DNA of 64,000 nucleotides, from positions 114,106-178,105 of the forward strand of contig NZ_LOEP01000056.1 in the NCBI RefSeq assembly GCF_001482285.1, written 5' to 3'. This DNA is from Haloferax sp. Q22. GTDB lineage: Archaea; Halobacteriota; Halobacteria; Halobacteriales; Haloferacaceae. Shown piece by piece: positions 1 to 64,000 of this stretch. Position 1 is the first letter of the stretch. Each line of letters begins with the position of its first letter. A program made the position numbers and the translations under genes. The notes beneath the pieces were generated by a model. That model made no database searches and was not told the origin of the DNA. It saw only the letters and a list, made by a program, of their open reading frames with translations.

Positions 1-42
1 CGTACGGAGCGTTCCCAGCGGGTGAAAGGGTGCGTGATCGGC

Positions 43-1251
43 TCAGTCGGCCGCGCCCGGACTCGCATCGGCACCCGCGCCGCGCTCGTCGGGCGTCAGG
101 TAGCACTGCGGGTCGGGCCCGAACAGTTCGCCCGTCGCCGCGAGCGACCGAAGCCGCGAGGAGCCGCGGCACACGTCCTGATACTGGCAGGTCGCGCACT
201 TGCCGGTCAGGTGTTCTTTCCGCTCTCGAAGCCTGGCGAGAAGCGGGTTCGACTCGTCGTCCCAGATGTCGCCGAACGGCCGGTCCCGAACGTTGCCAAG
301 GCTGTAGTTCTGCCAGAACTGCGTGAGGTGGACGTCGCCGCGGTAGTCCACGTCGGCGACGCGCTCGCCGGTCGGGTCGCCGCCGTTGACGCGGAGATAC
401 CGGTGAATCCGCTCGGCGTGGTCGGCGTCGAGTTCCTCACGGGCGTACTCGACCACGTAGGCGGAGTCGGCGTAGTTGCCGACCAGAAGCGTCTCTATCT
501 CCTCGCCCTCGGCGTGGTACTCACGGGTCATGTCGAACAGCCGGCGGACGGCGCGACGCTGGGCCTCGTCGTCGAGGTCGGCGTCGGCGATGTCGCCGCC
601 GCGGCCGCCGTAGTCGAGGTGGTAGAAACAGAAGCGGTCGACGCCCACGTCGTACAGCAGGTCCACCACGTCCTCCATGTCGGCGGCGTTGTGCTCGGTG
701 ATGGTGTACCGGAGGCCGGTCTTGAGCCCCACAGAGAGGCAGTTTTCGATGCCGCGGACGGCGGCGTCGAACGCGCCGTCCTTCCCGCGGAAGCGGTCGT
801 TGCGCTCCTCTAACCCGTCGACTGAGACGCCGGCGTAGGAGAGTCCGGCGTCGCGGAGCGCTCGGGCCTTCTCCTCGGTGATGAGCGTCCCGTTGGTCGA
901 AAGCACGGCCCGGATGCCGGCGTCGGTGGCGTAATCGACGAGTTCGACGAGGTCCTCGCGGACGAGCGGCTCGCCGCCCGAAAACAGCAAGACAGGCACG
1001 TCGTAGGCCGCGAGGTCGTCGATGAGCCCCTTCGCCTCGGCGGTCGAGAGTTCGCCCTGCGCGGGGTCGAGGTCGGCCCCGGCGTAGCAGTGTTCGCAGT
1101 AGAGGTTACAGCGCCGCGTCGTGTTCCAAACCACGACCGGGCGTTTCTGTTTCTCCTCGCGTATCTGGTCGATGTCGGCGTCGGGGTCGTCGTAGCGGAG
1201 GCCGTCACCCTCGGCTCCCTGCCCGCACAGGAGCTTGCTGATGGAAATCAC
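43..1251 (-). CDS. Radical SAM/SPASM-type Fe-S enzyme, partner of the adjacent small protein
   Basis: This 402-aa protein is a radical SAM enzyme, which cleaves S-adenosylmethionine at a [4Fe-4S] cluster. The cluster motif CNLYCEHC (CX3CX2C) lies at residues 48-55 and is followed by the SAM-binding FSGGEPL segment. The C-terminal region around residues 345-385 has extra cysteines (GKCATCQYQDVC, then QCYL), as in SPASM domains that hold auxiliary clusters. The start is GTG, and it overlaps the stop of the upstream small gene as GTGA, so the two are probably translated together. The pair resembles the haloarchaeal radical SAM plus Htur_1727-family partner system. An alternative is a role in the alternative heme pathway (AhbC/AhbD-like enzymes share this architecture). 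The enzyme class is certain; the substrate is not. Confidence 0.85.
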   Translation of the reverse strand: MISISKLLCGQGAEGDGLRYDDPDADIDQIREEKQKRPVVVWNTTRRCNLYCEHCYAGADLDPAQGELSTAEAKGLIDDLAAYDVPVLLFSGGEPLVREDLVELVDYATDAGIRAVLSTNGTLITEEKARALRDAGLSYAGVSVDGLEERNDRFRGKDGAFDAAVRGIENCLSVGLKTGLRYTITEHNAADMEDVVDLLYDVGVDRFCFYHLDYGGRGGDIADADLDDEAQRRAVRRLFDMTREYHAEGEEIETLLVGNYADSAYVVEYAREELDADHAERIHRYLRVNGGDPTGERVADVDYRGDVHLTQFWQNYSLGNVRDRPFGDIWDDESNPLLARLRERKEHLTGKCATCQYQDVCRGSSRLRSLAATGELFGPDPQCYLTPDERGAGADASPGAAD

Positions 1252-1565
1252 TCGGCCGACACCCCGTTTTCGGCACCGCGGACGTCTCTCGCGGCGTCAC
1301 GGTTCTCTGTCTCGCCGTTCGACCCCTCACCCTTCGCCGCGAGGTCGTTCCCACCGAGACGGAGGAACTCGTCGGCCGGCGCGAGCCAGAGGTCCGCGTC
1401 GCCGTCGCCGAACAGCGTCCGCGCCTGCTCGGTCGCGAGGTTCTCGGCGGGCGCGCTCACGCTGCCGACGTGGCGCATCGGCTCGGCCGACGCGTCGCGG
1501 TAGAACACTTCCCACTGGCGGCTGCCGTCGATTCGCGGTCGTCGCCTCGGGTCGTCGTCGTCCAT
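1248..1565 (-). CDS. Htur_1727-family radical-SAM-partnered small protein
   Basis: This is a small acidic protein of about 105 aa. Its core runs WEVFYRD, then MRHVGSVSAP, then LFGDGDADLWLAPADEFLRL, the pattern I recall for the Htur_1727 family that always sits beside a haloarchaeal radical SAM enzyme. The family has been suggested to be a modified-peptide (RiPP) precursor, but the fold also recalls small PaaB-like subunits, so it could be an accessory subunit. The stop overlaps the GTG of the radical SAM gene. I chose the ATG at 1565; an in-frame GTG at 1592 would add nine residues. The low-complexity polar C-terminal tail (about 30 residues) has no recognisable motif. Confidence 0.7.
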   Translation of the reverse strand: MDDDDPRRRPRIDGSRQWEVFYRDASAEPMRHVGSVSAPAENLATEQARTLFGDGDADLWLAPADEFLRLGGNDLAAKGEGSNGETENRDAARDVRGAENGVSAE

Positions 1566-1665
1566 GTCATCGCCTTCGGGTGGAGTGGCCACGCTCGTTT
1601 CGCCCGTTTTCAGCGCGTGGGAATCGAAGCTTTAGACTTGTTCGGCCACTCACTACGGCCAGCTA

Positions 1666-2175
1666 ATGACGCAACGGTTCACCCGGCGGTCGGTTCTCCG
1701 CGCAACGGCGGCTTCGACAGGTATCGCGCTGCTGGCGGGCTGTTCGAGTTCGTCCGGCGGCGCGGACGACGAGGGCGGGGATGGCGACAGTTCCTCCGAT
1801 GGGGAAGGCACCTCCGAACACGAGATGCGGGACTTCGGCGGCTGGTTCGACCGGACGGCGAACTACGACGGCGTCCACGACCTGACGGGACAGGACACCG
1901 TCACGGTCGCGGTCGGCGCGGCCGGCAACGGCGGCGGCTACGCGTTCGCCCCCGCCGCGGTGCAGGTCTCGCCGGGGACGACGGTCGTCTGGGAGTGGAC
2001 CGGAAACGGCGGCACCCACAACGTCGTCAACCGCGAAGACGGGCTGTTCGAGTCGGAACTCACCGTCTCAGAGGGCCACACGTTCGAGTACACGTTCGAG
2101 GAGTCCGGCGAGTACAAGTACGTCTGCGTCCCGCACGAGACGCTCGGGATGGTCGGGGTCGTCGTCGTCGAGTAA
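1666..2175 (+). CDS. Halocyanin, Tat-exported blue copper lipoprotein
   Basis: A 169-aa membrane-anchored blue copper protein, expected to shuttle electrons at the outer face of the membrane. The N-terminus has a twin-arginine signal (TRRSVLR) followed by a lipobox (LLAGC), so the protein should be exported folded and lipid-anchored on the cysteine. An acidic Gly/Ser/Asp linker follows, then a plastocyanin-type domain at about residues 60-169. The copper ligands are visible: His in GGTHNVV, and Cys, His and Met in the CVPHETLGM segment. It is a single gene, divergent from the radical SAM pair; nothing next to it shows its redox partner. Confidence 0.9.
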   Translation: MTQRFTRRSVLRATAASTGIALLAGCSSSSGGADDEGGDGDSSSDGEGTSEHEMRDFGGWFDRTANYDGVHDLTGQDTVTVAVGAAGNGGGYAFAPAAVQVSPGTTVVWEWTGNGGTHNVVNREDGLFESELTVSEGHTFEYTFEESGEYKYVCVPHETLGMVGVVVVE

Positions 2176-2257
2176 GCGTCCGTCGTCGCGCTCGCGTCGT
2201 CGCGGGCGAGTGAACTCCTCGACCCTCAGTCCGCGGGCAGGCCGGCCGGCGTCGGCA

Positions 2258-2392
2258 TCACGCGGACCGCAGGGTGTCGTTCAGCGGCGCGGTACAGAGG
2301 ACACAGCCGGTCTCCCGGAGCGTCCGCATCATCGGCTCGTTGACCCGATAGCGCTCGCCGCACTCGGGACAGGTCACGTCGAACTCGCGCAT
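2258..2392 (-). CDS. 44-aa CPxCG-type zinc-ribbon micro-protein
   Basis: A 44-codon reading frame starting MREFDVTCPECGERYRVNEP, with a second pair of cysteines in CVLC about 20 residues later. Two CxxC knuckles at this spacing are the signature of the small CPxCG zinc-finger proteins common in haloarchaea. The frame is intact from ATG to TGA and lies immediately downstream of, and on the same strand as, the HTH regulator that follows. Proteins of this kind are thought to bind zinc and act as small regulators or adaptors, but nothing here indicates a specific role. Very short, so usually missed by gene finders. Confidence 0.75.
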   Translation of the reverse strand: MREFDVTCPECGERYRVNEPMMRTLRETGCVLCTAPLNDTLRSA

Positions 2393-2486
2393 CGTTGCTC
2401 ACCGACTAGTGGTACGCCGTGGAGACTCGAGGGGGTGCACCCTGCATTCGCGGGGGGCTGATACCCCGTCGGCGCGTCTCATCTCG

Positions 2487-3128
2487 TCACCCCTGGAGGA
2501 TAGCACCCATGAGCTTCTTTTGCGCCATGGCGAGGTGCTCGGAGAACGTCGAGGTCGTGATGCCGAGTTCGGTGGCGACCTCGCCCTTGTTGGCGCGCCG
2601 CGGGTGGTCGAAGTAGCCCATCTCGTGGGCCGTCTCCAGCACCTCGCGCTGACGGTCGGTGAGTTGGCCGCGTTCGACCAACACGAGGTCCCGCGACTCG
2701 TCGGACGACGACTGGAGCAGTCGGCGCACGTCCACCGATCCCGACGACTCCCGGAGGGAAGCGACCACGTCGCGGAGCGTCTCCACGTCGGGCGCGTGGA
2801 ACGTCAGAAACAGCGCGCCGTCGCGCGTCTGCACGTCCACGACCGGGCAGTCGAACGCCTCGACGCGCTCGCAGGGACAGCCGATGCCGCCCTCGCGGTC
2901 GAACCGGTAGACGCTGCCGTCGCCGTACTCGAACAATTCCTCCATCTCCTCGGGGACGTCGGTGTCGTCGTCAAAGACGAACTCCTCTATGACCGACCCG
3001 CGCTCGTTGGGAGCCATGCTCCGCGAGAGCGCGTAGCCCGAGGTGTCGCCCTCGGAGACGGTTGCGACCGGACAGCCATCCGGCCCCGTCACCTTCAACT
3101 CCGCTCTGATGCCCGCTGCGCTCGTCAT
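2487..3128 (-). CDS. Bacterio-opsin activator-like HTH-10 transcriptional regulator
   Basis: A 213-aa protein ending in an HTH-10 (bacterio-opsin activator type) DNA-binding domain: LTDRQREVLETAHEMGYFDHPRRANKGEVATELGITTSTFSEHLAMAQKKL spans about residues 160-210. The N-terminal 150 residues form the usual sensor-like module of haloarchaeal HTH-10 proteins and carry CPCERVEAFDCP, a small cysteine cluster that might bind metal or sense redox. The start ATG at 3128 lies 26 nt after a TATA box (GATATAAA on the plus strand), as expected for a leaderless transcript. A longer frame upstream would run through that promoter and is rejected. Target genes cannot be told from sequence. Confidence 0.85.
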   Translation of the reverse strand: MTSAAGIRAELKVTGPDGCPVATVSEGDTSGYALSRSMAPNERGSVIEEFVFDDDTDVPEEMEELFEYGDGSVYRFDREGGIGCPCERVEAFDCPVVDVQTRDGALFLTFHAPDVETLRDVVASLRESSGSVDVRRLLQSSSDESRDLVLVERGQLTDRQREVLETAHEMGYFDHPRRANKGEVATELGITTSTFSEHLAMAQKKLMGAILQG

Positions 3129-3154
3129 AAGAGTATGCAGTCGCTCCAACCTCT

Positions 3155-3190
3155 GATATAAACACCCCCGATACACCGGGCCTTTATATC
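3155..3190. promoter_or_regulatory. Pair of TATA boxes in inverted orientation between two regulators
   Basis: GATATAAA (3155-3162) and TTTATATC (3183-3190) are perfect inverted copies separated by 20 bp. The first, read on the minus strand, is 26 nt from the ATG of the HTH-10 gene. The second is oriented to the right. A further TATA-like stretch (TATAAA, 3247-3252, and GTATATT, 3260-3266) is better placed for the rightward gene starting at 3312. Confidence 0.55.
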
Positions 3191-3311
3191 GTGGTCCGTT
3201 TCCTCCGCCCGTCGTCGCCACGCGGCCCGCGGCCGGTCGCCGAGGGTATAAAGCGCCCTGTATATTCCGGGTGCCCTTCGACGGGCGACGCGGGCGAATC
3301 TACGGGTGAGC

Positions 3312-3659
3312 ATGCAGACCGGCCTCAGACGCACGCCGACCGGACCGAAGCCCGCCGAACTGGAGGCGGAACAGGTGCTGGAAGCGCTCTCGGACCGCGC
3401 GTGCCGGCGAATCCTCACGACGCTACAGAGCGCGACCGAGCCGATGACCGCACAGGACCTCTCCGAGGCGTGCGACGTGCCGCTGTCGACGACCTACCGG
3501 AAAGTCGAACAGCTCTCGGAGGCGGCGCTGCTCGACGAGACGCTCCAACTGCGGGCGAACGGGACGCACACCAACCAGTACCGGTCGAACGTCGAGTCGG
3601 TCACGGTCTCGCTGAGCGACGACCGGGGGCTGGAAGTCGCCCTCGGAGGGGACCGCTGA
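3312..3659 (+). CDS. Winged-helix (ArsR-like) transcriptional regulator
   Basis: About 115 aa with an ArsR-like winged helix: EQVLEALSDRACRRILTTLQ begins the domain, and LSEACDVPLSTTYRKVEQL is the recognition helix region. This is the common haloarchaeal one-domain HTH pattern; there is no ligand-binding domain. GTG at 3306 would add two residues, but ATG at 3312 is preferred. Its TGA overlaps the ATG of the next gene (ATGA), so the two form an operon. Regulated genes unknown. Confidence 0.8.
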   Translation: MQTGLRRTPTGPKPAELEAEQVLEALSDRACRRILTTLQSATEPMTAQDLSEACDVPLSTTYRKVEQLSEAALLDETLQLRANGTHTNQYRSNVESVTVSLSDDRGLEVALGGDR

Positions 3660-3859
3660 TGGGGTCGGAGCCGGCGCATCCGCCGGACTCGGGGAGCGAA
3701 CATCCCGTGCGCCCGCGGCTCGCGTCTCGGCTGACCACGCATCCCGACGGGCGCGAGGAGTGCACGATTTACCCGGCCGACGCGACGCCCGAAGAACAGC
3801 TGACCCGGTGGCTATCGGCGTTCGAAGGGAGCTTCGTCGACCTCGAATCGATGGAGTAA
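3659..3859 (+). CDS. Small haloarchaeal protein (DUF7511-like)
   Basis: A 66-aa protein translationally coupled (ATGA overlap) to the winged-helix regulator. The C-terminal half reads CTIYPADATPEEQL then TRWLSAFEGSFVDLESM, which matches what I recall of a haloarchaea-only family (DUF7511) found beside small HTH regulators. The N-terminal 25 residues are proline-rich and likely disordered. There are no membrane segments or metal-binding cysteines. The coupling suggests it modulates the upstream regulator, but that is inference. Confidence 0.65.
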   Translation: MGSEPAHPPDSGSEHPVRPRLASRLTTHPDGREECTIYPADATPEEQLTRWLSAFEGSFVDLESME

Positions 3860-3879
3860 GCGTCGGCGTGACCGGAAGG

Positions 3880-4578
3880 TTACAGTCGGTCGGGGTCGAC
3901 GCCGTCGTCGCTCTTGCTCCACGGGCGCGGGCTGTCGAGCGCCATGAGGTACTCTTCTAAGAGGGTCGGAAACGCTCGCCCGCGGAGGTTTCGAAGGCCG
4001 AAGTCGGCGGCCCAACTGATGATGCCGGTGTCTTCCGTGACGACGCCGGCGTTGAGTTCGCGGGCGAGGATGAGGAGGTCGAAGTCCTCCCGGGAGTCGA
4101 GGACGCCCTGTCTGAGCGCGCCGCGGTAGTCCTCGCGGAGGTCGGAGATGACCTTGTCCACGTCGGAGAGCTTCGACCCGCCGTTGGACCGCTGTTTCGA
4201 CTCTTCGGCCTTTCGGACGGCCTTCTCGGAGACGCGGAGGCCGCGATTGACCCGGTCTGACATCTCGTCGATGAAGCGGTAGACGACCTCCGCGGGGATG
4301 TACACCTCGTAGCGGTCGGGGTGTTTCTTGATGACCCACGTGTCGAGCTTGCCGAGTACGTCCTCCGAGACGCCGCGCTCGCGCAGGATGTGTTCCAGCT
4401 CCGCGGCGATAGAGGGCGGCATGTAACACGAGATGTTCAGGTCCAGCCGCGCGGCGGCGATGGTGTCGAGGAGCCGTTCGATTCTCTCCTCGAACGTCTC
4501 GTCGTCGTCTCGAATCTCCTCGGAGAGAAACAGCGAGGTGTCGAGCACGAACCGTTGTTTCAGCGGGTACTCGGCCAT
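3880..4578 (-). CDS. PIN-domain HARP / RNA ligase partner family protein
   Basis: A 232-aa PIN-fold nuclease-like protein. The N-terminal [11 protein letters not shown] has the first PIN aspartate. Further conserved acidic residues appear in [26 protein letters not shown] near the C-terminus. Length and sequence match the archaeal family called RNA ligase partner (UPF0278). The same family is known as HARP, the minimal protein-only RNase P first found in Aquifex. In Haloferax, experiments (recalled) indicated that the HARP protein is not the main RNase P, so a tRNA or RNA repair/processing role is open. RNP-type RNase P genes also lie in this window (20.9-22.7 kb). No RNA ligase gene is adjacent. 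Confidence 0.85.
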
Positions 4579-4652
4579 CGTTCGTCAGTTGGTACCGCGG
4601 CACTATGACCCTTCCCCGTGGATAAAACTGAGAGAAACCGAGAGCGGGAGGC

Positions 4653-5822
4653 TCAGAACAGCGGTTCGATGCGGTCGTCGCCGGTCGAGACGAGGTCGTC
4701 GAGCGACGCCGCGCTGGACTCGCGCTTGGCGAGCATGTCGCGTTGGGTCTCGATGGCGACCGCCTGCAACTCCTTCACCCGCGGCACGTCGTAGACGCCG
4801 GACAGGAGCACGACCGCCGCGACGAAGTTCGAGTCGACGGGGTAGTCGCCGCCGCGAATCTCCATCGTTCCGGTCTCGTCTTCGAGCCACGTCCGCGCGC
4901 GCTCGATGCCGCGGCGGGAGAGCACGTCCGACGGGCCGGCGACGACGACGAGGCCGCGCTCCGCGCCGGCAATCTCACAGGGCATCGTGAGCCGGCCGAG
5001 GGCGGCGCGGCGCACGAGGCTGGTGATTCGGTTCGTCGAGTCGCCGCCGTCCTCGGCGTCGGCCTTCCCGCCGGAGAGCCGGGAGAGCAGGCCGCGCTTG
5101 GGGCGGTCGAGTTCGACGGCGGCGTAGCCGATAGTCGAGACGCCGCCGCTGCCGAGCGTGTTGATTATCTCGGAGGCGTCCACAACGGACTCCGCCACCG
5201 CGCCGGAGCCGTCGCCCTCGCCGGCGCTGAACAGCACGCCGAGGCGGCGGGCGAGTTCGGCGTTGAGGCTGCCGTAACCGGCTTCGAGCGACTCGCCGGT
5301 CTTCCGCCAGGCGTCGTTGTCGAACACGATGAGGTTGTCCACCTCGCGGACGAACGTCTGGAGCGACCGCGCGGCGTTGAGCGTGTAGATGCCGCCTTCG
5401 TCCCGCGCGGGGAGGATGCCGAGGCCGTAGACGGGCTCGGTGTAGATGTGCTTCAGTTCGCGCGCGATGACGGGAGCGCCGCCCGAGCCGGTACCGCCGC
5501 CGAGCCCGGCGATGACGAGAAACGCGTCTATCTCGTGGACCGGGAGGTCGTCGACCATCGAGAGCACCTCGCCTACGTCCTCCGCGGTCACCTCCGCGCC
5601 GAGTTCGTTGTCCGCGCCGACGCCGTGGCCCTTGACGCGCGTCAGCCCGACGAGCACCTGCCGTGATTCGGGGACGTTTCGGAGCCCCCGGAGGTCCGCG
5701 CGCGCCGAGTTGACTGCGATGGCGTCGACGACGAACCCCGTCTTCGTCCGCCGCTCGTAGTCGACGAGGGCGTCGACGACCTTGCCGCCTGCCTGTCCGA
5801 TACCGATGAGTGCGAGTTTCAT
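4653..5822 (-). CDS. cetZ: CetZ-family tubulin/FtsZ-like GTPase
   Basis: A 389-aa tubulin-superfamily GTPase. The N-terminus (MKLALIGIGQAGGKVVDAL) is the nucleotide-binding loop of the archaeal CetZ group. The tubulin signature GGGTGSG lies at residues 108-114, and the T7-region and C-terminal domain follow. CetZ proteins control cell shape and motility in haloarchaea rather than division, and a Haloferax genome carries several. The paralogue cannot be fixed with certainty; by neighbourhood it recalls CetZ4. The region around residues 195-270 (GEGDGSGAV, then KADAEDGGDS) contains acidic insertions likely to be surface loops. Single gene with its own upstream gap. Confidence 0.9.
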   Translation of the reverse strand: MKLALIGIGQAGGKVVDALVDYERRTKTGFVVDAIAVNSARADLRGLRNVPESRQVLVGLTRVKGHGVGADNELGAEVTAEDVGEVLSMVDDLPVHEIDAFLVIAGLGGGTGSGGAPVIARELKHIYTEPVYGLGILPARDEGGIYTLNAARSLQTFVREVDNLIVFDNDAWRKTGESLEAGYGSLNAELARRLGVLFSAGEGDGSGAVAESVVDASEIINTLGSGGVSTIGYAAVELDRPKRGLLSRLSGGKADAEDGGDSTNRITSLVRRAALGRLTMPCEIAGAERGLVVVAGPSDVLSRRGIERARTWLEDETGTMEIRGGDYPVDSNFVAAVVLLSGVYDVPRVKELQAVAIETQRDMLAKRESSAASLDDLVSTGDDRIEPLF

Positions 5823-5905
5823 GTCCGTGTTCCTCTCAGAAAACGAACTACTAGACGCGCGCTCAGGCCTTGAATATGCTGTGCGTAGCGCTGTGCAACG
5901 ACAGC

Positions 5906-7324
5906 TTAATCGGAGAACAGGTCGGCAGCCGTGTCGTCGCCACCGGCGTCGTCGTGGGTCGATTCGGCGTCGTTCGCGCCGGTGTCGGCGTCGCCCGAAC
6001 CGGCCCCGCCGTCGACGGTGCCGTCTGCGCCGTCGTCGCGCTCGCGGAACGAGTCGCAGGCGAGTTCGCCGACGACCGAGAGCAGGTCGCTCGGTTCGAC
6101 GATGGTGCCGCGCTCCCGGAGGCGCTCGTAGACCGCGAAACCGTCGTCTCCTGCGTAGTTTCGCTCCGAGAAGGGGCGTTCCTCGACGAGGACGAGACGG
6201 TCGGCCTCGGCGGCCGCTTCGAGGTTGGCGAGGTTGCCGTCTCCGACCTCCACGTCGGCGACGACGGTCACGTCGGCGGCTTCGACCCGCGACTCGACCG
6301 CAGCCCGTGCGGCGTCGTCAACCGGCGAGTACGGTGGCACGGTCACGAGGTCCGCGCCGACCCGGCGGGCCGCCTCGGCGTCGGTGTCGCCCTCGTTGAG
6401 CGCGCCGGCGGAGAGGGCGTAACCCGCCGCCGACAGAAGGTGGAGCGCCCGCGCGCCGGTGCCGCCCCCGCCGACGACGTGGACCCGGCCGTTGGCGTCG
6501 TCGGACGACGGCGGGAGGGCGGTCACGTACACCGAACCGGTGACTGGGTGCCGCGAGACGACCGCCTCGGCGTCGAACGCCTCGCGTAAGTGCTCCTCGG
6601 AGAGCACCGCCGCGGGGTCGCCCGCCGAGAGGATGCGCCCGCCCGACAGGAGGACGAGCGCGTCGCAGTAGTGGGCCGCGAGGTTGAGGTCGTGGATGGC
6701 CGCGACCGCGGTCGTCCCGTCCGCGACGAGGTCGGAGACGAGTTCGAGCGTTCGGACCTGGTGGTTGATGTCGAGGCTGGCGGTCGGTTCGTCGAGGAGC
6801 AAGACGGGTGTCTCCTGTGCCAGCGCGCGGGCGATGAGGACGCGCTGGCGCTCGCCGCCGCTGACCTCCGTCACCGGGCGGTCGGAAAGCGACTCGACCG
6901 AGGTGCGTCGCATGGCGGACTCGACGGCCGCGTCGTCGCGCTCGCGCCAGCCCTCGAACCGCCCGCGGTGCGGGGTCCGCCCCATCTCGACGACGTCGCG
7001 GACTGGGAAGTCGAAAGTGACGCTCGTCGTCTGGGGAACCGTCGCCACGAGCCTGCTCGCTGCCTTCGACGACAGGGCATGCACGTCTTCGCCGACGACT
7101 CGGACCGACCCCTCGTCGGGCGCGAGCGCGCCGTTGAGGGTCCGGAGCAGGGTCGTCTTCCCCGCGCCGTTGGGGCCGATGAGACCCACGAAGGTGCCCT
7201 CGCCCACGTCGACGGAGACGGAGTCGAGAATCGAGTGTCCGCCGAGCGAAAGCGACACGTCGTCGAGCCGAATCGCCGGATCGGCGTCGCTGAAGGGGCC
7301 GGGACCGGAGTCGGAATCGCTCAC
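5906..7324 (-). CDS. btuD: Cobalamin ABC transporter ATP-binding protein with C-terminal Rossmann-like extension
   Basis: 472 aa. Residues 15-265 are a standard ABC ATPase: Walker A GPNGAGKTT (50-58), signature SGGERQR, Walker B VLLLDEP and the H-loop AAIHDLN. It energises import of cobalamin or cobamides with the adjacent permease. The start GTG overlaps the permease stop (GTGA). The remaining 200 residues are an extra domain: VHVVGGGGTGARALHLL begins a Gly-rich nucleotide-binding-like loop, followed by alternating strands and helices, then an acidic disordered tail. This extension recurs in haloarchaeal BtuD proteins as I recall, but its role is unknown. Substrate is inferred from family and neighbours. 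Confidence 0.88.
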   Translation of the reverse strand: MSDSDSGPGPFSDADPAIRLDDVSLSLGGHSILDSVSVDVGEGTFVGLIGPNGAGKTTLLRTLNGALAPDEGSVRVVGEDVHALSSKAASRLVATVPQTTSVTFDFPVRDVVEMGRTPHRGRFEGWRERDDAAVESAMRRTSVESLSDRPVTEVSGGERQRVLIARALAQETPVLLLDEPTASLDINHQVRTLELVSDLVADGTTAVAAIHDLNLAAHYCDALVLLSGGRILSAGDPAAVLSEEHLREAFDAEAVVSRHPVTGSVYVTALPPSSDDANGRVHVVGGGGTGARALHLLSAAGYALSAGALNEGDTDAEAARRVGADLVTVPPYSPVDDAARAAVESRVEAADVTVVADVEVGDGNLANLEAAAEADRLVLVEERPFSERNYAGDDGFAVYERLRERGTIVEPSDLLSVVGELACDSFRERDDGADGTVDGGAGSGDADTGANDAESTHDDAGGDDTAADLFSD

Positions 7325-8415
7325 GGCGAACGCACCTCCCGCGTGCGGAGCAGGTAGAGGAAAAACGGCGCGCCCACGGCGGCCGTGACGACGCCGACCG
7401 GAATCTCCGCGCCGCCGGAGCGGGCGACGGTGTCGGTGGCGACGAGGAACGACGCGCCGGCCAGCGCCGACGCCGGAAGCAGGACCCGGTGGTCGGGGCC
7501 GACGAGGAGCCGAAGCATGTGGGGGACGACGAGGCCGACGAAGCCGATGACGCCGGAGACCGAGACGGCCGCGGCGGTGACGACGCTCGCGGTGGCGAGG
7601 AGCAGTTGTTTCGTCCGCTCGACCTCGATGCCGAGGGCGTGGGCGTCCTCCTCGCCGAGCAGCAGGACGTTCAGGTCGCGGGCGTGGACCAACAAGACGA
7701 CGAACGGAAGCGGCAGGACGAGCGTGAGCATGCCGACCTCGCTCCACGTTGCGCCCGCGAGATGGCCCATGAGCCAGAAGACGACCTGCCGGAGGCTCTC
7801 GCCGCTTTGGAGGAGGAGAAACGAGATGACCGCGCCGAGGAACGTCTGGATGGCGACGCCCGCGAGAAGCAGGGTCGCCACGGGCGTTCGACCGTTCTCG
7901 CTGGCGAGCAGATAGACGACGAAGGCGGTGACGACGGCGCTGACGAAGGCCGCGCCCTCGAGACCGAACGGAATCGAAAGCGACAGCACGATGGTCGCGA
8001 CCGCGCCGACGGCGGCCCCCGACGAGACGCCGACGATGGAGGGGTCGGCCATCGGGTTGCGGAAGAAGCCCTGCATCACGGTTCCCGCGGTGGCGAGCGC
8101 GAAGCCGACGAGCGCCGCGAGGAGGATGCGCGGCAGGCGGACCGAGAGGACGATGATGCGGGCGGGTCTCGGCACGGAGAACGCGAACGGCGAGACGAAC
8201 TCCAGCGTCGGCGTCGGAACCGACCCGAGGATAGGGAGGACCGTCGCGCCGCCGAGAGAGATGCCGACGGGGACGGGCACCGCGTCCGCGAGGATGGCGG
8301 CGACGGTGCGCGGCGGGATGGTCACGGCCCCGATACCGGCGCTCACGACGACGACGAGAAGCAAGAGCCCGGAGAGGCCGAGCGACCACGTGGTCGCCCG
8401 CGTTCGAACGCTCAT
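7321..8415 (-). CDS. btuC: Cobalamin (vitamin B12) ABC transporter permease
   Basis: 364-aa FecCD/BtuC-type permease with about ten membrane segments. The conserved LPRILLAALVGFALATAG and QGFFRNPMADPSIVGVSSGA motifs near the N-terminus are typical of vitamin B12 and iron-chelate permeases. I take the ATG at 8415. A frame open further upstream would read through the shared promoter. The gene heads the btuC-btuD operon and is divergent from btuF. The specificity for cobalamin rather than siderophore is inferred from close similarity of the three-gene set to the characterised haloarchaeal B12 system. Confidence 0.9.
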   Translation of the reverse strand: MSVRTRATTWSLGLSGLLLLVVVVSAGIGAVTIPPRTVAAILADAVPVPVGISLGGATVLPILGSVPTPTLEFVSPFAFSVPRPARIIVLSVRLPRILLAALVGFALATAGTVMQGFFRNPMADPSIVGVSSGAAVGAVATIVLSLSIPFGLEGAAFVSAVVTAFVVYLLASENGRTPVATLLLAGVAIQTFLGAVISFLLLQSGESLRQVVFWLMGHLAGATWSEVGMLTLVLPLPFVVLLVHARDLNVLLLGEEDAHALGIEVERTKQLLLATASVVTAAAVSVSGVIGFVGLVVPHMLRLLVGPDHRVLLPASALAGASFLVATDTVARSGGAEIPVGVVTAAVGAPFFLYLLRTREVRSP

Positions 8416-8440
8416 TGAACACAACCGCGCTTTCAGTAGG

Positions 8441-8450
8441 TAAATATTTA
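8441..8450. promoter_or_regulatory. Symmetric TATA box shared by btuC and btuF
   Basis: TAAATATTTA is a perfect 10-bp palindrome exactly midway between the btuC start (8415) and the btuF start (8476), with 25 nt on each side. Its distance fits leaderless or nearly leaderless transcripts in both directions. ATTGAACA occurs twice as a direct repeat (8414-8421 and 8450-8457), the second copy touching the TATA box, and may be a regulator site. Confidence 0.7.
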
Positions 8451-8475
8451 TTGAACAGTCGCTGAGGCCACTACC

Positions 8476-9612
8476 GTGAACCGACAACTCGTCGTCGCCC
8501 TACTCGCGTTCGCGACCGTGTTCGCCGGAGTTCCGGCACCGGCCGCGGCCGCGGTAGATCAGACCGCACAGCAGCAGACCGCGCAGTGTACGTTCCCGAT
8601 GACCGTCACCGACGCCACCGGGACCGAAGTCACCATCACCGATGACCCCGAGCGGGTCGTCACGACCAACCCGAGCGCCGCCCAGACCATGTGGGAACTC
8701 GGCGCGCGCGACGAGGTCGTCGGCGTCTCGCAGTACGCCATGTACCTCGACGGCGCGTCGGAGAAGGGGAACGTCTCCGGCTCCGGCGGCCTCAACGTCG
8801 AGGCCGTCATCGGTCTCGAACCCGACCTCGTGCTCGTCCCGAACTCCTCGTACAACGCCGCGCCCGACCGCGTCGGACAGCTTCGCTCGGCGGACATCTC
8901 GGTCGTCGTCTTCGAGTCCGGGAAGTCGCTCGCCGCCGTCGCCAACAAGACCGAGCGCGTCGGCCGCATGACCGGCAACTGCGAGGCCGGCGTCGAGCGC
9001 GCGGCCGAGATGCGCGAGTCGATGGAGCACATGCGGGAAGCCCTCGACGGCGCGGAGCGCCCCGTCGGCCTCAACTCCTTTTTCGGCTACACCTCCGGCT
9101 CCGAGACGTTCATCTCCGACATCATGACGACCGCCGGCCTGCGCAACGGCGCGGCGGAGGCGAACCTCACCGGCTTCGCCCAGATTAACGAGGAACTCGT
9201 CGTCGAGATGAACCCCGAGTACATCGTCGTCCCAGACCACGCGCCGGTGCCGAGCAGTCCGGCGTACAACAGCACGACGGCGATACAGGAGGGCAACGTC
9301 ATCGTCATCGAGGCGCACAAGCTCCAACAGCCCGCCCCGCGAGCAATCGAGGCGAGCGAGGAGATTCTCGAAGCGGTCCACCCCGACGCCTACGAACGCT
9401 ACCAGCAGCTCGAAAACGAGTCGGCGACGGATTCGACCGCGGACGAGACTGAGACGACCACGGCCGCGGACACGACTGCGACCGACGCGGCCGAATCGAC
9501 CGCGACGACCGAGTCGGCGGATTCCACGACAGAGAGCGACGCGCCCGGGTTCGGCGTCGTCGCCGGCCTCGCCGCCATCGGCGCGGTGGTCCTGCTCGCG
9601 CGTCGCCGATAA
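8476..9612 (+). CDS. btuF: Cobalamin-binding protein with PGF-CTERM anchor
   Basis: 378-aa extracellular substrate-binding protein of the BtuF/FepB class. A Sec signal peptide covers residues 1-25 (cleavage near AAAAVDQ). The periplasmic-binding domain (about 38-310) has the two-lobed helical-backbone pattern, with VTTNPSAAQTMWELGARDEVVGVSQ at its start. A Thr/Glu/Ala-rich linker (about 320-355) then leads to the PGF-CTERM signal: PGFGVVAGLAAIGAVVLL followed by RRR, recognised by archaeosortase for lipid anchoring. It delivers cobalamin to BtuC/BtuD encoded divergently. The start is GTG, 25 nt downstream of the shared TATA palindrome. Confidence 0.9.
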   Translation: MNRQLVVALLAFATVFAGVPAPAAAAVDQTAQQQTAQCTFPMTVTDATGTEVTITDDPERVVTTNPSAAQTMWELGARDEVVGVSQYAMYLDGASEKGNVSGSGGLNVEAVIGLEPDLVLVPNSSYNAAPDRVGQLRSADISVVVFESGKSLAAVANKTERVGRMTGNCEAGVERAAEMRESMEHMREALDGAERPVGLNSFFGYTSGSETFISDIMTTAGLRNGAAEANLTGFAQINEELVVEMNPEYIVVPDHAPVPSSPAYNSTTAIQEGNVIVIEAHKLQQPAPRAIEASEEILEAVHPDAYERYQQLENESATDSTADETETTTAADTTATDAAESTATTESADSTTESDAPGFGVVAGLAAIGAVVLLARRR

Positions 9613-9708
9613 CCGCGCAGACACCCACGCCGTCTCCGTTTCTCCACCGCAGTCACTCGGCTCCGTGAGACCACAACCGTATTACCGTCGGATGGCGGAC
9701 ACACGGGT

Positions 9709-9987
9709 ATGGTCGAGAACGTCATCTACCCCGCCTACCTCGACGCCTCTCTCTCGCGCAGCGAGGGTCGGCGGGTCGCCCAGTCCGCGGCGGTCGAAAC
9801 GCCGACCGTCGACGAAATCGCGAAGGCCGTCCAGCAGGTCGGCTACGACGCCGTCATCGAACGGGACAAGCGGTACTCCCGCGAGTTCGAAACCCGCGGG
9901 CGCGTCCTCGTGAACAACGCCGACGACGCCACGAAAAACGACATCGTGCAGGCGGTCGCCGCCTACGTCGGAATCCTCCGCGACTGA
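9709..9987 (+). CDS. srp19: Signal recognition particle 19 kDa protein SRP19
   Basis: 92-aa SRP19, which binds 7S RNA and promotes assembly of SRP54 on the signal recognition particle. The N-terminal [19 protein letters not shown] pattern and the basic [15 protein letters not shown] segment are diagnostic. Length matches archaeal orthologues. The last base pairs overlap the ATG of gar1 (TGATG), so the two are co-transcribed and probably translationally coupled. No 7S RNA gene is seen nearby. Confidence 0.93.
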
Positions 9988-10211
9988 TGCGGCGAATCGG
10001 CACGGTCTCCCGGACGGCGCAGGGCCTCGCTATCGTCCGCCTCGACGACGACGACACGCCGGACATCGGCACGATGGTCCTCGACGAGTCGCTGTCGACG
10101 GTGGGCCGCATCGTAGACGTGTTCGGCCCGGTCGACCGCCCCTACGTCGCCGTCACGGCGGACGACGGCTCGCCCGCTCGGCTCGTCGGCAGCAAGCTCT
10201 ACGCTCGCTGA
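9987..10211 (+). CDS. gar1: H/ACA ribonucleoprotein subunit Gar1
   Basis: 74-aa Gar1-type protein: a small beta-barrel ([20 protein letters not shown], then IGTMVLDESLSTVGRIVDVFGPVDRPYVAV) that binds Cbf5 and helps product release in RNA-guided pseudouridylation. GTMVLDE...VGRIVDVFGPV is the core motif. It overlaps SRP19 by one base (TGATG). This srp19-gar1 pair is conserved in euryarchaea. Gar1 partners (Cbf5, Nop10, L7Ae) are not in the window. Confidence 0.9.
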   Translation: MRRIGTVSRTAQGLAIVRLDDDDTPDIGTMVLDESLSTVGRIVDVFGPVDRPYVAVTADDGSPARLVGSKLYAR

Positions 10212-10259
10212 CGACTCCAGAGCGCAACCCCCATACCCCTCGGGTGGGAACGCCCCTGC

Positions 10260-11276
10260 ATGTCACGCCGCGCCTATCGGGGGGTCGCCCTCGCCGCCCT
10301 CATCTTCCTCGTCGTGCAGGTGGGTGCGCTCGCCCTCGTGCCGACGTTCTTCGAACAGGGGTACCAGACGGTCGAAGACCCCACCGACCCGACGAACAGC
10401 CTCCTCTACATCGGCGCGATTATCGTCATGACCGCGTTCATGCTCGCGGCGTTCAAGTATGACCTCGACCAGCTCATCCGCCTCGTCATCGTCTTCACGA
10501 GCGGCCTGCTCGCGTGGTACGTCTTCGCCGTCCTCGTCCCCAACGGCCTCGTCGCCATCGCCCTCTCCGCGGGCGTCTCCCTCGCCCTGCTCGTCTACCC
10601 CGAGTGGTACGTCATCGACGCCGCCGGGGCGCTCATGGGAGCGGGCGCGGCCGCCCTGTTCGGCATTAGCTTCGGCCTGCTGCCGGCAATCGTGCTCCTG
10701 TCCGTCCTCGCCATCTACGACGCCATCAGCGTCTACAAGACCAAACACATGCTCGACCTCGCGGAGGGCGTGATGGACCTCCGCATCCCGGTCGTGCTCG
10801 TCATCCCGACGACGCTGTCGTACTCGCTTCTCGACGACGACTTCGCCCGCGACGCCAACGAAGTCGGCGACGGCGAGAACGCGACCGACGGGGGTGAACC
10901 GGCGGAGGCGGCTGACGCGGAGACGGCTGACGCCGAGGCGACCGACGCCGACGACTCCGACCCCGCCGACCGCGACGCCTTCTTCATCGGTCTCGGCGAC
11001 GCGGTCATGCCGACCGTGATGGTCGCCTCGGGCGCGTTCTTCTCGGAAGCGCCGTCGCTCGGCTTCGGCGCGCTCCCGGCGCTCAACCTCCCGGCGCTCC
11101 TCGCCATGGCCGGGACGTTCGCCGGGTTCAGCGGGCTGATGTGGGCCGTGATGAAAGGGCGGGCGCACGCCGGCCTGCCGCTTCTCAACGGCGGCGCAAT
11201 CGGCGGCTACCTCGTCGGCTCGGTCGTCGCCGGCGTCCCGCTCGTCTCCGCGCTCGGTCTCGCGCCGTACCTCTGA
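10260..11276 (+). CDS. Presenilin-like intramembrane aspartyl protease
   Basis: 338-aa multi-pass protease of the presenilin/signal-peptide-peptidase family (PSH, A22). The two catalytic aspartates are visible: D154 in the YD motif (AIYDAISVY) and D247 in GLGD. LPLLNGG near the C-terminus occupies the place of the PAL motif. Around nine membrane segments are present. An acidic loop (about residues 195-240, rich in Glu, Asp and Ala) separates the two catalytic halves. Substrates in archaea are unknown; in other organisms these enzymes clear membrane stubs left by first cleavage. Start ATG at 10260. Confidence 0.9.
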   Translation: MSRRAYRGVALAALIFLVVQVGALALVPTFFEQGYQTVEDPTDPTNSLLYIGAIIVMTAFMLAAFKYDLDQLIRLVIVFTSGLLAWYVFAVLVPNGLVAIALSAGVSLALLVYPEWYVIDAAGALMGAGAAALFGISFGLLPAIVLLSVLAIYDAISVYKTKHMLDLAEGVMDLRIPVVLVIPTTLSYSLLDDDFARDANEVGDGENATDGGEPAEAADAETADAEATDADDSDPADRDAFFIGLGDAVMPTVMVASGAFFSEAPSLGFGALPALNLPALLAMAGTFAGFSGLMWAVMKGRAHAGLPLLNGGAIGGYLVGSVVAGVPLVSALGLAPYL

Positions 11277-11434
11277 AACGCGGGTCCGTCGAAGTGCTCG
11301 TCCGGTGATTGTTTGTTGAAACCGTACTGACTGGCGGGTGCGAGTTGGTCAGTAGTATCTGACGTTATTCAGATAGTATGACATCTTGTGGAGATTGGGA
11401 AAATCACTTTACAGCCGGGTCAATAATAAAAACA

Positions 11435-11692
11435 ATGACATTTGAAGTGCCACGAACGTTTCGACGGGCTGGCGTCGGGGTTGCTGGTCTGACCTTCATC
11501 GTGACGCTACTTGGTGTCTATGAGACCTATCAAATGTGGAACGCTCCACCGCCATACATCACAGAGGGAACTCAACCGATTGTGGTAGATGTTGCAACTA
11601 TCCTCGCAGGGCTGGTTTTCTTGATTGTTGGATTGTACATCACGCGGAACATCTATCGATGGTCTATGGCCAGTCCCGACGCTGAGAAATAA
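11435..11692 (+). CDS. Small two-TM membrane protein, lower GC than neighbours
   Basis: 85 aa with two predicted membrane helices (AGVGVAGLTFIVTLLGVYETY and VATILAGLVFLIVGLYITRNIY). No family is recognised. Base composition and codon use are clearly more AT-rich than the surrounding genes (for example ttgattgttggattg), which suggests recent acquisition or weak constraint. ATG at 11435 is preferred because it leaves a short basic lead-in before the first helix; ATG at 11378 in the same frame would add 19 residues. AT-rich DNA lies directly upstream (AATAATAAAAAC at about 11422). Confidence 0.5.
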   Translation: MTFEVPRTFRRAGVGVAGLTFIVTLLGVYETYQMWNAPPPYITEGTQPIVVDVATILAGLVFLIVGLYITRNIYRWSMASPDAEK

Positions 11693-11774
11693 AACCTCCA
11701 AGTCTCGCACGCCGTTTCTCCCACCTCTCTAGAATCCCAACAGAGACGTACCGCCCGAGTTCCCCGGCTTCACT

Positions 11775-12254
11775 TCACTCTTCGTCCGCGCCCTCGCGGA
11801 CGCGAACCGCCATCCCCGTCTGGAAGTCGAGCATCGCGTCCGCGGAGAGTTCCGCGCGACCGACGCCCAGCAGGTCGCCGTCGGGGCCGACGACGCACAC
11901 CTCGTCGCCCGAGCGGACCGCCGGGTCGGCGTCGGTGACGAACTTCGCGAACGCGTTCTTACCGTCGCGGACGAACGGGACCGACTCGTCGCCGACGCGG
12001 ACGACGTAGGCGTCGCCGTCGAGACTGTCGTAGAGGCGGCGGCCGCCGGCGACGCCGAGGGTGAACCGCCCGTCGGTGCCGTAGGAGGTGACGCGGTCGC
12101 CCTCGACGTACACCTGTCGCGGGCGGCCGCTCCGCGAGCGCGAGAGCTCGATGTCCGCGTCGGCCGGGAACAGCGCGTCGCCCGCGCCGGCCCCGAACTG
12201 GTAGTCGGCGACGACCCGGAGGTCGTCCAAATCGGTCGCGTGGCCTTCGGTCAT
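11775..12254 (-). CDS. PUA-domain protein
   Basis: 159 aa. The C-terminal 80 residues form a PUA-type RNA-binding domain: YVVRVGDESVPFVRDGKNAFAKFV, then DEVCVVGPDGDLLGVGRAELSADAM, as in archaeosine transglycosylase and related proteins. The N-terminal half (LRVVADYQFGAGAGDALFP) is the small domain that often precedes PUA in archaeal proteins. It may recognise tRNA or rRNA, but no catalytic domain is present. ATG at 12254 is taken as start; an upstream in-frame start at 12323 would add a basic, unlikely tail. Confidence 0.8.
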   Translation of the reverse strand: MTEGHATDLDDLRVVADYQFGAGAGDALFPADADIELSRSRSGRPRQVYVEGDRVTSYGTDGRFTLGVAGGRRLYDSLDGDAYVVRVGDESVPFVRDGKNAFAKFVTDADPAVRSGDEVCVVGPDGDLLGVGRAELSADAMLDFQTGMAVRVREGADEE

Positions 12255-12373
12255 ACCCCGCCGTTCGCCCCGCCGGCTAAAGTGGGTCGCGGTCCCGTTC
12301 GACCGCGTGTGCCGAGCTACCACGCACGTTCGAGACGGAAAGTCCTAAGTACGGGACAGACCCCCCTCGGAGT

Positions 12374-12541
12374 ATGTCTGTGGACGTTCGACTCGCCGCC
12401 GTGGGGACCGTGCTGCTGCTCGCGAGCAGTATGCTTCTCACGCAGACGGCGCTCGACTGGCGGCTCCCGACGGTGCTCGCCGCCATCGCGGCGCTCGGCG
12501 CGGTCGCCACCGTCGCCCGACTGGCGACGCCGACGGCCTGA
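12374..12541 (+). CDS. 55-aa two-helix membrane protein
   Basis: A short intact frame (MSVDVRLAAVGTVLLLASSM...) with two hydrophobic helices (residues 7-23 and 33-51), separated by a polar turn (QTALDWRLP). It ends ATPTA before TGA. No motif or family is recognised. It lies alone between the divergent PUA gene and the next membrane protein. Short membrane proteins like this are common in haloarchaea and easily missed; coding support is the uninterrupted hydrophobic pattern and GC-rich third positions. Confidence 0.55.
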   Translation: MSVDVRLAAVGTVLLLASSMLLTQTALDWRLPTVLAAIAALGAVATVARLATPTA

Positions 12542-12629
12542 CTCCCGCTCGCGGGCCCGAATACGGACCCGACCACGCCGGCGTCTCGACCCTCCTGTTT
12601 TACGTATTGTCACATCGACACGTCGAGGT

Positions 12630-13550
12630 ATGGCTGCTATTAGTTCCCTCCAAACCGCCCTCCGAGGCATCCGGTCGAGCCCGGTGTTGTTCCTCGGCGG
12701 ACTCGCCTTGGGCCTCATCACGCTTCCGCAACTCGCCACGCAGTTGGCGCAGATACCGTTCGTTCCGACTATCCTCACGGCGGTGACGTTCTTCGTCACG
12801 CCGTTCGTCGCCGCCGGTCTCTACGGGATGGCCGACGAGGCGGTCGACCGCGAGGGTGGAGGCTCGACCTCGTTATCGACTCTGACCGCCGTCGGCCGCG
12901 AGAAGTACGTCCCGATGCTCCTGGCGAACATCGTCCAACTCGGCATCGTCATCGCCTTCGGTATCGTGTTCGTCATCGTCGTGGTTGCCATGGCCGTCTC
13001 GCTCGGTCTCGGCGGCCTCGCAGCCGGCGGTGGCGACGTCTCCAATCTGGCCCTCGGCGGCGGCTTCCTCGTCGGCATCGCCGTCCTCGCCCTCCTTGGA
13101 CTGGTGTACGTCGTCGTCCTCTTCCTCGTCCAGTTCTACCCCGTCGCGGTCGTCGTCGGCGACAAGGGCGCAATCGAGTCGTTCGGCGAGAGCTACCGAC
13201 TCGTCCGGAACAACATCATCCCCTCGCTCGGCTACTCGGTCATCCGGTTCGTGGTCGGCCTCGTCATCAGCATCCCAGTCACGGGATTCATCATCTTTCG
13301 GACGTTCCAGAACGTCCAGCGGGTACAGGACGCGGCGACCCCCGCGGCAGCACAAGCCGGTCTCGGCTTCTCGCCGACTGAAATCGCCGCTATCGCCGCC
13401 ATCTCGATGGCGACGCAGATGGTTCTGGCGACGTTCCAGTACGTCTACGCGGTCGCCTTCTTCGAGGCCCACGACTCGGGGACCGATGGGGCGGCCGAGA
13501 CGGCGGGCCCGGACATCGACGGCGACTCGGTGGTTCCACAGTTCGAATAG
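12630..13550 (+). CDS. Multi-pass membrane protein of haloarchaeal type (DUF7847-like)
   Basis: 306 aa with about six membrane segments, rich in Gly, Val and Ile. The motif GAIESFGESYRLVRNN about two thirds along is typical of the haloarchaeal family sometimes labelled DUF7847, which resembles the bacterial YciC/glycerophosphoryl-diester-phosphodiesterase membrane domain. Function is unknown; no catalytic residues stand out. ATG at 12630 is the start; the frame is open far upstream but that stretch overlaps other genes. The last 30 residues are acidic and probably cytoplasmic. Confidence 0.7.
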   Translation: MAAISSLQTALRGIRSSPVLFLGGLALGLITLPQLATQLAQIPFVPTILTAVTFFVTPFVAAGLYGMADEAVDREGGGSTSLSTLTAVGREKYVPMLLANIVQLGIVIAFGIVFVIVVVAMAVSLGLGGLAAGGGDVSNLALGGGFLVGIAVLALLGLVYVVVLFLVQFYPVAVVVGDKGAIESFGESYRLVRNNIIPSLGYSVIRFVVGLVISIPVTGFIIFRTFQNVQRVQDAATPAAAQAGLGFSPTEIAAIAAISMATQMVLATFQYVYAVAFFEAHDSGTDGAAETAGPDIDGDSVVPQFE

Positions 13551-13560
13551 CCGGCGGAGA

Positions 13561-14058
13561 CTACAGCAGGAACGTCTCTTTTCTTTCGGAGAGGTCGATG
13601 AACGTGTCCGCCGCCTCGACGAGTTCGTCCGCCGTGGACTCTTTGAACGCCATCACCTCGACGCGGACGCCCTCGTGGCGGAGATGGGTACAGAGCCGCT
13701 CGAAGTCGCCGTCGCCCGAACAGAGGACGACCGTATCAACGTGGTCGGCGAGGCTGACCGCGTCGAGCGCGATGCCGAGGTCCCAGTCGGCCTTCTTCGA
13801 GCCGTCACCGAACGTCTTGATGTCCTTGATCTTCGTCTCGAAACCGATGTCGACGAGTGCATCGAAAAAACTCCCCTCGTCGGGCGAGTCCGCCCGGATG
13901 ACGTAGGCGATGGCGCGAGTGAGCGCGCGGCCCGCCGTTCCCTTCTTGAGGAGCGACGAGTAGTCGATGTTCCGCGAGTACAGGCTCTGTGCCGTATGGT
14001 AGAGGTTCTGCGCGTCGGCGAGGATGGCGACACGCTGGTTGGGGTGTATCTCGGTCAT
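13561..14058 (-). CDS. NYN-domain (LabA-like PIN) nuclease-like protein
   Basis: 165-aa NYN-domain protein. The acidic residues of the PIN-like active site are visible in AILADAQNLYH, in ADWDLGIALDAV and in VVLCSGDGDFERL, the classic three-part LabA/NYN pattern. Such proteins are predicted metal-dependent ribonucleases. It is convergent with the upstream membrane gene, only 10 bp apart, so the transcripts may overlap. The tail (ERKETFLL) has no known function. Confidence 0.88.
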   Translation of the reverse strand: MTEIHPNQRVAILADAQNLYHTAQSLYSRNIDYSSLLKKGTAGRALTRAIAYVIRADSPDEGSFFDALVDIGFETKIKDIKTFGDGSKKADWDLGIALDAVSLADHVDTVVLCSGDGDFERLCTHLRHEGVRVEVMAFKESTADELVEAADTFIDLSERKETFLL

Positions 14059-14216
14059 TCGTACGACGCTTGGGCGGCGCGGGCTAATAACCGTCCGGGG
14101 AGACGGGGACGCGTCGGACGAGTGTCCACCTCGGAGACTGGAAACCGGACGGAGACCGCCGCGAATCGCGCCTCAGCCCGCCCGTCGGGTCCGGCAGGTC
14201 CTGCAGACGGCGCAAG

Positions 14217-14224
14217 TTATATTA
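14217..14224 (+). promoter_or_regulatory. TATA box for the dap operon leader
   Basis: TTATATTA in an otherwise GC-rich gap. It lies 23 nt before a GTG that opens a 28-codon frame, and 223 nt before dapA. No comparable TATA box is seen closer to dapA, so the operon transcript probably begins near 14245 with a leader of about 200 nt. Confidence 0.6.
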
Positions 14225-14247
14225 CGCTTCCAGCACCTGCATCCGGT

Positions 14248-14334
14248 GTGAACGACGCGACGCGGCACTCGGAGGTCACCACACCCTCGACAGCGTCGCG
14301 TGCCGCTTTCTTTTCGAAAAAACGTGCGTACTGA
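14248..14334 (+). CDS. Possible 28-aa leaderless peptide upstream of dapA
   Basis: A GTG-started frame of 28 codons, VNDATRHSEVTTPSTASRAA then FFSKKRAY and TGA. Its distance from the TATA box matches leaderless translation. The C-terminal end is basic with two adjacent lysines, which could matter because the downstream operon makes lysine, but two codons are weak evidence for attenuation. It may instead be a true micro-protein or chance. No homologue is known to me. Confidence 0.35.
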   Translation: MNDATRHSEVTTPSTASRAAFFSKKRAY

Positions 14335-14447
14335 ATCGCTCGTTGCGGGAGTAGCGACCCCGTCTCGGGCGGCCTTCGGCTGACGCACGTTCCGGTCACA
14401 CGACCGATATCGACTCCCACGACCGTCACCACACCCATCACCGACAC

Positions 14448-15365
14448 ATGACATCATTCGACTTCCGCGGCGTCTATCCCGCGATGACCACGCCGTTCCA
14501 CGAGGACGGCAGTATCGACTTCGAACAGTTCCAGGCCGACGTGCGACGCCTCGAAGAGGCCGGCGTCGACGGCATCGTGCCCGTCGGTTCGACCGGCGAG
14601 TCCGCGACACTCTCCCACGACGAACACGTCGAAGTCGTCGAAGCGGCCGTCGAGGCCGTCGAGGACGTGCCCGTCATCGCCGGGTCCGGGTCGAACTCGA
14701 CCCGCGAGGCGCTCGAACTCTCCCGACGCTCTGCCGACGCCGGTGCCGACGCGCTGCTTCTCATCTCGCCGTACTACAACAAGCCCGAGCAGAGTGGTCT
14801 CGTCGAGCACTACCGGACCATCGCCGACGAAATCGACCTGCCGCAAATCGTCTACAACGTCCCCGGGCGCACCGGGAGCAACATCCTGCCCGAGACGGCC
14901 GCGACCCTCGCCGAACACCCGAACATCACCGCCTACAAGGCCGCCAGCGGCGACCTCGGCCAGATTTCGGAGGTCGTCGAGCGGACCCGCGACGAGCAGT
15001 TCGCGGTGCTGTCGGGCGACGACGCGCTCACGCTCCCGGTTCTCTCGGTCGGCGGCGTCGGCGCTATCTCGGTCACGGCGAACGTCGAACCCGCGCGCGT
15101 CGGCGCGATGGTCCACTCCGCGCTGCAGGGCGACTACGAGCGCGCCCGCGACATCCACCACGACCTCGCCCCGCTGAACCGCCACCTGTTCTCCGAGACG
15201 AACCCCATCCCGGTCAAGGAGGCCATGGAGATTCGGGGCTACGGCCCGGCGCGCCTGCGCCCGCCGCTCACCCGCCTCACCGAGGAGAACACCGAGGAAC
15301 TGCGCCGCCTGCTGTCCGACCTCGAAGCCGAGCAGGCGATTCCGGACGGGGGTGCTGCCGAGTGA
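14448..15365 (+). CDS. dapA: 4-hydroxy-tetrahydrodipicolinate synthase
   Basis: 305-aa (beta/alpha)8 aldolase that condenses pyruvate with aspartate semialdehyde, the first committed step of the diaminopimelate route to lysine. Conserved points are PVGSTGESATL, the tyrosine in YNVPGRTGSN and the Schiff-base lysine in ITAYKAASGDL. Full family length. First gene of a tightly packed operon; its stop overlaps the GTG of dapB (GTGA). Confidence 0.95.
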   Translation: MTSFDFRGVYPAMTTPFHEDGSIDFEQFQADVRRLEEAGVDGIVPVGSTGESATLSHDEHVEVVEAAVEAVEDVPVIAGSGSNSTREALELSRRSADAGADALLLISPYYNKPEQSGLVEHYRTIADEIDLPQIVYNVPGRTGSNILPETAATLAEHPNITAYKAASGDLGQISEVVERTRDEQFAVLSGDDALTLPVLSVGGVGAISVTANVEPARVGAMVHSALQGDYERARDIHHDLAPLNRHLFSETNPIPVKEAMEIRGYGPARLRPPLTRLTEENTEELRRLLSDLEAEQAIPDGGAAE

Positions 15366-16123
15366 CGGTCTCTCTCGGCGTCACCGGCGCGACCGGCCGC
15401 ATGGGCGGGGAAGTCCTCGCCGCGGCCGCCGACCGCGACGACCTCTCGGTCGCCTTCGCGGTCAGTCGCTCACCCGGCGACGAGGTCGAGGGCGTCGTCG
15501 TCGCGGATGCGGCCGACTTCACCGACCTGCTCGCTTCGCACGACCCCGATGTCGTGGTCGACTTCACCGGCCCGGCGGCCTGCATCGAGTACGCGTCGGC
15601 CTGCGCGGAGGCGGGCGTCGCCTTCGTCACCGGCACGACCGGCCTGAGCGAGGGCGGCTTCGACGCGCTCCGCGAGTCCGCATCGGAGGTCCCGGTGCTG
15701 TACGCCTCGAACTTCTCGCGCGGCATCGCGGCGCTCCGCCGGGCCGTCCGCGAGGCGGTCCCGGCCCTCGACGGTTACGACATCGAACTCACGGAGACGC
15801 ACCACAACGCCAAGCGCGACGCCCCGAGCGGGACGGCGCTGACTATCCTCGACGATATCGACGATGTGCGCGGCGACTCCGAGCGCGTTCACGGCCGTGA
15901 GGGCGAAGCACCCCGGTCTGAGGGAGAAGTCGGCGTCCACGCTCGCCGGGCGGGGGATATTGCCGGTGAGCACGAGATATTACTGGCTGGAAATCACGAG
16001 TCACTATCACTCACACACCGCGCGGGGTCGCGGGGGGTCTTCGCCGCTGGCGCACTCGACGCCGCGGCGTGGCTCGCCGACCGCGACGCCGGGTGGTACG
16101 ACTTCACCGAGGTACTCGAATGA
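15362..16123 (+). CDS. dapB: 4-hydroxy-tetrahydrodipicolinate reductase
   Basis: 253-aa NAD(P)H-dependent reductase giving tetrahydrodipicolinate. The N-terminal dinucleotide fold is GATGRMGGEV, and the substrate/catalytic motif ETHHNAKRDAPSGTA is intact with its two histidines and lysine. It starts with GTG overlapping the end of dapA, and its own stop overlaps the ATG of dapD (ATGA). The AT-richer patch near 15955-16020 (gatattactggctggaaatcac) still encodes the conserved dinucleotide-domain return, so no frameshift is implied. Confidence 0.95.
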   Translation: MTVSLGVTGATGRMGGEVLAAAADRDDLSVAFAVSRSPGDEVEGVVVADAADFTDLLASHDPDVVVDFTGPAACIEYASACAEAGVAFVTGTTGLSEGGFDALRESASEVPVLYASNFSRGIAALRRAVREAVPALDGYDIELTETHHNAKRDAPSGTALTILDDIDDVRGDSERVHGREGEAPRSEGEVGVHARRAGDIAGEHEILLAGNHESLSLTHRAGSRGVFAAGALDAAAWLADRDAGWYDFTEVLE

Positions 16124-16962
16124 ATCTGGAATCCGACGTACGAGACCTGTGGCAGCGATACGACGACGGCGACGTAGACGCCGCGTCGGCGACCGTCGAC
16201 GAACTCGACACGCTCGACGCGTTCCTCGACGCCCTCGAGGCGGGCGAGGTGCGCGCCGCCGAGAAGACCGGCTCCGACGTGACCTCGTGGGAGGCCAACG
16301 AGTGGGTCAAGCGGGGCATCCTGCTCAACTTCGGCCTGCGCGAGACGCTCGCCCGCGAGTACGGCGACGTTCGCTACCACGACGTGCTCCCCCTGCGCGA
16401 CACCGAAGACCTCGGGGAGCGCGGCACGCGCAACACCCCCGACGGCACTGCCATCCGCCGCGGCGCGTACCTCGGCTCCGACTGCATCATGATGAGTCCC
16501 TCGTTCGTGAACGTCGGCGCGTACGTCGGCGACGGCACGCTCGTGGACTCCTGTGACACCGTCGGTTCCTGCGCGCAAATCGGCGCGAACGTCAAGCTCG
16601 GCGCGAACACGCTCATCGGCGGCGTGCTCGAACCCGTCGAAGATGCGCCAGTCGTCGTCGAAGACGGCGCGGCGCTCGGCGCGGGCTGTCGGGTCACCTC
16701 CGGCTTCGTCGTCGGCGAGAACTCCATCGTCGGCGAAAACACGCTTCTGACGCCTCGAATCCCCGTCTACGACCTCGTGGACGAGGAGATTTACTACGGC
16801 CACCTGCCCGCGAACCGCCGCGCCTTCACGCGCTTCGTGGAGTCGTCGCTCGGCGACCACGACCTGTTCGCCGGCGGCGCGTACAAGCCCGCGGTCGTCG
16901 CCCTCGACATCGAGGACGACACCCTCGACGCGACCCGTCGGGAGGAGGCGCTGCGCGAATGA
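16120..16962 (+). CDS. dapD: 2,3,4,5-tetrahydropyridine-2,6-dicarboxylate N-succinyltransferase
   Basis: 280-aa acyltransferase with a left-handed beta-helix made of hexapeptide repeats (GAYLGSDCIMMSPSFVNVGA, then IGANVKLGANTLIGG). It transfers succinyl from succinyl-CoA onto tetrahydrodipicolinate, which commits this organism to the succinylase branch. ATG at 16120 is in the ATGA overlap with dapB. C-terminal motif FAGGAYKPAVVAL is typical of the family. Confidence 0.93.
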   Translation: MNLESDVRDLWQRYDDGDVDAASATVDELDTLDAFLDALEAGEVRAAEKTGSDVTSWEANEWVKRGILLNFGLRETLAREYGDVRYHDVLPLRDTEDLGERGTRNTPDGTAIRRGAYLGSDCIMMSPSFVNVGAYVGDGTLVDSCDTVGSCAQIGANVKLGANTLIGGVLEPVEDAPVVVEDGAALGAGCRVTSGFVVGENSIVGENTLLTPRIPVYDLVDEEIYYGHLPANRRAFTRFVESSLGDHDLFAGGAYKPAVVALDIEDDTLDATRREEALRE

Positions 16963-18206
16963 GCGGCGGCGGGCCGGCCGTCCGGCGGCTCTCGGACTGG
17001 GACCGCGAGCGCCTGCTGTCGCTCGCCGACGAGTTCGGATCGCCGCTGTACGTGACCGACCTCCGTCGCGTCCGCGAGAACTGCGTCCGACTCCGCGAGG
17101 CGTTCCCCGAAGCGCACGTCAGCTATGCCGTCAAGGCCCACGCCGGTCGGGCGGTGCTCGAAACCGTCCGCGAGGCTGGCGTCGACGCCGAGTGCGCCTC
17201 CGCCGGCGAAGTCGAGCGCGCCCTCGACGCCGGCTTCCCCGGCGAGCGCGTCCGGTACACGGCGGTCAACCCGCCGGACGCCGACCTCGACCACGTCGTC
17301 TCGCGCTGGGAGTCGAACCCCGAGATGACCGTCACGGTCGGCGCGGCGGACACTATCGACCGCCTGCGCGAGCGCGGCTTCGACGGTCGGCTCTGCCTCC
17401 GGGCGAACCCCGGCGTCGGCGCGGGCCACCACGAGAAGGTCACGACCGGCGGGCACGCGAAGTTCGGCATCCCCATCGACCGCGTCCCCGACCTCGCCGC
17501 CGACGTACGCGACGAGTTCGACCTCGTCGGCGTCCACGCCCACGCGGGAAGCGGTATCTCCGGCGACGACCTCTCGGCGCACCGCGAGTTGGTCCGCCGG
17601 ATGGGCGACCTCGCCCGCGAGGTCGGCGACCTCGAATTCGTCGACGTAGGCGGCGGCTTCGGCGTCCCGTACCGCGAGGACGAACCGCCGCTCGACCTCG
17701 ACGCCGTCGCCGACGCGACCCGCGAGGCGCTCGGCGAGGTGGACGCACAACTCGCAGTCGAACCCGGCCGCTACGTCGTCGCCGACGCCGGCGTCCTCCT
17801 CTCGCGGGTCAACACCGTGAAGGACGCCCCCGAGACGACCGTCGTCGGCATCGACGCTGGTATGACGACTCTGCTCCGACCGGCGATGTACGACGCGTAC
17901 CACGCGATTTCGAACCTCTCTCGGCCCGATGCCGACCCGGTTTCGACCATCGTCGCGGGCCCCGTCTGCGAGACGAGCGACGTGTTCGCCGACGGCCGCG
18001 ACCTCCCCGCCCCCGAGCGCGGCGACTGTCTCGCGCTCGGCAACGCGGGGGCGTACGGCTACGAGATGGCGAGCACCTACAACTCTCGTCCGCGCCCCCC
18101 GGAAGTCGTCCTCGACGCCGACGGCCCCCGACTGGCCCGCCGGCGCGAGACCCTCGACGACGTCACCGCACTCGAACGAACCGTATCCGAGCACATCCCC
18201 AACTGA
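16959..18206 (+). CDS. lysA: Diaminopimelate decarboxylase
   Basis: 415-aa PLP enzyme (alanine-racemase-like barrel plus beta domain) converting meso-diaminopimelate to L-lysine and CO2. The PLP lysine lies in SYAVKAHAG, phosphate-binding and barrel motifs in VGVHAHAGSGIS and VDVGGGFGVPY, and the C-terminal active-site cysteine in GPVCETSDV. Starts in the ATGA overlap with dapD. It lies before dapF, although it acts after it. Confidence 0.95.
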   Translation: MSGGGPAVRRLSDWDRERLLSLADEFGSPLYVTDLRRVRENCVRLREAFPEAHVSYAVKAHAGRAVLETVREAGVDAECASAGEVERALDAGFPGERVRYTAVNPPDADLDHVVSRWESNPEMTVTVGAADTIDRLRERGFDGRLCLRANPGVGAGHHEKVTTGGHAKFGIPIDRVPDLAADVRDEFDLVGVHAHAGSGISGDDLSAHRELVRRMGDLAREVGDLEFVDVGGGFGVPYREDEPPLDLDAVADATREALGEVDAQLAVEPGRYVVADAGVLLSRVNTVKDAPETTVVGIDAGMTTLLRPAMYDAYHAISNLSRPDADPVSTIVAGPVCETSDVFADGRDLPAPERGDCLALGNAGAYGYEMASTYNSRPRPPEVVLDADGPRLARRRETLDDVTALERTVSEHIPN

Positions 18207-18226
18207 CCAAGCACCCACACAGAACC

Positions 18227-19093
18227 ATGAGCGTACTCAACACCGTTCCCTTCGAAAAGTTCCACGGCACCGGAAACGACTTCTTCGTCGTCGACGCAGA
18301 CGATCCGGTCCCGGATCGCCCCGCCTTCGCCCGCACCCACTGCGACCGCGAGGCCGGAATCACCCTGAGCGAGAGCGAGCGCCGCGGCGCAGACGGCGTC
18401 CTGTTTCTCGCGCTCGAATCGCGATACGACCCGCCGCGGGTCGTCATGACCCTCGTCCAGCCCGACGGCTCCGTCGCCGCCATGTGCGGCAACGGCGCTC
18501 GCGTCGCGGCCGCGTGGGCCGCCGAGCGAACCGGCACGAACGAAGTCATGATAGACACGCCCGCCGGCACCCGCCGCGCGAGCCTCGACGGCACCGACGT
18601 GACCGTCGAGATGGGCGTCCCCTCCTTTTCCCCACGGGACGTGCCGCTCGCGGCCGACGACGAACTCGTCGAGACCGAGGTCGAGGGGCTGACCGTCACG
18701 GCCGTCAACACGGGCGTCCCCCACGCCGTCGCCTTCGTCGACGACGTGGACGCCGTGGACCTCGAATCGGTCGCCCCCGCCGTCCGCCACGCGTCGGTGT
18801 TCCCCGAGGGCGCGAACGTCACGCTCGCCTCCCCCGACGGCGAGGGGGGCTTCCGACAGCGCACCTTCGAGCGCGGCGTCGAGGGCGAGACGCAGTCCTG
18901 CGGCACCGGCGCGGTCGCCGTCGTCGCGGCCGCGAAGCGACTCGGACACGTCTCCGGTGACGACCCCGTAACCGTCACCCCGCCGGGCGGCGCGCTCTCC
19001 GTGACCGTCCCCGACGAGGGGTCGGCGCTCCTCGGCGGCCCGGCCGTCTACGAGGGCGACGGCGAGGCCGACATCGTCTTCCGCGAGCGATGA
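18227..19093 (+). CDS. dapF: Diaminopimelate epimerase
   Basis: 288-aa cofactor-independent epimerase interconverting LL- and meso-diaminopimelate. Both catalytic cysteines are present, in MCGNGARVA and in QSCGTGAVAV, and the N-terminal FHGTGNDFFVVD is diagnostic. It follows lysA after 20 bp and overlaps dapE by four bases (ATGA). Confidence 0.95.
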   Translation: MSVLNTVPFEKFHGTGNDFFVVDADDPVPDRPAFARTHCDREAGITLSESERRGADGVLFLALESRYDPPRVVMTLVQPDGSVAAMCGNGARVAAAWAAERTGTNEVMIDTPAGTRRASLDGTDVTVEMGVPSFSPRDVPLAADDELVETEVEGLTVTAVNTGVPHAVAFVDDVDAVDLESVAPAVRHASVFPEGANVTLASPDGEGGFRQRTFERGVEGETQSCGTGAVAVVAAAKRLGHVSGDDPVTVTPPGGALSVTVPDEGSALLGGPAVYEGDGEADIVFRER

Positions 19094-20187
19094 GCGGCGA
19101 CGCCGACGGGTTCGACCCCGTGGCGTTCCTCGAACGGGCCGTCCCCGTCGCGTCGAACGACGACGTGGGCGAGATGCGCGACCTGCTGGTCGAGACGCTC
19201 GAAGCCGAGGGTGTCAGTCCGACTGTGGACGACGCCGGCAACACCGTCGCCTCGAAGGGAGCGGCGGAGCCGACGACGCACCTCGTCCTCAATACGCACA
19301 TCGACACCGTCTCGCCGCACGTCCCGTACGAACGCGACGAGGGAGTCATCCGCGGCCGCGGCTCCTGCGACGCGAAAGGACCGCTCGCGGCGCTTCTCTC
19401 GGCGTTCTTCGCCGCCGACCCCGGTCCCGACGCCCGAGTGACGCTCGCCATCACGCCCGACGAGGAACTCCTCTCGACGGGCGCGGCCGCTCTCGACCTC
19501 GACGGAGACATGTACATCGTCGGCGAACCGACCGGCCTCGACGTCTGTACGGCCGCGAAAGGTCGGTTCGAGGGGACGGTGTCGCTGTCCGGCGTCGCCG
19601 CGCACGCGGCCGAGCCGCAGTCGGGGAGCAACGCCGTGGACGCGCTCGCGCCGGTCCTCGACGCCCTCCGGTCGTTCGACGACGACCGCGAGTCCCACCC
19701 CGAACTCGGAGCGGCGACGCTGACGCCGACGATGGTCGACGGCGGCGCGAACTCGAATCAGGTGCCCGCCGACTGCCGACTCGTGGTCGACCGCCGGAGC
19801 GTCCCGCCGGAGACGGCCGACGGTTTCCGCGAGGAACTCCAATCGACGCTTCGGGCCGTCGTCCCCGACGACGTTGGCGTCGACTTCGCGCTCACGGAGC
19901 GCCCGACACCGTTCCTCGAAGCGTTCGCGACCGACCCCGACCACGAACTCGTGACGACGCTCGCCGCCGCCTCCCGAGACGCCGGCGGCCGGGCGGACGT
20001 TCGGCCCTTTACGGCCGCGACCGAGGCCTCCTACTTCTCTCCCGCGCCCGTCGTCGTCTTCGGGCCCGGCGACCTCGCCGACGACGAGGGCGCGGTCGCG
20101 CACGCCGACAGGGAGTACGTGCGTACCGACGACGTGCGAACCGCGGCCGCCGCGCTCACCGCCGCCGTCGCCGCGCTCACCGCCTAA
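19090..20187 (+). CDS. dapE: Succinyl-diaminopimelate desuccinylase (M20 family)
   Basis: 365-aa zinc hydrolase of the M20/ArgE/DapE family. Metal ligands appear in LVLNTHIDTVSPH, GRGSCDAKGPLAAL, DEELLSTGAA and near the C-terminus. In this operon it most probably removes succinate from N-succinyl-LL-diaminopimelate. Last gene of the operon. The aminotransferase step (DapC) is not encoded here, so an ArgD-type enzyme elsewhere is expected. Confidence 0.88.
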   Translation: MSGDADGFDPVAFLERAVPVASNDDVGEMRDLLVETLEAEGVSPTVDDAGNTVASKGAAEPTTHLVLNTHIDTVSPHVPYERDEGVIRGRGSCDAKGPLAALLSAFFAADPGPDARVTLAITPDEELLSTGAAALDLDGDMYIVGEPTGLDVCTAAKGRFEGTVSLSGVAAHAAEPQSGSNAVDALAPVLDALRSFDDDRESHPELGAATLTPTMVDGGANSNQVPADCRLVVDRRSVPPETADGFREELQSTLRAVVPDDVGVDFALTERPTPFLEAFATDPDHELVTTLAAASRDAGGRADVRPFTAATEASYFSPAPVVVFGPGDLADDEGAVAHADREYVRTDDVRTAAAALTAAVAALTA

Positions 20188-20190
20188 CTG

Positions 20191-20236
20191 TTAATTAATC
20201 AAAACGTACTTGTTGTCCGAACGATACGTTTCGGAC
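20191..20236 (+). promoter_or_regulatory. Promoter and inverted repeat before the surface-protein gene
   Basis: TTAATTAA (20191-20198) is an AT-rich palindrome suited to a TATA box for the gene starting at 20238. An inverted repeat with 7-bp arms, GTCCGAA (20215-20221) and TTCGGAC (20230-20236), ends one base before the ATG. It would overlap the transcription start and could be an operator or a 5' hairpin. Confidence 0.5.
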
Positions 20237-20237
20237 G

Positions 20238-20798
20238 ATGCGCCCTCCCCACCTCGTCGTCGTCCTCCTCGTCGTGGTCGCGCTCTCGCTTCCGGGAGCC
20301 GTCGCCGCCGACGGCACCGTTATCGACCACTCCGGCGAGGGACTCACTCTCGACGCGGCCGATGGCGAACGTATTCACGGTTCGACCCCGTTCGAGTCCG
20401 GGACGCTCATCGGCGTCCGCGTGCAGTCCGTCGGTGACACCCACTCGTTCCTCGTTTCGAGGATCGTCCGCGTCGGCGAAAACGGCACGTTCGACGTGAC
20501 GTTCGACCTCTCGGGGCTGTCTCAGCTCCGCGGCGGTCCGGTTCGAGTCTCGATTCGCCACAACCAGCAGGCCATCTACCAAGAAAACGCCACGCTCGTG
20601 ACGTACGACATGCCCGGTAACTCGACGCTCACGCCCGACGTCGAGACCACGGAGACGACGACCGAAACCGCCCAGCCGTCGACGGCGACGGCGACGTCAA
20701 CCGATTCGCTGTCCGGGTTCGAGGTGCCCGGCTTCGGCGCCGGTGCGGGCGTCGTCGCGCTCTGCCTCGCCTCGATCGCCGCGTACGCCCGGTTCTAA
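20238..20798 (+). CDS. Secreted BGTF-domain protein with PGF-CTERM anchor
   Basis: 186 aa. A Sec signal (residues 1-23, ending AVAADG) is followed by one BGTF-type surface domain: LTLDAADGERIHGSTPFESGTLIGVRVQS, then GENGTFDVTFDLSGL. A Thr-rich linker (ETTETTTETAQPSTATAT) leads to a PGF-CTERM signal (VPGFGAGAGVVALCLASIAAY), so it is lipid-anchored at the cell surface. BGTF domains are usually found in larger haloarchaeal surface proteins. Function unknown. Confidence 0.8.
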   Translation: MRPPHLVVVLLVVVALSLPGAVAADGTVIDHSGEGLTLDAADGERIHGSTPFESGTLIGVRVQSVGDTHSFLVSRIVRVGENGTFDVTFDLSGLSQLRGGPVRVSIRHNQQAIYQENATLVTYDMPGNSTLTPDVETTETTTETAQPSTATATSTDSLSGFEVPGFGAGAGVVALCLASIAAYARF

Positions 20799-20882
20799 CA
20801 GCCCGTCGCCCGGCCTCGCGCCGGCCTCGCGCCGGAGTTCCGGAACGCAACGCCCTTTTCCCACCCGTTCCTGTGTCGGCGT

Positions 20883-21578
20883 ATGTACGAGGCGGTCTAC
20901 GCACACCCCGACGGCGAGAGCACGGCCAGTCGCGCCGCCGTCGCCGCCGGTCGGTACGACTACGACGGCGTCGTCGTCCGCGCGCTCGACGCCAGCCCCG
21001 ACTACGACCGCCTCCGCGACGCCCTCGATGTGGACCTCGTCGACGCCGTCGAAATCGACGCGTCGAACCCGGAGCGCGCCAGCGGCGCGGTCGGGAACTA
21101 CCGCCCGCAGCGCGAACTACTCATCCTCCGCGGCGGCACGAACGCGCTCAACCGCTTCGCCGTCGAACAGCCGCGAGTCGACGTGCTCTCGCGTCCGATG
21201 GAGGGCAACGGCAACTTCAACCACGTCCTCGCCAAGGCCGCCCGCGACAACGGCGTCCGCGTCGAGTTCGACTTCGGGCCGGTGCTCCGAAGCGACGGGG
21301 GGACTCGCGTGCAGGCCATCTCGGCCCTTCGAAAGCTCCGAGAACTCGTCGAGTACTACGACGCCCCGTACGTCGTCTCCGCGACCCCGTCGTCGCACCT
21401 CCAACTGCGGAGCCCCCGCGAGTTGGCGGGACTGGGCGAGGTCATCGGCTTCGACCGCGAGCAGGTGCTCGACGGCCTCCGCGAGTGGGGCCGCCTCGCG
21501 GCGCGCAACCGCGAGCGCATGTCCGAGTCGTTCATAGCCCCCGGCGTCAAACGGGGACGATATGAAGAAGACGATTGA
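20883..21578 (+). CDS. rnp3: Ribonuclease P protein component 3 (Rpp30)
   Basis: 231-aa TIM-barrel-like Rpp30 homologue, a protein subunit of archaeal RNP-type RNase P, which pairs with Pop5. Recognisable segments are ELLILRGGTNALNRFAVEQPRVDVL and GVRVEFDFGPVLRSDG. The 3' end overlaps the next gene by 17 bp, so the two are coupled. Order rnp3-methyltransferase-rnp2-psmA matches the conserved archaeal RNase P/proteasome superoperon. Confidence 0.92.
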   Translation: MYEAVYAHPDGESTASRAAVAAGRYDYDGVVVRALDASPDYDRLRDALDVDLVDAVEIDASNPERASGAVGNYRPQRELLILRGGTNALNRFAVEQPRVDVLSRPMEGNGNFNHVLAKAARDNGVRVEFDFGPVLRSDGGTRVQAISALRKLRELVEYYDAPYVVSATPSSHLQLRSPRELAGLGEVIGFDREQVLDGLREWGRLAARNRERMSESFIAPGVKRGRYEEDD

Positions 21579-22188
21579 GGAACACGCCGCCCGCTTTTCC
21601 CACATCGCCGCGGAGTACGACGATTCGCAAGACAGCGATGAGTACCGCGCGTGCGTCTCGCTCGTCGTTCACTACGCCGACCCCTCTCCCGAGGACGTGG
21701 TCCTCGACCTCGGCACCGGCACGGGCGCTATCGCCCTCGCGCTCGCCCCCGACGCGAAGCGCGTCGTCGGCCGCGACATCAGCGAGGGGATGCTCGAACA
21801 GGCCCGCGCCAAAGCCGCCGAAGTCGGCATCGAGAACGTCGAGTTCGGTGAGGGCCGGTTCCGCGAACCGAACGTGGACGACGACGAGCAGGTGGACATC
21901 GTGGTCACGAACTTCGCCATGCACCACCTCTCGGACGAAGAGAAACGCGAGGCCATCAACGTCATCGCCGACCTCGAACCGCGCCGGTTCGTCCTTGGCG
22001 ACGTGATGTTCTTCGGGACGCCCGACCCCGACGAGCCGTTCTACTCGCCCGAGGTGGACGACCCCGCGACTGTCGGCTTCCTCGCCGACGCGCTCACGGA
22101 CGCCGGATTCGTCCTCACAGCCGTCGAGTCCGTCCACGAACAGGTGGGCGTCCTCGTCGCCGAGCGAGCGCCGAACGCCGACGAGTGA
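21562..22188 (+). CDS. Class I SAM-dependent methyltransferase
   Basis: 208-aa Rossmann-fold methyltransferase. The SAM-binding loop VLDLGTGTGAIALAL (motif I), DISEGMLEQA (motif II) and VVTNFAMHHL (motif IV) are all present. It overlaps rnp3 and sits 9 bp before rnp2, so it is probably part of the same transcript. The substrate is unknown; the position suggests an RNA or RNP protein, but that is inference. Confidence 0.85.
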   Translation: MKKTIEEHAARFSHIAAEYDDSQDSDEYRACVSLVVHYADPSPEDVVLDLGTGTGAIALALAPDAKRVVGRDISEGMLEQARAKAAEVGIENVEFGEGRFREPNVDDDEQVDIVVTNFAMHHLSDEEKREAINVIADLEPRRFVLGDVMFFGTPDPDEPFYSPEVDDPATVGFLADALTDAGFVLTAVESVHEQVGVLVAERAPNADE

Positions 22189-22197
22189 GCTGAGCCG

Positions 22198-22677
22198 ATG
22201 AAACACCTGCCCAAACACCTCCGGCCGCGACGGCGCTACCTCGCCGTCGAAGTCGAGACGTGGCCCGACGCAGACCTCGCCCGCGGGCCGTTCCAGCGCG
22301 AGCTCTGGTACGCCGCGCAGAACCTCTACGGCGACGCCGGGAGCGCCGACGCCGACCTGACCGTCCTCGGGTTCGACTACGACGACGGCATCGCCGAGAC
22401 CATCGTCCGCGCCCGTCGCGGTCACGTCGAGGAAGCCCGGGCCGCGCTCGCCTGCATCGACGCCGTCGGCGGCGACCCAGTCGGGGTGAGAGTGCGAGGC
22501 GTCTCGGGGACAGTGCGTGCCTGTTCGGAAAGGTATTTACACGGCCGGGCCGGAATTTCTGAGGAGAGAACCGTCGTGTTCGAGAACGAATCCCGAACCG
22601 CTGTCGTCCGCGACTCACTCTTGGACGTCGGCGGTTCGGACGGGTTCACGGGCGCGACGCAACTCGATTTCGAGTGA
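22198..22677 (+). CDS. rnp2: Ribonuclease P protein component 2 (Pop5)
   Basis: 159-aa Pop5 homologue, the RNase P subunit that pairs with Rpp30 and activates the catalytic RNA. MKHLPKHLRPRRRYLAVEVE is the characteristic N-terminus. The C-terminal third (about residues 105-159) extends beyond the core Pop5 fold, a known haloarchaeal feature. It ends 6 bp before psmA. Confidence 0.9.
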   Translation: MKHLPKHLRPRRRYLAVEVETWPDADLARGPFQRELWYAAQNLYGDAGSADADLTVLGFDYDDGIAETIVRARRGHVEEARAALACIDAVGGDPVGVRVRGVSGTVRACSERYLHGRAGISEERTVVFENESRTAVVRDSLLDVGGSDGFTGATQLDFE

Positions 22678-22683
22678 TATTCC

Positions 22684-23442
<759 letters not shown>

Positions 23443-23639
23443 GCCGCGTCCCGCGGTTTCCCTTCTCGCGCGTTCTTCTCCGACCCCCGCCCGGCGAGCG
23501 ACTGCGCCGTCGTCTCGGTCGCGACGGGGAGCGGTCGCGTCGCTCGCGGTCGGAACGCGAGTCGAGATACGGAAACAGAAGCGGAATAGAACCGAGACCG
23601 CAGTCGGTTATCGGGGTCTCAAACGAGAGGGCGGACGGC

Positions 23640-23993
23640 TCAGTACTCCTCGTAGGCGAGGTTCATGAGCCACTGCGAGAAGGCGTTGCTGTTGGCGTTG
23701 ATCTCCTCTTCGCCGATGAGGGGAGACAGCATGTCGCCCGCCATCAGCATCGAGAAGTCGAGGTCGCGCGCGGCGGGTTCGAGGTAGTAGGTGGTGTGTC
23801 CGTTGTAGACGGTCTCGGTCCGCTTGATGAGACCGAGCGACTCCAGCACCTCGGCGATTCGGCTCCCCTTCCGGGAGGAGATATCGAGTTCTTTCCAGAA
23901 GTCGCTCTGGTGGATGCCGCCCGACTCGCGGATGAGTTCCAGTCCCGCGTGCTCGTCGGAAGAAAGGTCTTGCTCGGCTTCGCTCGCGCTCAT
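23640..23993 (-). CDS. MarR/Lrp-like winged-helix regulator
   Basis: 117 aa. The first 75 residues form a winged helix: LELIRESGGIHQSDFWKELDISSRKGSRIAEVLESLGLIKRTETV, and the wing YNGHTTYYLEPAA. This QSDFWKELDIS pattern is shared by a group of haloarchaeal regulators. The C-terminal 40 residues (LSPLIGEEEINANSNAFSQWL) may mediate dimerisation. It is convergent with psmA across a 197-bp gap; no target is evident. Confidence 0.8.
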   Translation of the reverse strand: MSASEAEQDLSSDEHAGLELIRESGGIHQSDFWKELDISSRKGSRIAEVLESLGLIKRTETVYNGHTTYYLEPAARDLDFSMLMAGDMLSPLIGEEEINANSNAFSQWLMNLAYEEY

Positions 23994-24018
23994 ACCACCT
24001 ACACGTCGTGCGAGCGGT

Positions 24019-24771
24019 TTAATCCTGACGTTCGACCGGTTCGAAGGCGGTCTGACACGGCGGGCCGTCGGCGAATTCGTACGCGAATTCCGCCTCGCCG
24101 AGCGTGATGACCGACGACGAGCGCGTGCCGAACCGACCCTCCGGGTCGTGGACGCAGACGCCGAAGTCGTGGTCGCCCAGCGCCGCCTTCGCCCGCTCGC
24201 GCCACGCCGTCACCGACTCGCTCGGGCCGGGCTGAAGCGCCTCCTCTAGCCGCCGGGCGTTGTCGGCCTGCCGCTCCCCCACCTCGGGGCGTCGCTCCGG
24301 GACGAACCACGAGTCGGGCGTGCCGACGTTGACGACGACGCGAACGCCGGGGTCGAAGTTCCGAACCGACAGGCTTCCGTCCCACTCGAAGAACAGCGCG
24401 GCGTTCTCGTCGGCGACGACGAGGTTGAAGCCATCGTAGGTGTGGTCCTCGACCGCGCGTTCGACGAACCGGGCGGCGTCCTCGGCGGTCTCGTGACGGA
24501 GCGCGTCGCGGACGAGGTGGCCTCGGGAGCGCTCGCCGCCGCCCGCGACCTCGACCCAGCGGTTGGTGATGCCGACGAAGACGCCGGCGTCGTTGTAGCC
24601 GACCCACGTCCCGCCCGCCTCGGCGTCCCGCGGAGCGACGATTTCGGGACCGTCGCCGTCGTCCCACCGCCGGGGCGGTTCGGCGGGCCTGCCGAGTTGC
24701 TCGTCGCGGTTGGCGGCGACGACGACCGGCGCGTCCTCGAACACCTGCCACGCGAGGATGAGTGTGCACAC
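24019..24771 (-). CDS. NRDE/TANGO2-family protein
   Basis: 250 aa. It starts MCTLILAWQVFEDAPVVVAANRDE, where the early cysteine and the NRDE tetrapeptide are the hallmarks of the NRDE (TANGO2, DUF833) family. GGTWVGYNDAGVFVGITNRW is the second conserved block. The fold is N-terminal-nucleophile-like, and eukaryotic members affect heme or lipid homeostasis, but the archaeal role is unknown. The GTG at 24771 is chosen because it puts the conserved cysteine at position 2; a longer frame upstream is open. Confidence 0.85.
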   Translation of the reverse strand: MCTLILAWQVFEDAPVVVAANRDEQLGRPAEPPRRWDDGDGPEIVAPRDAEAGGTWVGYNDAGVFVGITNRWVEVAGGGERSRGHLVRDALRHETAEDAARFVERAVEDHTYDGFNLVVADENAALFFEWDGSLSVRNFDPGVRVVVNVGTPDSWFVPERRPEVGERQADNARRLEEALQPGPSESVTAWRERAKAALGDHDFGVCVHDPEGRFGTRSSSVITLGEAEFAYEFADGPPCQTAFEPVERQD

Positions 24772-24839
24772 GAGGTGGGAGTAGGCACTCGGCGCAGAAA
24801 AACACCGGTTCCGTCTCGGGGTCTGAACGTCCGGGGAAC

Positions 24840-25037
24840 TCACTCGTCGGACCGCTCATCGAGTCGCGCTTCCAGTTCAGCCACTCGGCGTTCGAGGTCC
24901 CGCCGCGGTTCGAGCACCCACGAGGCGAGCGCGTTCGCGGCGAGGCCGCCGACGAAGAGCAGTATCAACAGGAGCGGAATCACGATAACCAGAACGTGCG
25001 GGAACTCCGTCGGAAGCCAGTACGGGAGGAGAGACAT
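24840..25037 (-). CDS. 65-aa membrane protein with C-terminal coiled coil
   Basis: One hydrophobic helix (residues 12-37, VLVIVIPLLLILLFVGGLA) followed by a charged heptad-like stretch (PRRDLERRVAELEARLDERSDE). A single anchor plus short coiled coil suggests an oligomeric membrane protein. No family is recognised. ATG at 25037 is preferred; a TTG at 25064 would add nine residues. Confidence 0.6.
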   Translation of the reverse strand: MSLLPYWLPTEFPHVLVIVIPLLLILLFVGGLAANALASWVLEPRRDLERRVAELEARLDERSDE

Positions 25038-25095
25038 ACACGAGTCGAATCGGTGATCTGACAAAAAGTCGTCGTCGGCCGCCGGGCGTCGGTTC

Positions 25096-27591
25096 TCAGT
25101 CCTCGCTCTCGGAGCCGTCTTCGAACCGGGTCGGGTCCCGCGAGGCGAGCGCGACGTTCACGGCCGCGACGTTCTCCGGCACGTCGTGGACGCGGACGAT
25201 GTCGGCCCCGCGGTCGGCGGCGATGGCCGTGCCCGCGACGGTCGCCGCGAGGTTGTCGCCCGGTTTCTCGCCGACGAGCGAGAACATCGACTTGTGGGAG
25301 TGGCCGACGAGAATCGGACAGCCGAGCGCGGCGAACTCGTCGGCGCGTCCGAGGAGTTCGAAGTTCTCGGCCTTCGACTTCCCGAAGCCGAGACCGGGGT
25401 CGACGATGAGATTCCGACGCGGGATGCCCGCCTTCTCGGCGAGTAACACCAGTTCGGTCAGTTCGTCGATAACGTCCTCGACCACGTCGTCGTAGTCCAC
25501 CTCGCGGTCCGGGTCGACCGGCGCGTCGATGCTGTGCATCACGATGACCGGCGCGTCGCGTTCGGCCGCGAGGAAGCGCATCTCGGGGTCTTCGAGACCG
25601 GTCACGTCGTTGAGGATGTCCGCGCCGGCGTCGAGGGCGGCCTCGCCGACGGCCGCCTTGCGTGTGTCTACGGAGACGAGCACGTCGAGGTCGGCGATGG
25701 CTTCGATGACGGGCGCGACGCGGCGAATCTCCTCGTCGATGGGGACCTCTTCCGCGCCGGGGCGGGTACTCTCGCCGCCCACGTCGATGATGTCCACGCC
25801 GGCGTCGACCATCGCCTGCGCCTGCTCGACGGCGTCGTCGATGTCGTAGAACTCCCCGCCGTCGTGGAAGCTGTTCGGCGTCACGTTCAGGATACCCATG
25901 ACGGCCGTGTCGTCGTCCCACGGGTAGTCGTCGGCGTCGCCGCCGGTCGCGCCGCCCTCGTCGCCTTCGCTACTGCCGTCCGCGTCGAGCGCTTCCCGAA
26001 TCTCGGCTGCGACCCCCGCGAGCGCGTACGGGCGGGCTTCGAGTGCCGCCGTCAGTCGCTCGAACTGGTCGAGCGTCCCGGTCAGGACCACGTCGACGAG
26101 TTCGCCGCCGAACTCGTGACCCGAGACGGCGCAGTCGCCGCCGACGGACAGCAGTTCCTCACGGAGCACTCGGGCCTGTCGGCGTTGGACGCGGGTGTGG
26201 ACCGTTCGGTTGACCGCCCGCTTCGCGCGCTCGCTCCGGTCGGCGGCGTCGGCGACGTTCGCACGGTCCAGAGTCCGACGGGCGTCGTCGAGAGTTCGGT
26301 GGGCCTTCGGGACAACCGCCCGCGTCCACGTCGTGCGGGCCTCGGCGACGACGTACAGCGAACCGACGACGAGTACGCAGTCGTCGGGGTCGGCGCGGGC
26401 GCGCGCCCGGTCGAGCGCCGAGGCGACCGCGCCGCCGGTCTCGACTGCGGGACCATCGAGTCGCCCGAAGACGGACGACAGAATCTCGGGGTCTTCGCCG
26501 CGCGAGATGTCGGCCTTGCAGGTGACGACGGACGCGACCTCCGGGAGCGCCCCGACCATCTCGCTGTGGTCCTTGTCGTGCATCGCGCCGTAGACCAGGT
26601 GGAGGTCGTCGTAATCGAACTCGTCGAGGACGGTGGCGACCTGCGCGCAGGCGTCGGGGTTGTGCGCGCCGTCGAGGATGACCGTCGGCTCCGTGCCCAT
26701 GACCTCGAACCGACCCGGCCAGTGGGCGTTTCGGAGGCCGCGGTGAATCGCCTCCTCGCTGATGTCGGGGCGGACCTGCCGAGCGAGCGAGACGGCGATG
26801 CCGGCGTTTCGTGCTTGATAGGCACCCAAAAGCGGGATTCGAACGTCCAGCGTCTCGTCGTCGGTCTCGACGGTGACGGCGGCCTCCTGGTGGTTGACGC
26901 GGCCGCCGTAGGCGGCGCGAACGTCGGCGTCAGAGTCGGCGTCGCCGACGGTCAGCACGTCGCCGACCTCCTCGCGGATGACCGACAGCGCCTCGCCGGT
27001 CGCCCCGGTCACGAGCGGCGCGTCGGCGGGCGCGACGGCGGCTTTCGTCTTCGCGATTTCCGCGACGGTGTCGCCGAGGACGGCGGTGTGTTCGAGCGAG
27101 ACGTTGGTGACGGCGCTGGCGACCGGGTCGACCGCGCTCGTCGCGTCGAGTTCGCCACCCATCCCGACTTCGAGGACCGCCACGTCCACGTCCGCGCGGT
27201 CGAAGTACCACAGCGCGAGCGCGGTCACGGTCTCGAAGAAAGTCAGCGGCTCGCCGTCGGCGGCCCGCTCGACGAGATACGGTTTGGCTTCGGCCACGAA
27301 CGTCGACAGCGCGGACTTCGGAATCTTCCGGCCGTCGACGCGGATTCGCTCTCGCACGTCGTCGAAGTGCGGCGAGGTGTAGAGGCCGACGTGCGCGCCC
27401 GACTCGCGCAGCATCGCGTCGACCATCCGGGCGGTGCTTCCTTTGCCGTTCGACCCCGCGACCTGCACGAACGACACGTCTTCGTGGGGGTCGCCGAGGT
27501 GAGAGAGCAACCGCTGAATCGACTCAGTCCCCGGCTTGACCTGAAACCGCCGGAGGTCGAAAAGGAAGTTCACCGCCTCGTGGTACTCCAT
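25096..27591 (-). CDS. folCP: FolC-FolP fusion: dihydrofolate synthase / dihydropteroate synthase
   Basis: 831-aa two-enzyme folate protein. Residues 1 to about 430 are a FolC ligase: ATP loop SNGKGSTA (47-54), then VAVLEVGMGGELDATSAV and ILDGAHNPDA. Residues about 545-815 are dihydropteroate synthase: MGILNVTPNSFHDGG, VDIIDVGGESTRPGA, VDTRKAAVG, LIVDPGLGFGK and VGHSHKSMF. The two steps run in reverse order along the protein relative to the pathway. The fusion is known from Haloferax. Between them lie about 110 residues (PKAHRTLDDARRTLDRAN onward) resembling an accessory domain. ATG at 27591 is taken as start. Confidence 0.92.
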   Translation of the reverse strand: MEYHEAVNFLFDLRRFQVKPGTESIQRLLSHLGDPHEDVSFVQVAGSNGKGSTARMVDAMLRESGAHVGLYTSPHFDDVRERIRVDGRKIPKSALSTFVAEAKPYLVERAADGEPLTFFETVTALALWYFDRADVDVAVLEVGMGGELDATSAVDPVASAVTNVSLEHTAVLGDTVAEIAKTKAAVAPADAPLVTGATGEALSVIREEVGDVLTVGDADSDADVRAAYGGRVNHQEAAVTVETDDETLDVRIPLLGAYQARNAGIAVSLARQVRPDISEEAIHRGLRNAHWPGRFEVMGTEPTVILDGAHNPDACAQVATVLDEFDYDDLHLVYGAMHDKDHSEMVGALPEVASVVTCKADISRGEDPEILSSVFGRLDGPAVETGGAVASALDRARARADPDDCVLVVGSLYVVAEARTTWTRAVVPKAHRTLDDARRTLDRANVADAADRSERAKRAVNRTVHTRVQRRQARVLREELLSVGGDCAVSGHEFGGELVDVVLTGTLDQFERLTAALEARPYALAGVAAEIREALDADGSSEGDEGGATGGDADDYPWDDDTAVMGILNVTPNSFHDGGEFYDIDDAVEQAQAMVDAGVDIIDVGGESTRPGAEEVPIDEEIRRVAPVIEAIADLDVLVSVDTRKAAVGEAALDAGADILNDVTGLEDPEMRFLAAERDAPVIVMHSIDAPVDPDREVDYDDVVEDVIDELTELVLLAEKAGIPRRNLIVDPGLGFGKSKAENFELLGRADEFAALGCPILVGHSHKSMFSLVGEKPGDNLAATVAGTAIAADRGADIVRVHDVPENVAAVNVALASRDPTRFEDGSESED

Positions 27592-27709
27592 ACGCGTGAG
27601 AAACCGGACGGTGGGCTTAGGCCTAACGCTCCACGTCACTCCTGCGACACGACGCCGGCTTCCGGAGCACTCCACCCGACGCGGCGCGCGGCGGGTGGCG
27701 GCGGCGCCT

Positions 27710-27730
27710 GTGAGCGCTTCGAAGCGTCAC
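27710..27730. repeat. Inverted repeat upstream of folCP
   Basis: CGCTTCGAAGCG (27715-27726) is a perfect 12-bp palindrome flanked by GTGA and TCAC, making nearly 10-bp arms with one unmatched G. It lies between uspA and folCP, both on the minus strand. It may be a uspA terminator hairpin or an operator. Confidence 0.45.
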
Positions 27731-27754
27731 CCGAGCACCCCTGAAGCGCCGGTG

Positions 27755-28180
27755 TCAGTCGATATGAACGACAAGTACCGGGCGCTTCGCGTTCTCGATG
27801 ACGCGCTCTGTGACGCTCCCGAGCGACGTGAGTTTGTCGCGGCCGGTCCGTCCGTGGGTCCCCATCACGACCACGTCGACGTCGTGTTCGTCGGCGTAGT
27901 CGAGGATGACCCGGTGGGGAACGCCGTCCCGAACCGCCGTCGTCGCCGAGGCCTTCCCCTCGCACTTCTCGGCGCACCGCTCGACCGCCTGTACCGCGTC
28001 GTCGCGGAGCGACTGGATGACCGCGTCCTGTTGGTCGCCGCCGGCGGCGAGGTACACCCGCTGGTCGACGACCGACAGCACGTGAATCTTCGACTCCGCG
28101 TCGGCGAGTTCAAGCGCGTGCTCGATTGCCTGCATCGTCCCCTCGCTCCCGTCGGTCGGCACCAGGATGTCTTCGTACAT
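27755..28180 (-). CDS. Universal stress protein UspA family
   Basis: 141 aa single-domain Usp. MYEDILVPTDGSEGTMQAIEHAL is the N-terminal strand-loop, and the ATP-binding GTHGRTGRDKLTSLGSVTERV near residues 110-130 (GxxGx9GS-type) is intact, so it should be the nucleotide-binding kind. Haloarchaea carry many of these. It lies upstream of folCP on the same strand. Confidence 0.9.
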   Translation of the reverse strand: MYEDILVPTDGSEGTMQAIEHALELADAESKIHVLSVVDQRVYLAAGGDQQDAVIQSLRDDAVQAVERCAEKCEGKASATTAVRDGVPHRVILDYADEHDVDVVVMGTHGRTGRDKLTSLGSVTERVIENAKRPVLVVHID

Positions 28181-28497
28181 ACCTCTGTGTTCGCCTCGCC
28201 GACACTTGAAGGGACACCGTCGGTGTTAGGTCGTGAGAACGGACGGCCCGTGAAGAAAGCGAGGTCCTGAGAACAGGAGACAGACGTTCCATCGCTCCGC
28301 TCAGTCGTGTCTCAAATCGCGCGAGACTCGTACCGCTCGTCTCGCTGACTTCCGTCACTTCTTCACGCTGTTCAGTCGTGGCGGAAGCACCGTGTCCGCG
28401 CTACCCGCGGCCACGAGTTTCCGTCACTAATCGTGACGGAAACACCGGTGCACTCGCATTGCTCGTGCATCGAGCTGTAGACGCTCCTTCGTTTCAC
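28181..28497. other. Intergenic region rich in short repeats
   Basis: 317 bp between uspA and purH. No gene is supported. It holds the purH-end copies and the hairpin described separately, and two GCTCGT/CTCGTC-like runs. Confidence 0.5.
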
Positions 28498-28517
28498 TCA
28501 GTCGTGTCTAAAGCACC
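28281..28517 (-). repeat. Degenerate repeats after purH, including a second copy of the purH 3' end
   Basis: Three related segments share TCAGTCGTG on the plus strand: 28301-28320, 28373-28392 and 28498-28517 (the last is the true purH end). The first and third align over 36 bp (28281-28316 and 28478-28513) with 28 identities. Read on the minus strand, the middle copy encodes RCFRHD and stop, exactly the purH C-terminus, with different codons. TTCCGTCACT also occurs twice (28350-28359 and 28419-28428). Confidence 0.6.
28417..28443. repeat. Perfect hairpin, 11-bp arms
   Basis: GTTTCCGTCAC (28417-28427) and GTGACGGAAAC (28433-28443) are exact inverted copies around the loop TAATC. It lies in the short segment between the two copies of the purH 3' end. 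It could terminate the purH transcript or belong to an inserted element. Confidence 0.65.
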
Positions 28518-30075
28518 GCTGGCCGGTGAAGACCATCGCAATCCCGCGCTCGTCGCAGGCCTCGATGACCTCCTCGTCGTTCACCGAGCCGCCGGGCTGG
28601 ATGACCGCCTCGATGCCCGCGTCGGCCGCCTTCTCCACGCCGTCCGGGAACGGGAAGAACGCGTCGGAGGCCATCACGGCACCCTGCGCGTCCTTGCCCT
28701 CAGCGTGTTCTTCGGCCTTCATCGCGGCGAGTTCGACTGCATCGACGCGGGAGACCTGCCCCATGCCGACGCCGACCGTCTCGGTGCCCTTGGCGAAGAG
28801 AATCCCGTTGGACTTCACGTGCTTCAGCACCTTCCACGCGAACAGCATCGTCTCCAACTGCTCGTCGGTCGGCTCCGTCTCGGTGACGACTTCGAGGTCG
28901 TCCAGCGTCGGCGTCCAGAGGTCGCGCTCCTGGACGAGTCGCCCGCCGACGAGCGCTTTTTCCGTGTAGGTCTCGGTGCGCTCGCCGAGTTCGCCAACAT
29001 CGAGGACGCGGAGATTTTTCTTCTCGGTGAGCACGTCGAGCGCGTCGTCGGTGTAGCCGGGCGCGACGACGACTTCCTTGAACGAGTCGATGATGAGTTC
29101 CGCAGTCTCGGCGTCGCACTCGCGGTTGAGTGCGACGATGCCACCGAAGGCGCTCATCGGGTCGGTGGCGAGGGCGTCGGCGTAGGCCTCCGCGAGCGTG
29201 TCGGCGGTGGCGCAGCCGGCGGGGTTCGTGTGCTTGATGACCGCCGCGGCGGGCTCGTCGAACTCCTTGATGATGTTGAGCGCGCCGTCGGCGTCGTTGT
29301 AGTTGTTGTACGACAGCCCCTTCGCGCCCTCGTTGAGCTGGGGCGCGCCGACGACCGACGCCTCGTCGCACGTCTCGTCCACGTAGACGGCGGCGTCCTG
29401 GTGCGGGTTCTCGCCGTACCGGAGTTCGTCGTAGCGGTCCTCGGAGGTGACGCGGCGCTCGGGGAGGCCGGCGTCAACGTCGCCCTCGACGGTGACGGTG
29501 TCGTCTTCGACCGTCACGCGGCCCTCGGCGAACCAGCGGACTGCGCGCGGGTAGGCCTTGAACTCGGCGTCGTAGAGGACGCGCGATTTGAGGTCGTCCG
29601 CGTCGTCGTCGGTGTACACCGGGACGGCTTCCTGTGTGACGATGGGGCCGGCGTCGACCTCCTCGTTGACGACGTGGACCGTACAGCCGGTCGTCTTGAC
29701 GCCGGCGTCGAGCACCTGCTCGTGGGCGTCCATGCCGGGGAACGCGGGGAGCAGCGACGGATGGACGTTGAGCGTCGTCGGCGCGGCGTCGAGGAACGTC
29801 GAAGTGAGCACGCGCATGTAGCCGTCGAGACAGACGATATCGAAGTCGTAGTCCGCGAGGGCGTCGAGGATGCGCTCCTCGTGGGACTCGCGGGACTCGT
29901 CGTCGCCGCGTTCGACGACTTCGCTGGGGATGCCGTGTTCGTCAGCCCAATCGAGGACGGGCGCGTCGGCGCGGTTCGAGACGACGACGCCGAGTGCCGC
30001 CCCGCCGGGGGCGCGGTCGGCGATGTTGCGCAGGTTTCGTCCGCGGTTGCTCGCGAGACCGGCGATGGTTACCAT
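28498..30075 (-). CDS. purH: PurN-PurH fusion: GAR formyltransferase plus AICAR formyltransferase
   Basis: 525 aa. The first 190 residues are a glycinamide ribonucleotide formyltransferase (PurN): MVTIAGLASNRGRNLRNI, LNVHPSLLPAFPGMDAHEQV with the catalytic Asn-His, and GCTVHVVNEEVDAGPIV. Residues about 200-525 are the AICAR formyltransferase half of PurH: LRYGENPHQDAAVY, KHTNPAGCA, SAFGGIVALNR, and the ending FTGQRCFRHD. The IMP cyclohydrolase (MGS-like) domain of bacterial PurH is absent; archaea use PurO instead. Divergent from purB. Confidence 0.92.
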   Translation of the reverse strand: MVTIAGLASNRGRNLRNIADRAPGGAALGVVVSNRADAPVLDWADEHGIPSEVVERGDDESRESHEERILDALADYDFDIVCLDGYMRVLTSTFLDAAPTTLNVHPSLLPAFPGMDAHEQVLDAGVKTTGCTVHVVNEEVDAGPIVTQEAVPVYTDDDADDLKSRVLYDAEFKAYPRAVRWFAEGRVTVEDDTVTVEGDVDAGLPERRVTSEDRYDELRYGENPHQDAAVYVDETCDEASVVGAPQLNEGAKGLSYNNYNDADGALNIIKEFDEPAAAVIKHTNPAGCATADTLAEAYADALATDPMSAFGGIVALNRECDAETAELIIDSFKEVVVAPGYTDDALDVLTEKKNLRVLDVGELGERTETYTEKALVGGRLVQERDLWTPTLDDLEVVTETEPTDEQLETMLFAWKVLKHVKSNGILFAKGTETVGVGMGQVSRVDAVELAAMKAEEHAEGKDAQGAVMASDAFFPFPDGVEKAADAGIEAVIQPGGSVNDEEVIEACDERGIAMVFTGQRCFRHD

Positions 30076-30125
30076 GTGAGAAAGGGGACTCGCAGCCCTC
30101 AAAGTGGTTGCGGTCCTCGACGGCA

Positions 30126-30147
30126 ATATATACTCGATTGTGTATAT
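30126..30147. promoter_or_regulatory. Promoter region between purH and purB
   Basis: ATATAC (30128-30133) and GTATAT (30142-30147) are inverted copies around an 8-bp spacer and offer TATA boxes in both directions. The left one is about 50 nt from the purH start; the right one is about 118 nt from purB. GCACA-CT-TGTGC (30185-30196) is a second small inverted repeat inside the purB leader. Confidence 0.5.
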
Positions 30148-30264
30148 GTGGGGCGGAACGTAGCCGCAGAGTGCGGCTGAGTAGGCACACTTGTGCGCAA
30201 GTATCGCCTCCGCGGCGGCGACGAATCCCCGGCGTTTAACCTCCCCCATCGTGACGACTCAGAC

Positions 30265-31656
30265 ATGACCGACGCCGACCGGTACGACCCGCTGTACGCG
30301 GTGTCCCCGCTCGACGGGCGATACGCCTCCCGAACCGCACCCCTCGCGCCGCACGTGAGCGAGGCCGCCCTCATGCGCGCCCGCGTAGAAGTCGAAGTGG
30401 AGTACCTCCTCGCGCTCGCCGACCTCGACGCGACGCCGCTTTCGTTCGCCGAGTCCGAGCGCGCCGACCTCCGGGCGCTCTACGAGGGGTTCGACGCCGA
30501 CGACGCCGACCTCGTGAAGCGACTCGAAGTCGAGGGCGCGGCGGGCTTCTCGGCGACGAATCACGACGTGAAGGCCGTCGAGTACTTCATCCGCACCGAG
30601 ACCAACGAGTCGGTCCACCCGTGGATTCATTTCGGCCTCACCTCCGAGGACGTGAACAACCTCGCCCAGCGCCTCATGGTGAAGGGCGCGGTCGAGGAAG
30701 TCATCGTACCCGAACTCCGCGACACCCGCGATGAACTCGTCTCGCTCGCGCGGGAGTTCCGCGACGTGCCCATGCTCGCGCGGACCCACGGCCAGCCCGC
30801 GACGCCGACGACGTTCGGCAAGGAGATGGCCGTCTACGCCGCCCGCCTCGGTCGGACGCTCGCCCGCGTCGAGGCCGCGACCGACGACCTCGCAGGCAAG
30901 CTCGCGGGCGCGTCGGGCGTCTACGCCGCCCACGTCGCCGCCTACCCCGACGTTGACTGGCGGGCGTTCTCCCGCGAGTTCGTCGGGTCGCTCGGCCTCG
31001 ACCACACCGCGCTCGCCACGCAGGTCAACCCCTGCGACGACCTCGCGGCGCTGTTCGACGCCGTCCGCGGCGTCAACAACGTCCTCGTCGACCTCGACCG
31101 CGACGCATGGCTGTACGTCTCCGACCGCTATCTCGGACAGGAGGCCGTCGAGGGCGAAACCGGCTCCTCGACGATGCCGCACAAGGTCAACCCCATCGAC
31201 TTCGAGAACTCCGAGGGCAACCTCTCGAAGGCCAACGCGGACCTGACGTTCCTCGCCGACTACGTGACGACCTCGCGCCTCCAGCGCGACCTCTCGGACT
31301 CCACGGTCAAGCGCAACGTCGGCGCGGCGTTCGCCCACTGCCTCATCGGCTACAAGAAGACCCAGACCGGCCTCGGAAAGGTCGTCCCGAACGAGCAGGT
31401 CATGCGCGACGAACTCGACGACACGCCGGCCATCATCGGCGAGGCCGTCCAGACGATTCTCCGCCGCGAGGGCGACACGCAGGCCTACGAGCGGGTGAAG
31501 GAACTCACCCGCGGCCGCGAAGTGACCCTCGACGACTTCCACGACCTGTTTGCGGACCTCGACGTGGACGAGGAGACCCGTGAGGAACTGCTCGCGCTCA
31601 CGCCCGCGACGTACGTCGGTCTCGCGGACGAACTCGTCGACGACATCGACAACTGA
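30265..31656 (+). CDS. purB: Adenylosuccinate lyase
   Basis: 463-aa fumarase/aspartase-superfamily lyase that acts twice in purine synthesis, on SAICAR and on adenylosuccinate. Signature SSTMPHKVNPIDFENSEGN is intact, with the catalytic serine loop. FSATNHDVKAVEYF and ARTHGQPATPTTFGKE hold the active-site histidines. ATG at 30265 is the start; the open frame upstream lies inside the promoter region. Confidence 0.95.
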   Translation: MTDADRYDPLYAVSPLDGRYASRTAPLAPHVSEAALMRARVEVEVEYLLALADLDATPLSFAESERADLRALYEGFDADDADLVKRLEVEGAAGFSATNHDVKAVEYFIRTETNESVHPWIHFGLTSEDVNNLAQRLMVKGAVEEVIVPELRDTRDELVSLAREFRDVPMLARTHGQPATPTTFGKEMAVYAARLGRTLARVEAATDDLAGKLAGASGVYAAHVAAYPDVDWRAFSREFVGSLGLDHTALATQVNPCDDLAALFDAVRGVNNVLVDLDRDAWLYVSDRYLGQEAVEGETGSSTMPHKVNPIDFENSEGNLSKANADLTFLADYVTTSRLQRDLSDSTVKRNVGAAFAHCLIGYKKTQTGLGKVVPNEQVMRDELDDTPAIIGEAVQTILRREGDTQAYERVKELTRGREVTLDDFHDLFADLDVDEETREELLALTPATYVGLADELVDDIDN

Positions 31657-31980
31657 ACTGCCTGTCGAGTCGTCGGGTCGGCAGGTAGCGGCCCGACGAA
31701 GTGACGCGTCCTTTTTCTGCGGTCAGTCGAACGCGCCGCTGAGCCGAGCGAGCGTCAGGAGAAAACCGAAACCGCCTCAGAAGCCGATGGGCACGGGATA
31801 TCGGCTTCGGCGCGGTTCGGGCACGGGTTCGGCGAGCGCCGGCACGGGTGGGCTGGACAGGCTGGTCCGCGCGGCGCGGTTCGTCATGGGCTGGTGCGAC
31901 GACGCAGGGCGCTCACCGTGGCTGAATTATTTACTCATCATAGAATAAGTCTTTTGGTGGGGTGGTGCATTGGTGGGGGT
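31657..31980 (+). other. Gap between purB and gdh with terminator and promoter signals
   Basis: 324 bp. A run of five T (31712-31716) after GC-rich sequence is a probable purB terminator. The middle holds three copies of GCACGGG with no clear gene. AATTATTT (31925-31932) is the best TATA candidate for gdh, about 50 nt before its ATG. Confidence 0.45.
31706..31718 (+). terminator. Probable purB terminator
   Basis: A T-run (CTTTTTCT) 50-60 nt after the purB stop, preceded by GC-rich sequence, fits the U-tract terminators of archaea. No long hairpin is required and none is seen. Confidence 0.4.
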
Positions 31981-33054
31981 ATGAAAGCAATCGCCGTCAA
32001 GCGCGGGGAAGACAAGCCGGTCGTCATCGAGAAGCCGCGACCGGAACCCGACGCCGGGGAGGCGCTCGTCCGAACGCTTCGGGTCGGCGTGGACGGGACG
32101 GACCACGAGGTCATCGCCGGCGGTCACGGGGGGTTCCCCGAGGGCGAAGACCATCTCGTGCTCGGCCACGAGGCGGTCGGCATCGTCGTCGACCCGAACG
32201 ACACCGAACTGGAGGAAGGCGACATCGTCGTGCCGACGGTCCGCCGCCCGCCGGCGTCGGGGACGAACGAGTACTTCGAGAAGGACCAACCCGACATGGC
32301 CCCCGACGGGATGTACGCCGAACGCGGCATCGTCGGCGCGCACGGGTTCATGTCCGAGTACTTCACCAGCCCATCGGACTATCTCGTCCGCATCCCGCGC
32401 TCGCAGGCCGAACTCGGCTTCCTCATCGAGCCCATCTCCATCACCGAGAAGGCCCGAGAGCACGCCTACGCGAGCCGTTCCGCGTTCGACTGGAACCCCT
32501 CGTCGGCGCTCGTCCTCGGCAACGGGAGCCTCGGACTCCTGACGCTCGCCATGCTGAAAGCCGACGATAAGGGCTACGAGGACCTCTACTGCCTCGGTCG
32601 GCGCGACCGCCCCGACCCGACTATCGACATCATGGAGAAACTCGGCGCGACCTACGTCGACTCCCGCGAGACCTCGGTCGAAGAGATTCCGGGTGCGCAC
32701 GAGGAGATGGACTTCATCTACGAGGCGACCGGGTTCCCCAAACACGCCATCCAGTCGGTGCAAGCGCTCGCGCCGAACGGCGTCGCCGCGCTCCTCGGCG
32801 TCCCGAGCGACTGGGAGTTCGAGGTTGACGCCGGCGCGTTCCACCGCGAGATGGTCCTCCACAACAAGGCGCTCGTCGGCAGCGTCAACTCCCACGTCAA
32901 GCATTTCGAGGCCGCGACCGTGACGTTCACCAAGCTTCCGCGGTGGTTCCTCCGTGACCTCGTCACCGGCGTCCACCCGCTTTCGGAGTTCGAAGCAGCA
33001 TTCGAAGACGACGACACCACTATAAAAACGGCCATCGAATTCGGTACTGTATGA
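31981..33054 (+). CDS. gdh: Glucose 1-dehydrogenase (zinc, NADP-dependent)
   Basis: 357-aa medium-chain zinc alcohol dehydrogenase family enzyme oxidising glucose to gluconate in the semi-phosphorylative Entner-Doudoroff pathway. MKAIAVKRGEDKPVVIEKPR is nearly identical to the Haloferax mediterranei enzyme as I recall it. VDGTDHEVIAGGHG, LVLGHEAVG and EPISITEKA carry zinc and substrate residues; VLGNGSLGLLTLAM is the cofactor loop. The stop overlaps the start of gfcR (ATGA). Confidence 0.95.
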   Translation: MKAIAVKRGEDKPVVIEKPRPEPDAGEALVRTLRVGVDGTDHEVIAGGHGGFPEGEDHLVLGHEAVGIVVDPNDTELEEGDIVVPTVRRPPASGTNEYFEKDQPDMAPDGMYAERGIVGAHGFMSEYFTSPSDYLVRIPRSQAELGFLIEPISITEKAREHAYASRSAFDWNPSSALVLGNGSLGLLTLAMLKADDKGYEDLYCLGRRDRPDPTIDIMEKLGATYVDSRETSVEEIPGAHEEMDFIYEATGFPKHAIQSVQALAPNGVAALLGVPSDWEFEVDAGAFHREMVLHNKALVGSVNSHVKHFEAATVTFTKLPRWFLRDLVTGVHPLSEFEAAFEDDDTTIKTAIEFGTV

Positions 33055-33683
33055 AGAACGTCGACGACCTCATCGCCAGCGCGGCGGAGCTCGCGGACCG
33101 TGGCCTCTCGAAAGGCGAGATTGCCGACGAATTGAACGTCTCCCGCGAGACCGCAAGCTGGCTGGTCGAACGGAGCGGCGCGGCGACCGAACCCGAACCA
33201 CAGGTAGAGCCCGACGGCCCCGACGACATCCACGTCGATTGGAACGCCATCGGCAGCGGCGGCAAGCGCCTCACCTACGTCGGGCGCGCGCTCGCCGACC
33301 TGCTCATGGAGACGAACGGCGAGGCCGACGTGACCGTCGGTATCGAGAAGGCTGGAGTCCCCCTCGCGACCTCCGTCTCGCGCGAACTCGAAACCACCCT
33401 CGCGGCCTACTCGCCCGCGAAACACCAGTGGGACGAAGGTGACATCGAAGACCTCGGCGGCGGCTTCTCCCGAAACTTCGCGCCCGTCGAAGGGCGCAAG
33501 TGCTTCATCGTCGACGACACGGTGACGAGTGGTACGACCCTCCGTGAGACCATCGACGCCATCCGCTCCGAGGGCGGCGAACCGCTCGCGTGCGTGGTCA
33601 TCGTCGACAAGCAGGGCGTCGAAGAAATCGACGGCGTCCCCGTCCACTCGCTTATCAACGTCGTCCGCGTCGGCGAGCAGTAA
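33051..33683 (+). CDS. gfcR: Sugar-responsive transcriptional regulator GfcR
   Basis: 210 aa. The N-terminal helix-turn-helix (DRGLSKGEIADELNVSRETASWLVERS) is fused to a phosphoribosyltransferase-like domain with the PRPP loop CFIVDDTVTSGTTLRE. This architecture and its coupling to gdh identify GfcR, the activator of glucose-degradation genes in Haloferax, which is thought to sense a pathway intermediate through its PRT domain. Overlaps gdh by four bases, so the regulator is made with its target enzyme. Confidence 0.92.
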   Translation: MKNVDDLIASAAELADRGLSKGEIADELNVSRETASWLVERSGAATEPEPQVEPDGPDDIHVDWNAIGSGGKRLTYVGRALADLLMETNGEADVTVGIEKAGVPLATSVSRELETTLAAYSPAKHQWDEGDIEDLGGGFSRNFAPVEGRKCFIVDDTVTSGTTLRETIDAIRSEGGEPLACVVIVDKQGVEEIDGVPVHSLINVVRVGEQ

Positions 33684-33779
33684 CACCCCACACGGGCCGC
33701 CGCACAGTCGGCGTCAGCCCTGCGGACCGAACTCACCGGCGACGCAACTCCTTTGTCCGCCCGGCGGTTACTTGGGCGC

Positions 33780-34124
33780 ATGACGTTCCAACCGGAGAGC
33801 CTCGACCCCGAGGAAGTACAGTCCCGCGTCGACGAGGCGGTCGGGAACAACCGCGTCGTCCTGTTCATGAAGGGTAACCGCCTGATGCCGCAGTGCGGCT
33901 ACTCCGCGAAGGCGGTCGACCTCATCTCCCAGTACGTCGACGAGTTCGAGACCGTCGACGTGCTTCCCGCGCTCCCGCACTACCGCGAGGCGCTCAAGGA
34001 GAAAAGCGACTGGGAGACCATCCCCCAGACGTTCGTCGACGGCGAGTTCGTCGGCGGCAGCGATATCCTCGAAGAACTCGACGAGCGCGGCGAACTCGAA
34101 GCGACGCTGACCGGCGCGAACTGA
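33780..34124 (+). CDS. Monothiol glutaredoxin family protein
   Basis: 114-aa glutaredoxin-fold protein. The active site is KGNRLMPQCGYS, with one cysteine (C39) in CGYS, close to the CGFS of monothiol Fe-S-handling glutaredoxins. IPQTFVDGEFVGGSDILEEL is the ligand-binding half. Haloarchaea use gamma-glutamylcysteine rather than glutathione, so the physiological thiol may differ. ATG at 33780 starts the gene; a longer open frame upstream lacks support. Confidence 0.9.
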   Translation: MTFQPESLDPEEVQSRVDEAVGNNRVVLFMKGNRLMPQCGYSAKAVDLISQYVDEFETVDVLPALPHYREALKEKSDWETIPQTFVDGEFVGGSDILEELDERGELEATLTGAN

Positions 34125-34200
34125 CCGCCGGAAGCGACCCCGGCAAACCGCCGGACTGCGGCCCGACGCCGACTTCTTATCTCTCGCCTACCGAGAAGGG

Positions 34201-34217
34201 GAGGCCATATAAGCCTC
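34201..34217 (+). promoter_or_regulatory. TATA box enclosed by an inverted repeat
   Basis: CATATAA is flanked by GAGGC (34201-34205) and GCCTC (34213-34217). The TATA box is about 85 nt before the ATG at 34293, implying a leader of around 55 nt. The flanking arms could be an operator at the promoter. Confidence 0.5.
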
Positions 34218-34292
34218 GAACTCGTACATGCACACAGGTATCGCCATCCGGGTGCGCCCGCACCGTGGCTCTCGTCGATACCGAAGCCAACA

Positions 34293-34859
34293 ATGTCAGG
34301 CCGCGTATATCGACTCCATTCGACGTTGGAACTGCCACTCGAAGACGTGATGGACTACTTCGAAAACGACCCAGAACTTCCGCCTGAGGTCGAGAACGTA
34401 GACATCACCCGCCGAAACAACACCCTCATCATCAAAGCCGTCTCCGCCGACGACAACCTCAGCAAGTACACGCCGACGGCCCAGTTGAAAGCGAGCGTGA
34501 CGGAAAACCGCGTCTACGAGGAAGAGCCACCCCGAGCGGGTGCGCCCAACTGGGGAGATGAAGAAGAAGAGGAGATTCCCTCCGAACTCGTCGAGTTCGC
34601 CTGCTTCAAAGGCGACCTCGAAACCGTGCTCCAGAACACGGCGCTCCAGTACCCGATGTTCCTCGTCCTCCGCGAGATTGCGATGCTCTCGGAGAAGGGG
34701 ACGCTGACCGCCATCACCGAGGAAAGCGACGAACTGCAGGCGACGCGCATCGTCGAAGGCGAGGTGCGCGCCGCCTCCGTCGAAGTCGTCGAGAACCCCC
34801 AGCAGAACGGTTCCTCGGACAGCGGAATCAACTGGCGCGACAACAAGTTCATCTCCTAA
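34293..34859 (+). CDS. Conserved haloarchaeal protein of unknown function (DUF7110-like)
   Basis: 188 aa, starting MSGRVYRLHSTLELPLEDV. I recall this as a widely conserved haloarchaeal family without a known function. The centre (ELVEFACFKGDLETVLQNTALQYPMFLVLREIAM) is the most structured part. The C-terminal 25 residues look disordered. There are no membrane segments and no enzyme motif. Expressed from its own TATA box with a leader. Confidence 0.7.
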   Translation: MSGRVYRLHSTLELPLEDVMDYFENDPELPPEVENVDITRRNNTLIIKAVSADDNLSKYTPTAQLKASVTENRVYEEEPPRAGAPNWGDEEEEEIPSELVEFACFKGDLETVLQNTALQYPMFLVLREIAMLSEKGTLTAITEESDELQATRIVEGEVRAASVEVVENPQQNGSSDSGINWRDNKFIS

Positions 34860-34982
34860 ACGCGTCGTATCTCCTCATCCAGCCACCGCCGAGCCACGTG
34901 AGTCAGCGGCCCAAATCGTGTTCGGCGGTATCACGCATCACACTAATCCTCGGGCAAAAAGCATTTACACCGCCTAATTAGA

Positions 34983-34992
34983 TGTAATTACA
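34983..34992. promoter_or_regulatory. Palindromic site before the CysD-like gene
   Basis: TGTAATTACA is a perfect 10-bp palindrome four bases before the ATG at 34997, with GA on the left and CATC on the right extending the symmetry approximately. Placed over the start site it would act as a repressor operator. AT-rich sequence (CTAATTAG) immediately upstream may serve as TATA box. Confidence 0.5.
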
Positions 34993-34996
34993 CATC

Positions 34997-35974
34997 ATGT
35001 CGGAAGCCGAATCCTTCCCGGACTATCTCGACGTCGACTACACCGACGGCGAGGGCGAGACGCCGGGGGACTACCCGAGTATCGAGGACAAAATCGAGAA
35101 GGCCATCGAGGTCACGAAGCAGGGCCTCGAACAGTACGAGAACCCCGCCGTGATGTGGACCGGTGGCAAGGACTCGACGCTCACGCTCTACTTCATCAAG
35201 GAGGTCGCAGAGCGCTACGATCTCGAAGTGCCGCCGGCGGTCTTCATCGACCACTACCAGCACTTCGACGAAATCATGGACTTCGTCGAGCACTGGGCCG
35301 ACGAGTGGGACCTCGACGTCATCTGGGCGCGCAACGAGGACGTCGGCGCGTACGTCGACGAAAACGGCCTCGAACCTGGCGACGACATCCCGGTTTCCGA
35401 ACTCTCGGAGCACAACCAGCACCACATCCGTAACATCCTCGAATACGAGGAGGACACGTTCCCGTTCCTGCTCGACACCTACGTCGGCAACCACCTGCTG
35501 AAGACCGTCGCGCTCAACGACACCCTCGAAGAGTACGACATCGACGGCGTCATCTCCGGCGTCCGCTGGGACGAGCAGGAAGCCCGCGCCGACGAGACGT
35601 TCTTCAGCCCCCGCCACGACCCCGACATCTACCCGCCGCACGACCGCATTCAACCCATCCTCCAGTTCGAAGAGAGCGCCGTCTGGGACGCCTTCTGGTA
35701 CTTCGCGGTCCCGGACACCGTCGAGAACTACCCCGAGGACGGTTACGTCCCCACCAGCGACACCGACCTCCCCGAGGGTGTCACGCAGGAGGACGTGCCC
35801 GTCTCGCCGAAGTACTTCGCCGGCTTCCGGAGTCTCGGCAGCGAGGTCTCGACCGACAAGTCCGCCGAGGAACCGGCGTGGCTGCAGGACATGGAGAACA
35901 CGACCGAGCGCGCGGGCCGCGCCCAGGACAAAGAGGACCTGATGGAGCGCCTGCGCGACCTCGGCTACATGTGA
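34997..35974 (+). CDS. CysD-like PP-loop protein (often labelled PAPS reductase family), copy 1
   Basis: 325-aa adenine-nucleotide alpha-hydrolase-fold protein. The PP-loop is MWTGGKDSTLTLYF near residues 53-66. It is usually named phosphoadenosine phosphosulfate reductase family, but it contains no cysteine at all, so the catalytic Cys of PAPS reductases is missing. GVRWDEQEARADETFFSPR, and the ending TERAGRAQDKEDLMERLRDL then GYM, resemble CysD, the ATP sulfurylase subunit. No CysN GTPase gene is adjacent. The reaction is therefore an open question. Confidence 0.8.
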   Translation: MSEAESFPDYLDVDYTDGEGETPGDYPSIEDKIEKAIEVTKQGLEQYENPAVMWTGGKDSTLTLYFIKEVAERYDLEVPPAVFIDHYQHFDEIMDFVEHWADEWDLDVIWARNEDVGAYVDENGLEPGDDIPVSELSEHNQHHIRNILEYEEDTFPFLLDTYVGNHLLKTVALNDTLEEYDIDGVISGVRWDEQEARADETFFSPRHDPDIYPPHDRIQPILQFEESAVWDAFWYFAVPDTVENYPEDGYVPTSDTDLPEGVTQEDVPVSPKYFAGFRSLGSEVSTDKSAEEPAWLQDMENTTERAGRAQDKEDLMERLRDLGYM

Positions 35975-36097
35975 CGTCGGCCGAAATCTAACGCGAACAT
36001 CGCGCCGCGACCACTTTTTCGCGGACTCGCTCCCGACAGCGACAGCGACTGTCTCACAGCGGAAACAGCGATATCCTCCGCGAGCGACACCTTCCCT

Positions 36098-37051
36098 ATG
36101 AGCCTCGTGTTCCCCGACTACCTCGACCTCGACTACGACGACGGCCGAGACCGGACCGCCGCCGACTACCCGACGCTCGAAGACAAACTCAAAAAAGCGG
36201 CCGCGGTGACCGCGACCGCCCTCGAACAGTACGAGCGCCCGGCCGTGATGTGGACCGGCGGCAAGGACTCAACGCTCGTGCTCTACGTCGTCCGCGAGGT
36301 CGCTGCCGACATGGGCGTCCCCGTGCCGCCCGTCGTCTTCATCGACCACTTCGAGCACTTCGACGAGACCGAGGCGTTCGTCCGCGAGTGGGCCGACCGC
36401 TGGGACCTCGACCTCGTCGTCGCCCGCAACGAGGACTTCGCACGACTCGGCGCGTCGCCGGGCGACGAGATTCCCCTCTCGGCCCTCGGCGACGACACCC
36501 GCCGCGAACTCGACCGCCTCGGCTACGAGGGCGAGACCGTCGTCCTCGACGCCGACACCTTCGAGGGCAACCACCTCTTGAAGACCGTCGCGCTCAACGA
36601 CACCCTCGAAGCGCGCGGTTTCGACGGTGTCTTCTCGGGCGTCCGCTGGGACGAACAGGAGTCCCGCGCCGACGAGACGTTCTTCAGCCCCCGCCACGAC
36701 TCCGAGAAGTACCCGCCGCACGACCGCATCCACTCCATCCTCCAGTTCGAGGAGGCCGACGTGTGGGCGGCGTTCTGGAACTACATCGTCCCCGACTCAG
36801 TCGAGGGCTACCCCGCGGGCCGCGTTCCCGCGTCCATCGACGACCTCCCCGACGGCGTCGAACCCGCCGACCTGCCCGTCTCGCCGAAGTACTTCGAGGG
36901 CTACCGCTCCCTCGGCACCGAATCCGGCTCCGCGAAGTCCGACGACCGACCCGCGTGGGTGCAGGACCTCGGCGCGAGCGCGGAACGCGAGGGGCGCGCG
37001 CAGGACAAAGAGGACCTGATGGGTCGGCTTCGGGATTTGGGGTACATGTAA
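36098..37051 (+). CDS. CysD-like PP-loop protein, copy 2
   Basis: 317-aa paralogue of the preceding gene, sharing the same N-terminus (FPDYLDLDYDDG), PP-loop MWTGGKDSTLVLYV, ALNDTLEARGFDGVFSGVRW and the CysD-like C-terminus (EREGRAQDKEDLMGRLRDL then GYM). It also has no cysteine. The two genes are separated by 123 bp and appear to be an old tandem duplication. The main difference is the loop around residues 115-155. Both may act together or on different substrates. Confidence 0.8.
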   Translation: MSLVFPDYLDLDYDDGRDRTAADYPTLEDKLKKAAAVTATALEQYERPAVMWTGGKDSTLVLYVVREVAADMGVPVPPVVFIDHFEHFDETEAFVREWADRWDLDLVVARNEDFARLGASPGDEIPLSALGDDTRRELDRLGYEGETVVLDADTFEGNHLLKTVALNDTLEARGFDGVFSGVRWDEQESRADETFFSPRHDSEKYPPHDRIHSILQFEEADVWAAFWNYIVPDSVEGYPAGRVPASIDDLPDGVEPADLPVSPKYFEGYRSLGTESGSAKSDDRPAWVQDLGASAEREGRAQDKEDLMGRLRDLGYM

Positions 37052-37128
37052 GGTCACGGGAGTCGCTCGAAACGAGTCCGCGGCGCGAACACCGTAGCGC
37101 CTATCTCCCCCAACACGCTATCGCCTCC

Positions 37129-37839
37129 ATGACAGCCGAGTGGGTCAGCCTCTTCTCCGGCGGAAAGGACTCTTCGTGGGCGCTCTACCGCGCGCTCGAG
37201 GAGGGTCTGAACGTCACCCGCCTCCTGACCGTCCACCCGAGCGACGACTCGTACATGTACCACGTGCCGGCGACCGACCTCGCCGCGCTCGCCGCCGAAA
37301 GCACCGGCATCGAACTCGTCGAGGTCCACCCCGGCGACCTCGAAGCGACCGACGCCGACGACTCGGGCGCGCAGGGCGACGCCGAGCTCGAACCCCTCGA
37401 AGCGGCGTTGTCTGACCTCCAATCCGAGATGGACCTCGCGGGCGTCACGGCCGGAGCCATCGAAAGCGAGTTCCAGACGAACCGGATTCAGGCGATGTGC
37501 GACCGCCTCGACATCGACCTGTTCGCCCCGCTGTGGCAGGAGAATCCCCGCGAACTCGGCGACGCCATGCTCGAGGCGGGCTTCGAAATCACCATCATCC
37601 AAGTCGCGGCCCACGGCCTCGACGAGTCGTGGCTCGGCCGGACGCTCGACGCCGACGCGCTCGACGAACTCGAAGCGCTCAACGAGCAGTACGGCGTCCA
37701 CATCCTCGGCGAGGGCGGCGAGTTCGAGACGCTCGTCACCGACGGCCCGCACATGGACCGCCCCATCGAACTGGAGTACGAGACGGAGTGGGAGGGGACC
37801 CACGGCAGGCTCCGCATCACCGACGCGTACCTCGGCTAA
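37129..37839 (+). CDS. dph6: Diphthine--ammonia ligase
   Basis: 236-aa PP-loop amidase of the Dph6 (MJ0570-related) family, which carries out the last step of diphthamide formation on elongation factor 2. The N-terminal loop is VSLFSGGKDSSWALY, and the family motif GEGGEFETLVTDGP is near the C-terminus. It is the third consecutive gene with an SGGKDS-type loop in this stretch, following the two CysD-like genes. Confidence 0.9.
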   Translation: MTAEWVSLFSGGKDSSWALYRALEEGLNVTRLLTVHPSDDSYMYHVPATDLAALAAESTGIELVEVHPGDLEATDADDSGAQGDAELEPLEAALSDLQSEMDLAGVTAGAIESEFQTNRIQAMCDRLDIDLFAPLWQENPRELGDAMLEAGFEITIIQVAAHGLDESWLGRTLDADALDELEALNEQYGVHILGEGGEFETLVTDGPHMDRPIELEYETEWEGTHGRLRITDAYLG

Positions 37840-37872
37840 GAAAAAGCGCCCGCGGTTGCGGTTCGGGCCGCG
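37840..37872 (-). terminator. Convergent gene end with A/T-run
   Basis: AAGAAAAAGC directly after the dph6 stop gives a T-run on the minus strand, placed after the nucleotidyltransferase gene. GCCCGC/GCGGTTCGGGC nearby could form a weak hairpin. Confidence 0.35.
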
Positions 37873-38841
37873 TTACTGGCCGTTCGTCAGCCGCGAGTGC
37901 GCCCCGATGAGGGCGTTCGAGAGGTCGAGGCTCTCGATGTGAGTCTCCTCGTCGACGATAGAGTTCTTCAGCTCCGCGTTTCGGATGACTGCGCCGGGGA
38001 AGACCACGGACTCTTCGAGCACGGAGTCTTCGACCACCGCGTTGGCCATCACGTGGACGTTGGTGCCGACCTCGGTGTTCGTGAGCGTCGCCGACTCGTG
38101 GACGAAGTTCTCGCCGCCGAGGTACCACGCCACGGCGTCGAGGTAGCTCTGGGGCGTGCCGATGTCGAACCACGCGCCGTCGAACGTGTAGGCGAACACG
38201 TCGCCGTTCTGCTGGAGCCACTGCATGAACCAGCCGGGCTCGTCGGGGTTGTTGTCACCGGAGAGATACTCGTCGAACTTGGGCAGGTCATCCGCAGGGA
38301 AGGCGTAGCAGGCGATGGAGACGAGCGTGCTCTTGGGGTCTTCGGGCTTCTCCTGGAAGTTGATGACGCGGTCGCCGTCGAGTTCGACGAGGCCGTAGGA
38401 CTTCGCGCGCTCCTTGTCGCCCACGTCGTAGGCGGCCAGACACGGCGCATTCTTCTCGTAGAAGAAGTCCACGAAGTCGCCCACGTCGAAGCTGATGAGG
38501 TTGTCTCCCGCGATGACGACGAGGTCCTCGTCGACCTCCTCGCGGTCGATGAGCTGGGCGAGCGCGCCCACGACGCCGAACTTCTCGTCTTCTTCGCTGG
38601 TGTCTTCGACCGACAGCGTCGGCTTTTCGAACGGCGATTCGTCGATATACTCCTCGAATGCGCCGGCGAAGCGCTCGTTCGTGCTCACGAACACCTCCGA
38701 GACCCGGTCGTCGGCTTCCAGGTCTTCGAAGATGGTGTCGATGACCGTCTGGTCACCGACGGGTAAGAACATCTTGGGTCGGTGTTTGGTAATCGGCCAC
38801 AGACGCGTCGCGTACCCTCCGGCAAGGACGACTGCCTTCAT
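37873..38841 (-). CDS. Sugar nucleotidyltransferase (NTP transferase plus beta-helix)
   Basis: 322 aa. The N-terminal domain has AGGYATRLWPITKHRPKMFL, the nucleotide-binding and catalytic signature of sugar-phosphate nucleotidyltransferases, and VIAGDN for metal binding. The C-terminal 90 residues are hexapeptide-like (ATLTNTEVGTNVHVMANAVVEDSVL), a left-handed helix. It activates a hexose phosphate for glycosylation; the sugar and NTP are not determined. ATG at 38841. Confidence 0.88.
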   Translation of the reverse strand: MKAVVLAGGYATRLWPITKHRPKMFLPVGDQTVIDTIFEDLEADDRVSEVFVSTNERFAGAFEEYIDESPFEKPTLSVEDTSEEDEKFGVVGALAQLIDREEVDEDLVVIAGDNLISFDVGDFVDFFYEKNAPCLAAYDVGDKERAKSYGLVELDGDRVINFQEKPEDPKSTLVSIACYAFPADDLPKFDEYLSGDNNPDEPGWFMQWLQQNGDVFAYTFDGAWFDIGTPQSYLDAVAWYLGGENFVHESATLTNTEVGTNVHVMANAVVEDSVLEESVVFPGAVIRNAELKNSIVDEETHIESLDLSNALIGAHSRLTNGQ

Positions 38842-38956
38842 ATCCCCCAAATCCCGCCACGTAGACAAGGCCTTTTTGCATCCTCTCTATCTTGCTGACA
38901 CTTTTTTCGACCGAGGCGGCGCAAGGGATTTTCCCTTCGACTCCCAATCGAGCGAT

Positions 38957-39256
38957 ATGACAGCCCGGGAGTCCGACACGACGGCCCGCCAGCGCATCGC
39001 CGACGCCCTCCGCGACGACCCCGCGACGGCCTCCGAGCTTTCGGCGAGTGTCGGCGTCTCGGTGTCGTCGGTGTACGGCCATCTCCAACACGTCGCCCAA
39101 ACAGTCCACGGAGAGGACGGCGAGCAGTTCCTCGTCGCGCCGCCGGAGTGCAAACACTGCGGATTCAGCGCCTTCGACGACCCCGTGAACTACCCCTCGC
39201 GGTGTCCGGAGTGTCGAAGCGAGGGCATCGAAGAGGCCGTGTTCAAAATAGAGTAG
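38957..39256 (+). CDS. HTH regulator with C-terminal zinc ribbon
   Basis: 99 aa. An N-terminal winged helix (ATASELSASVGVSVSSVYGHLQHVAQT) is followed by a zinc ribbon with ECKHCGFSAF and RCPECRSEG. This is the archaeal COG3357-type predicted regulator. The zinc ribbon may bind DNA or nucleic acid, or act structurally. ATG at 38957. No target is evident. Confidence 0.88.
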   Translation: MTARESDTTARQRIADALRDDPATASELSASVGVSVSSVYGHLQHVAQTVHGEDGEQFLVAPPECKHCGFSAFDDPVNYPSRCPECRSEGIEEAVFKIE

Positions 39257-39307
39257 CGCAGCGCGACCGCGTCACGGTGCGGCCGAGACGCCGGTTCCGT
39301 TCGCGGC

Positions 39308-39982
39308 TTACAGTTCGTCCAAGAGCGTCCGCGCCGCCGCCGACGAGGAACCGGGGCCGCGCGCGGTGATGAGGTCGCCATCGACCGTGACGCTGGTGTC
39401 ACTGTCGAGTTCGGCGTCCCAGACGCCGCCGGCGGCCTTCACCTCGTCTTCGACCCAGTACGGGAGCTTTCGGCCGTCGGGCATCAGGTCGTCGTCGTCG
39501 ACGATGCCTTCCTCCCACTCGTTGGGGAAGCCGGTGACCTCGCGCCCCTCGACGAGGAACGAGCCGTCGGCCTCGCGGGTGAACCCGAGGATACCGACCG
39601 CGTGACAGACGACGAGCGCCTTCGAGCCGTCGCCGGCGACCGCCTGCAAGAGCGCCTGTCGGGCGTGTCGGTCCTGATTGATGTCCCACGCGGTGCCGTG
39701 GCCGCCGGGGAACACCACGGCGTCGTACTCGCGGGCGTCGACCTGCGCAATCGGCTCCGGGTTCTGCAGTCGCTCGTCGTTCTCGTGGACCTCGACGACG
39801 CGTTCGGCGAGTTCCTCGCCGACCGCCTCGGGGTCGATAGAGCGCTCGTCGACGACCGGCGGCGCGCCCGTCGGCGTCGCGACCGTCACGTCCACCCCGG
39901 CATCGGTCAGGGTAGTGAGCGGCTCGATGCATTCCTCTCCCCAGTAGCCGTCTTCGCTGACGATAAAAAGCGCCGATGTCAT
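39308..39982 (-). CDS. DJ-1/PfpI-family protein (type 1 glutamine-amidotransferase-like)
   Basis: 224 aa. The nucleophilic elbow KALVVCHAVGIL carries the conserved cysteine, and VVFPGGHGTAWD holds the supporting residues. Family members include chaperones, proteases and glyoxalases; the larger Hsp31-like size here (with EEGIVDDDDLMPDGRKLPYWVEDEV) fits the ThiJ/Hsp31 branch. Likely a stress or carbonyl-detoxification enzyme, but unproven. Confidence 0.88.
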   Translation of the reverse strand: MTSALFIVSEDGYWGEECIEPLTTLTDAGVDVTVATPTGAPPVVDERSIDPEAVGEELAERVVEVHENDERLQNPEPIAQVDAREYDAVVFPGGHGTAWDINQDRHARQALLQAVAGDGSKALVVCHAVGILGFTREADGSFLVEGREVTGFPNEWEEGIVDDDDLMPDGRKLPYWVEDEVKAAGGVWDAELDSDTSVTVDGDLITARGPGSSSAAARTLLDEL

Positions 39983-40083
39983 CGCTCCCGAGTACGGTCC
40001 GGCCACAAAAAGGCCCCGCGGAGGCGGAAATCCGCGAGGGAGGACGGCGCGACGGTGAGGCGTCGCGGCCGTGTCGGCGTCGG

Positions 40084-40650
40084 TCAGTCGTCGCCGTGTT
40101 CGTCGACGATAACGACTTCGCCGTCTTCGACGGTGACGTTAATGAGCGTCTTGACGTGGTGGTCCGAGTCGTCGAGTTCGTTCGGCCCGGCCTTCTTGAT
40201 GATGGCGACGGTGTCGACGACGTCCGCGCCGATGTGGTCGAGCGCGTCGAGGACGGCCTTCATCGTGCCGCCGGTCGAGAGCACGTCGTCGAGGACGAGC
40301 ACGCGGTCGCCCTCGTTCACGTCGTTGATGAACATGTCGCCCTCGGAGTAGCCCGTCTGCTGGTGGAGCGAGACCTCGCCGTCGAGGCCGTACTCGCGCT
40401 TGCGGATGACGACGAGCGGGATGTCCGTCATGAGCGAGACGGCCGTCGAGATGTGGATGCCCATCGCCGCGGGCGTGACGATTTTGTCGACGTCTTCGAG
40501 GTTCGCCTTGCGGATGATCTTGATGACAATCTCGCGCAGGAGCCCCGGCTTTAGCATCGGAACCCCGTCGCTGATGGGGTGGACGAAGTACTCGTAATCT
40601 CCTTTTTCGATGATCGGCGCGTCGAGGAGAGACTGCCGCAACTGGTCCAT
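40084..40650 (-). CDS. hpt: Purine phosphoribosyltransferase (hypoxanthine/HGPRTase-like)
   Basis: 188-aa type I phosphoribosyltransferase. [21 protein letters not shown] is the PRPP-binding loop, and [17 protein letters not shown] precedes it. Archaeal members salvage hypoxanthine or adenine; specificity cannot be assigned from sequence. ATG at 40650 follows a TATA box at 40671-40680, fitting a leaderless transcript. Confidence 0.9.
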
Positions 40651-40670
40651 GGCGCTCGTTTCCCCGGTTA

Positions 40671-40680
40671 GGCATAAAAT
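40671..40680 (-). promoter_or_regulatory. TATA box of hpt
   Basis: Minus-strand ATTTTATGCC, centred 25 nt from the hpt ATG. The spacing fits a leaderless mRNA. Confidence 0.6.
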
Positions 40681-40810
40681 GTGGCGGTTCGATGGCTCTC
40701 GGACACGCCGACCCACGTCTCGCGGTATCGACTACCGTGGGCCGACCGACGCCGAGCGCGACCGCTCACCGACAGCGGTCTCCGCACGGAGCGCGACGCT
40801 CCGAGGGCGG

Positions 40811-41233
40811 TTACATCCCGCCGAGAAGCTGTGACGCGGTTTTCACCAGCGGCTCAACCGTCTCGTCCGGTTCGACGAAAAGCAACATGCCGCGACCGCC
40901 GCAGTAGACCTGCAACACGCCGTAGCCGTCGCGTTCCTCGAACCGGTACTCGACGCTGTTCTGTACCGGACTAAGCCCGGAAAACAGCCCGCGCTCCATG
41001 AACTCGCGCCGAGTCTCCTCAGCGAGCGAGCTCAGGTGCGTCACGAGTTCGTCGCGACTCCCGAAGTCCTCGCGGACCGACTCCCCGACGTGAAACAGGT
41101 CGAAGGCCGTCGCACCGTAGACGGCGACCAGAGAGACTGCCCCCTTCGCAGTCCCCCAAAGCGCGTCCATCGCGACCTCGCTGTCGGGTCCCGGTCCGTT
41201 GACGGATGCCATCCGTGACGGGTCGATTATCAT
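40811..41233 (-). CDS. Conserved haloarchaeal protein of unknown function
   Basis: 140 aa. I do not recognise a named family with certainty; the layout (AETRREFMERGLFSGL, then YRFEERDGYGVLQVYCGGRGMLLFVEPDETVEPL) is like small haloarchaeal proteins around the gas-vesicle or sensor type. No signal peptide; residues 30-45 are mildly hydrophobic. ATG at 41233 is used; a second ATG at 41212 would give 133 aa. AT-rich TATA-like sequence (AATTTATAAC) lies about 90 nt upstream. Confidence 0.65.
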   Translation of the reverse strand: MIIDPSRMASVNGPGPDSEVAMDALWGTAKGAVSLVAVYGATAFDLFHVGESVREDFGSRDELVTHLSSLAEETRREFMERGLFSGLSPVQNSVEYRFEERDGYGVLQVYCGGRGMLLFVEPDETVEPLVKTASQLLGGM

Positions 41234-41749
41234 TCGTTTCCCCCCTTGCCCTGACGCTGCGCGTCTCCCTGCCCGGAGCGCGCGCCTGGACGGATCATAA
41301 ATGTCCGATTGTGAGTCAGTGTTATAAATTTGAGGGTCACACTGGAGGTAATAATTATCCCCCGCCAAATCCGGCCAGAAATCGCCTGAAACCGGCGTCT
41401 ACTACGAGACCGGACTCTCTGATTTGACCCCGGTCTCGAGGGCGGCGTTTCGCCCCCATGTGGCTGGTGGGAACCGTTAAGAAATGGGCCCGTGAGCGCG
41501 TTATCGCACAACTACATTGATTATTAGTGGACTACGCTACCCGTATTTTCAGCTATTTCATCCCAAAACCAACAGACCGCGTAGTAGTTCGGGGTCGGTT
41601 CCCCCTCTCCAGCGATCTAGGACGATTCGATAAATAGTATACTTCTATTTTGTCGATTGGCTACAAAACCCGATTAAAATATATGCTTTCGTCTCATAGG
41701 TAGCGTGAGTGACCGAACGCTGCGCCCAGCTTGAGTCACGACCATACCC
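41234..41749. other. AT-richer 516-bp divergent intergenic region
   Basis: No gene is supported on either strand. It holds the promoter of the leftward gene (GTTATAAATT at 41321-41330), an inverted repeat with 9-bp arms CGAGACCGG (41405-41413) and CCGGTCTCG (41430-41438), and the rightward TATA box AAAATATATG (41677-41686) about 65 nt before the TrkA-like gene. The DNA is clearly less GC-rich than average. Confidence 0.55.
41405..41438. repeat. Inverted repeat with 9-bp arms
   Basis: CGAGACCGG and CCGGTCTCG are exact inverted copies with a 16-bp spacer, in the region between the divergent genes. Role unknown; it could terminate antisense transcription or bind a regulator. Confidence 0.5.
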
Positions 41750-42178
41750 ATGATACACCAACCACTCGTGCTCGGTGGAGAGCACGCGGGTCGCGCGCTC
41801 GCCGAGCGACTGCTGGAGGAGTACGAATCCGTCACGTTCATCGACGAGAACGAGGCAGTGGTCGCCCACGCGATCGAACGCGGCATCGACGCGCGAGTCG
41901 CGGCGTTCGACGAGCCACAGTCCCTCCGAGCCGCGTGGAACGAAAACGCGGACGCGGTCATCGTCGTGGGACGGATCGATCCGACGAACCTGCTTCTCAC
42001 GCAGGCTTCGCGAACGACGTTCGACGTCGACCGAGTCACCGTACTCGTTAACGACCCGCAGAACACGGACGTGTTCGAGGACCTCGGTGTCGAAGTGATC
42101 TGTGTCACATCGCTCGTCACTGACATGGTCGTCGGGTCGCGCGCCGAACCGGCAGAGGACGCGCGAGCGGGTGGATAA
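41750..42178 (+). CDS. TrkA-N-like nucleotide-binding protein, no RCK_C domain
   Basis: 142 aa. LVLGGEHAGRALAERLLEEYESVTFIDENEAVVAHA is the Rossmann dinucleotide fold of potassium-channel-regulator (RCK_N) domains. There is no RCK_C ligand domain, so it is a stand-alone Rossmann unit. It lies 2 bp before the amino-acid permease, so it is likely to gate or regulate that transporter by NAD or nucleotide binding. Other TrkA proteins occur further along. Confidence 0.8.
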   Translation: MIHQPLVLGGEHAGRALAERLLEEYESVTFIDENEAVVAHAIERGIDARVAAFDEPQSLRAAWNENADAVIVVGRIDPTNLLLTQASRTTFDVDRVTVLVNDPQNTDVFEDLGVEVICVTSLVTDMVVGSRAEPAEDARAGG

Positions 42179-42180
42179 CC

Positions 42181-44382
42181 GTGGAAAAAACACTCGAACG
42201 AGACCTCGGTCTCTTCTCGGTGCTCGCGATCAGTATCGGGGCGATGGTCGGCAGCGGAATCTTCATTTTACCGGCGCTCGCGGTCGATATCGCGGGTCCC
42301 GCGGTTATCTTGGCGTACTTGATCGCCGGTGTTCTCGTGCTGCCCGCGGCGCTGTCGAAATCCGAGATGGCGACGGCGATGCCCGAAGCCGGCGGCACCT
42401 ACTTGTTCATCGAACGGGGGATGGGTCCACTGTTGGGCACCATCGCCGGTATCGGCACGTGGTTCTCGCTCTCGTTCAAAGGTGCGCTCGCACTCGTCGG
42501 CGGCGTGCCGTACCTGCTGTTGCTGTTCGACGTCCCCTCCACAGTCGTCACGCCGGTCGCGCTCGCGCTCGCGGCGCTCCTCGTCGTCGTCAACCTCGTC
42601 GGGGCAAAACAGACCGGGAGGCTACAGGTCGGTATCGTCGCCATCATGCTCGTCGCGCTCGTCTGGTTCGTCCTCGGCGGGACGCCGACCGTCGAGTCGA
42701 CGAACTTCCGTCCGTTCTTCAACGGCGGAGTCGGCGGCTTGCTCACTGCGACCGGTCTCGTGTTCGTCTCCTACGCGGGTGTGACGAAAGTAGCGAGCGT
42801 TGCCGAGGAGGTCGAAGACCCCGACCGAAACATCCCGCTCGGCATCCTCGGGTCGCTCGGGTTCACGACGGTCCTCTACGTCCTCATCGTCGCCGTGATG
42901 GTCGGGGTCACCGACCGCGGCGTCCTCGCCGAGAGCGCGACGCCGATGGCACTCGCCGCGGAGGCTTCGCTCGGAACCGCGGGCGTCATCGCCGTCGTCG
43001 TCGCTGCGGTCCTCGCACTGGTCAGTACCGCGAACGCCGGGGTTCTCTCCTCGTCGCGGTACCCGTTCGCCATGAGCCGAGACAAACTCGCGCCGCCGTC
43101 GTTATCGACCATCAGCGACCGATTCGGAACCCCGAGCACGTCGATTACCCTCACTGGCGTCGTGCTGTTGCTCCTCATCGCGTTCGTTCCGCTGCTCGAC
43201 ATCGCGAAGCTCGCGAGCGCGTTCCAACTCCTCGTGTTCGTCCTTATCAACCTCGCCGTCGTCGCGTTTCGAGAGGGCCACGTCGAGTACGAACCGTCGT
43301 TCACCTCGCCGCTGTACCCGTGGATGCAGGTGTTCGGCGCGGTCAGCGGTCTCGTCCTCCTCACCCAGATGGGGACTCTCCCGCTCGTCGGTGCGGTCGT
43401 TCTCACCATCGCGGGTGCCCTCTGGTTCTTCGTGTACGCCCGGTCTCGCGTCGACCGCGAGGGCGCGGCCGCTGACGCCGTTCGCCAAGAGGTCAGCCGC
43501 AACGCGGTCGAACGAACCGAAGCGGCCATCCAAGCGCACCGCGACGAGTACCACGCCCTCGTGGCGATTTCGCACGACATCTCGAAAGCCAGAGAGCGGG
43601 CGCTGATTCAGGTGGCTTCGAGACTCGCTCGCGCCAACGACGGACGAGTCACGGTCGCGCGGTTCGAGACGGTGCCGGACCAGACATCCTTGGCCTACGC
43701 GTCCGCGGTCGAATCGCCAGCCGACGTCGAGTTCGAACGGCAGACCGACGAGCTCGACGACGAGTTCGGCGTGCCGATACGGTGCGGCACCATCGTCACC
43801 CACGACACGCGACACGCGGTCGTCAACTACGCCGCCAACCAGGACGTCGACTTCCTCCTCGTCGAGCACCCGACGGGGACAAAGCGCGTGAGCGAGCGCC
43901 TCTTCGGAACCGATACGTCGTGGATTCTCCGTCACGCACCCTGCGAAGCCGGTCTACTCAAGGGCCCCGACCTCGACGGGATTCGCACCGTCGAACTGCT
44001 CGCGAGCCAGGGGCCGTACGACCCGACGAAAGTTGCCGTCGCGGACGCGCTGGCGAGCGAGTCCGAAGGTCGGATCCACCTGAGTCACTGCGGGGACACC
44101 ACCGACTCGGCGGCCCGGCGACGGTCCCTCGAACAGTACAAAGCCGACATCGCCGAGTTGTGTAGCGCCCCCGTCGAGATGGGGACGCTCTCCACGGACA
44201 GTGGCCCCCACACTCTGCCGACCGAGAGCGACCTCCTCGTTGTGGCCGCCGACGAGTGGAACGGGCGGTCGGACGCGAAGGCGGTCATCGACGAGTGGAG
44301 CGGTTCGGTACTCGCGGTTCACGGTCAGGACGCGACTCGGCGCGGGCGACTCATGCGCGCGCTCGACCGTCAGTTGTTCTGA
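42181..44382 (+). CDS. APC-family amino acid permease with C-terminal Usp domains
   Basis: 733 aa. Residues 1-420 are a 12-helix APC transporter, with GAMVGSGIFILPALAVDIAGP as the first unwound helix. The remaining 300 residues are cytoplasmic and form two universal-stress-like units (YHALVAISHDISKARERALIQVASRLA, then VELLASQGPYDPTKVAVADALAS). The combination is known in archaea and suggests nucleotide-controlled transport of cationic or other amino acids. GTG start, 2 bp after the TrkA-like gene. Confidence 0.9.
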   Translation: MEKTLERDLGLFSVLAISIGAMVGSGIFILPALAVDIAGPAVILAYLIAGVLVLPAALSKSEMATAMPEAGGTYLFIERGMGPLLGTIAGIGTWFSLSFKGALALVGGVPYLLLLFDVPSTVVTPVALALAALLVVVNLVGAKQTGRLQVGIVAIMLVALVWFVLGGTPTVESTNFRPFFNGGVGGLLTATGLVFVSYAGVTKVASVAEEVEDPDRNIPLGILGSLGFTTVLYVLIVAVMVGVTDRGVLAESATPMALAAEASLGTAGVIAVVVAAVLALVSTANAGVLSSSRYPFAMSRDKLAPPSLSTISDRFGTPSTSITLTGVVLLLLIAFVPLLDIAKLASAFQLLVFVLINLAVVAFREGHVEYEPSFTSPLYPWMQVFGAVSGLVLLTQMGTLPLVGAVVLTIAGALWFFVYARSRVDREGAAADAVRQEVSRNAVERTEAAIQAHRDEYHALVAISHDISKARERALIQVASRLARANDGRVTVARFETVPDQTSLAYASAVESPADVEFERQTDELDDEFGVPIRCGTIVTHDTRHAVVNYAANQDVDFLLVEHPTGTKRVSERLFGTDTSWILRHAPCEAGLLKGPDLDGIRTVELLASQGPYDPTKVAVADALASESEGRIHLSHCGDTTDSAARRRSLEQYKADIAELCSAPVEMGTLSTDSGPHTLPTESDLLVVAADEWNGRSDAKAVIDEWSGSVLAVHGQDATRRGRLMRALDRQLF

Positions 44383-44436
44383 CCTCGGCGGACAGTTCGC
44401 TCTCCGCGCGTTCATCGGCGGTTCACGCGACCAAAA

Positions 44437-44446
44437 CACATATTTT
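44437..44446 (+). promoter_or_regulatory. TATA box of the Lrp/AsnC gene
   Basis: ACATATTTTC lies 22-32 nt before the ATG at 44469, placed as expected for a leaderless transcript. The Lrp gene thus has its own promoter although it follows the permease closely. Confidence 0.6.
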
Positions 44447-44468
44447 CGGGAGCCCCATTGGTCGGCTC

Positions 44469-44948
44469 ATGGCGTCGACATCCATCGACGAGCTCGATAG
44501 ATACATCCTTTATGCGCTGCAGAAAGACGCGCGACACACGTCGGGAAACGATATCGCCTCCGCACGTAACGTCTCTTCGAGCACGGTCCGAAACCGGATT
44601 TCGAAGCTCGAATCGAGCGGCATTATCCGGGGGAGCCACCTCGACATCGACTACGAGGCGCTCGGCTACCAGCTCCACACGATTATCTTCTGTACGGCGC
44701 CGATTTCGAAGCGAGAAGAGCTCGCGAGAAACGCCCTCTCGGTCGAGGGAGTCATCTCGGTTCGAGAGATTATGTCCGGCGAGAAGAACGTCCACATCGT
44801 CGCGCTCGGCCGAAACAGCGACGACTTGAGTCGAATCGGGCGCGAACTCAGCGATATGGGGTTCGAGATTGCAGAAGAAGAGATAATCCGCAACGAGTAC
44901 ACCTGCCCCTACAGCCCGTTCGCCGGAGACTCGACGAACGAGCCGTAA
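44469..44948 (+). CDS. Lrp/AsnC-family transcriptional regulator
   Basis: 159 aa. N-terminal HTH (DELDRYILYALQKDARHTSGNDIASARNVSSSTVRNRISKLESSGII) followed by a RAM-like ligand domain (HTIIFCTAPISKREELARNALSVEGVISVREIMSG). These regulators often respond to amino acids or redox state. The position between an amino-acid permease and the Mrp operon suggests local control of one or both. Confidence 0.88.
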   Translation: MASTSIDELDRYILYALQKDARHTSGNDIASARNVSSSTVRNRISKLESSGIIRGSHLDIDYEALGYQLHTIIFCTAPISKREELARNALSVEGVISVREIMSGEKNVHIVALGRNSDDLSRIGRELSDMGFEIAEEEIIRNEYTCPYSPFAGDSTNEP

Positions 44949-45060
44949 CCCCGGATGTCGACGCCGTTTCAGCGGTCTCGATTGGACAGTGCGACCCACG
45001 TCTGACCGACGGATAGCGGAAAGGGTTTTGCTTGGCTTTCGCTACAGTCACGTAGTACCA

Positions 45061-45117
45061 ATGAGCCAGTATCGAACGTCCCGACGAATCGTCCGGTCCG
45101 ACTTCGGAGGTGGCTGA
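45061..45117 (+). CDS. Possible 18-aa leader peptide coupled to mrpE
   Basis: MSQYRTSRRIVRSDFGGG then TGA, which overlaps the mrpE ATG (TGATG). It would allow reinitiation at mrpE. No homologue is known, and it may be chance, but the tight overlap and the GGAGGTG inside it are notable. Confidence 0.25.
   Translation: MSQYRTSRRIVRSDFGGG
45106..45112 (+). promoter_or_regulatory. Shine-Dalgarno GGAGGTG of mrpE; series through the operon
   Basis: Exact GGAGGTG is found before mrpE (45106-45112), mrpG (46487-46493), mrpB (47344-47350), mrpC (47803-47809), mrpD (48155-48161) and the next subunit (49632-49638), each 4-9 nt from the start. It is complementary to the CACCTCC of haloarchaeal 16S rRNA 3' ends. 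Most other genes in the window lack such a sequence. Confidence 0.75.
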
Positions 45118-46211
45118 TGCCCGATACGAGTTCCCGAATTCTCGTTCCGGTCGGAGAGTCGTCCACGTTCCGGAACACCGTCGCATACGCGGTCCGCGAG
45201 GCGCGGCGCATCGCCGCGGAAACCGGCGAAGAATCGACCGTTCACTTCGTGTACCCCGTCCGATGGCAACTGGTCGACGAGAGCGAGCGTTCGGCGGCCG
45301 ACGCCGTCGCCGATACCCTCGAACGGGCGCGCGTCTGGGCGAACGACGACCTCGACTACGACGACGACGGCGACCTCGACGCCGAGGACGTCTCGGTCTC
45401 TATCGAGACCGCCGTCGTCGGCGAGGACCGATACCTCTTTTCGCCGAACGATTTCGCCGAAGTACTCCTCGAGTACGCTCGTGACCGCGGCCTCGACCGC
45501 ATCGTTCTCGACCCGGAGTACCAACCCGGCGGGAGCGCTCCGATGCTCCAGCCCCTCGAGTTCGAACTCGCGCGGTCGGGGTTAGTAGTCGAGGAAGCGC
45601 CGGTCGACCGCGTCGTCGAGCGCGGCCGGCTTCCCAGCCGAGCGAACGTCTCGAAGGCCCTCGCGATGTTCGGCGTCTCGTTCGGATTCTACCTCCTCCT
45701 CGCGGGCGTCTTCGACACGTTCAACCTCGTCACCGGCGCGATCTCCGCCGGCGTCGTGACGGCGGTCTTCGCACGCATCTCGTTCGTGAACACGCCGTCC
45801 GTGACCGGAACCGTCGCCCGAATCGCCCGCTTTCTCCTCTACGTTCCCTACCTGCTGTGGGAGATCGTGAAGGCCAACTTCTCCGTGGCCTACATCATCC
45901 TCCACCCGGACCTCCCCATCGACCCGGAGATGCAGCGGTACCGGGCGGCAATTTGGGGAGACCTCTCGGTGACGACCCTCGCGAACAGCATCACGCTCAC
46001 GCCGGGGACGCTGACCGTCGATATGGACCGGGACAGCCTTATCATCCACTCGCTCACCGGCTCCGCCCGAGACGGACTCGCGGGCGGCGCACTCGAACGC
46101 GCCGTTCGGTTCGTCTTCTACGGACGCTCGGCGGCGCGTATCCCGACGCCCGCCGAGCGCGGGACGATAGCCTCGTGGACCGACGACGACCAAACGGATG
46201 GTGACGAGTGA
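45117..46211 (+). CDS. mrpE: Cation/proton antiporter subunit E with N-terminal Usp domain
   Basis: 364 aa. The first 170 residues are universal-stress-like (SSRILVPVGESSTFRNTVAYAVREARRIA), a soluble addition absent from bacterial MrpE. Residues about 180-345 are the MrpE/MnhE membrane subunit: LLYVPYLLWEIVKANFSVAYIIL, then NSITLTPGTLTVDMD. Start ATG follows GGAGGTG by four bases. First gene of the Mrp operon; the Usp part could tie transport to ATP or stress. Confidence 0.9.
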   Translation: MPDTSSRILVPVGESSTFRNTVAYAVREARRIAAETGEESTVHFVYPVRWQLVDESERSAADAVADTLERARVWANDDLDYDDDGDLDAEDVSVSIETAVVGEDRYLFSPNDFAEVLLEYARDRGLDRIVLDPEYQPGGSAPMLQPLEFELARSGLVVEEAPVDRVVERGRLPSRANVSKALAMFGVSFGFYLLLAGVFDTFNLVTGAISAGVVTAVFARISFVNTPSVTGTVARIARFLLYVPYLLWEIVKANFSVAYIILHPDLPIDPEMQRYRAAIWGDLSVTTLANSITLTPGTLTVDMDRDSLIIHSLTGSARDGLAGGALERAVRFVFYGRSAARIPTPAERGTIASWTDDDQTDGDE

Positions 46212-46501
46212 CGATGCTCGGACAGCTCTCGACGTTCGAGACGGTGTTACTCGGTGCCGCGGGCGCGTTCATCACGTTCGCGGTTGTCCTCCTGTACCGC
46301 GTCGTCCGCGGACCGACGATGGAAGACCGCGTCATCGCGATCAACGCCATCGGGACGAACACGGTCGTCGTGTTGGCGCTCGTCGCCGCGGCGTTCGGTC
46401 TCTCCGGATTCCTGGACGTCGCGCTCGTGTACGCGCTCTTGAACTTCCTCGCCAGCATCGCCATCTCCAAGTTCATCGTCGAGCGCGGAGGTGTCCTCTG
46501 A
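46208..46501 (+). CDS. mrpF: Cation/proton antiporter subunit F
   Basis: 97 aa, three membrane helices (ETVLLGAAGAFITFAVVLLYRVV and following), with RGPTMEDRVIAINAIGTNTVV as the MrpF signature. It starts with GTG in the four-base overlap with mrpE; ATG at 46214 is an alternative. Only a weak GGTG is seen upstream. Confidence 0.9.
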   Translation: MTMLGQLSTFETVLLGAAGAFITFAVVLLYRVVRGPTMEDRVIAINAIGTNTVVVLALVAAAFGLSGFLDVALVYALLNFLASIAISKFIVERGGVL

Positions 46502-46502
46502 G

Positions 46503-46820
46503 ATGACGCCCCTCGAATATCTCGTCGTGGGACTCGTCCTCGCGGGCGTCTTCTTCAGCTTCGTCGCGGTCGTCGGAATCATCCGACTGCCCGACCTCTA
46601 CACCCGCGCCCACGCGACTTCGAAGAGCGATACGCTCGGAACGGTGCTCTCTCTCGGCGGCATCGCGCTCCTGTTCGGCGCGGAGGTCTCCGCCGTCAAG
46701 ACGGTCTTGCTTCTGTTGTTCATGCTTATCACCAACCCGACGGCCGCTCACGCCATCGCACGGGCGGCCCACGACCAAGGTATCGAACCGTGGACCACGA
46801 GCGATGAGGAGGGTGACTGA
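46503..46820 (+). CDS. mrpG: Cation/proton antiporter subunit G
   Basis: 105 aa, three membrane helices. VVGIIRLPDLYTRAHATSKSDTLG is the diagnostic MrpG loop. Shine-Dalgarno GGAGGTG at 46487-46493 is nine bases upstream of ATG 46503; a GTG at 46491 is possible but would hide this site. Confidence 0.9.
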   Translation: MTPLEYLVVGLVLAGVFFSFVAVVGIIRLPDLYTRAHATSKSDTLGTVLSLGGIALLFGAEVSAVKTVLLLLFMLITNPTAAHAIARAAHDQGIEPWTTSDEEGD

Positions 46821-46822
46821 AC

Positions 46823-47359
46823 GTGCAGCTACTCCTCTACGGGGTGTTGCTGACGTTCGTCGTCTTCGCCGCGCTCGCCGTGGCCTTCCTCCGAGACATC
46901 CTCAGCGCGATTATCGCGTTCGCCGGGTTCAGTTTCGGCGTCGCAATCGTCTACATCCTCCTCAGAGCGCCCGACGTGGCGCTGACGGAAGCGGCCGTCG
47001 GAGCGGGTGTCACGACGGTGCTGTTCCTCCTGGCAATCGTTCGGACGGTCCGGCCGGGAGGAGACCGACTCTTCGAGCGCGTCGCGTGGGGGCCCGCGAT
47101 AATCGCGACCGGTCTCGTGGGCGTGTTGCTCACGACGGTTCGGTCGCTCCCGACGATCGGCGATCCGAACTCACCGGTTGCGACCTCGGAGATTACCCGG
47201 TACTACCTCGAAAACGCCTATCCGCAGACCGACGTCGAAAACGTCGTGACGGCGATCCTCGCCGCCTACCGTGGGTTCGACACGCTCGGTGAGGCCGCGG
47301 TCGTTCTCGCGGCGGGGCTCGCAGTTCTCGTCGTCCTCCGCAAGGAGGTGTACGTATGA
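46823..47359 (+). CDS. DUF4040 membrane subunit (stand-alone MrpA C-terminal part)
   Basis: 178 aa, about five helices. ILSAIIAFAGFSFGVAIVYILLRAPDVALTEAAVGAG is the DUF4040/MbhD motif that in bacteria is fused to the end of MrpA. A second part (residues 110-178) resembles the MbhE-like tail. Start is GTG. In this operon the large MrpA protein is therefore split between genes. Ends with a four-base overlap with mrpB. Confidence 0.88.
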   Translation: MQLLLYGVLLTFVVFAALAVAFLRDILSAIIAFAGFSFGVAIVYILLRAPDVALTEAAVGAGVTTVLFLLAIVRTVRPGGDRLFERVAWGPAIIATGLVGVLLTTVRSLPTIGDPNSPVATSEITRYYLENAYPQTDVENVVTAILAAYRGFDTLGEAAVVLAAGLAVLVVLRKEVYV

Positions 47360-47820
47360 GCGCCGCCGACGGCTCTCTCAGCGCGTACGTCGAGAGTACG
47401 ATTATCATGACGACGGTTCGCGTCGTCAGCCCGTTCGTGTTCACCTTCGGGCTGTTCGTCATGTTCCACGGCGCGGAGTCCGCCGGTGGCGGGTTCCAGG
47501 GCGGCGCAATTGTCGCGTCCAGCATCATCATGCTCGCGTTCGCGTTCGGTATCGAGCCGACGCGCGAGTGGCTCGACGACAGCGTCATCCGGCTCATCGT
47601 CGGCGTCGGCGCGACGACGTTCGTCGGTATCGGCATCGGCGCGCTCGCGTTCGACGGGGCGTTCCTGGAGTACGCCGCCTACGGGATCAGCCACGGCGTG
47701 AAGTACGGTATCGAACTCGTCGAACTCGGTATCGGCGCAATCGTCGCGGGCGTCATCGTCTCGCTGTTCATGAACCTCGCGGGTGGATTCAACCACGACT
47801 CCGGAGGTGACGACACGTGA
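47356..47820 (+). CDS. mrpB: Cation/proton antiporter subunit B
   Basis: 154 aa, four helices. VSPFVFTFGLFVMFHGAESAGGGFQGGAIVASS is the conserved MrpB motif with the FHG...GGGFQGG glycines. ATG is five bases after GGAGGTG (AAGGAGGTG). Overlaps mrpC by four bases (GTGA). Confidence 0.92.
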   Translation: MSAADGSLSAYVESTIIMTTVRVVSPFVFTFGLFVMFHGAESAGGGFQGGAIVASSIIMLAFAFGIEPTREWLDDSVIRLIVGVGATTFVGIGIGALAFDGAFLEYAAYGISHGVKYGIELVELGIGAIVAGVIVSLFMNLAGGFNHDSGGDDT

Positions 47821-48176
47821 TCGACCTTCTCACGACGCACTACAACTACATTGCGAGCATCCTGCTGTTCGGTATCGGACTCTACGTCGTCATGGGCAGT
47901 CCGAACCTCGTCAAGAAAATCATCGGCATGAACATCTTCCAGGTCGGAATCTTCCTGTTTTTCGTGACGACCGGGTACGTCGACGGCGGGGCTCCGCCCG
48001 TGGTCGGCCACGGCGAAGAGACGTTCGTGAGCCCGCTCCCGCACGTGCTCATCCTGACGGCGATTGTCGTCGGGGTCAGCCTGACGGCAGTCGCGCTCGC
48101 GCTCGTCATCCGCATCTACGACGGCTACGGTTCGCTGGACGAAGACGTCATCAAGGAGGTGCAGGTCGATGACTGA
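47817..48176 (+). CDS. mrpC: Cation/proton antiporter subunit C (NuoK-like)
   Basis: 119 aa, three helices, homologous to NuoK of complex I. GIGLYVVMGSPNLVKKIIGMNIFQVGIFLFFV contains the conserved transmembrane region. GTG start preceded by GGAGGTGA. Overlaps mrpD by eight bases. Confidence 0.92.
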   Translation: MIDLLTTHYNYIASILLFGIGLYVVMGSPNLVKKIIGMNIFQVGIFLFFVTTGYVDGGAPPVVGHGEETFVSPLPHVLILTAIVVGVSLTAVALALVIRIYDGYGSLDEDVIKEVQVDD

Positions 48177-49647
48177 CGCGCTCGTCCTCCTCGTGGTCGT
48201 CCCCATCGCCGCGTCGCTGTTCCCCGTCGCTCTCGGGGGACGGTTCGAGCGAATCGGTTGGTTCGTCGCGGCCGCGATGGGGCTCGTCCACCTCGGACTC
48301 TCCGCGACCGTCGCGGCGCAAGTTCTCGAGAGTGGCGTCATCTCGTACGCAGTCGGTGGGTTCGAACCGCCGTTCGGTATCGAACTCGTCGCCGACGGCG
48401 TCTCCGCGCCGCTGCTCGTGCTCGTGTCGCTTTCGACGCTCGGCGTGCTCGCCTACGCCCGCCGCGCGGGGCCGCACTCGAACGCGTTCTACAGCGAACT
48501 CGCACTGCTCACAGCCGGCATCTCCGGCGTCTTCGCGACTGCGGACGTGTTCAACCTGTACGTCTTCCTGGAGATTACGGGTCTTGCGACCTACGCCCTC
48601 GTCGCCAGCGGTCGGTCGCCGAGGGCGGCGCTGGCGAGCCTCAAGTACCTGTTCGTCGGGACCATCGGCGCGTCCCTCTACCTGCTCGGCGTCGGGTACC
48701 TTTACATCATGACGGGGACGCTCAACATGGCGGACCTTACCGGAGCGGTCGCGTCGGTCGGCTACACCTCGCCGGCGATACTGACCAGCTTCGGGCTCAT
48801 CGTGACGGGCCTCCTAGTCAAGGTCGCCGTCTTCCCGCTGCACACGTGGCAGCCCGGTGCCTACGCCGAGTCGCCCGACACCGTCAGCGCGTACATCTCC
48901 GCGCTCGTCTCGACGGCGGCCGCGTACGCACTCGTCCGCATCATCTACGCGGTGTACACGACCAAGTTCCTCGACGAGATCTCGCTCGCCGGCGATGCCC
49001 TCGTGGCGCTCGCGTCGGTGAGTATCGTCGTCGGGGCGGTCCTCGCGGTCATGCAGTCCGACCTCAAACGCATGCTCGCGTACTCCTCGGTCTCGCAGTT
49101 CGGTCTGGTCGTCGCCGCAATCGGCCTCGCGAACGAGACGGCGCTCGTCGGAGCGGTCGTCCACCTCGTCGGCCACGCAGTGATGAAAGGCGGACTGTTC
49201 CTCACCGTCGGCGTATTCGCCACCGGTCTCGGCGTGCGGACGGTCGAGGACTTCGCGGGACTCGCCGCGAAGGCACCGATATCGAGCGCGGCGTTCGCCG
49301 TCCTCGCCTTCTCGATGGTCGGCATCCCGCCGGCCGTCGGGTTCGTCGGGAAGTGGAACATCGTCGTCGGTGCGGTCGAAGCCGGCGCGTGGTCCGTCGC
49401 GGCCGTCGTCGTGGTGAGCACGCTTCTCACCCTCGCGTACTTCGGCCGGGTTATCGAGCGAATGTACTTCACCGCGCCCGAACCCGAGGCGGACGCCGTC
49501 TCGACCGACGGCGGAAACGACGCCGTGGAAGTGTCGTTCGGCATGCGCGCTGTCGTCGTCGTCTCGGCGGTCGCCGCGGTTGTTCTCGGTGTTCTCGGCT
49601 CCGACCTCATCACCGTCATCCAACCGGCACTGGAGGTGTACTTCTAA
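48169..49647 (+). CDS. mrpD: Cation/proton antiporter subunit D (NuoL/M/N-like)
   Basis: 492 aa, about 14 helices. The proton-pumping core is visible: FNLYVFLEITGLATYALVA with the TM5-type glutamate, LIVTGLLVKVAVFPLHTWQPGAYAESP with the TM7-type lysine, and a further lysine in HAVMKGGLF. Starts seven bases after GGAGGTG. First of three related pumping subunits. Confidence 0.92.
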   Translation: MTDALVLLVVVPIAASLFPVALGGRFERIGWFVAAAMGLVHLGLSATVAAQVLESGVISYAVGGFEPPFGIELVADGVSAPLLVLVSLSTLGVLAYARRAGPHSNAFYSELALLTAGISGVFATADVFNLYVFLEITGLATYALVASGRSPRAALASLKYLFVGTIGASLYLLGVGYLYIMTGTLNMADLTGAVASVGYTSPAILTSFGLIVTGLLVKVAVFPLHTWQPGAYAESPDTVSAYISALVSTAAAYALVRIIYAVYTTKFLDEISLAGDALVALASVSIVVGAVLAVMQSDLKRMLAYSSVSQFGLVVAAIGLANETALVGAVVHLVGHAVMKGGLFLTVGVFATGLGVRTVEDFAGLAAKAPISSAAFAVLAFSMVGIPPAVGFVGKWNIVVGAVEAGAWSVAAVVVVSTLLTLAYFGRVIERMYFTAPEPEADAVSTDGGNDAVEVSFGMRAVVVVSAVAAVVLGVLGSDLITVIQPALEVYF

Positions 49648-51366
49648 ATGACAGACGTCCCATCACTGATGCCGCTCGCGGCGGTGCTAGCCGCGGCGAT
49701 CGGTGTCGTCACTATCGTTGCATCGAGACGCAGCCCCAACGTCAGAGAGGGCTTCACCGTTCTCTCTGCGGTCTCCGCGCTGGGTATCGTCGCGAGCATG
49801 GTTCCGGGGGTTCTCAACGGGACGACGTACGTCACCGACCTCGGGACGTTCGTCCCCGGGGTTCGGTTCGTCCTCCGGGCCGACCCGCTCGGGATGATAT
49901 TCGCCCTGCTCGCGAGCCTCCTGTGGCTCATCACGAGCTTCTACAGTATCGGCTACATGCGCGGGCTGGACGAACACGCCCAGACGCGGTACTTCGCGGC
50001 GTTCGCGGGGAGCGTCAGCGCCGCCCTCGGCGTCGCGTTCGCCTCGAACCTCATCGTCCTGTACGTCTTCTACGAGCTGTTGACGGTGGCGACGTATCCG
50101 CTCGTCACGCACGACGAGACTGAGGAGGCCCGAAAGGCCGGTCGGAAATACCTCGCGTACACCTTCGGTGGCGGGGTCGCCGCCCTCGCCGGGACGGCGC
50201 TCGTGTTCTGGACGACCGGAACCGTCGAGTTCTCCGCCGGCGGCATCGCCGCGCTCGCGAACGCCGACCCGGTCGTCGCGCGGGCCGCGTTCGCGCTGCT
50301 CGTCACGGGATTCGGCGTGAAGGCCGCGCTCATGCCGGTCCACTCGTGGCTCCCCGACGCGATGGTCGCCCCGACGCCCGTTTCCGGGTTGCTCCACGCC
50401 GTGGCGGTCGTCAAAAGCGGCGTGTTCGGTATCGCACGCGTCATCCTCGACGTGTACGGTCCCGACACCGTCGGCTCGCTCGGAGTCGGCCTCCCGCTCG
50501 CCGCGGTCGCCGCGTTCACCATCGTCGTCGCGAGTATCATCGCTCTCCGACAGGACAACCTCAAACGGCGGTTGGCGTACTCGACGGTCAGTCAGCTCTC
50601 GTACATCGTCCTCGGGTTGGCCCTGCTCTCCCCCGCGGCGCTCGTCGGCGGGCTACTCCACATCCCCGCCCACGCGTTCATGAAGCTCACCCTGTTCTTC
50701 TGTGCGGGCGCGATTCACGTCGAGACGCACACCGACGACATCAGCGACATGGCTGGAATCGGCCGGCGGATGCCGCTGACGATGATCGCGTTCACCGTCG
50801 CGAGCCTCGGGATGGCCGGCCTGCCGCTGGTCGCCGGGTTCGTCAGCAAGTGGTACCTCCTCATCGGGAGCATCCAGGCGGAACAGACGGTCTTCGTGTT
50901 CGTGCTCTTGGCGTCCGGCCTGTTGAACATCGGCTACTTCTGGCCGGTCATCTATCAGGCGTTCTTCCAGACGCCGGAGGACTCGGACGCGAAACCTCTC
51001 ATCGAGTTCCCCATCGGCGGCGTGCGGGCAGTCACCGACGGCGGGTCGAAAGACTCGGTCGCCGAGGGTGAGCAGTACGCCGTCGACCGGAACCCGAGCG
51101 ACCACATCGCCGTGACCGACGGCGAATCCGACCACGTCGCCGCGGCCGACGGTGAGTCCGACCACGACCATGATCACCACCACGGCGGTGCGCCCGCCGG
51201 CGGGTGGGAACATCGTCGCCTCGGCACCGAGAGCACGTGGTTCATGATGGCCCCGATTACGATTGCCGCGGCCGGTGCAATCGTCCTCGGGATCGTTCCC
51301 CAGACGGCGGTGTTCCTCGCGCTCGTCCAGCGCGTCGTCGCCGACGTGACGGGGGTGGTGTTCTGA
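49648..51366 (+). CDS. Second NuoL/M/N-like antiporter subunit, with His/Asp-rich loop
   Basis: 572 aa. Proton-pumping core: VLYVFYELLTVATYPLVTHDE with the glutamate, and FGVKAALMPVHSWLPDAMVAPTPVSG. Between the late helices lies a hydrophilic insert of about 75 residues ending SDHDHDHHHGGAPAGG, likely on the outside or cytosolic face and able to bind metal. Preceded by GGAGGTG nine bases before ATG. It probably supplies part of the MrpA function. Confidence 0.88.
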   Translation: MTDVPSLMPLAAVLAAAIGVVTIVASRRSPNVREGFTVLSAVSALGIVASMVPGVLNGTTYVTDLGTFVPGVRFVLRADPLGMIFALLASLLWLITSFYSIGYMRGLDEHAQTRYFAAFAGSVSAALGVAFASNLIVLYVFYELLTVATYPLVTHDETEEARKAGRKYLAYTFGGGVAALAGTALVFWTTGTVEFSAGGIAALANADPVVARAAFALLVTGFGVKAALMPVHSWLPDAMVAPTPVSGLLHAVAVVKSGVFGIARVILDVYGPDTVGSLGVGLPLAAVAAFTIVVASIIALRQDNLKRRLAYSTVSQLSYIVLGLALLSPAALVGGLLHIPAHAFMKLTLFFCAGAIHVETHTDDISDMAGIGRRMPLTMIAFTVASLGMAGLPLVAGFVSKWYLLIGSIQAEQTVFVFVLLASGLLNIGYFWPVIYQAFFQTPEDSDAKPLIEFPIGGVRAVTDGGSKDSVAEGEQYAVDRNPSDHIAVTDGESDHVAAADGESDHDHDHHHGGAPAGGWEHRRLGTESTWFMMAPITIAAAGAIVLGIVPQTAVFLALVQRVVADVTGVVF

Positions 51367-53108
51367 TGTCGATAGCGACACTCCTGCCGCCGGCGTTCGT
51401 CGTGCTCGCGGTCGCGCTCGTCATGCCGTTCGTCTCGCGTCGGATCGGGCACGGGCTGGGCGTGCTCTCGACCGGGGGAGTGGCCGTCTGGTCACTTCTC
51501 GCCCCGGCCGGCGCACACCTACCGGTGACGTTCCTCGGCTTCGACGCCGTGTTGTTCAACGTCGACGAGTTCTCACGGTTGATGGGGATTATCTTCGGCC
51601 TCATCGGCGCGGCCGCCGTCCTCTACTCGTACTCGTCGGGCGCGCGGAACGTCCAGACGGCCTACGCCCTCGGCTACGTAGGGACGAGCCTCGGCGCGGT
51701 CTTCGCCGGCGACTGGCTCACCATGGTGTTCTTCTGGGAACTCATGGCGGTCACGAGCACGCTTCTCGTCTGGGACTACGGCGGGAAAGCGGTGCGCGCT
51801 GGCTACCGCTACGCGATTGCCCACGGACTCGGCGGTAGCCTGCTCATGGGCGCTATCGTCTGGCACTACGTCGAGGTGGGGACGTTCCTCTTCTCGGCGA
51901 CCGACGGTATCGCGGCCGGCGTTCCGGCCGCGCTCGCGGCGCTCGGTATCGGCGTCAACGTCGGATTCGTCGGGCTGCACACGTGGCTTCCCGATACGTA
52001 TCCGCGTCCCCACTTCGCCGCGAGTGTCTTCCTGTCGGTCTACACGACGAAGACCGGGGTGTACGGCCTTGCTCGCGCGTTCCCCGACGGGAACCTCGCA
52101 ATCGCGTACATGGGGACCGCGATGGCCGTCGTCGGCGTCGGCTACGCGCTCATGCAAAACGACATGCGGCGGCTCCTGGCGTACCACATCCAGTCGCAGG
52201 TCGGGTACATGGTCGCCGGCGTCGGCATCGGCACGGCGCTCGCGACCGCCGGCGCGTTCGCACACGTCTACAACCACATCCTCTACAAGGCGCTGTTGTT
52301 CATGACCGCTGGCGTCGTCCTCTCGCGGACCGGCGAAGAGAACCTCAAGTACCTGGGGAACCTCCGCGGGGCGTTGCCGGCGACCGCGCTCGCGTTCACC
52401 GTCGCCGCCCTCTCGATTAGCGGCTTCCCCGGATTCAACGGGTTCGTCAGCAAGGGCATGATTACCGCCGCCGCCCACAAGGAGCATCTGGACGGTATCT
52501 TCTATCTCCTCCTCGCCGGGGGCGTCGGAACGTTCATGTCGTTCATCAAGTTCGGCTACTACGCGTTCTTCCGCGATGCGGACCGCGACTGGTCGCTCGA
52601 CCGCGCCGGCACGGGCCAGTCGGTCGCGATGCTCGGCGTCGCGGGGCTCTGTGTCGCCTTCGGGCTGTACCCCGACGCGCTGTTCGCGATACTGCCCGGA
52701 AGCACCGCCGACGCGCACCCCTTCACGCTCAGCCACCTCGGCGAAGGGTTCGCGCTCGCCGTTCTCGGGGTCATCGGCTTCGTGGTCGTGAAGAAGCCGC
52801 TCTCGAAGGTCGGAGACGTGCCGGACGTCGACGCCCTGTTGAATCCCGCTGTCTTCTACGGCACCCGCGGGCTGGTTCGTGGTGCGACCGGTCTCTTCGC
52901 CGCCATCGACCGCGTCGTTTCGGCCGCAGCCTACGACGTCGCGGGCGCGATTGCGAACCCGTACCCCGCGTTGCGTCGGATCGCCGGCGGCCTCGGCCGG
53001 ACCGAGGCGGACTCGATTACCGTCGGGAGCCTTCGCGCGACGATTGCGACGAGTATCGCACTCGTCGTGTTGATACTCGGCGGCGTGCTCGTCGGACTAC
53101 TCGCGTAG
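51366..53108 (+). CDS. Third NuoL/M/N-like antiporter subunit
   Basis: 580 aa. LTMVFFWELMAVTSTLLVWD carries the glutamate, and NVGFVGLHTWLPDTYPRPHFA the conserved loop. The C-terminal 100 residues (VGDVPDVDALLNPAVFYGTRGLVRG) continue past the core and end in an additional helix (SIALVVLILGGVLVGLLA), as in MrpD/HyfB-like proteins. ATG overlaps the previous stop (TGATG). Last gene of the operon. Confidence 0.88.
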   Translation: MSIATLLPPAFVVLAVALVMPFVSRRIGHGLGVLSTGGVAVWSLLAPAGAHLPVTFLGFDAVLFNVDEFSRLMGIIFGLIGAAAVLYSYSSGARNVQTAYALGYVGTSLGAVFAGDWLTMVFFWELMAVTSTLLVWDYGGKAVRAGYRYAIAHGLGGSLLMGAIVWHYVEVGTFLFSATDGIAAGVPAALAALGIGVNVGFVGLHTWLPDTYPRPHFAASVFLSVYTTKTGVYGLARAFPDGNLAIAYMGTAMAVVGVGYALMQNDMRRLLAYHIQSQVGYMVAGVGIGTALATAGAFAHVYNHILYKALLFMTAGVVLSRTGEENLKYLGNLRGALPATALAFTVAALSISGFPGFNGFVSKGMITAAAHKEHLDGIFYLLLAGGVGTFMSFIKFGYYAFFRDADRDWSLDRAGTGQSVAMLGVAGLCVAFGLYPDALFAILPGSTADAHPFTLSHLGEGFALAVLGVIGFVVVKKPLSKVGDVPDVDALLNPAVFYGTRGLVRGATGLFAAIDRVVSAAAYDVAGAIANPYPALRRIAGGLGRTEADSITVGSLRATIATSIALVVLILGGVLVGLLA

Positions 53109-53134
53109 TCCCGAGCCGCCCCGGGTCGTTTTTT
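53109..53134 (+). terminator. Mrp operon terminator, convergent with coaBC
   Basis: GC-rich CCGAGCCGCCCCGGG is followed by TTTTTT (53129-53134). The T-run overlaps the coaBC stop codon, so the two converging transcripts share this 25-bp gap. Confidence 0.5.
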
Positions 53135-54290
53135 ACGAGAGTTCCGTTTTCAGTTCGTCGGCCACGCGAGCGCCGAGTCCGTCTTTCGACCCGACGTACT
53201 CGCTCGTCTCGTCGGCGCGGACGACGAGCGCGCGGGTCTCGTCCGCACCCATCACGGAGGCGTCGTTGGCGACGACGAACGCGAGGCCGACGCGGTCCAT
53301 GATGCGGCGGGCCTCCCCGACCATCGCCTCGTCGTCGCCGGTCGTCTCGGCTTTGAAGCCGACGATGGTGAGGTCGGGATGCGCCTCACGGACGGTGTCG
53401 ATGAGCTTCGGCGCGGGTTCGAGGTCGAGCGTGCGCGCCTCGCCGGAGCGAATCTTCTCGTCGGCCGCCTCGACGGTGAAATCGGAGATTGCGGCCGCGG
53501 AGACGAGCGCGTCGGCGTCGGCGACGACCGCGGCCTCGACGGCCTCCAGCATCTCGGCGGCCGACTCGACGGAGAGCACGTCGGCGTAGTGCGCGTCGTC
53601 ACCGTCGTGGACGAGCGTCACGTCCGCGCCGCGAATCGCGAGCGCGCGGGCGACGGCGCGGCCCGTGCGACCGGAGGCGCGGTTCGAGAGGGTGCGGATT
53701 GGGTCGATGGACTCGGTCGTCGCGCCGGCGGTGACGACGACGGATTTCCCGGCGAGCGTCTGTTCGGTCGTCGCTTTCGCCACGCCGGTGACGATAGCCT
53801 CTTCGGTGGCGATTTTCGCCTTTCCTTCCTCGATGCGGGGGTCGACGAACTCGACGCCCCACGACTGCACCCGCTCGATGGCGTCGAGGACGCCGGGGTG
53901 GTCGTACATGGGTTCGTGCATCGCGGGCGCGACGACGACCGGGACGCCCGCGCCGAGGGCGGTGGTCGCGGTGGTCGTCACGGGGGAGTCGTCGATGGCA
54001 GCGGCTATCTTGCCGACCGTGTTGGCGGTCGCGGGCGCGACGAGGAACACGTCGGCCCAGCCGTCGCGGCCGCAGAGTTCGACGTGTTCGACGCGGCCGG
54101 TAATCTCGGTCACGACGTCGTTGTCGGTTGCGAACTCGACCGCCCACGGGTGGATGATTCCCGTCGCGGCGTCGGTCATCACCGCGCGGACCGACGCGCC
54201 CCGCCGGCGGAGTTCGTGCGCCAACTCGACGACTTTCACGGCCGCGATACTCCCCGTCACCCCGAGCGCGACGTTCACACCTTCGAGCAT
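53133..54290 (-). CDS. coaBC: CoaBC: phosphopantothenoylcysteine decarboxylase / phosphopantothenate--cysteine ligase
   Basis: 385-aa bifunctional coenzyme A enzyme. The flavin decarboxylase half (1-185) starts NVALGVTGSIAAVKVVEL and has APATANTVGKIAAAIDDSP and VVAPAMHEPMYDH. The ligase half (190-385) starts VVTAGATTESIDPIRTLSNR and has FKAET and ANDAS. Full length. Convergent with the Mrp operon. Confidence 0.94.
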   Translation of the reverse strand: MLEGVNVALGVTGSIAAVKVVELAHELRRRGASVRAVMTDAATGIIHPWAVEFATDNDVVTEITGRVEHVELCGRDGWADVFLVAPATANTVGKIAAAIDDSPVTTTATTALGAGVPVVVAPAMHEPMYDHPGVLDAIERVQSWGVEFVDPRIEEGKAKIATEEAIVTGVAKATTEQTLAGKSVVVTAGATTESIDPIRTLSNRASGRTGRAVARALAIRGADVTLVHDGDDAHYADVLSVESAAEMLEAVEAAVVADADALVSAAAISDFTVEAADEKIRSGEARTLDLEPAPKLIDTVREAHPDLTIVGFKAETTGDDEAMVGEARRIMDRVGLAFVVANDASVMGADETRALVVRADETSEYVGSKDGLGARVADELKTELS

Positions 54291-54377
54291 TCACTCGTCT
54301 CTGCGCCCGCTATCGGTTAAAAGGATTCGCGTCCGCGCGGGGTGGTCTCGGACCGCACCCGCGGGACTCGGCGTCGG

Positions 54378-55157
54378 TTACTCGTCCAGTCGCCCGAGTT
54401 CGTCGTCGACGAGGCTCGGGTGAGTGCGCTGGCGCTCGTCGTGGGGTTCGGCGAAGAACTCGCGCATGACCTCGCGGGACTCGCGTTCACGGCGGGCGCG
54501 CTCGTCGGCGTCTATCTCCTCGCAGGCCGGCGGCACCTCGCGGCCGCGGTCGGTGAAGTAGCCGGTCGGCGCAACCCAGTCGTTGTAGAACGCCGTCCCC
54601 GAGTCGTGGACCAGCGTGATTGCCGTCTCCGCGGCGTCGCCGGCGGCAACGACCGCCTGATGGTAAATCTCGGTCAGTCGCCCCGCGGCGTAGATGCCGG
54701 GGACGGCGGTCCGGCCGAGGTCGTCCACGTCGACGTAGGTCTTCGACCCGGCGGCCCGGAGGTCGACGCCCGTGTCTTCGAGATAGGACGCGTCGGACCA
54801 CGAGGCCGCGACGACCCGCGACGCCTCGACGGTCTCTTCGCCGTCGTCGGTCTCGACGGTCGCCCGGAACAGCGGGTCGTCGTCGTCGCCGAGCACGTCG
54901 AGGCCGGTGACCCGGCCCGTCAGTCGCTTCGCGCCGTTTCGGTCGGCCTGTTCGGAGAGGAGGTCGGTGAACAGTCGGCTGTTGACGCCTGCCGGGAAAC
55001 CGGGGACGTTTTCGAGGTGGGCGTTTCGGCGAACGATTGGCTCGCCCTCGTTGACGACGAGGGTGTCGAGGCCGGCGCGCGCGAGGAACGTCGCGGCGGT
55101 GAGGCCCGCGACGCCGCCACCGACGACGAGCGCGTCTCGTGGGTTCGTCTCGCTCAT
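54378..55157 (-). CDS. FAD/NAD(P)-binding protein of the thioredoxin-reductase type, no CxxC
   Basis: 259 aa. DALVVGGGVAGLTAATFLARAGLDTLVVNE is a dinucleotide-binding fold, and VPGIYAAGRLTEIYHQAVVAAGDAAETA is the second FAD contact typical of thioredoxin reductases. The disulfide CxxC pair is missing and the NADPH domain looks shortened, so it is not a functional thioredoxin reductase. May be an oxidoreductase or regulator. C-terminal 50 residues (VPPACEEIDADERARRERE) are charged. Confidence 0.8.
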   Translation of the reverse strand: MSETNPRDALVVGGGVAGLTAATFLARAGLDTLVVNEGEPIVRRNAHLENVPGFPAGVNSRLFTDLLSEQADRNGAKRLTGRVTGLDVLGDDDDPLFRATVETDDGEETVEASRVVAASWSDASYLEDTGVDLRAAGSKTYVDVDDLGRTAVPGIYAAGRLTEIYHQAVVAAGDAAETAITLVHDSGTAFYNDWVAPTGYFTDRGREVPPACEEIDADERARRERESREVMREFFAEPHDERQRTHPSLVDDELGRLDE

Positions 55158-55240
55158 ACCGTGCGATAGCTCAGCGGCGAGTAAAACCGTGCGGATGTCG
55201 CCGAAGTCTGCCGAACCCCGCGTCCCGCATCGCTAGCGGG

Positions 55241-56209
55241 TTATCGGCCCAGCGACGCGCCCGGGTCGTTGAGCCAGCGGTTTTCGGCCGCCTCAACGCT
55301 GACGAGCCCCGCGGATTCGCCTTCCGGGGTCATCCGGACGCGAAGCCGCCAGCGACCGTCCGAGAGCGCCTCGCCGTCGATGAAGCGCACTGCCCGCCCG
55401 GGCGTCCGGCGGAGGAGCGACACAGCGATGGGGAGCGTCGGAATCCGGCCGGTTCGCTCCGCGAGCGCGTAGTCGCCGAACGTGAGTTCCCACGTCCGAG
55501 AGCTGTCGTCGCCATCAGTTCGCGCGTCGGTGAGGGCGTCCGCTCGGGCGTCGGTTTCGGACGCCCTGTCGGCCGCGATGTCGGCCCCGGTGTCGGGAAT
55601 CGGCCGCACCGAGTACCCCTCGACGAAGCCGACCGTTTCGAGCTGCCCGAGCGTCGCGTCAACCGGGTTTGGCGTCGGTTTCGGACAGAACAGTCCGGCG
55701 GCCGTCTCGACGACCGCCCGCTGTTCGGCGACCGAGAGGCGGACGTCCAGTTCGCTCATCAGGCTCCACACCAAGGTGAGACAGAAGTCGTCGTGGTCTT
55801 CGACGACCTCGGCCAGCGTGAGGTACGTCTCCATCGCGGCGGTCTCGGCCTCCCGGTGGCCGAGTTCCGACAGCGCCTCGAACAGCGCGCCCGCGGTGTC
55901 GTGGCAGAAGGCACTGTAGCGGGTGTAGTCGTCTTCCGACCCCACTGTGGCCGACTGAGGCGGCCCCTTCGACACCTCGTACACCTGCGGGTCGTCGTAT
56001 GGGATGTTCGGATCATATCGGCGAAGCGCTGCCCGGTACTCTCTCGTCAGTTCCGCGGCCTCCCCGGCGGTGCGTCGGTCCGGAAACCGCTGGCCAGTCG
56101 CGGCTCCGGGCTCCGAACCCGTGCGACCGCACACTATCGCGTAGTCGCCGTCGGGACGCGCCAGAGACCGAATCTCGGCTCTGACGTCCCGAAGCGTCCC
56201 CCCCACCAT
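55241..56209 (-). CDS. Haloarchaeal protein of unknown function (DUF7551-like)
   Basis: 322 aa, starting MVGGTLRDVRAEIRSLARPDGDYAIVCGRTG. The N-terminal 80 residues recall a haloarchaeal domain (DUF7551) present in several uncharacterised proteins. A helical middle (about 95-180), a low-complexity stretch (DRASETDARADALTDARTDG) and a C-terminal beta-rich part follow. No enzyme motif. ATG at 56209. Confidence 0.65.
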   Translation of the reverse strand: MVGGTLRDVRAEIRSLARPDGDYAIVCGRTGSEPGAATGQRFPDRRTAGEAAELTREYRAALRRYDPNIPYDDPQVYEVSKGPPQSATVGSEDDYTRYSAFCHDTAGALFEALSELGHREAETAAMETYLTLAEVVEDHDDFCLTLVWSLMSELDVRLSVAEQRAVVETAAGLFCPKPTPNPVDATLGQLETVGFVEGYSVRPIPDTGADIAADRASETDARADALTDARTDGDDSSRTWELTFGDYALAERTGRIPTLPIAVSLLRRTPGRAVRFIDGEALSDGRWRLRVRMTPEGESAGLVSVEAAENRWLNDPGASLGR

Positions 56210-56328
56210 CTCGGCTCTAGGTCGAGACACCGGCCGATTATAGGTTGCGATTGCGACGGCTGTCAGTCCCGTGGGAACGGGCGACGCGGCCCACAAGGCT
56301 TTGGTCCCGCCGACCCCATTCGACGCTC

Positions 56329-56865
56329 GTGGACGAGATAGCCGTCAGCACCGTCGTCTACCTGCCCCCCGAGGAGATATACGAGTTCCTCGTGGACTTC
56401 CCGCGGTACGCCGACTACTCGAAGCATCTGCGAGACGTGCGACAGTCGGGCGACGGGTCGCCGGGCACGCGGTACGCCCTGTACTTTTCGTGGTGGAAGC
56501 TCACCTACACTGCCGAGTCGAAGGTGACCGACGTCACCCCGCCGACGCGAATCGACTGGACCATCACCAAGGACGTACACGCCGTTGGTCGCTGGCGGGT
56601 CGAGGAACTCAACGACCTGCCGGCCGACGCCCCGTCGGAGGCCGATACCGCCTGTCGCGTCTTCTTCGAGGTCGAGTACGACCCTGACAGTGTCTCCGCG
56701 GGCGACATCGACCTCCCGCGGTTCGTCTCGCTGGGGTGGGTCATCGATAAACTCCGACCGGTGCTCCAGAAGGAGGCGGAGCGAATCGTCGAGCGAATCG
56801 TCGCCGACATCGAGGGGCGGCCGCGACGCGTGGAACTGACGATACACTCGAAACCGGGGTCGTGA
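56329..56865 (+). CDS. START/SRPBCC-fold protein (RatA/Coq10-like)
   Basis: 178 aa with a SRPBCC fold: AVSTVVYLPPEEIYEFLVDFPRYADYSKHLRDV is the N-terminal signature of the polyketide-cyclase/RatA/Coq10 group, which binds lipids or quinones. The final helix DKLRPVLQKEAERIVERIVADIE is conserved. It is often auto-labelled RatA toxin, but a lipid-binding role is as likely. GTG start at 56329. Confidence 0.85.
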   Translation: MDEIAVSTVVYLPPEEIYEFLVDFPRYADYSKHLRDVRQSGDGSPGTRYALYFSWWKLTYTAESKVTDVTPPTRIDWTITKDVHAVGRWRVEELNDLPADAPSEADTACRVFFEVEYDPDSVSAGDIDLPRFVSLGWVIDKLRPVLQKEAERIVERIVADIEGRPRRVELTIHSKPGS

Positions 56866-56950
56866 CCGCCGATGCGCCGGAAATACGTGAAGGGAAATGC
56901 ACATACGCGCCCGCGGTCCAAACCAGACGTATGACAGGGGCTGGTCTCTG

Positions 56951-58288
56951 GTGCGCGTGATAATCATCGGTGCCGGACAGGTCGGGTCGTCCATCGCGGC
57001 CGACCTCGACGAGACCCACGAGGTCGTCGTCATCGACTGCGACCCCGAGCGCGTCGACGAACTGAACTACACGCTCGACGTGCTGGCGCTTCACGGCGAC
57101 GGAACCTCCGTGGACACGCTCGAAGAGGCCGACGTCGAGCGCGCCGACATGGTCATCGCCTCGACCGACGACGACGAGACGAACATCGTCGCCTGCGCGA
57201 CCGCCAAGGCCATCTCGAACGCCTTCACCATCGCCCGGGTCAAGAACACGGAGTATCTCCGGACGTGGCAGCGCTCCGAGAAGGCGTTCGGCATCGACTT
57301 CATGGTCTGTACGAACCTGCTCGCCGCGGAGTCCATCGTCCGCGTCGTCGGCCTCCCCGCCGCGCGCGACGTTGACCCCTTCGCGGGCGGGCAGGTCCAG
57401 ATGGCCGAGTTCGAAGTCGACGAGGAGAGCCCCGTCGCCAACCAGACCGTGAGCGAGGCCGACCGGTTCGACTCGCTGACCTTCGCGGCCATCCTCCGCG
57501 ACGGCGAGGTCACCATCCCCCGCGGCGACTCCGTCATCGGCCCCGGCGACCGCGTCGTCGTCATCGGCAGTCCCCAGAGCGTCCAGGGGTTCGCAAGCTC
57601 GGTCTCGCCGGGCGAGCAGTCGGGCACCGCGGAGGAGGTCGTCATCGTCGGTGGGAGCGAAATCGGCTACCACGTCGCCCGCCTGCTCGAAGAGCGCGGC
57701 TTCAAGCCCAGACTCATCGAGCACGACCCCGACCGCGCCCGCGAACTCGCGGAGATGCTCCCGGGGACCATCGTCATGGAGAGCGACGCGACCGACGTGG
57801 ACTTCCTCGAACGCGAGCACATCGGCGACGCCGACCTGCTCGTCTCGGCGCTCGACTCCGACGAGAAGAACCTGCTCGTGTCGCTGCTCGCCGCTCGCCT
57901 CGGCGTCGAACGCACCGTCGCCGTCATCGACACGACGCCGTACGTGGACCTGTTCGAGGCCGTCGGCGTCGACGTGGGTGTCAGCCCCCGCGAGGTCGTC
58001 GCCGAGGAGATAACGCGCTTTACCCGCGAGGGCGGCGCGGAGAACGTCGCGCTCATCGAGTCTGACAAGGCCGAAGTGCTGGAAATCGAGGTCGACGCCG
58101 AGAGCGTCCTCGCCGGCAAGCCGATTCGGGAGTCGGTGGCGACGCTCCCCGAGGGCGTCGTCATCGGCGCGATAACCCGCCGCCGCGAGTTCATCACCCC
58201 CCGCGGCGACACCGTCATCGAGCCCGGTGACCACGTCGTCGTCTTCGTCGATAGCTGCGTCATCGACGACGTGACACCCAATCTGTAG
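56951..58288 (+). CDS. trkA: TrkA potassium uptake regulator, two RCK units
   Basis: 445 aa with two tandem RCK_N/RCK_C units. The first begins VRVIIIGAGQVGSSIAADL (GAGQVG nucleotide loop) and the second VVIVGGSEIGYHVARLLEERG near residue 230. They bind NAD(H)/ATP and gate TrkH. GTG at 56951 is the start. The gene precedes a TrkH gene by 117 bp, so the two form one Trk system. Confidence 0.93.
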   Translation: MRVIIIGAGQVGSSIAADLDETHEVVVIDCDPERVDELNYTLDVLALHGDGTSVDTLEEADVERADMVIASTDDDETNIVACATAKAISNAFTIARVKNTEYLRTWQRSEKAFGIDFMVCTNLLAAESIVRVVGLPAARDVDPFAGGQVQMAEFEVDEESPVANQTVSEADRFDSLTFAAILRDGEVTIPRGDSVIGPGDRVVVIGSPQSVQGFASSVSPGEQSGTAEEVVIVGGSEIGYHVARLLEERGFKPRLIEHDPDRARELAEMLPGTIVMESDATDVDFLEREHIGDADLLVSALDSDEKNLLVSLLAARLGVERTVAVIDTTPYVDLFEAVGVDVGVSPREVVAEEITRFTREGGAENVALIESDKAEVLEIEVDAESVLAGKPIRESVATLPEGVVIGAITRRREFITPRGDTVIEPGDHVVVFVDSCVIDDVTPNL

Positions 58289-58405
58289 TCGGTCCGCCGC
58301 ACGGCCTCCCGTTCTGCGCCGAAATCCCGACCCCGTCACGCCGTCGCGCACTCGATCGCGAACCCGAACAGGGAAGAACCCGGCGCTCGGTACGTTAGTC
58401 CACGG

Positions 58406-60010
58406 ATGAAATTGCGGGTCGATTACAGAGCCAGCCTGCGTCTCGTGGGGACCGTCCTGAAATATCTCGCGGTCCCTCTTTGTTTCCCGCTCGTGGTCTC
58501 GCTGTACTACGGCGAGTCGGTGCTCCCGTTCGTCGTTACGATGGCCGTCACGGTCCTCGTCGGCACGGGGCTCGAACGGCTCGCCGACGACCCCGACATC
58601 GGGGCCCGCGAGGGCTTCCTGATGGTCGCGGTGACGTGGCTGGCCGTCACGATAGTCGGCGCGATACCGTTTCTCGTCGAGGCCCACGGCATCCCCTTCC
58701 TCACGTCACCCATCCACCCCGAGTCGACCCTCGGGAACCCGGTGAACGCGCTGTTCGAGACGATGAGCGGCTTCACCACGACCGGGGCGACGGTGCTCGG
58801 CGACATCTCGTTTAACTCGCACACCCGCGGCATCATGATGTGGCGACAGCTCACCCAGTGGCTCGGCGGGATGGGTATCGTCGTCCTCGCGGTCGCCATC
58901 CTCCCCGAACTCTCCGTGGGTGGCGCACAACTGATGGACGCGGAAGCGCCCGGCCCCGGCATCGAGAAGCTCACCCCGCGCATCGCCGAGACCGCCCGCG
59001 CGCTCTGGGGCGCGTACCTCGGCCTCACGGTCCTCGAAATCGTCCTCCTCTACGGCCTCCACGTCACCGGCAACGCCCCGAACATGGACGTGTACAACGC
59101 CATCGCCCACGGGCTGACGACGATGCCGACCGGCGGGTTCTCCCCGGAGGCCCGGAGCATCGAAGCGTTTTCCGCGGCCGCACAGTGGGTCATCATCCCC
59201 TTCATGGTCGCCGCGGGGACCAACTTCGCGCTCTTCTGGCACGTGCTGACCGGCGACCCGAAGCGGCTGTTCCGCGACACCGAGTTCAAGTCTTACCTCG
59301 GCGTCATCGGCGTCATCTCGGCCATTCTCGCGGGGATTCTCTTCCTCGGTGACGGCCTCATGTCCGTCGCGCCGGCGGGCGAGACCTACGACCAACTCTA
59401 CCTCGAAGGGATCCGCACGGCCATCATCGGCAACGTCGAACCCGCGGTCCGCCAGTCGGTGTTTCAGGTCGTCTCCATCGTCACGACGACCGGCTACGCC
59501 AGCATCGACTTCAACGCGTGGAGCGCGCCGACGCAGTACGGCCTGCTCTTTGCGATGTTCATCGGCGGCTCCGGGGGTTCGACCGGCGGCGCGGTCAAAA
59601 TCGTCCGCTGGTACGTCATCGTGAAGTCGCTCCGCCGAGAGCTGTTCACGACGGCCCACCCCGAGGCGGTCCGCCCGGTCAGGCTCGCGGGCCGCGCGGT
59701 CGACGAGCGGGCCATCCGCGGCATCTACGCCTTCACGCTCCTGTACCTCGTGCTCTTTTTCGTCTCGGCCGGGGTGCTTCACCTCGACGCCGCGCGCACC
59801 GGCTTCGACGTGAGTATCCTCGAGACCATGAGCGCCGTCGCCGCGACCCTCGGGAACGTCGGGCCGGGCTTTGGTGTCGTCGGCCCGATGGGAAGCTACC
59901 TCGACTTCTCCAACGGCTCGAAGCTGTACATGGTGCTTCTCATGTGGGTGGGCCGACTGGAGATTCTGCCCGTGCTGGTCATCTTTACGCCGGAGTACTG
60001 GCGGCGATAG
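58406..60010 (+). CDS. trkH: TrkH potassium transporter
   Basis: 534-aa TrkH/KtrB-type channel-transporter. Four pore loops with selectivity glycines are visible: SGFTTTGATV, LTTMPTGGFSP, VTTTGYAS and LGNVGPGFG. About eleven hydrophobic segments. It takes up K+ to build the cytoplasmic salt of this halophile. Follows its TrkA and is convergent with the second trkH. Confidence 0.93.
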   Translation: MKLRVDYRASLRLVGTVLKYLAVPLCFPLVVSLYYGESVLPFVVTMAVTVLVGTGLERLADDPDIGAREGFLMVAVTWLAVTIVGAIPFLVEAHGIPFLTSPIHPESTLGNPVNALFETMSGFTTTGATVLGDISFNSHTRGIMMWRQLTQWLGGMGIVVLAVAILPELSVGGAQLMDAEAPGPGIEKLTPRIAETARALWGAYLGLTVLEIVLLYGLHVTGNAPNMDVYNAIAHGLTTMPTGGFSPEARSIEAFSAAAQWVIIPFMVAAGTNFALFWHVLTGDPKRLFRDTEFKSYLGVIGVISAILAGILFLGDGLMSVAPAGETYDQLYLEGIRTAIIGNVEPAVRQSVFQVVSIVTTTGYASIDFNAWSAPTQYGLLFAMFIGGSGGSTGGAVKIVRWYVIVKSLRRELFTTAHPEAVRPVRLAGRAVDERAIRGIYAFTLLYLVLFFVSAGVLHLDAARTGFDVSILETMSAVAATLGNVGPGFGVVGPMGSYLDFSNGSKLYMVLLMWVGRLEILPVLVIFTPEYWRR

Positions 60011-60043
60011 CGCCGGAAAAACAGAAGTCAGTGCCCGTGTTCG

Positions 60044-61705
60044 TCAGGGATTCAGCCCGTAGATGACCGACCGGGCGAACACCAATACCGGGATGATTTC
60101 GAGGCGGCCGACCCACATGTTGAAGAGGAACATCGTCTCGGCCCACGGGTTCATCCACGGACCGGTGATACCCGTCGAGATACCGACGTTCCCCTGCGCG
60201 GACGCGACTTCGAACAGCGCGTCGGCGTAGGTGAACTCCGGCCCGGCGAGGTTCACGAGCAGGACGCTCGACCCGACGAGTAGCAGCAGCCAGAGCATCG
60301 AGACGATGGCCGCCTCGGAGAACTCACGGTCCATCTCGGTCCGCGAGAGGCGACGACCGTTCATCTCGATGTTGACGATTGCGCTCTCGGGGAGGAACAC
60401 GCGGGAGAACTGCCAGCGGATGCCACGGGCGATGGTGTAGCCGCGGATGATTTTGATGCCGCCGACGGTCGACCCGGCGGCCCCGCCGAGGGTCATCGCC
60501 CCCGACAGGAGAATCTTCCCGCCGTCGGACCACTCGCCGAGCGGCGCGGCCTGAAAGCCGGTGCAGGTGAGCGCGCTCACCCAGTGGAACGCGGCGTCGC
60601 GGACGGCGTCCGACTCCGGCCCGCCGAGAACGCCCGAGAGTCCGAAGTAGTCGGCGGTCTCGACGAACGCCGACCCTGCGGTCGCCGGGAGACTGACGAG
60701 GTTCTGGAGGGCCAGCGCGACTGCGCCGACCGCGAAGAGGACGAGGAGCCAGCGCGTCTGGAGGTCGCCCCAGAGCCGGTCGATATCGCGGTTCTTCAAG
60801 ATGGCGTAGTGGACGGGAAAGGCGATTGCCCCAAGCGCCATAATCGGCAGGAGCACCGTCTCGATGAGCGGCGAGTCGTACGTGCCGATAGAGCCGTCGG
60901 TGACGGCGAACCCGCCGGTCGAGAGGCCGGTCATCGCGTGGTTGAGCGCCTGCCACGCGACCTCCCACAGCGAGAGCGCGGCCCCGTAGTCGCTGGCGCG
61001 GATGGCGAAAAAGAGGACGACCACCGAGAGAAGCGTGTAGCCGACGAAAATCTTCCAGACGGTCCGGACCGTCGAGACGACGCTCGGATGTATCTTCTCC
61101 TCTCTGGCCTCGCCGCGGTAGAGCGCGTAGCTCCCGCTACCGGGCCGCGAGAGGATGGAGACGGTGAGGACGATGACGCCCACGCCGCCGACCCACTGGA
61201 TGAGCGAGCGCCACCACTGAATCGTCCGCGGGAGCGACGGCTCGTGGATGCCCATGGTGAGGCCGCTACCGGTCCAGCCGCTCATGCTCTCGAACAGGGC
61301 GTGTAAGGGGTCGCGGAAGTAGACGAGGCTCGACTGGGCGTAGTCGGCCCCGGCGGGCACGAGCGCCGTGAAGACGCTCTGCGGGGCAAACTGCGCCGTG
61401 AGAAAGAAGGGAAGCGACCCGAAGGCGGCCGTGGCGAACCAGCCCGCGGCGGCGATTATCATCCCGTGTTTCATCCGGGGCGCGGGGGCGTCCTCGAACG
61501 CCTTCCGCGCACCAAGCCCGACGAACGCGGTTGCGCCCCCGGCGGTGAGAAACGCGAGCGCGGCGTACCACTCGCCGAAGCCGACCGCGACGAGGACTGA
61601 GGCGGTCATCAGGGCCGACTCCATGGCGAGAAGCGAACCCACGTCGCGGCCGATGACCGCGAGGTCGGCGGGCCAGCCGGAGACGGTTCGTCCGCGGCGG
61701 GGCAT
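60044..61705 (-). CDS. trkH: Second TrkH potassium transporter
   Basis: 553 aa. Pore loops: SGWTGSGLTM, TGLSTGGFAV, LTCTGFQAA and QGNVGISTG, so all four glycines are present. It is clearly related to, but distinct from, the first TrkH, with a longer N-terminus and different loops. The start ATG overlaps the stop of the upstream trkA (TGATG). Only 33 bp separate it from the convergent first trkH. Confidence 0.92.
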   Translation of the reverse strand: MPRRGRTVSGWPADLAVIGRDVGSLLAMESALMTASVLVAVGFGEWYAALAFLTAGGATAFVGLGARKAFEDAPAPRMKHGMIIAAAGWFATAAFGSLPFFLTAQFAPQSVFTALVPAGADYAQSSLVYFRDPLHALFESMSGWTGSGLTMGIHEPSLPRTIQWWRSLIQWVGGVGVIVLTVSILSRPGSGSYALYRGEAREEKIHPSVVSTVRTVWKIFVGYTLLSVVVLFFAIRASDYGAALSLWEVAWQALNHAMTGLSTGGFAVTDGSIGTYDSPLIETVLLPIMALGAIAFPVHYAILKNRDIDRLWGDLQTRWLLVLFAVGAVALALQNLVSLPATAGSAFVETADYFGLSGVLGGPESDAVRDAAFHWVSALTCTGFQAAPLGEWSDGGKILLSGAMTLGGAAGSTVGGIKIIRGYTIARGIRWQFSRVFLPESAIVNIEMNGRRLSRTEMDREFSEAAIVSMLWLLLLVGSSVLLVNLAGPEFTYADALFEVASAQGNVGISTGITGPWMNPWAETMFLFNMWVGRLEIIPVLVFARSVIYGLNP

Positions 61706-62385
61706 CAGTGGTCCTCGTAGTGGCCGAACACGTCGGTCACCTCGGGCGTCGCGCCCTTCGCGGAGTAGACGGTCAAAAGGTCGCCCGAACCGATGGTGGT
61801 GTTCCCGCGGGGCGTCACGGGGTCGTCGTCGCTCTCGCGTTCGATAGCGACGATGAGGGTGTCGCCGTCCAGGAGGTTCTCCTGGGCCGCCTCCTGAATC
61901 GTCATCCCGGCTATCGGTGCGTTCTCGTCGACGCGGATTTCGAACACCTCGGCGTGTTCGCCGATGCGCATATAGTCGACGATGGACGGGCGTTTGACCG
62001 CCCGGTAGAGGTATTCCGCGATGAGTCGCTGGGGGTTCTCCATCGTGTTGACGCCGATTTGGCGGTAGAGGCTCATGTGCTCGGGATTGTGGACGACGGA
62101 GACGATGTCCGGGATGTTGAGTTCCTTCGCCAAGAGACAGACCATGATGTTTGTCGCGTCCTTGTCGGTCGTCGTGATGATGGCGTCGGCCCGGTCCGCG
62201 CCGGCCTCGTCGAGCGTCTGTTTGACCGTGGCGTCGTCGTTGAGGACGAGACAGTCGAACGTCGCGGCGGCCGCCTCGGCCTTCGCCTCGTCGCGCTCGA
62301 CGACGACGACCTCGTTACCGCCCTCGGTGGCGATTTCGATGAGCGGCGTGCCGATGTTGCCCGCGCCGACGACGATGATGTACAT
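61705..62385 (-). CDS. trkA: TrkA, single RCK unit
   Basis: 226 aa, one RCK_N (MYIIVVGAGNIGTPLIEIATEGGNEVVVVERDE) plus one RCK_C (FEIRVDENAPIAGMTIQEAAQENLL). Half the size of the other TrkA, so it probably works as a tetramer or octamer ring. It lies immediately before the second trkH, with one-base overlap, forming the second Trk system. Confidence 0.93.
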   Translation of the reverse strand: MYIIVVGAGNIGTPLIEIATEGGNEVVVVERDEAKAEAAAATFDCLVLNDDATVKQTLDEAGADRADAIITTTDKDATNIMVCLLAKELNIPDIVSVVHNPEHMSLYRQIGVNTMENPQRLIAEYLYRAVKRPSIVDYMRIGEHAEVFEIRVDENAPIAGMTIQEAAQENLLDGDTLIVAIERESDDDPVTPRGNTTIGSGDLLTVYSAKGATPEVTDVFGHYEDH

Positions 62386-62602
62386 GACGTTCCGGCGTCC
62401 GTATCGGGTGGTGGAAAAACTATCGGCATGTCGTTTCGTTGTTCAAAATACGATTTCCCGAACAAACGGCTACTGAGTGTGGATTCACCGCGTGTTCGGT
62501 CGCCGAGTCGGGAGATGATCGAGGATTTGTCCATCCCCGACCCCGCGTTCACGGTGTCCGGTTCGGCTTGGCGGACCGGATATTTATCAACGGATATGGT
62601 AT
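62386..62602. other. Gap between trkA and the interrupted permease
   Basis: 217 bp with no supported gene. The left part is the minus-strand promoter for trkA; the right end carries the permease promoter with ATATTTAT (62580-62587). Confidence 0.45.
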
Positions 62603-62614
62603 ATGTGGACATAT
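62580..62614 (+). promoter_or_regulatory. Promoter and palindrome at the permease start
   Basis: ATATTTAT (62580-62587) is a TATA box about 16-23 nt before the ATG at 62603. ATATGT-GG-ACATAT (62601-62614) is a perfect inverted repeat that includes the start codon and could be an operator. Confidence 0.55.
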
Positions 62615-63925
62615 GTCACTTCCGACCAGTCGGCCTCGCGGCCAAGCGAGGGTCCGCCCGTGAGTCACTCGGGCGGGCGCGAACCGGCCGTAAGTCTCGG
62701 TCTGCTCGACGCGACGATGGTCGGAATCGGTGCGATGATCGGCGCGGGAATCTTCGTCTTGACGGGGCTCGCAGTCGACATCTCCGGTCCGGCGGCCATC
62801 ATCGCGTTCGCTCTCAACGGCGGCGTGACGACGTTCACGGCGCTTTCGTACGCCGAACTCGCGGCCGCGATTCCGCGAAACGGCGGCGGATACGCGTACG
62901 TCCGCGAGGTGTTTTCCGCACCCGTCGCCTTCGTCATGGGGTGGACGCGGTGGTTCACGTACATGATTGCGGGGTCGCTGTACGCGCTCGGCTTCGCGTC
63001 GAACTTCGTCGAGTTCGGCCACATCTACGGGTACGCCCTTCCGGGGCCACCGGTCCTGTACGCGCTCGGCGCCGTCGTGACGCTCGTGGCGCTCAACGCC
63101 CTCTCGACGGAAGCCTCGGGACGGGGTGAAACGGCGATCACACTACTCAAAATCGCCATTCTCGGCGTGTTCGTCGCGTTCGGTCTCACGGCCGCCGACG
63201 CCGGGGAGTTCGACCCGCTTTTCACCGAGGGACCGCTGTCGGTCCTCCCCGCGATGGGGCTGACGTTCATCGCGTTTCAGGGGTACGACCTCATCGCCAC
63301 CGTCACCGAGGAGGTCGAGAACCCGCAGGTGAACATCCCGCGGGCGATTCTCCTCTCTGTCGCCGTCACCGTGGTCGTTTACCTGTTCGTCGTCTTCGTC
63401 GCTATTGGGACGCTCGGCGCGGACGGGCTCGCCGGCGCGGGCGAGACGGCAATCGCGCAGGCGGCGGAGGGCTTCATGCCGACGTTCCCGATACTCGGAA
63501 CGGGCGCGGCGCTCATCGCCTTCGGAGCGGTCTTTTCGACCATCTCGGCGCTCAACGCGGTCGTCATCGGCTCGTCGCGGGTGGCGTTCGCCATGGGCCG
63601 CGAGCGACAGTTGCCCGCCCGCCTCGGCCGGTTCCACCACCGGTACGGGACGCCGCTCGTCGCCATTCTCGCGTCGGCCGTGGTGATGCTCGTCGCCGTC
63701 CTCGTCGTTCCCATCCGCATCGTCGGGAACCTGGCGAGTCTGTTCTCGCTTCTGGGCTTTATCATCGTCAACTACGCGTTGATTCGGCTTCGGCGGCGAC
63801 AGCCGAACCTACAGCGACCCTTCGAGGTGCCGCTGTACCCCGTCACCCCGGTCCTGGGCATCGTCTGTAACGTGCTTTTGGGCCTCTTTATCGACCCGTT
63901 TACCTGGGCGCTGAGGGTGTCATAG
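62603..63925 (+). pseudogene. APC-family permease, 3' end cut off by an insertion sequence
   Basis: 440 codons of an APC amino-acid transporter: GAMIGAGIFVLTGLAVDISGP is helix 1, NGGGYAYVREVF and GYDLIATVTEEVENP are further family signatures. Eleven helices are present; helix 12 and any cytoplasmic tail are missing. The reading frame ends with one serine and TAG, both supplied by the first bases of the IS. ATG at 62603 or GTG at 62660 may be the start. It probably makes a non-functional or impaired protein unless the lost end is dispensable. Confidence 0.8.
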
Positions 63926-64000
63926 AACGATTAGCACACCAAAGAGCAGGGTGAATGCTGAGGTGGAATGAGCTCAGCGACCCTGCAAGATGATCCTTCG
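63921..64000 (+). mobile_element. Left end of an ISH8-type (IS4 family) insertion sequence
   Basis: From CATAGAACGATTAGC at 63921 the sequence changes character (lower GC, no coding continuity with the permease). 47 bp later an ATG opens MSSATLQDDPS, the N-terminus I recall for ISH8-group transposases of haloarchaea. The element continues past the window. The ~10 bp before it (GCTGAGGGTGT) is the candidate target duplication. Confidence 0.8.
63968..64000 (+). CDS. ISH8-type transposase, first 11 codons
   Basis: MSSATLQDDPS, then the window ends. It matches the conserved N-terminus of IS4-family ISH8 transposases as I remember it. The catalytic DDE part lies outside the window. Confidence 0.75.
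   Translation, partial: MSSATLQDDPS

Follow-up and report, generated by a model that had tools for sequence, protein, structure and literature searches.

A putative PaaB-like accessory subunit coupled to a likely AhbC radical SAM enzyme in haloarchaea

The window analysed here is a stretch of 64,000 nucleotides of the Haloferax sp. Q22 genome (contig NZ_LOEP01000056.1), and near its beginning a radical SAM/SPASM enzyme is found together with a small partner protein of the Htur_1727 family (Table 1). The sequence at the junction of the two genes is GGCCGAGTGATT, so that its GTGA is common to the stop codon TGA of the partner and the start codon GTG of the enzyme, and this -4 overlap was identical in 46 of the 58 loci read. 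An upstream GTG at 1592 is an alternative start of the partner and gives a protein of 114 aa (ORF 1248-1592, reverse strand). A sequence-only reading of this DNA had described an intact CX3CX2C enzyme translationally coupled to an Htur_1727 partner of about 105 aa, and each part of this description was borne out: C48, C52, C55 and the SPASM cysteines are present, stop and start overlap by 4 nt, and the 114-aa form of the partner scores 68.3 bits against TIGR04031, the Htur_1727 family (cut-off 57.2).

Table 1. Positions of the gene pair, its features and the neighbouring gene in the window
Feature	Position	Strand	Remark
Radical SAM/SPASM enzyme, TIGR04347 family, likely AhbC	43..1251	-	402 aa, GTG start
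Htur_1727-family partner	1248..1565	-	105 aa from ATG at 1565
CX3CX2C motif CNLYCEHC, residues 48-55	1087..1110	-	ligands of SAM-binding [4Fe-4S] cluster
SPASM auxiliary-cluster cysteines C352-x2-C355-x5-C361-x21-C383	103..198	-	
PaaB-like domain of partner, about residues 12-72	1350..1532	-	
GTGA overlap, partner stop/enzyme start	1248..1251	-	
Halocyanin (blue copper protein), divergent neighbour	1666..2175	+	context only; TIGR03102 150.5 bits

The enzyme is a member of TIGR04347 (746.9 bits, curated cut-off 525) and also scores above the cut-offs of Pfam PF04055 (106.7 bits) and the SPASM domain PF13186 (27.3 bits). All 31 enzymes aligned carry the cysteines C48, C52, C55, C352, C355, C361 and C383. 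Of 52 distinct enzymes three did not match the regular expression for the motif, L047 and L049 being frames with a wrong start and L086 a broken copy. Because the CX3CX2C motif is intact, the label “pseudo-SAM/SPASM” carried by TIGR04347 is unfit. The enzyme is 98% identical to those of Haloferax prahovense, gibbonsii, denitrificans, marisrubri and massiliensis, and 46-47% identical to five Methanosarcina-type loci which pass NCBI's AhbC cut-off. In the available text of the published work, HVO_1121 is assigned as the haloarchaeal AhbC by homology and HVO_2144 is named AhbD (PMC5746218, PMC8305020), with an identity of 47% between HVO_1121 and AhbC of M. barkeri (PMC8305020). Orthology of the window enzyme with HVO_1121 is very probable, as judged from the identities within Haloferax, from the H. 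volcanii control genome (of the two control genomes in the enzyme search one matched and one was above the cut-off) and from a CbiX-family gene about 6.5 kb downstream. Given this orthology its product is likely Fe-coproporphyrin III, and homology makes AhbC activity likely. It resembles M. barkeri AhbC (Mbar_A1793, 12,18-didecarboxysiroheme deacetylase/Fe-coproporphyrin III synthase) in the radical SAM domain, the C-terminal four-cysteine cluster and the co-occurrence with AhbAB. The heme-type alternative of the sequence-only reading was thus the right one, while its word “undescribed” has to be given up for the enzyme, as haloarchaeal AhbC stands already assigned by homology in the accessible parts of three papers (PMC5746218, PMC8305020, PMC3403918). 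AhbC itself is already known; it is the role of the partner that is undescribed in the open-licence literature searched.

The profile search that the earlier reading had put forward gave a divided answer, with a clear match to TIGR04347 and a score of 456.1 bits against the AhbC equivalog TIGR04546, below its cut-off of 650. The enzyme is therefore not a member of that equivalog, which counts against AhbC and limits the claim to AhbC-like working and likely orthology. The homologous NirJ1 model of heme d1 synthesis gives 455 bits, level with AhbC, and for a second enzyme copy in the source genome NirJ1 (434) is even ahead of AhbC (425). These scores, together with four enzyme-positive genomes, all of genus g39, in which AhbAB was absent at E 1e-20 and which count against the AhbC reading, would suit an enzyme that works on a different tetrapyrrole (heme d1, like NirJ/NirJ1) or that has lost catalysis, as the “pseudo-SAM” name implies. 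We regard this as improbable, since none of the 31 aligned enzymes has lost a cluster cysteine, the enzyme co-occurs with AhbAB and an AhbD-like gene, and the cytochrome d1-domain gene sets of some haloarchaea contain a separate paralog of their own, in two genomes (G025, G049) which also have TIGR04347.

These d1-domain gene sets lie at L216:1623-6992 (G025), L217:1357-8315 (G049) and L215 (G085); PF02239 gives 258 and 234 bits in two of them, and BLAST finds the gene in the third as well. Their radical SAM paralog is called NirJ-like from its context, and HemA is also present in L217. Further propellers in L216 match d1 weakly (30.5 bits, and 25.2 just below the cut-off of 25.5), and a cupredoxin match below cut-off (22.4 against 27 bits) stands ahead of the d1 domain. 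By sequence the sets look like cd1-type nitrite reductase. Haloarchaeal nitrite reductases are usually described as NirK.

The distribution of the pair was surveyed in 145 haloarchaeal genomes, where the enzyme (at least 525 bits) was found in 88 and the partner (at least 54 bits) in 95. Both were present in 87 genomes, the enzyme alone in one, the partner without an enzyme at 525 bits in eight, and neither in 49; the partner thus accompanies the enzyme in 87 of 88 enzyme-positive genomes against 8 of 57 enzyme-negative ones, far beyond chance, and the conservation of the pairing in haloarchaea, which the earlier reading had put forward, holds. Partner matches below 54 bits were left out, among them a weak one of the source genome (30 bits on our own profile) which is probably a PaaB. 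The partner lies directly upstream on the same strand at 87 of 92 enzyme matches, a count that used 92 of 105 rows after nine at 374-387 bits, taken as the d1-type paralog (three were opened, the others assumed by score), and four AhbD-like ones at 210-216 bits had been dropped. The five unlinked matches are G058 and G086, where both genes are present and the partner is retained despite their separation, enzyme fragments in G063 and G048, and G002, whose enzyme has no partner match and counts against the partner being a helper subunit. Among named loci, the partner is adjacent in 78 of 80, the exceptions being Halorientalis pallida and H. persicus.

Outside the haloarchaea the partner was found within about 1.5 kb of none of 26 AhbC-like loci, a difference between these and the haloarchaeal enzyme with its coupled PaaB-like partner. 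The partner family was likewise absent, at E 1e-6 or better, from the 163 non-haloarchaeal genomes of a phylum sample of 196 (33 haloarchaeal; 164 at least 90% complete). The available text of the E. coli work describes formation of Fe-coproporphyrin III by M. barkeri AhbC alongside CysG and AhbAB and mentions no such partner (PMC3942049), which also counts against a helper subunit. Of the 83 enzyme-positive genomes tested, 79 have AhbAB (source genome included), against 30 of 57 enzyme-negative ones (Fisher p 2e-9), p-values of this kind being overstated because related genomes are not independent; the counts leave out five genomes of one genus (G083, G084, G102, G106, G115; 80 of the remaining 85 taken), and the AhbAB threshold was 1e-6 in one search and 1e-20 in the other.

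In the source genome a second partner and enzyme pair was seen on another contig (C24, L017:7748-10065), with the GTGA overlap, the motif cysteine and an R-x-x-E tail; the next gene is one for iron-sulfur repair (RIC). Its enzyme shares 69% identity with that of the window but falls outside the Haloferax/Halobellus clade, so that the pair was perhaps acquired; it is present in one of six sampled genomes of the source genus.

The partner was then compared with known profiles and structures. In the 114-aa form it scores 34.1 bits against PaaB PF06243, above the Pfam gathering score of 27, and seven of its eight invariant residues are also found in PaaB (PDB 3egr). The structure model has a mean pLDDT of 68.6, with 81-91 across residues 11-70, and Foldseek with this model gave PaaB chains at E 0.0012-0.0020, no match reaching E 0.001. 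From the profile, PDB and fold comparisons the partner is PaaB-like, with a predicted PaaB fold. It differs from PaaB, the bridging subunit of phenylacetyl-CoA epoxidase (PDB 3egr, 4iit), in its place in the window, between radical SAM and halocyanin genes rather than among paa genes, in the acidic, variable, low-confidence tail beyond the PaaB-like domain, and in scores of 27.8 and 22.8 bits, far under the NCBIfam PaaB equivalog cut-offs of 85.45 and 150. Its dN/dS against nine Haloferax species is 0.26-0.53. No paper on the Htur_1727-family partner was found, by a weak search which covered open-licence literature with the H. volcanii locus tag of the partner not in hand.

NCBIfam names the family “rSAM-partnered candidate RiPP”, a substrate that the enzyme would crosslink or otherwise change, and in the earlier reading also the partner could be RiPP-like. 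It is indeed small and coupled to a SPASM enzyme, its Trp is invariant, the Cys of the W-x-C-P motif occurs in 33 of 37 partner rows, and the sequence leaves room for a change on the invariant Trp or another residue. Against this, the window copy and those at L058 and L059, from two genomes of the genus, contain no cysteine while the enzymes paired with them retain the cluster cysteines, the tails vary, the loose tail pattern R-[STVN]-x-E is present in just 18 of 37 rows, and no conserved core peptide was found in the partner rows. The partner is also less conserved than the enzyme (mean pairwise identity 47% against 75% in 26 paired loci), and the closest characterised relatives of the enzyme work on tetrapyrroles. 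With the PaaB-like domain and the invariants common to 3egr, this evidence favours a PaaB-like subunit over a RiPP precursor although the partner passes the TIGR04031 cut-off; modification of the partner is weakened accordingly, and we hold a substrate role to be very improbable.

Relation to AhbD has also to be weighed. An AhbD-like gene (E 1e-70) is present in 101 of 145 haloarchaeal genomes; none of these genes passes NCBI's AhbD cut-off, and three scanned singly fit TIGR04053 best. The partner is the divergent neighbour of the AhbD-like gene in 36 genomes and lies at most 5 kb away in 44; this comparison took 47 rows for the partner and 48 for AhbD, chosen by eye for having both genes on one contig. 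According to the available text of PMC3403918 the AhbC and AhbD orthologs of another haloarchaeon are Htur_1726 and Htur_1728, and the namesake of the partner family, Htur_1727, lies by its number between them. Six partner genomes (G024, G077, G090, G129, G130, G132) have an AhbD-like gene and no AhbC-like match at E 1e-60, which rules out a partner that serves only AhbC, and an AhbD-like gene is found in seven of the eight partner genomes under the 525-bit enzyme line. The partner could on these grounds be mainly an accessory of AhbD (heme synthase) or serve both AhbC and AhbD as a scaffold, its coupling to AhbC being operon history; this we consider unlikely, yet clearly less so than the two alternatives above, since the partner is translationally coupled to AhbC, is retained in all seven genomes which have AhbC and no AhbD-like match, and is absent from 13 of 20 genomes which have an AhbD-like gene but no AhbC.

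The reading we think probable is that the pair consists of a likely AhbC and a PaaB-like accessory subunit that likely binds AhbC and is not its substrate, the partner being perhaps shared with AhbD, often its neighbour. It draws on the gene overlap, the intact cluster ligands, the near-obligate co-occurrence, and the likeness to PaaB in sequence and predicted fold. PaaB dimerises and joins two catalytic units near the presumed docking place of the reductase. By analogy, a dimer of the partner would keep AhbC, and perhaps AhbD, in one complex as a bridging or adaptor subunit, where it may aid the delivery of electrons or the hand-over of the iron-tetrapyrrole, while AhbC would cleave both acetate side chains from 12,18-didecarboxysiroheme and in this way supply heme synthesis with Fe-coproporphyrin III.

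Haloarchaea without the enzyme add a further point. ChdC is present in 144 of 145 haloarchaeal genomes, and of the 30 genomes that keep AhbAB without an enzyme at 525 bits, 28 have no AhbD-like match at E 1e-70 and 29 have ChdC, G014 being the exception. That AhbAB is kept without AhbC-like and AhbD-like enzymes suggests by sequence that the AhbC step was taken over by another enzyme and, in our reading, that the oxygen-sensitive radical SAM arm (AhbC and AhbD) was lost together; the replacement step from didecarboxysiroheme to coproheme is probably oxygen-compatible. The neighbour genes of AhbA and AhbB revealed no such replacement enzyme. The absence of AhbC and AhbD in Natrialba magadii was noted earlier and, in the available text, attributed to metabolic heterogeneity (PMC3403918). 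Tentatively, and with a good deal of doubt, we suggest that a PaaB-type subunit was recruited from oxygenase chemistry into an ancient anaerobic radical SAM step of heme synthesis, as an AhbC(-AhbD) complex in which an oxygen-sensitive enzyme could work in aerobic, salt-saturated cells, and that module-less haloarchaea with AhbAB and ChdC use another, oxygen-compatible enzyme.

If the preferred reading of an AhbC with a PaaB-like subunit is true, the NCBIfam labels “candidate RiPP” and “pseudo-SAM” would both be misleading, haloarchaeal heme synthesis would have a subunit which the available text of the heme papers cited here does not mention, and PaaB-like folds would function beyond ring epoxidation. 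The gap so exposed, the coproheme route of AhbC-less haloarchaea with AhbAB and ChdC, can be tested directly.

Some other loci of the partner and AhbD-like genes were recorded. Near the partner of two enzyme-negative genomes there is a gene of the CGCGG “rSAM-modified RiPP” type, at L079:6529-6879 (G077; TIGR03995 130 bits) and L080:6439-6753 (G090; by sequence likeness), and in G077 a TIGR04545/AhbD-like gene lies on the other side of the partner. Stand-alone Htur_1727-family genes at L082:5893-6186 (G129) and L084:5781-6074 (G024), with no enzyme relative found within the surrounding 12 kb, end in an RTHEL tail as do some coupled partners. At the AhbD-like locus of the source genome (contig C9, L018) nine CGAA-N4-TTCG palindromes occur in 17 kb where 0.78 are expected, in line with the palindromes of denitrification promoters around HVO_2144 in the available text of PMC5746218.
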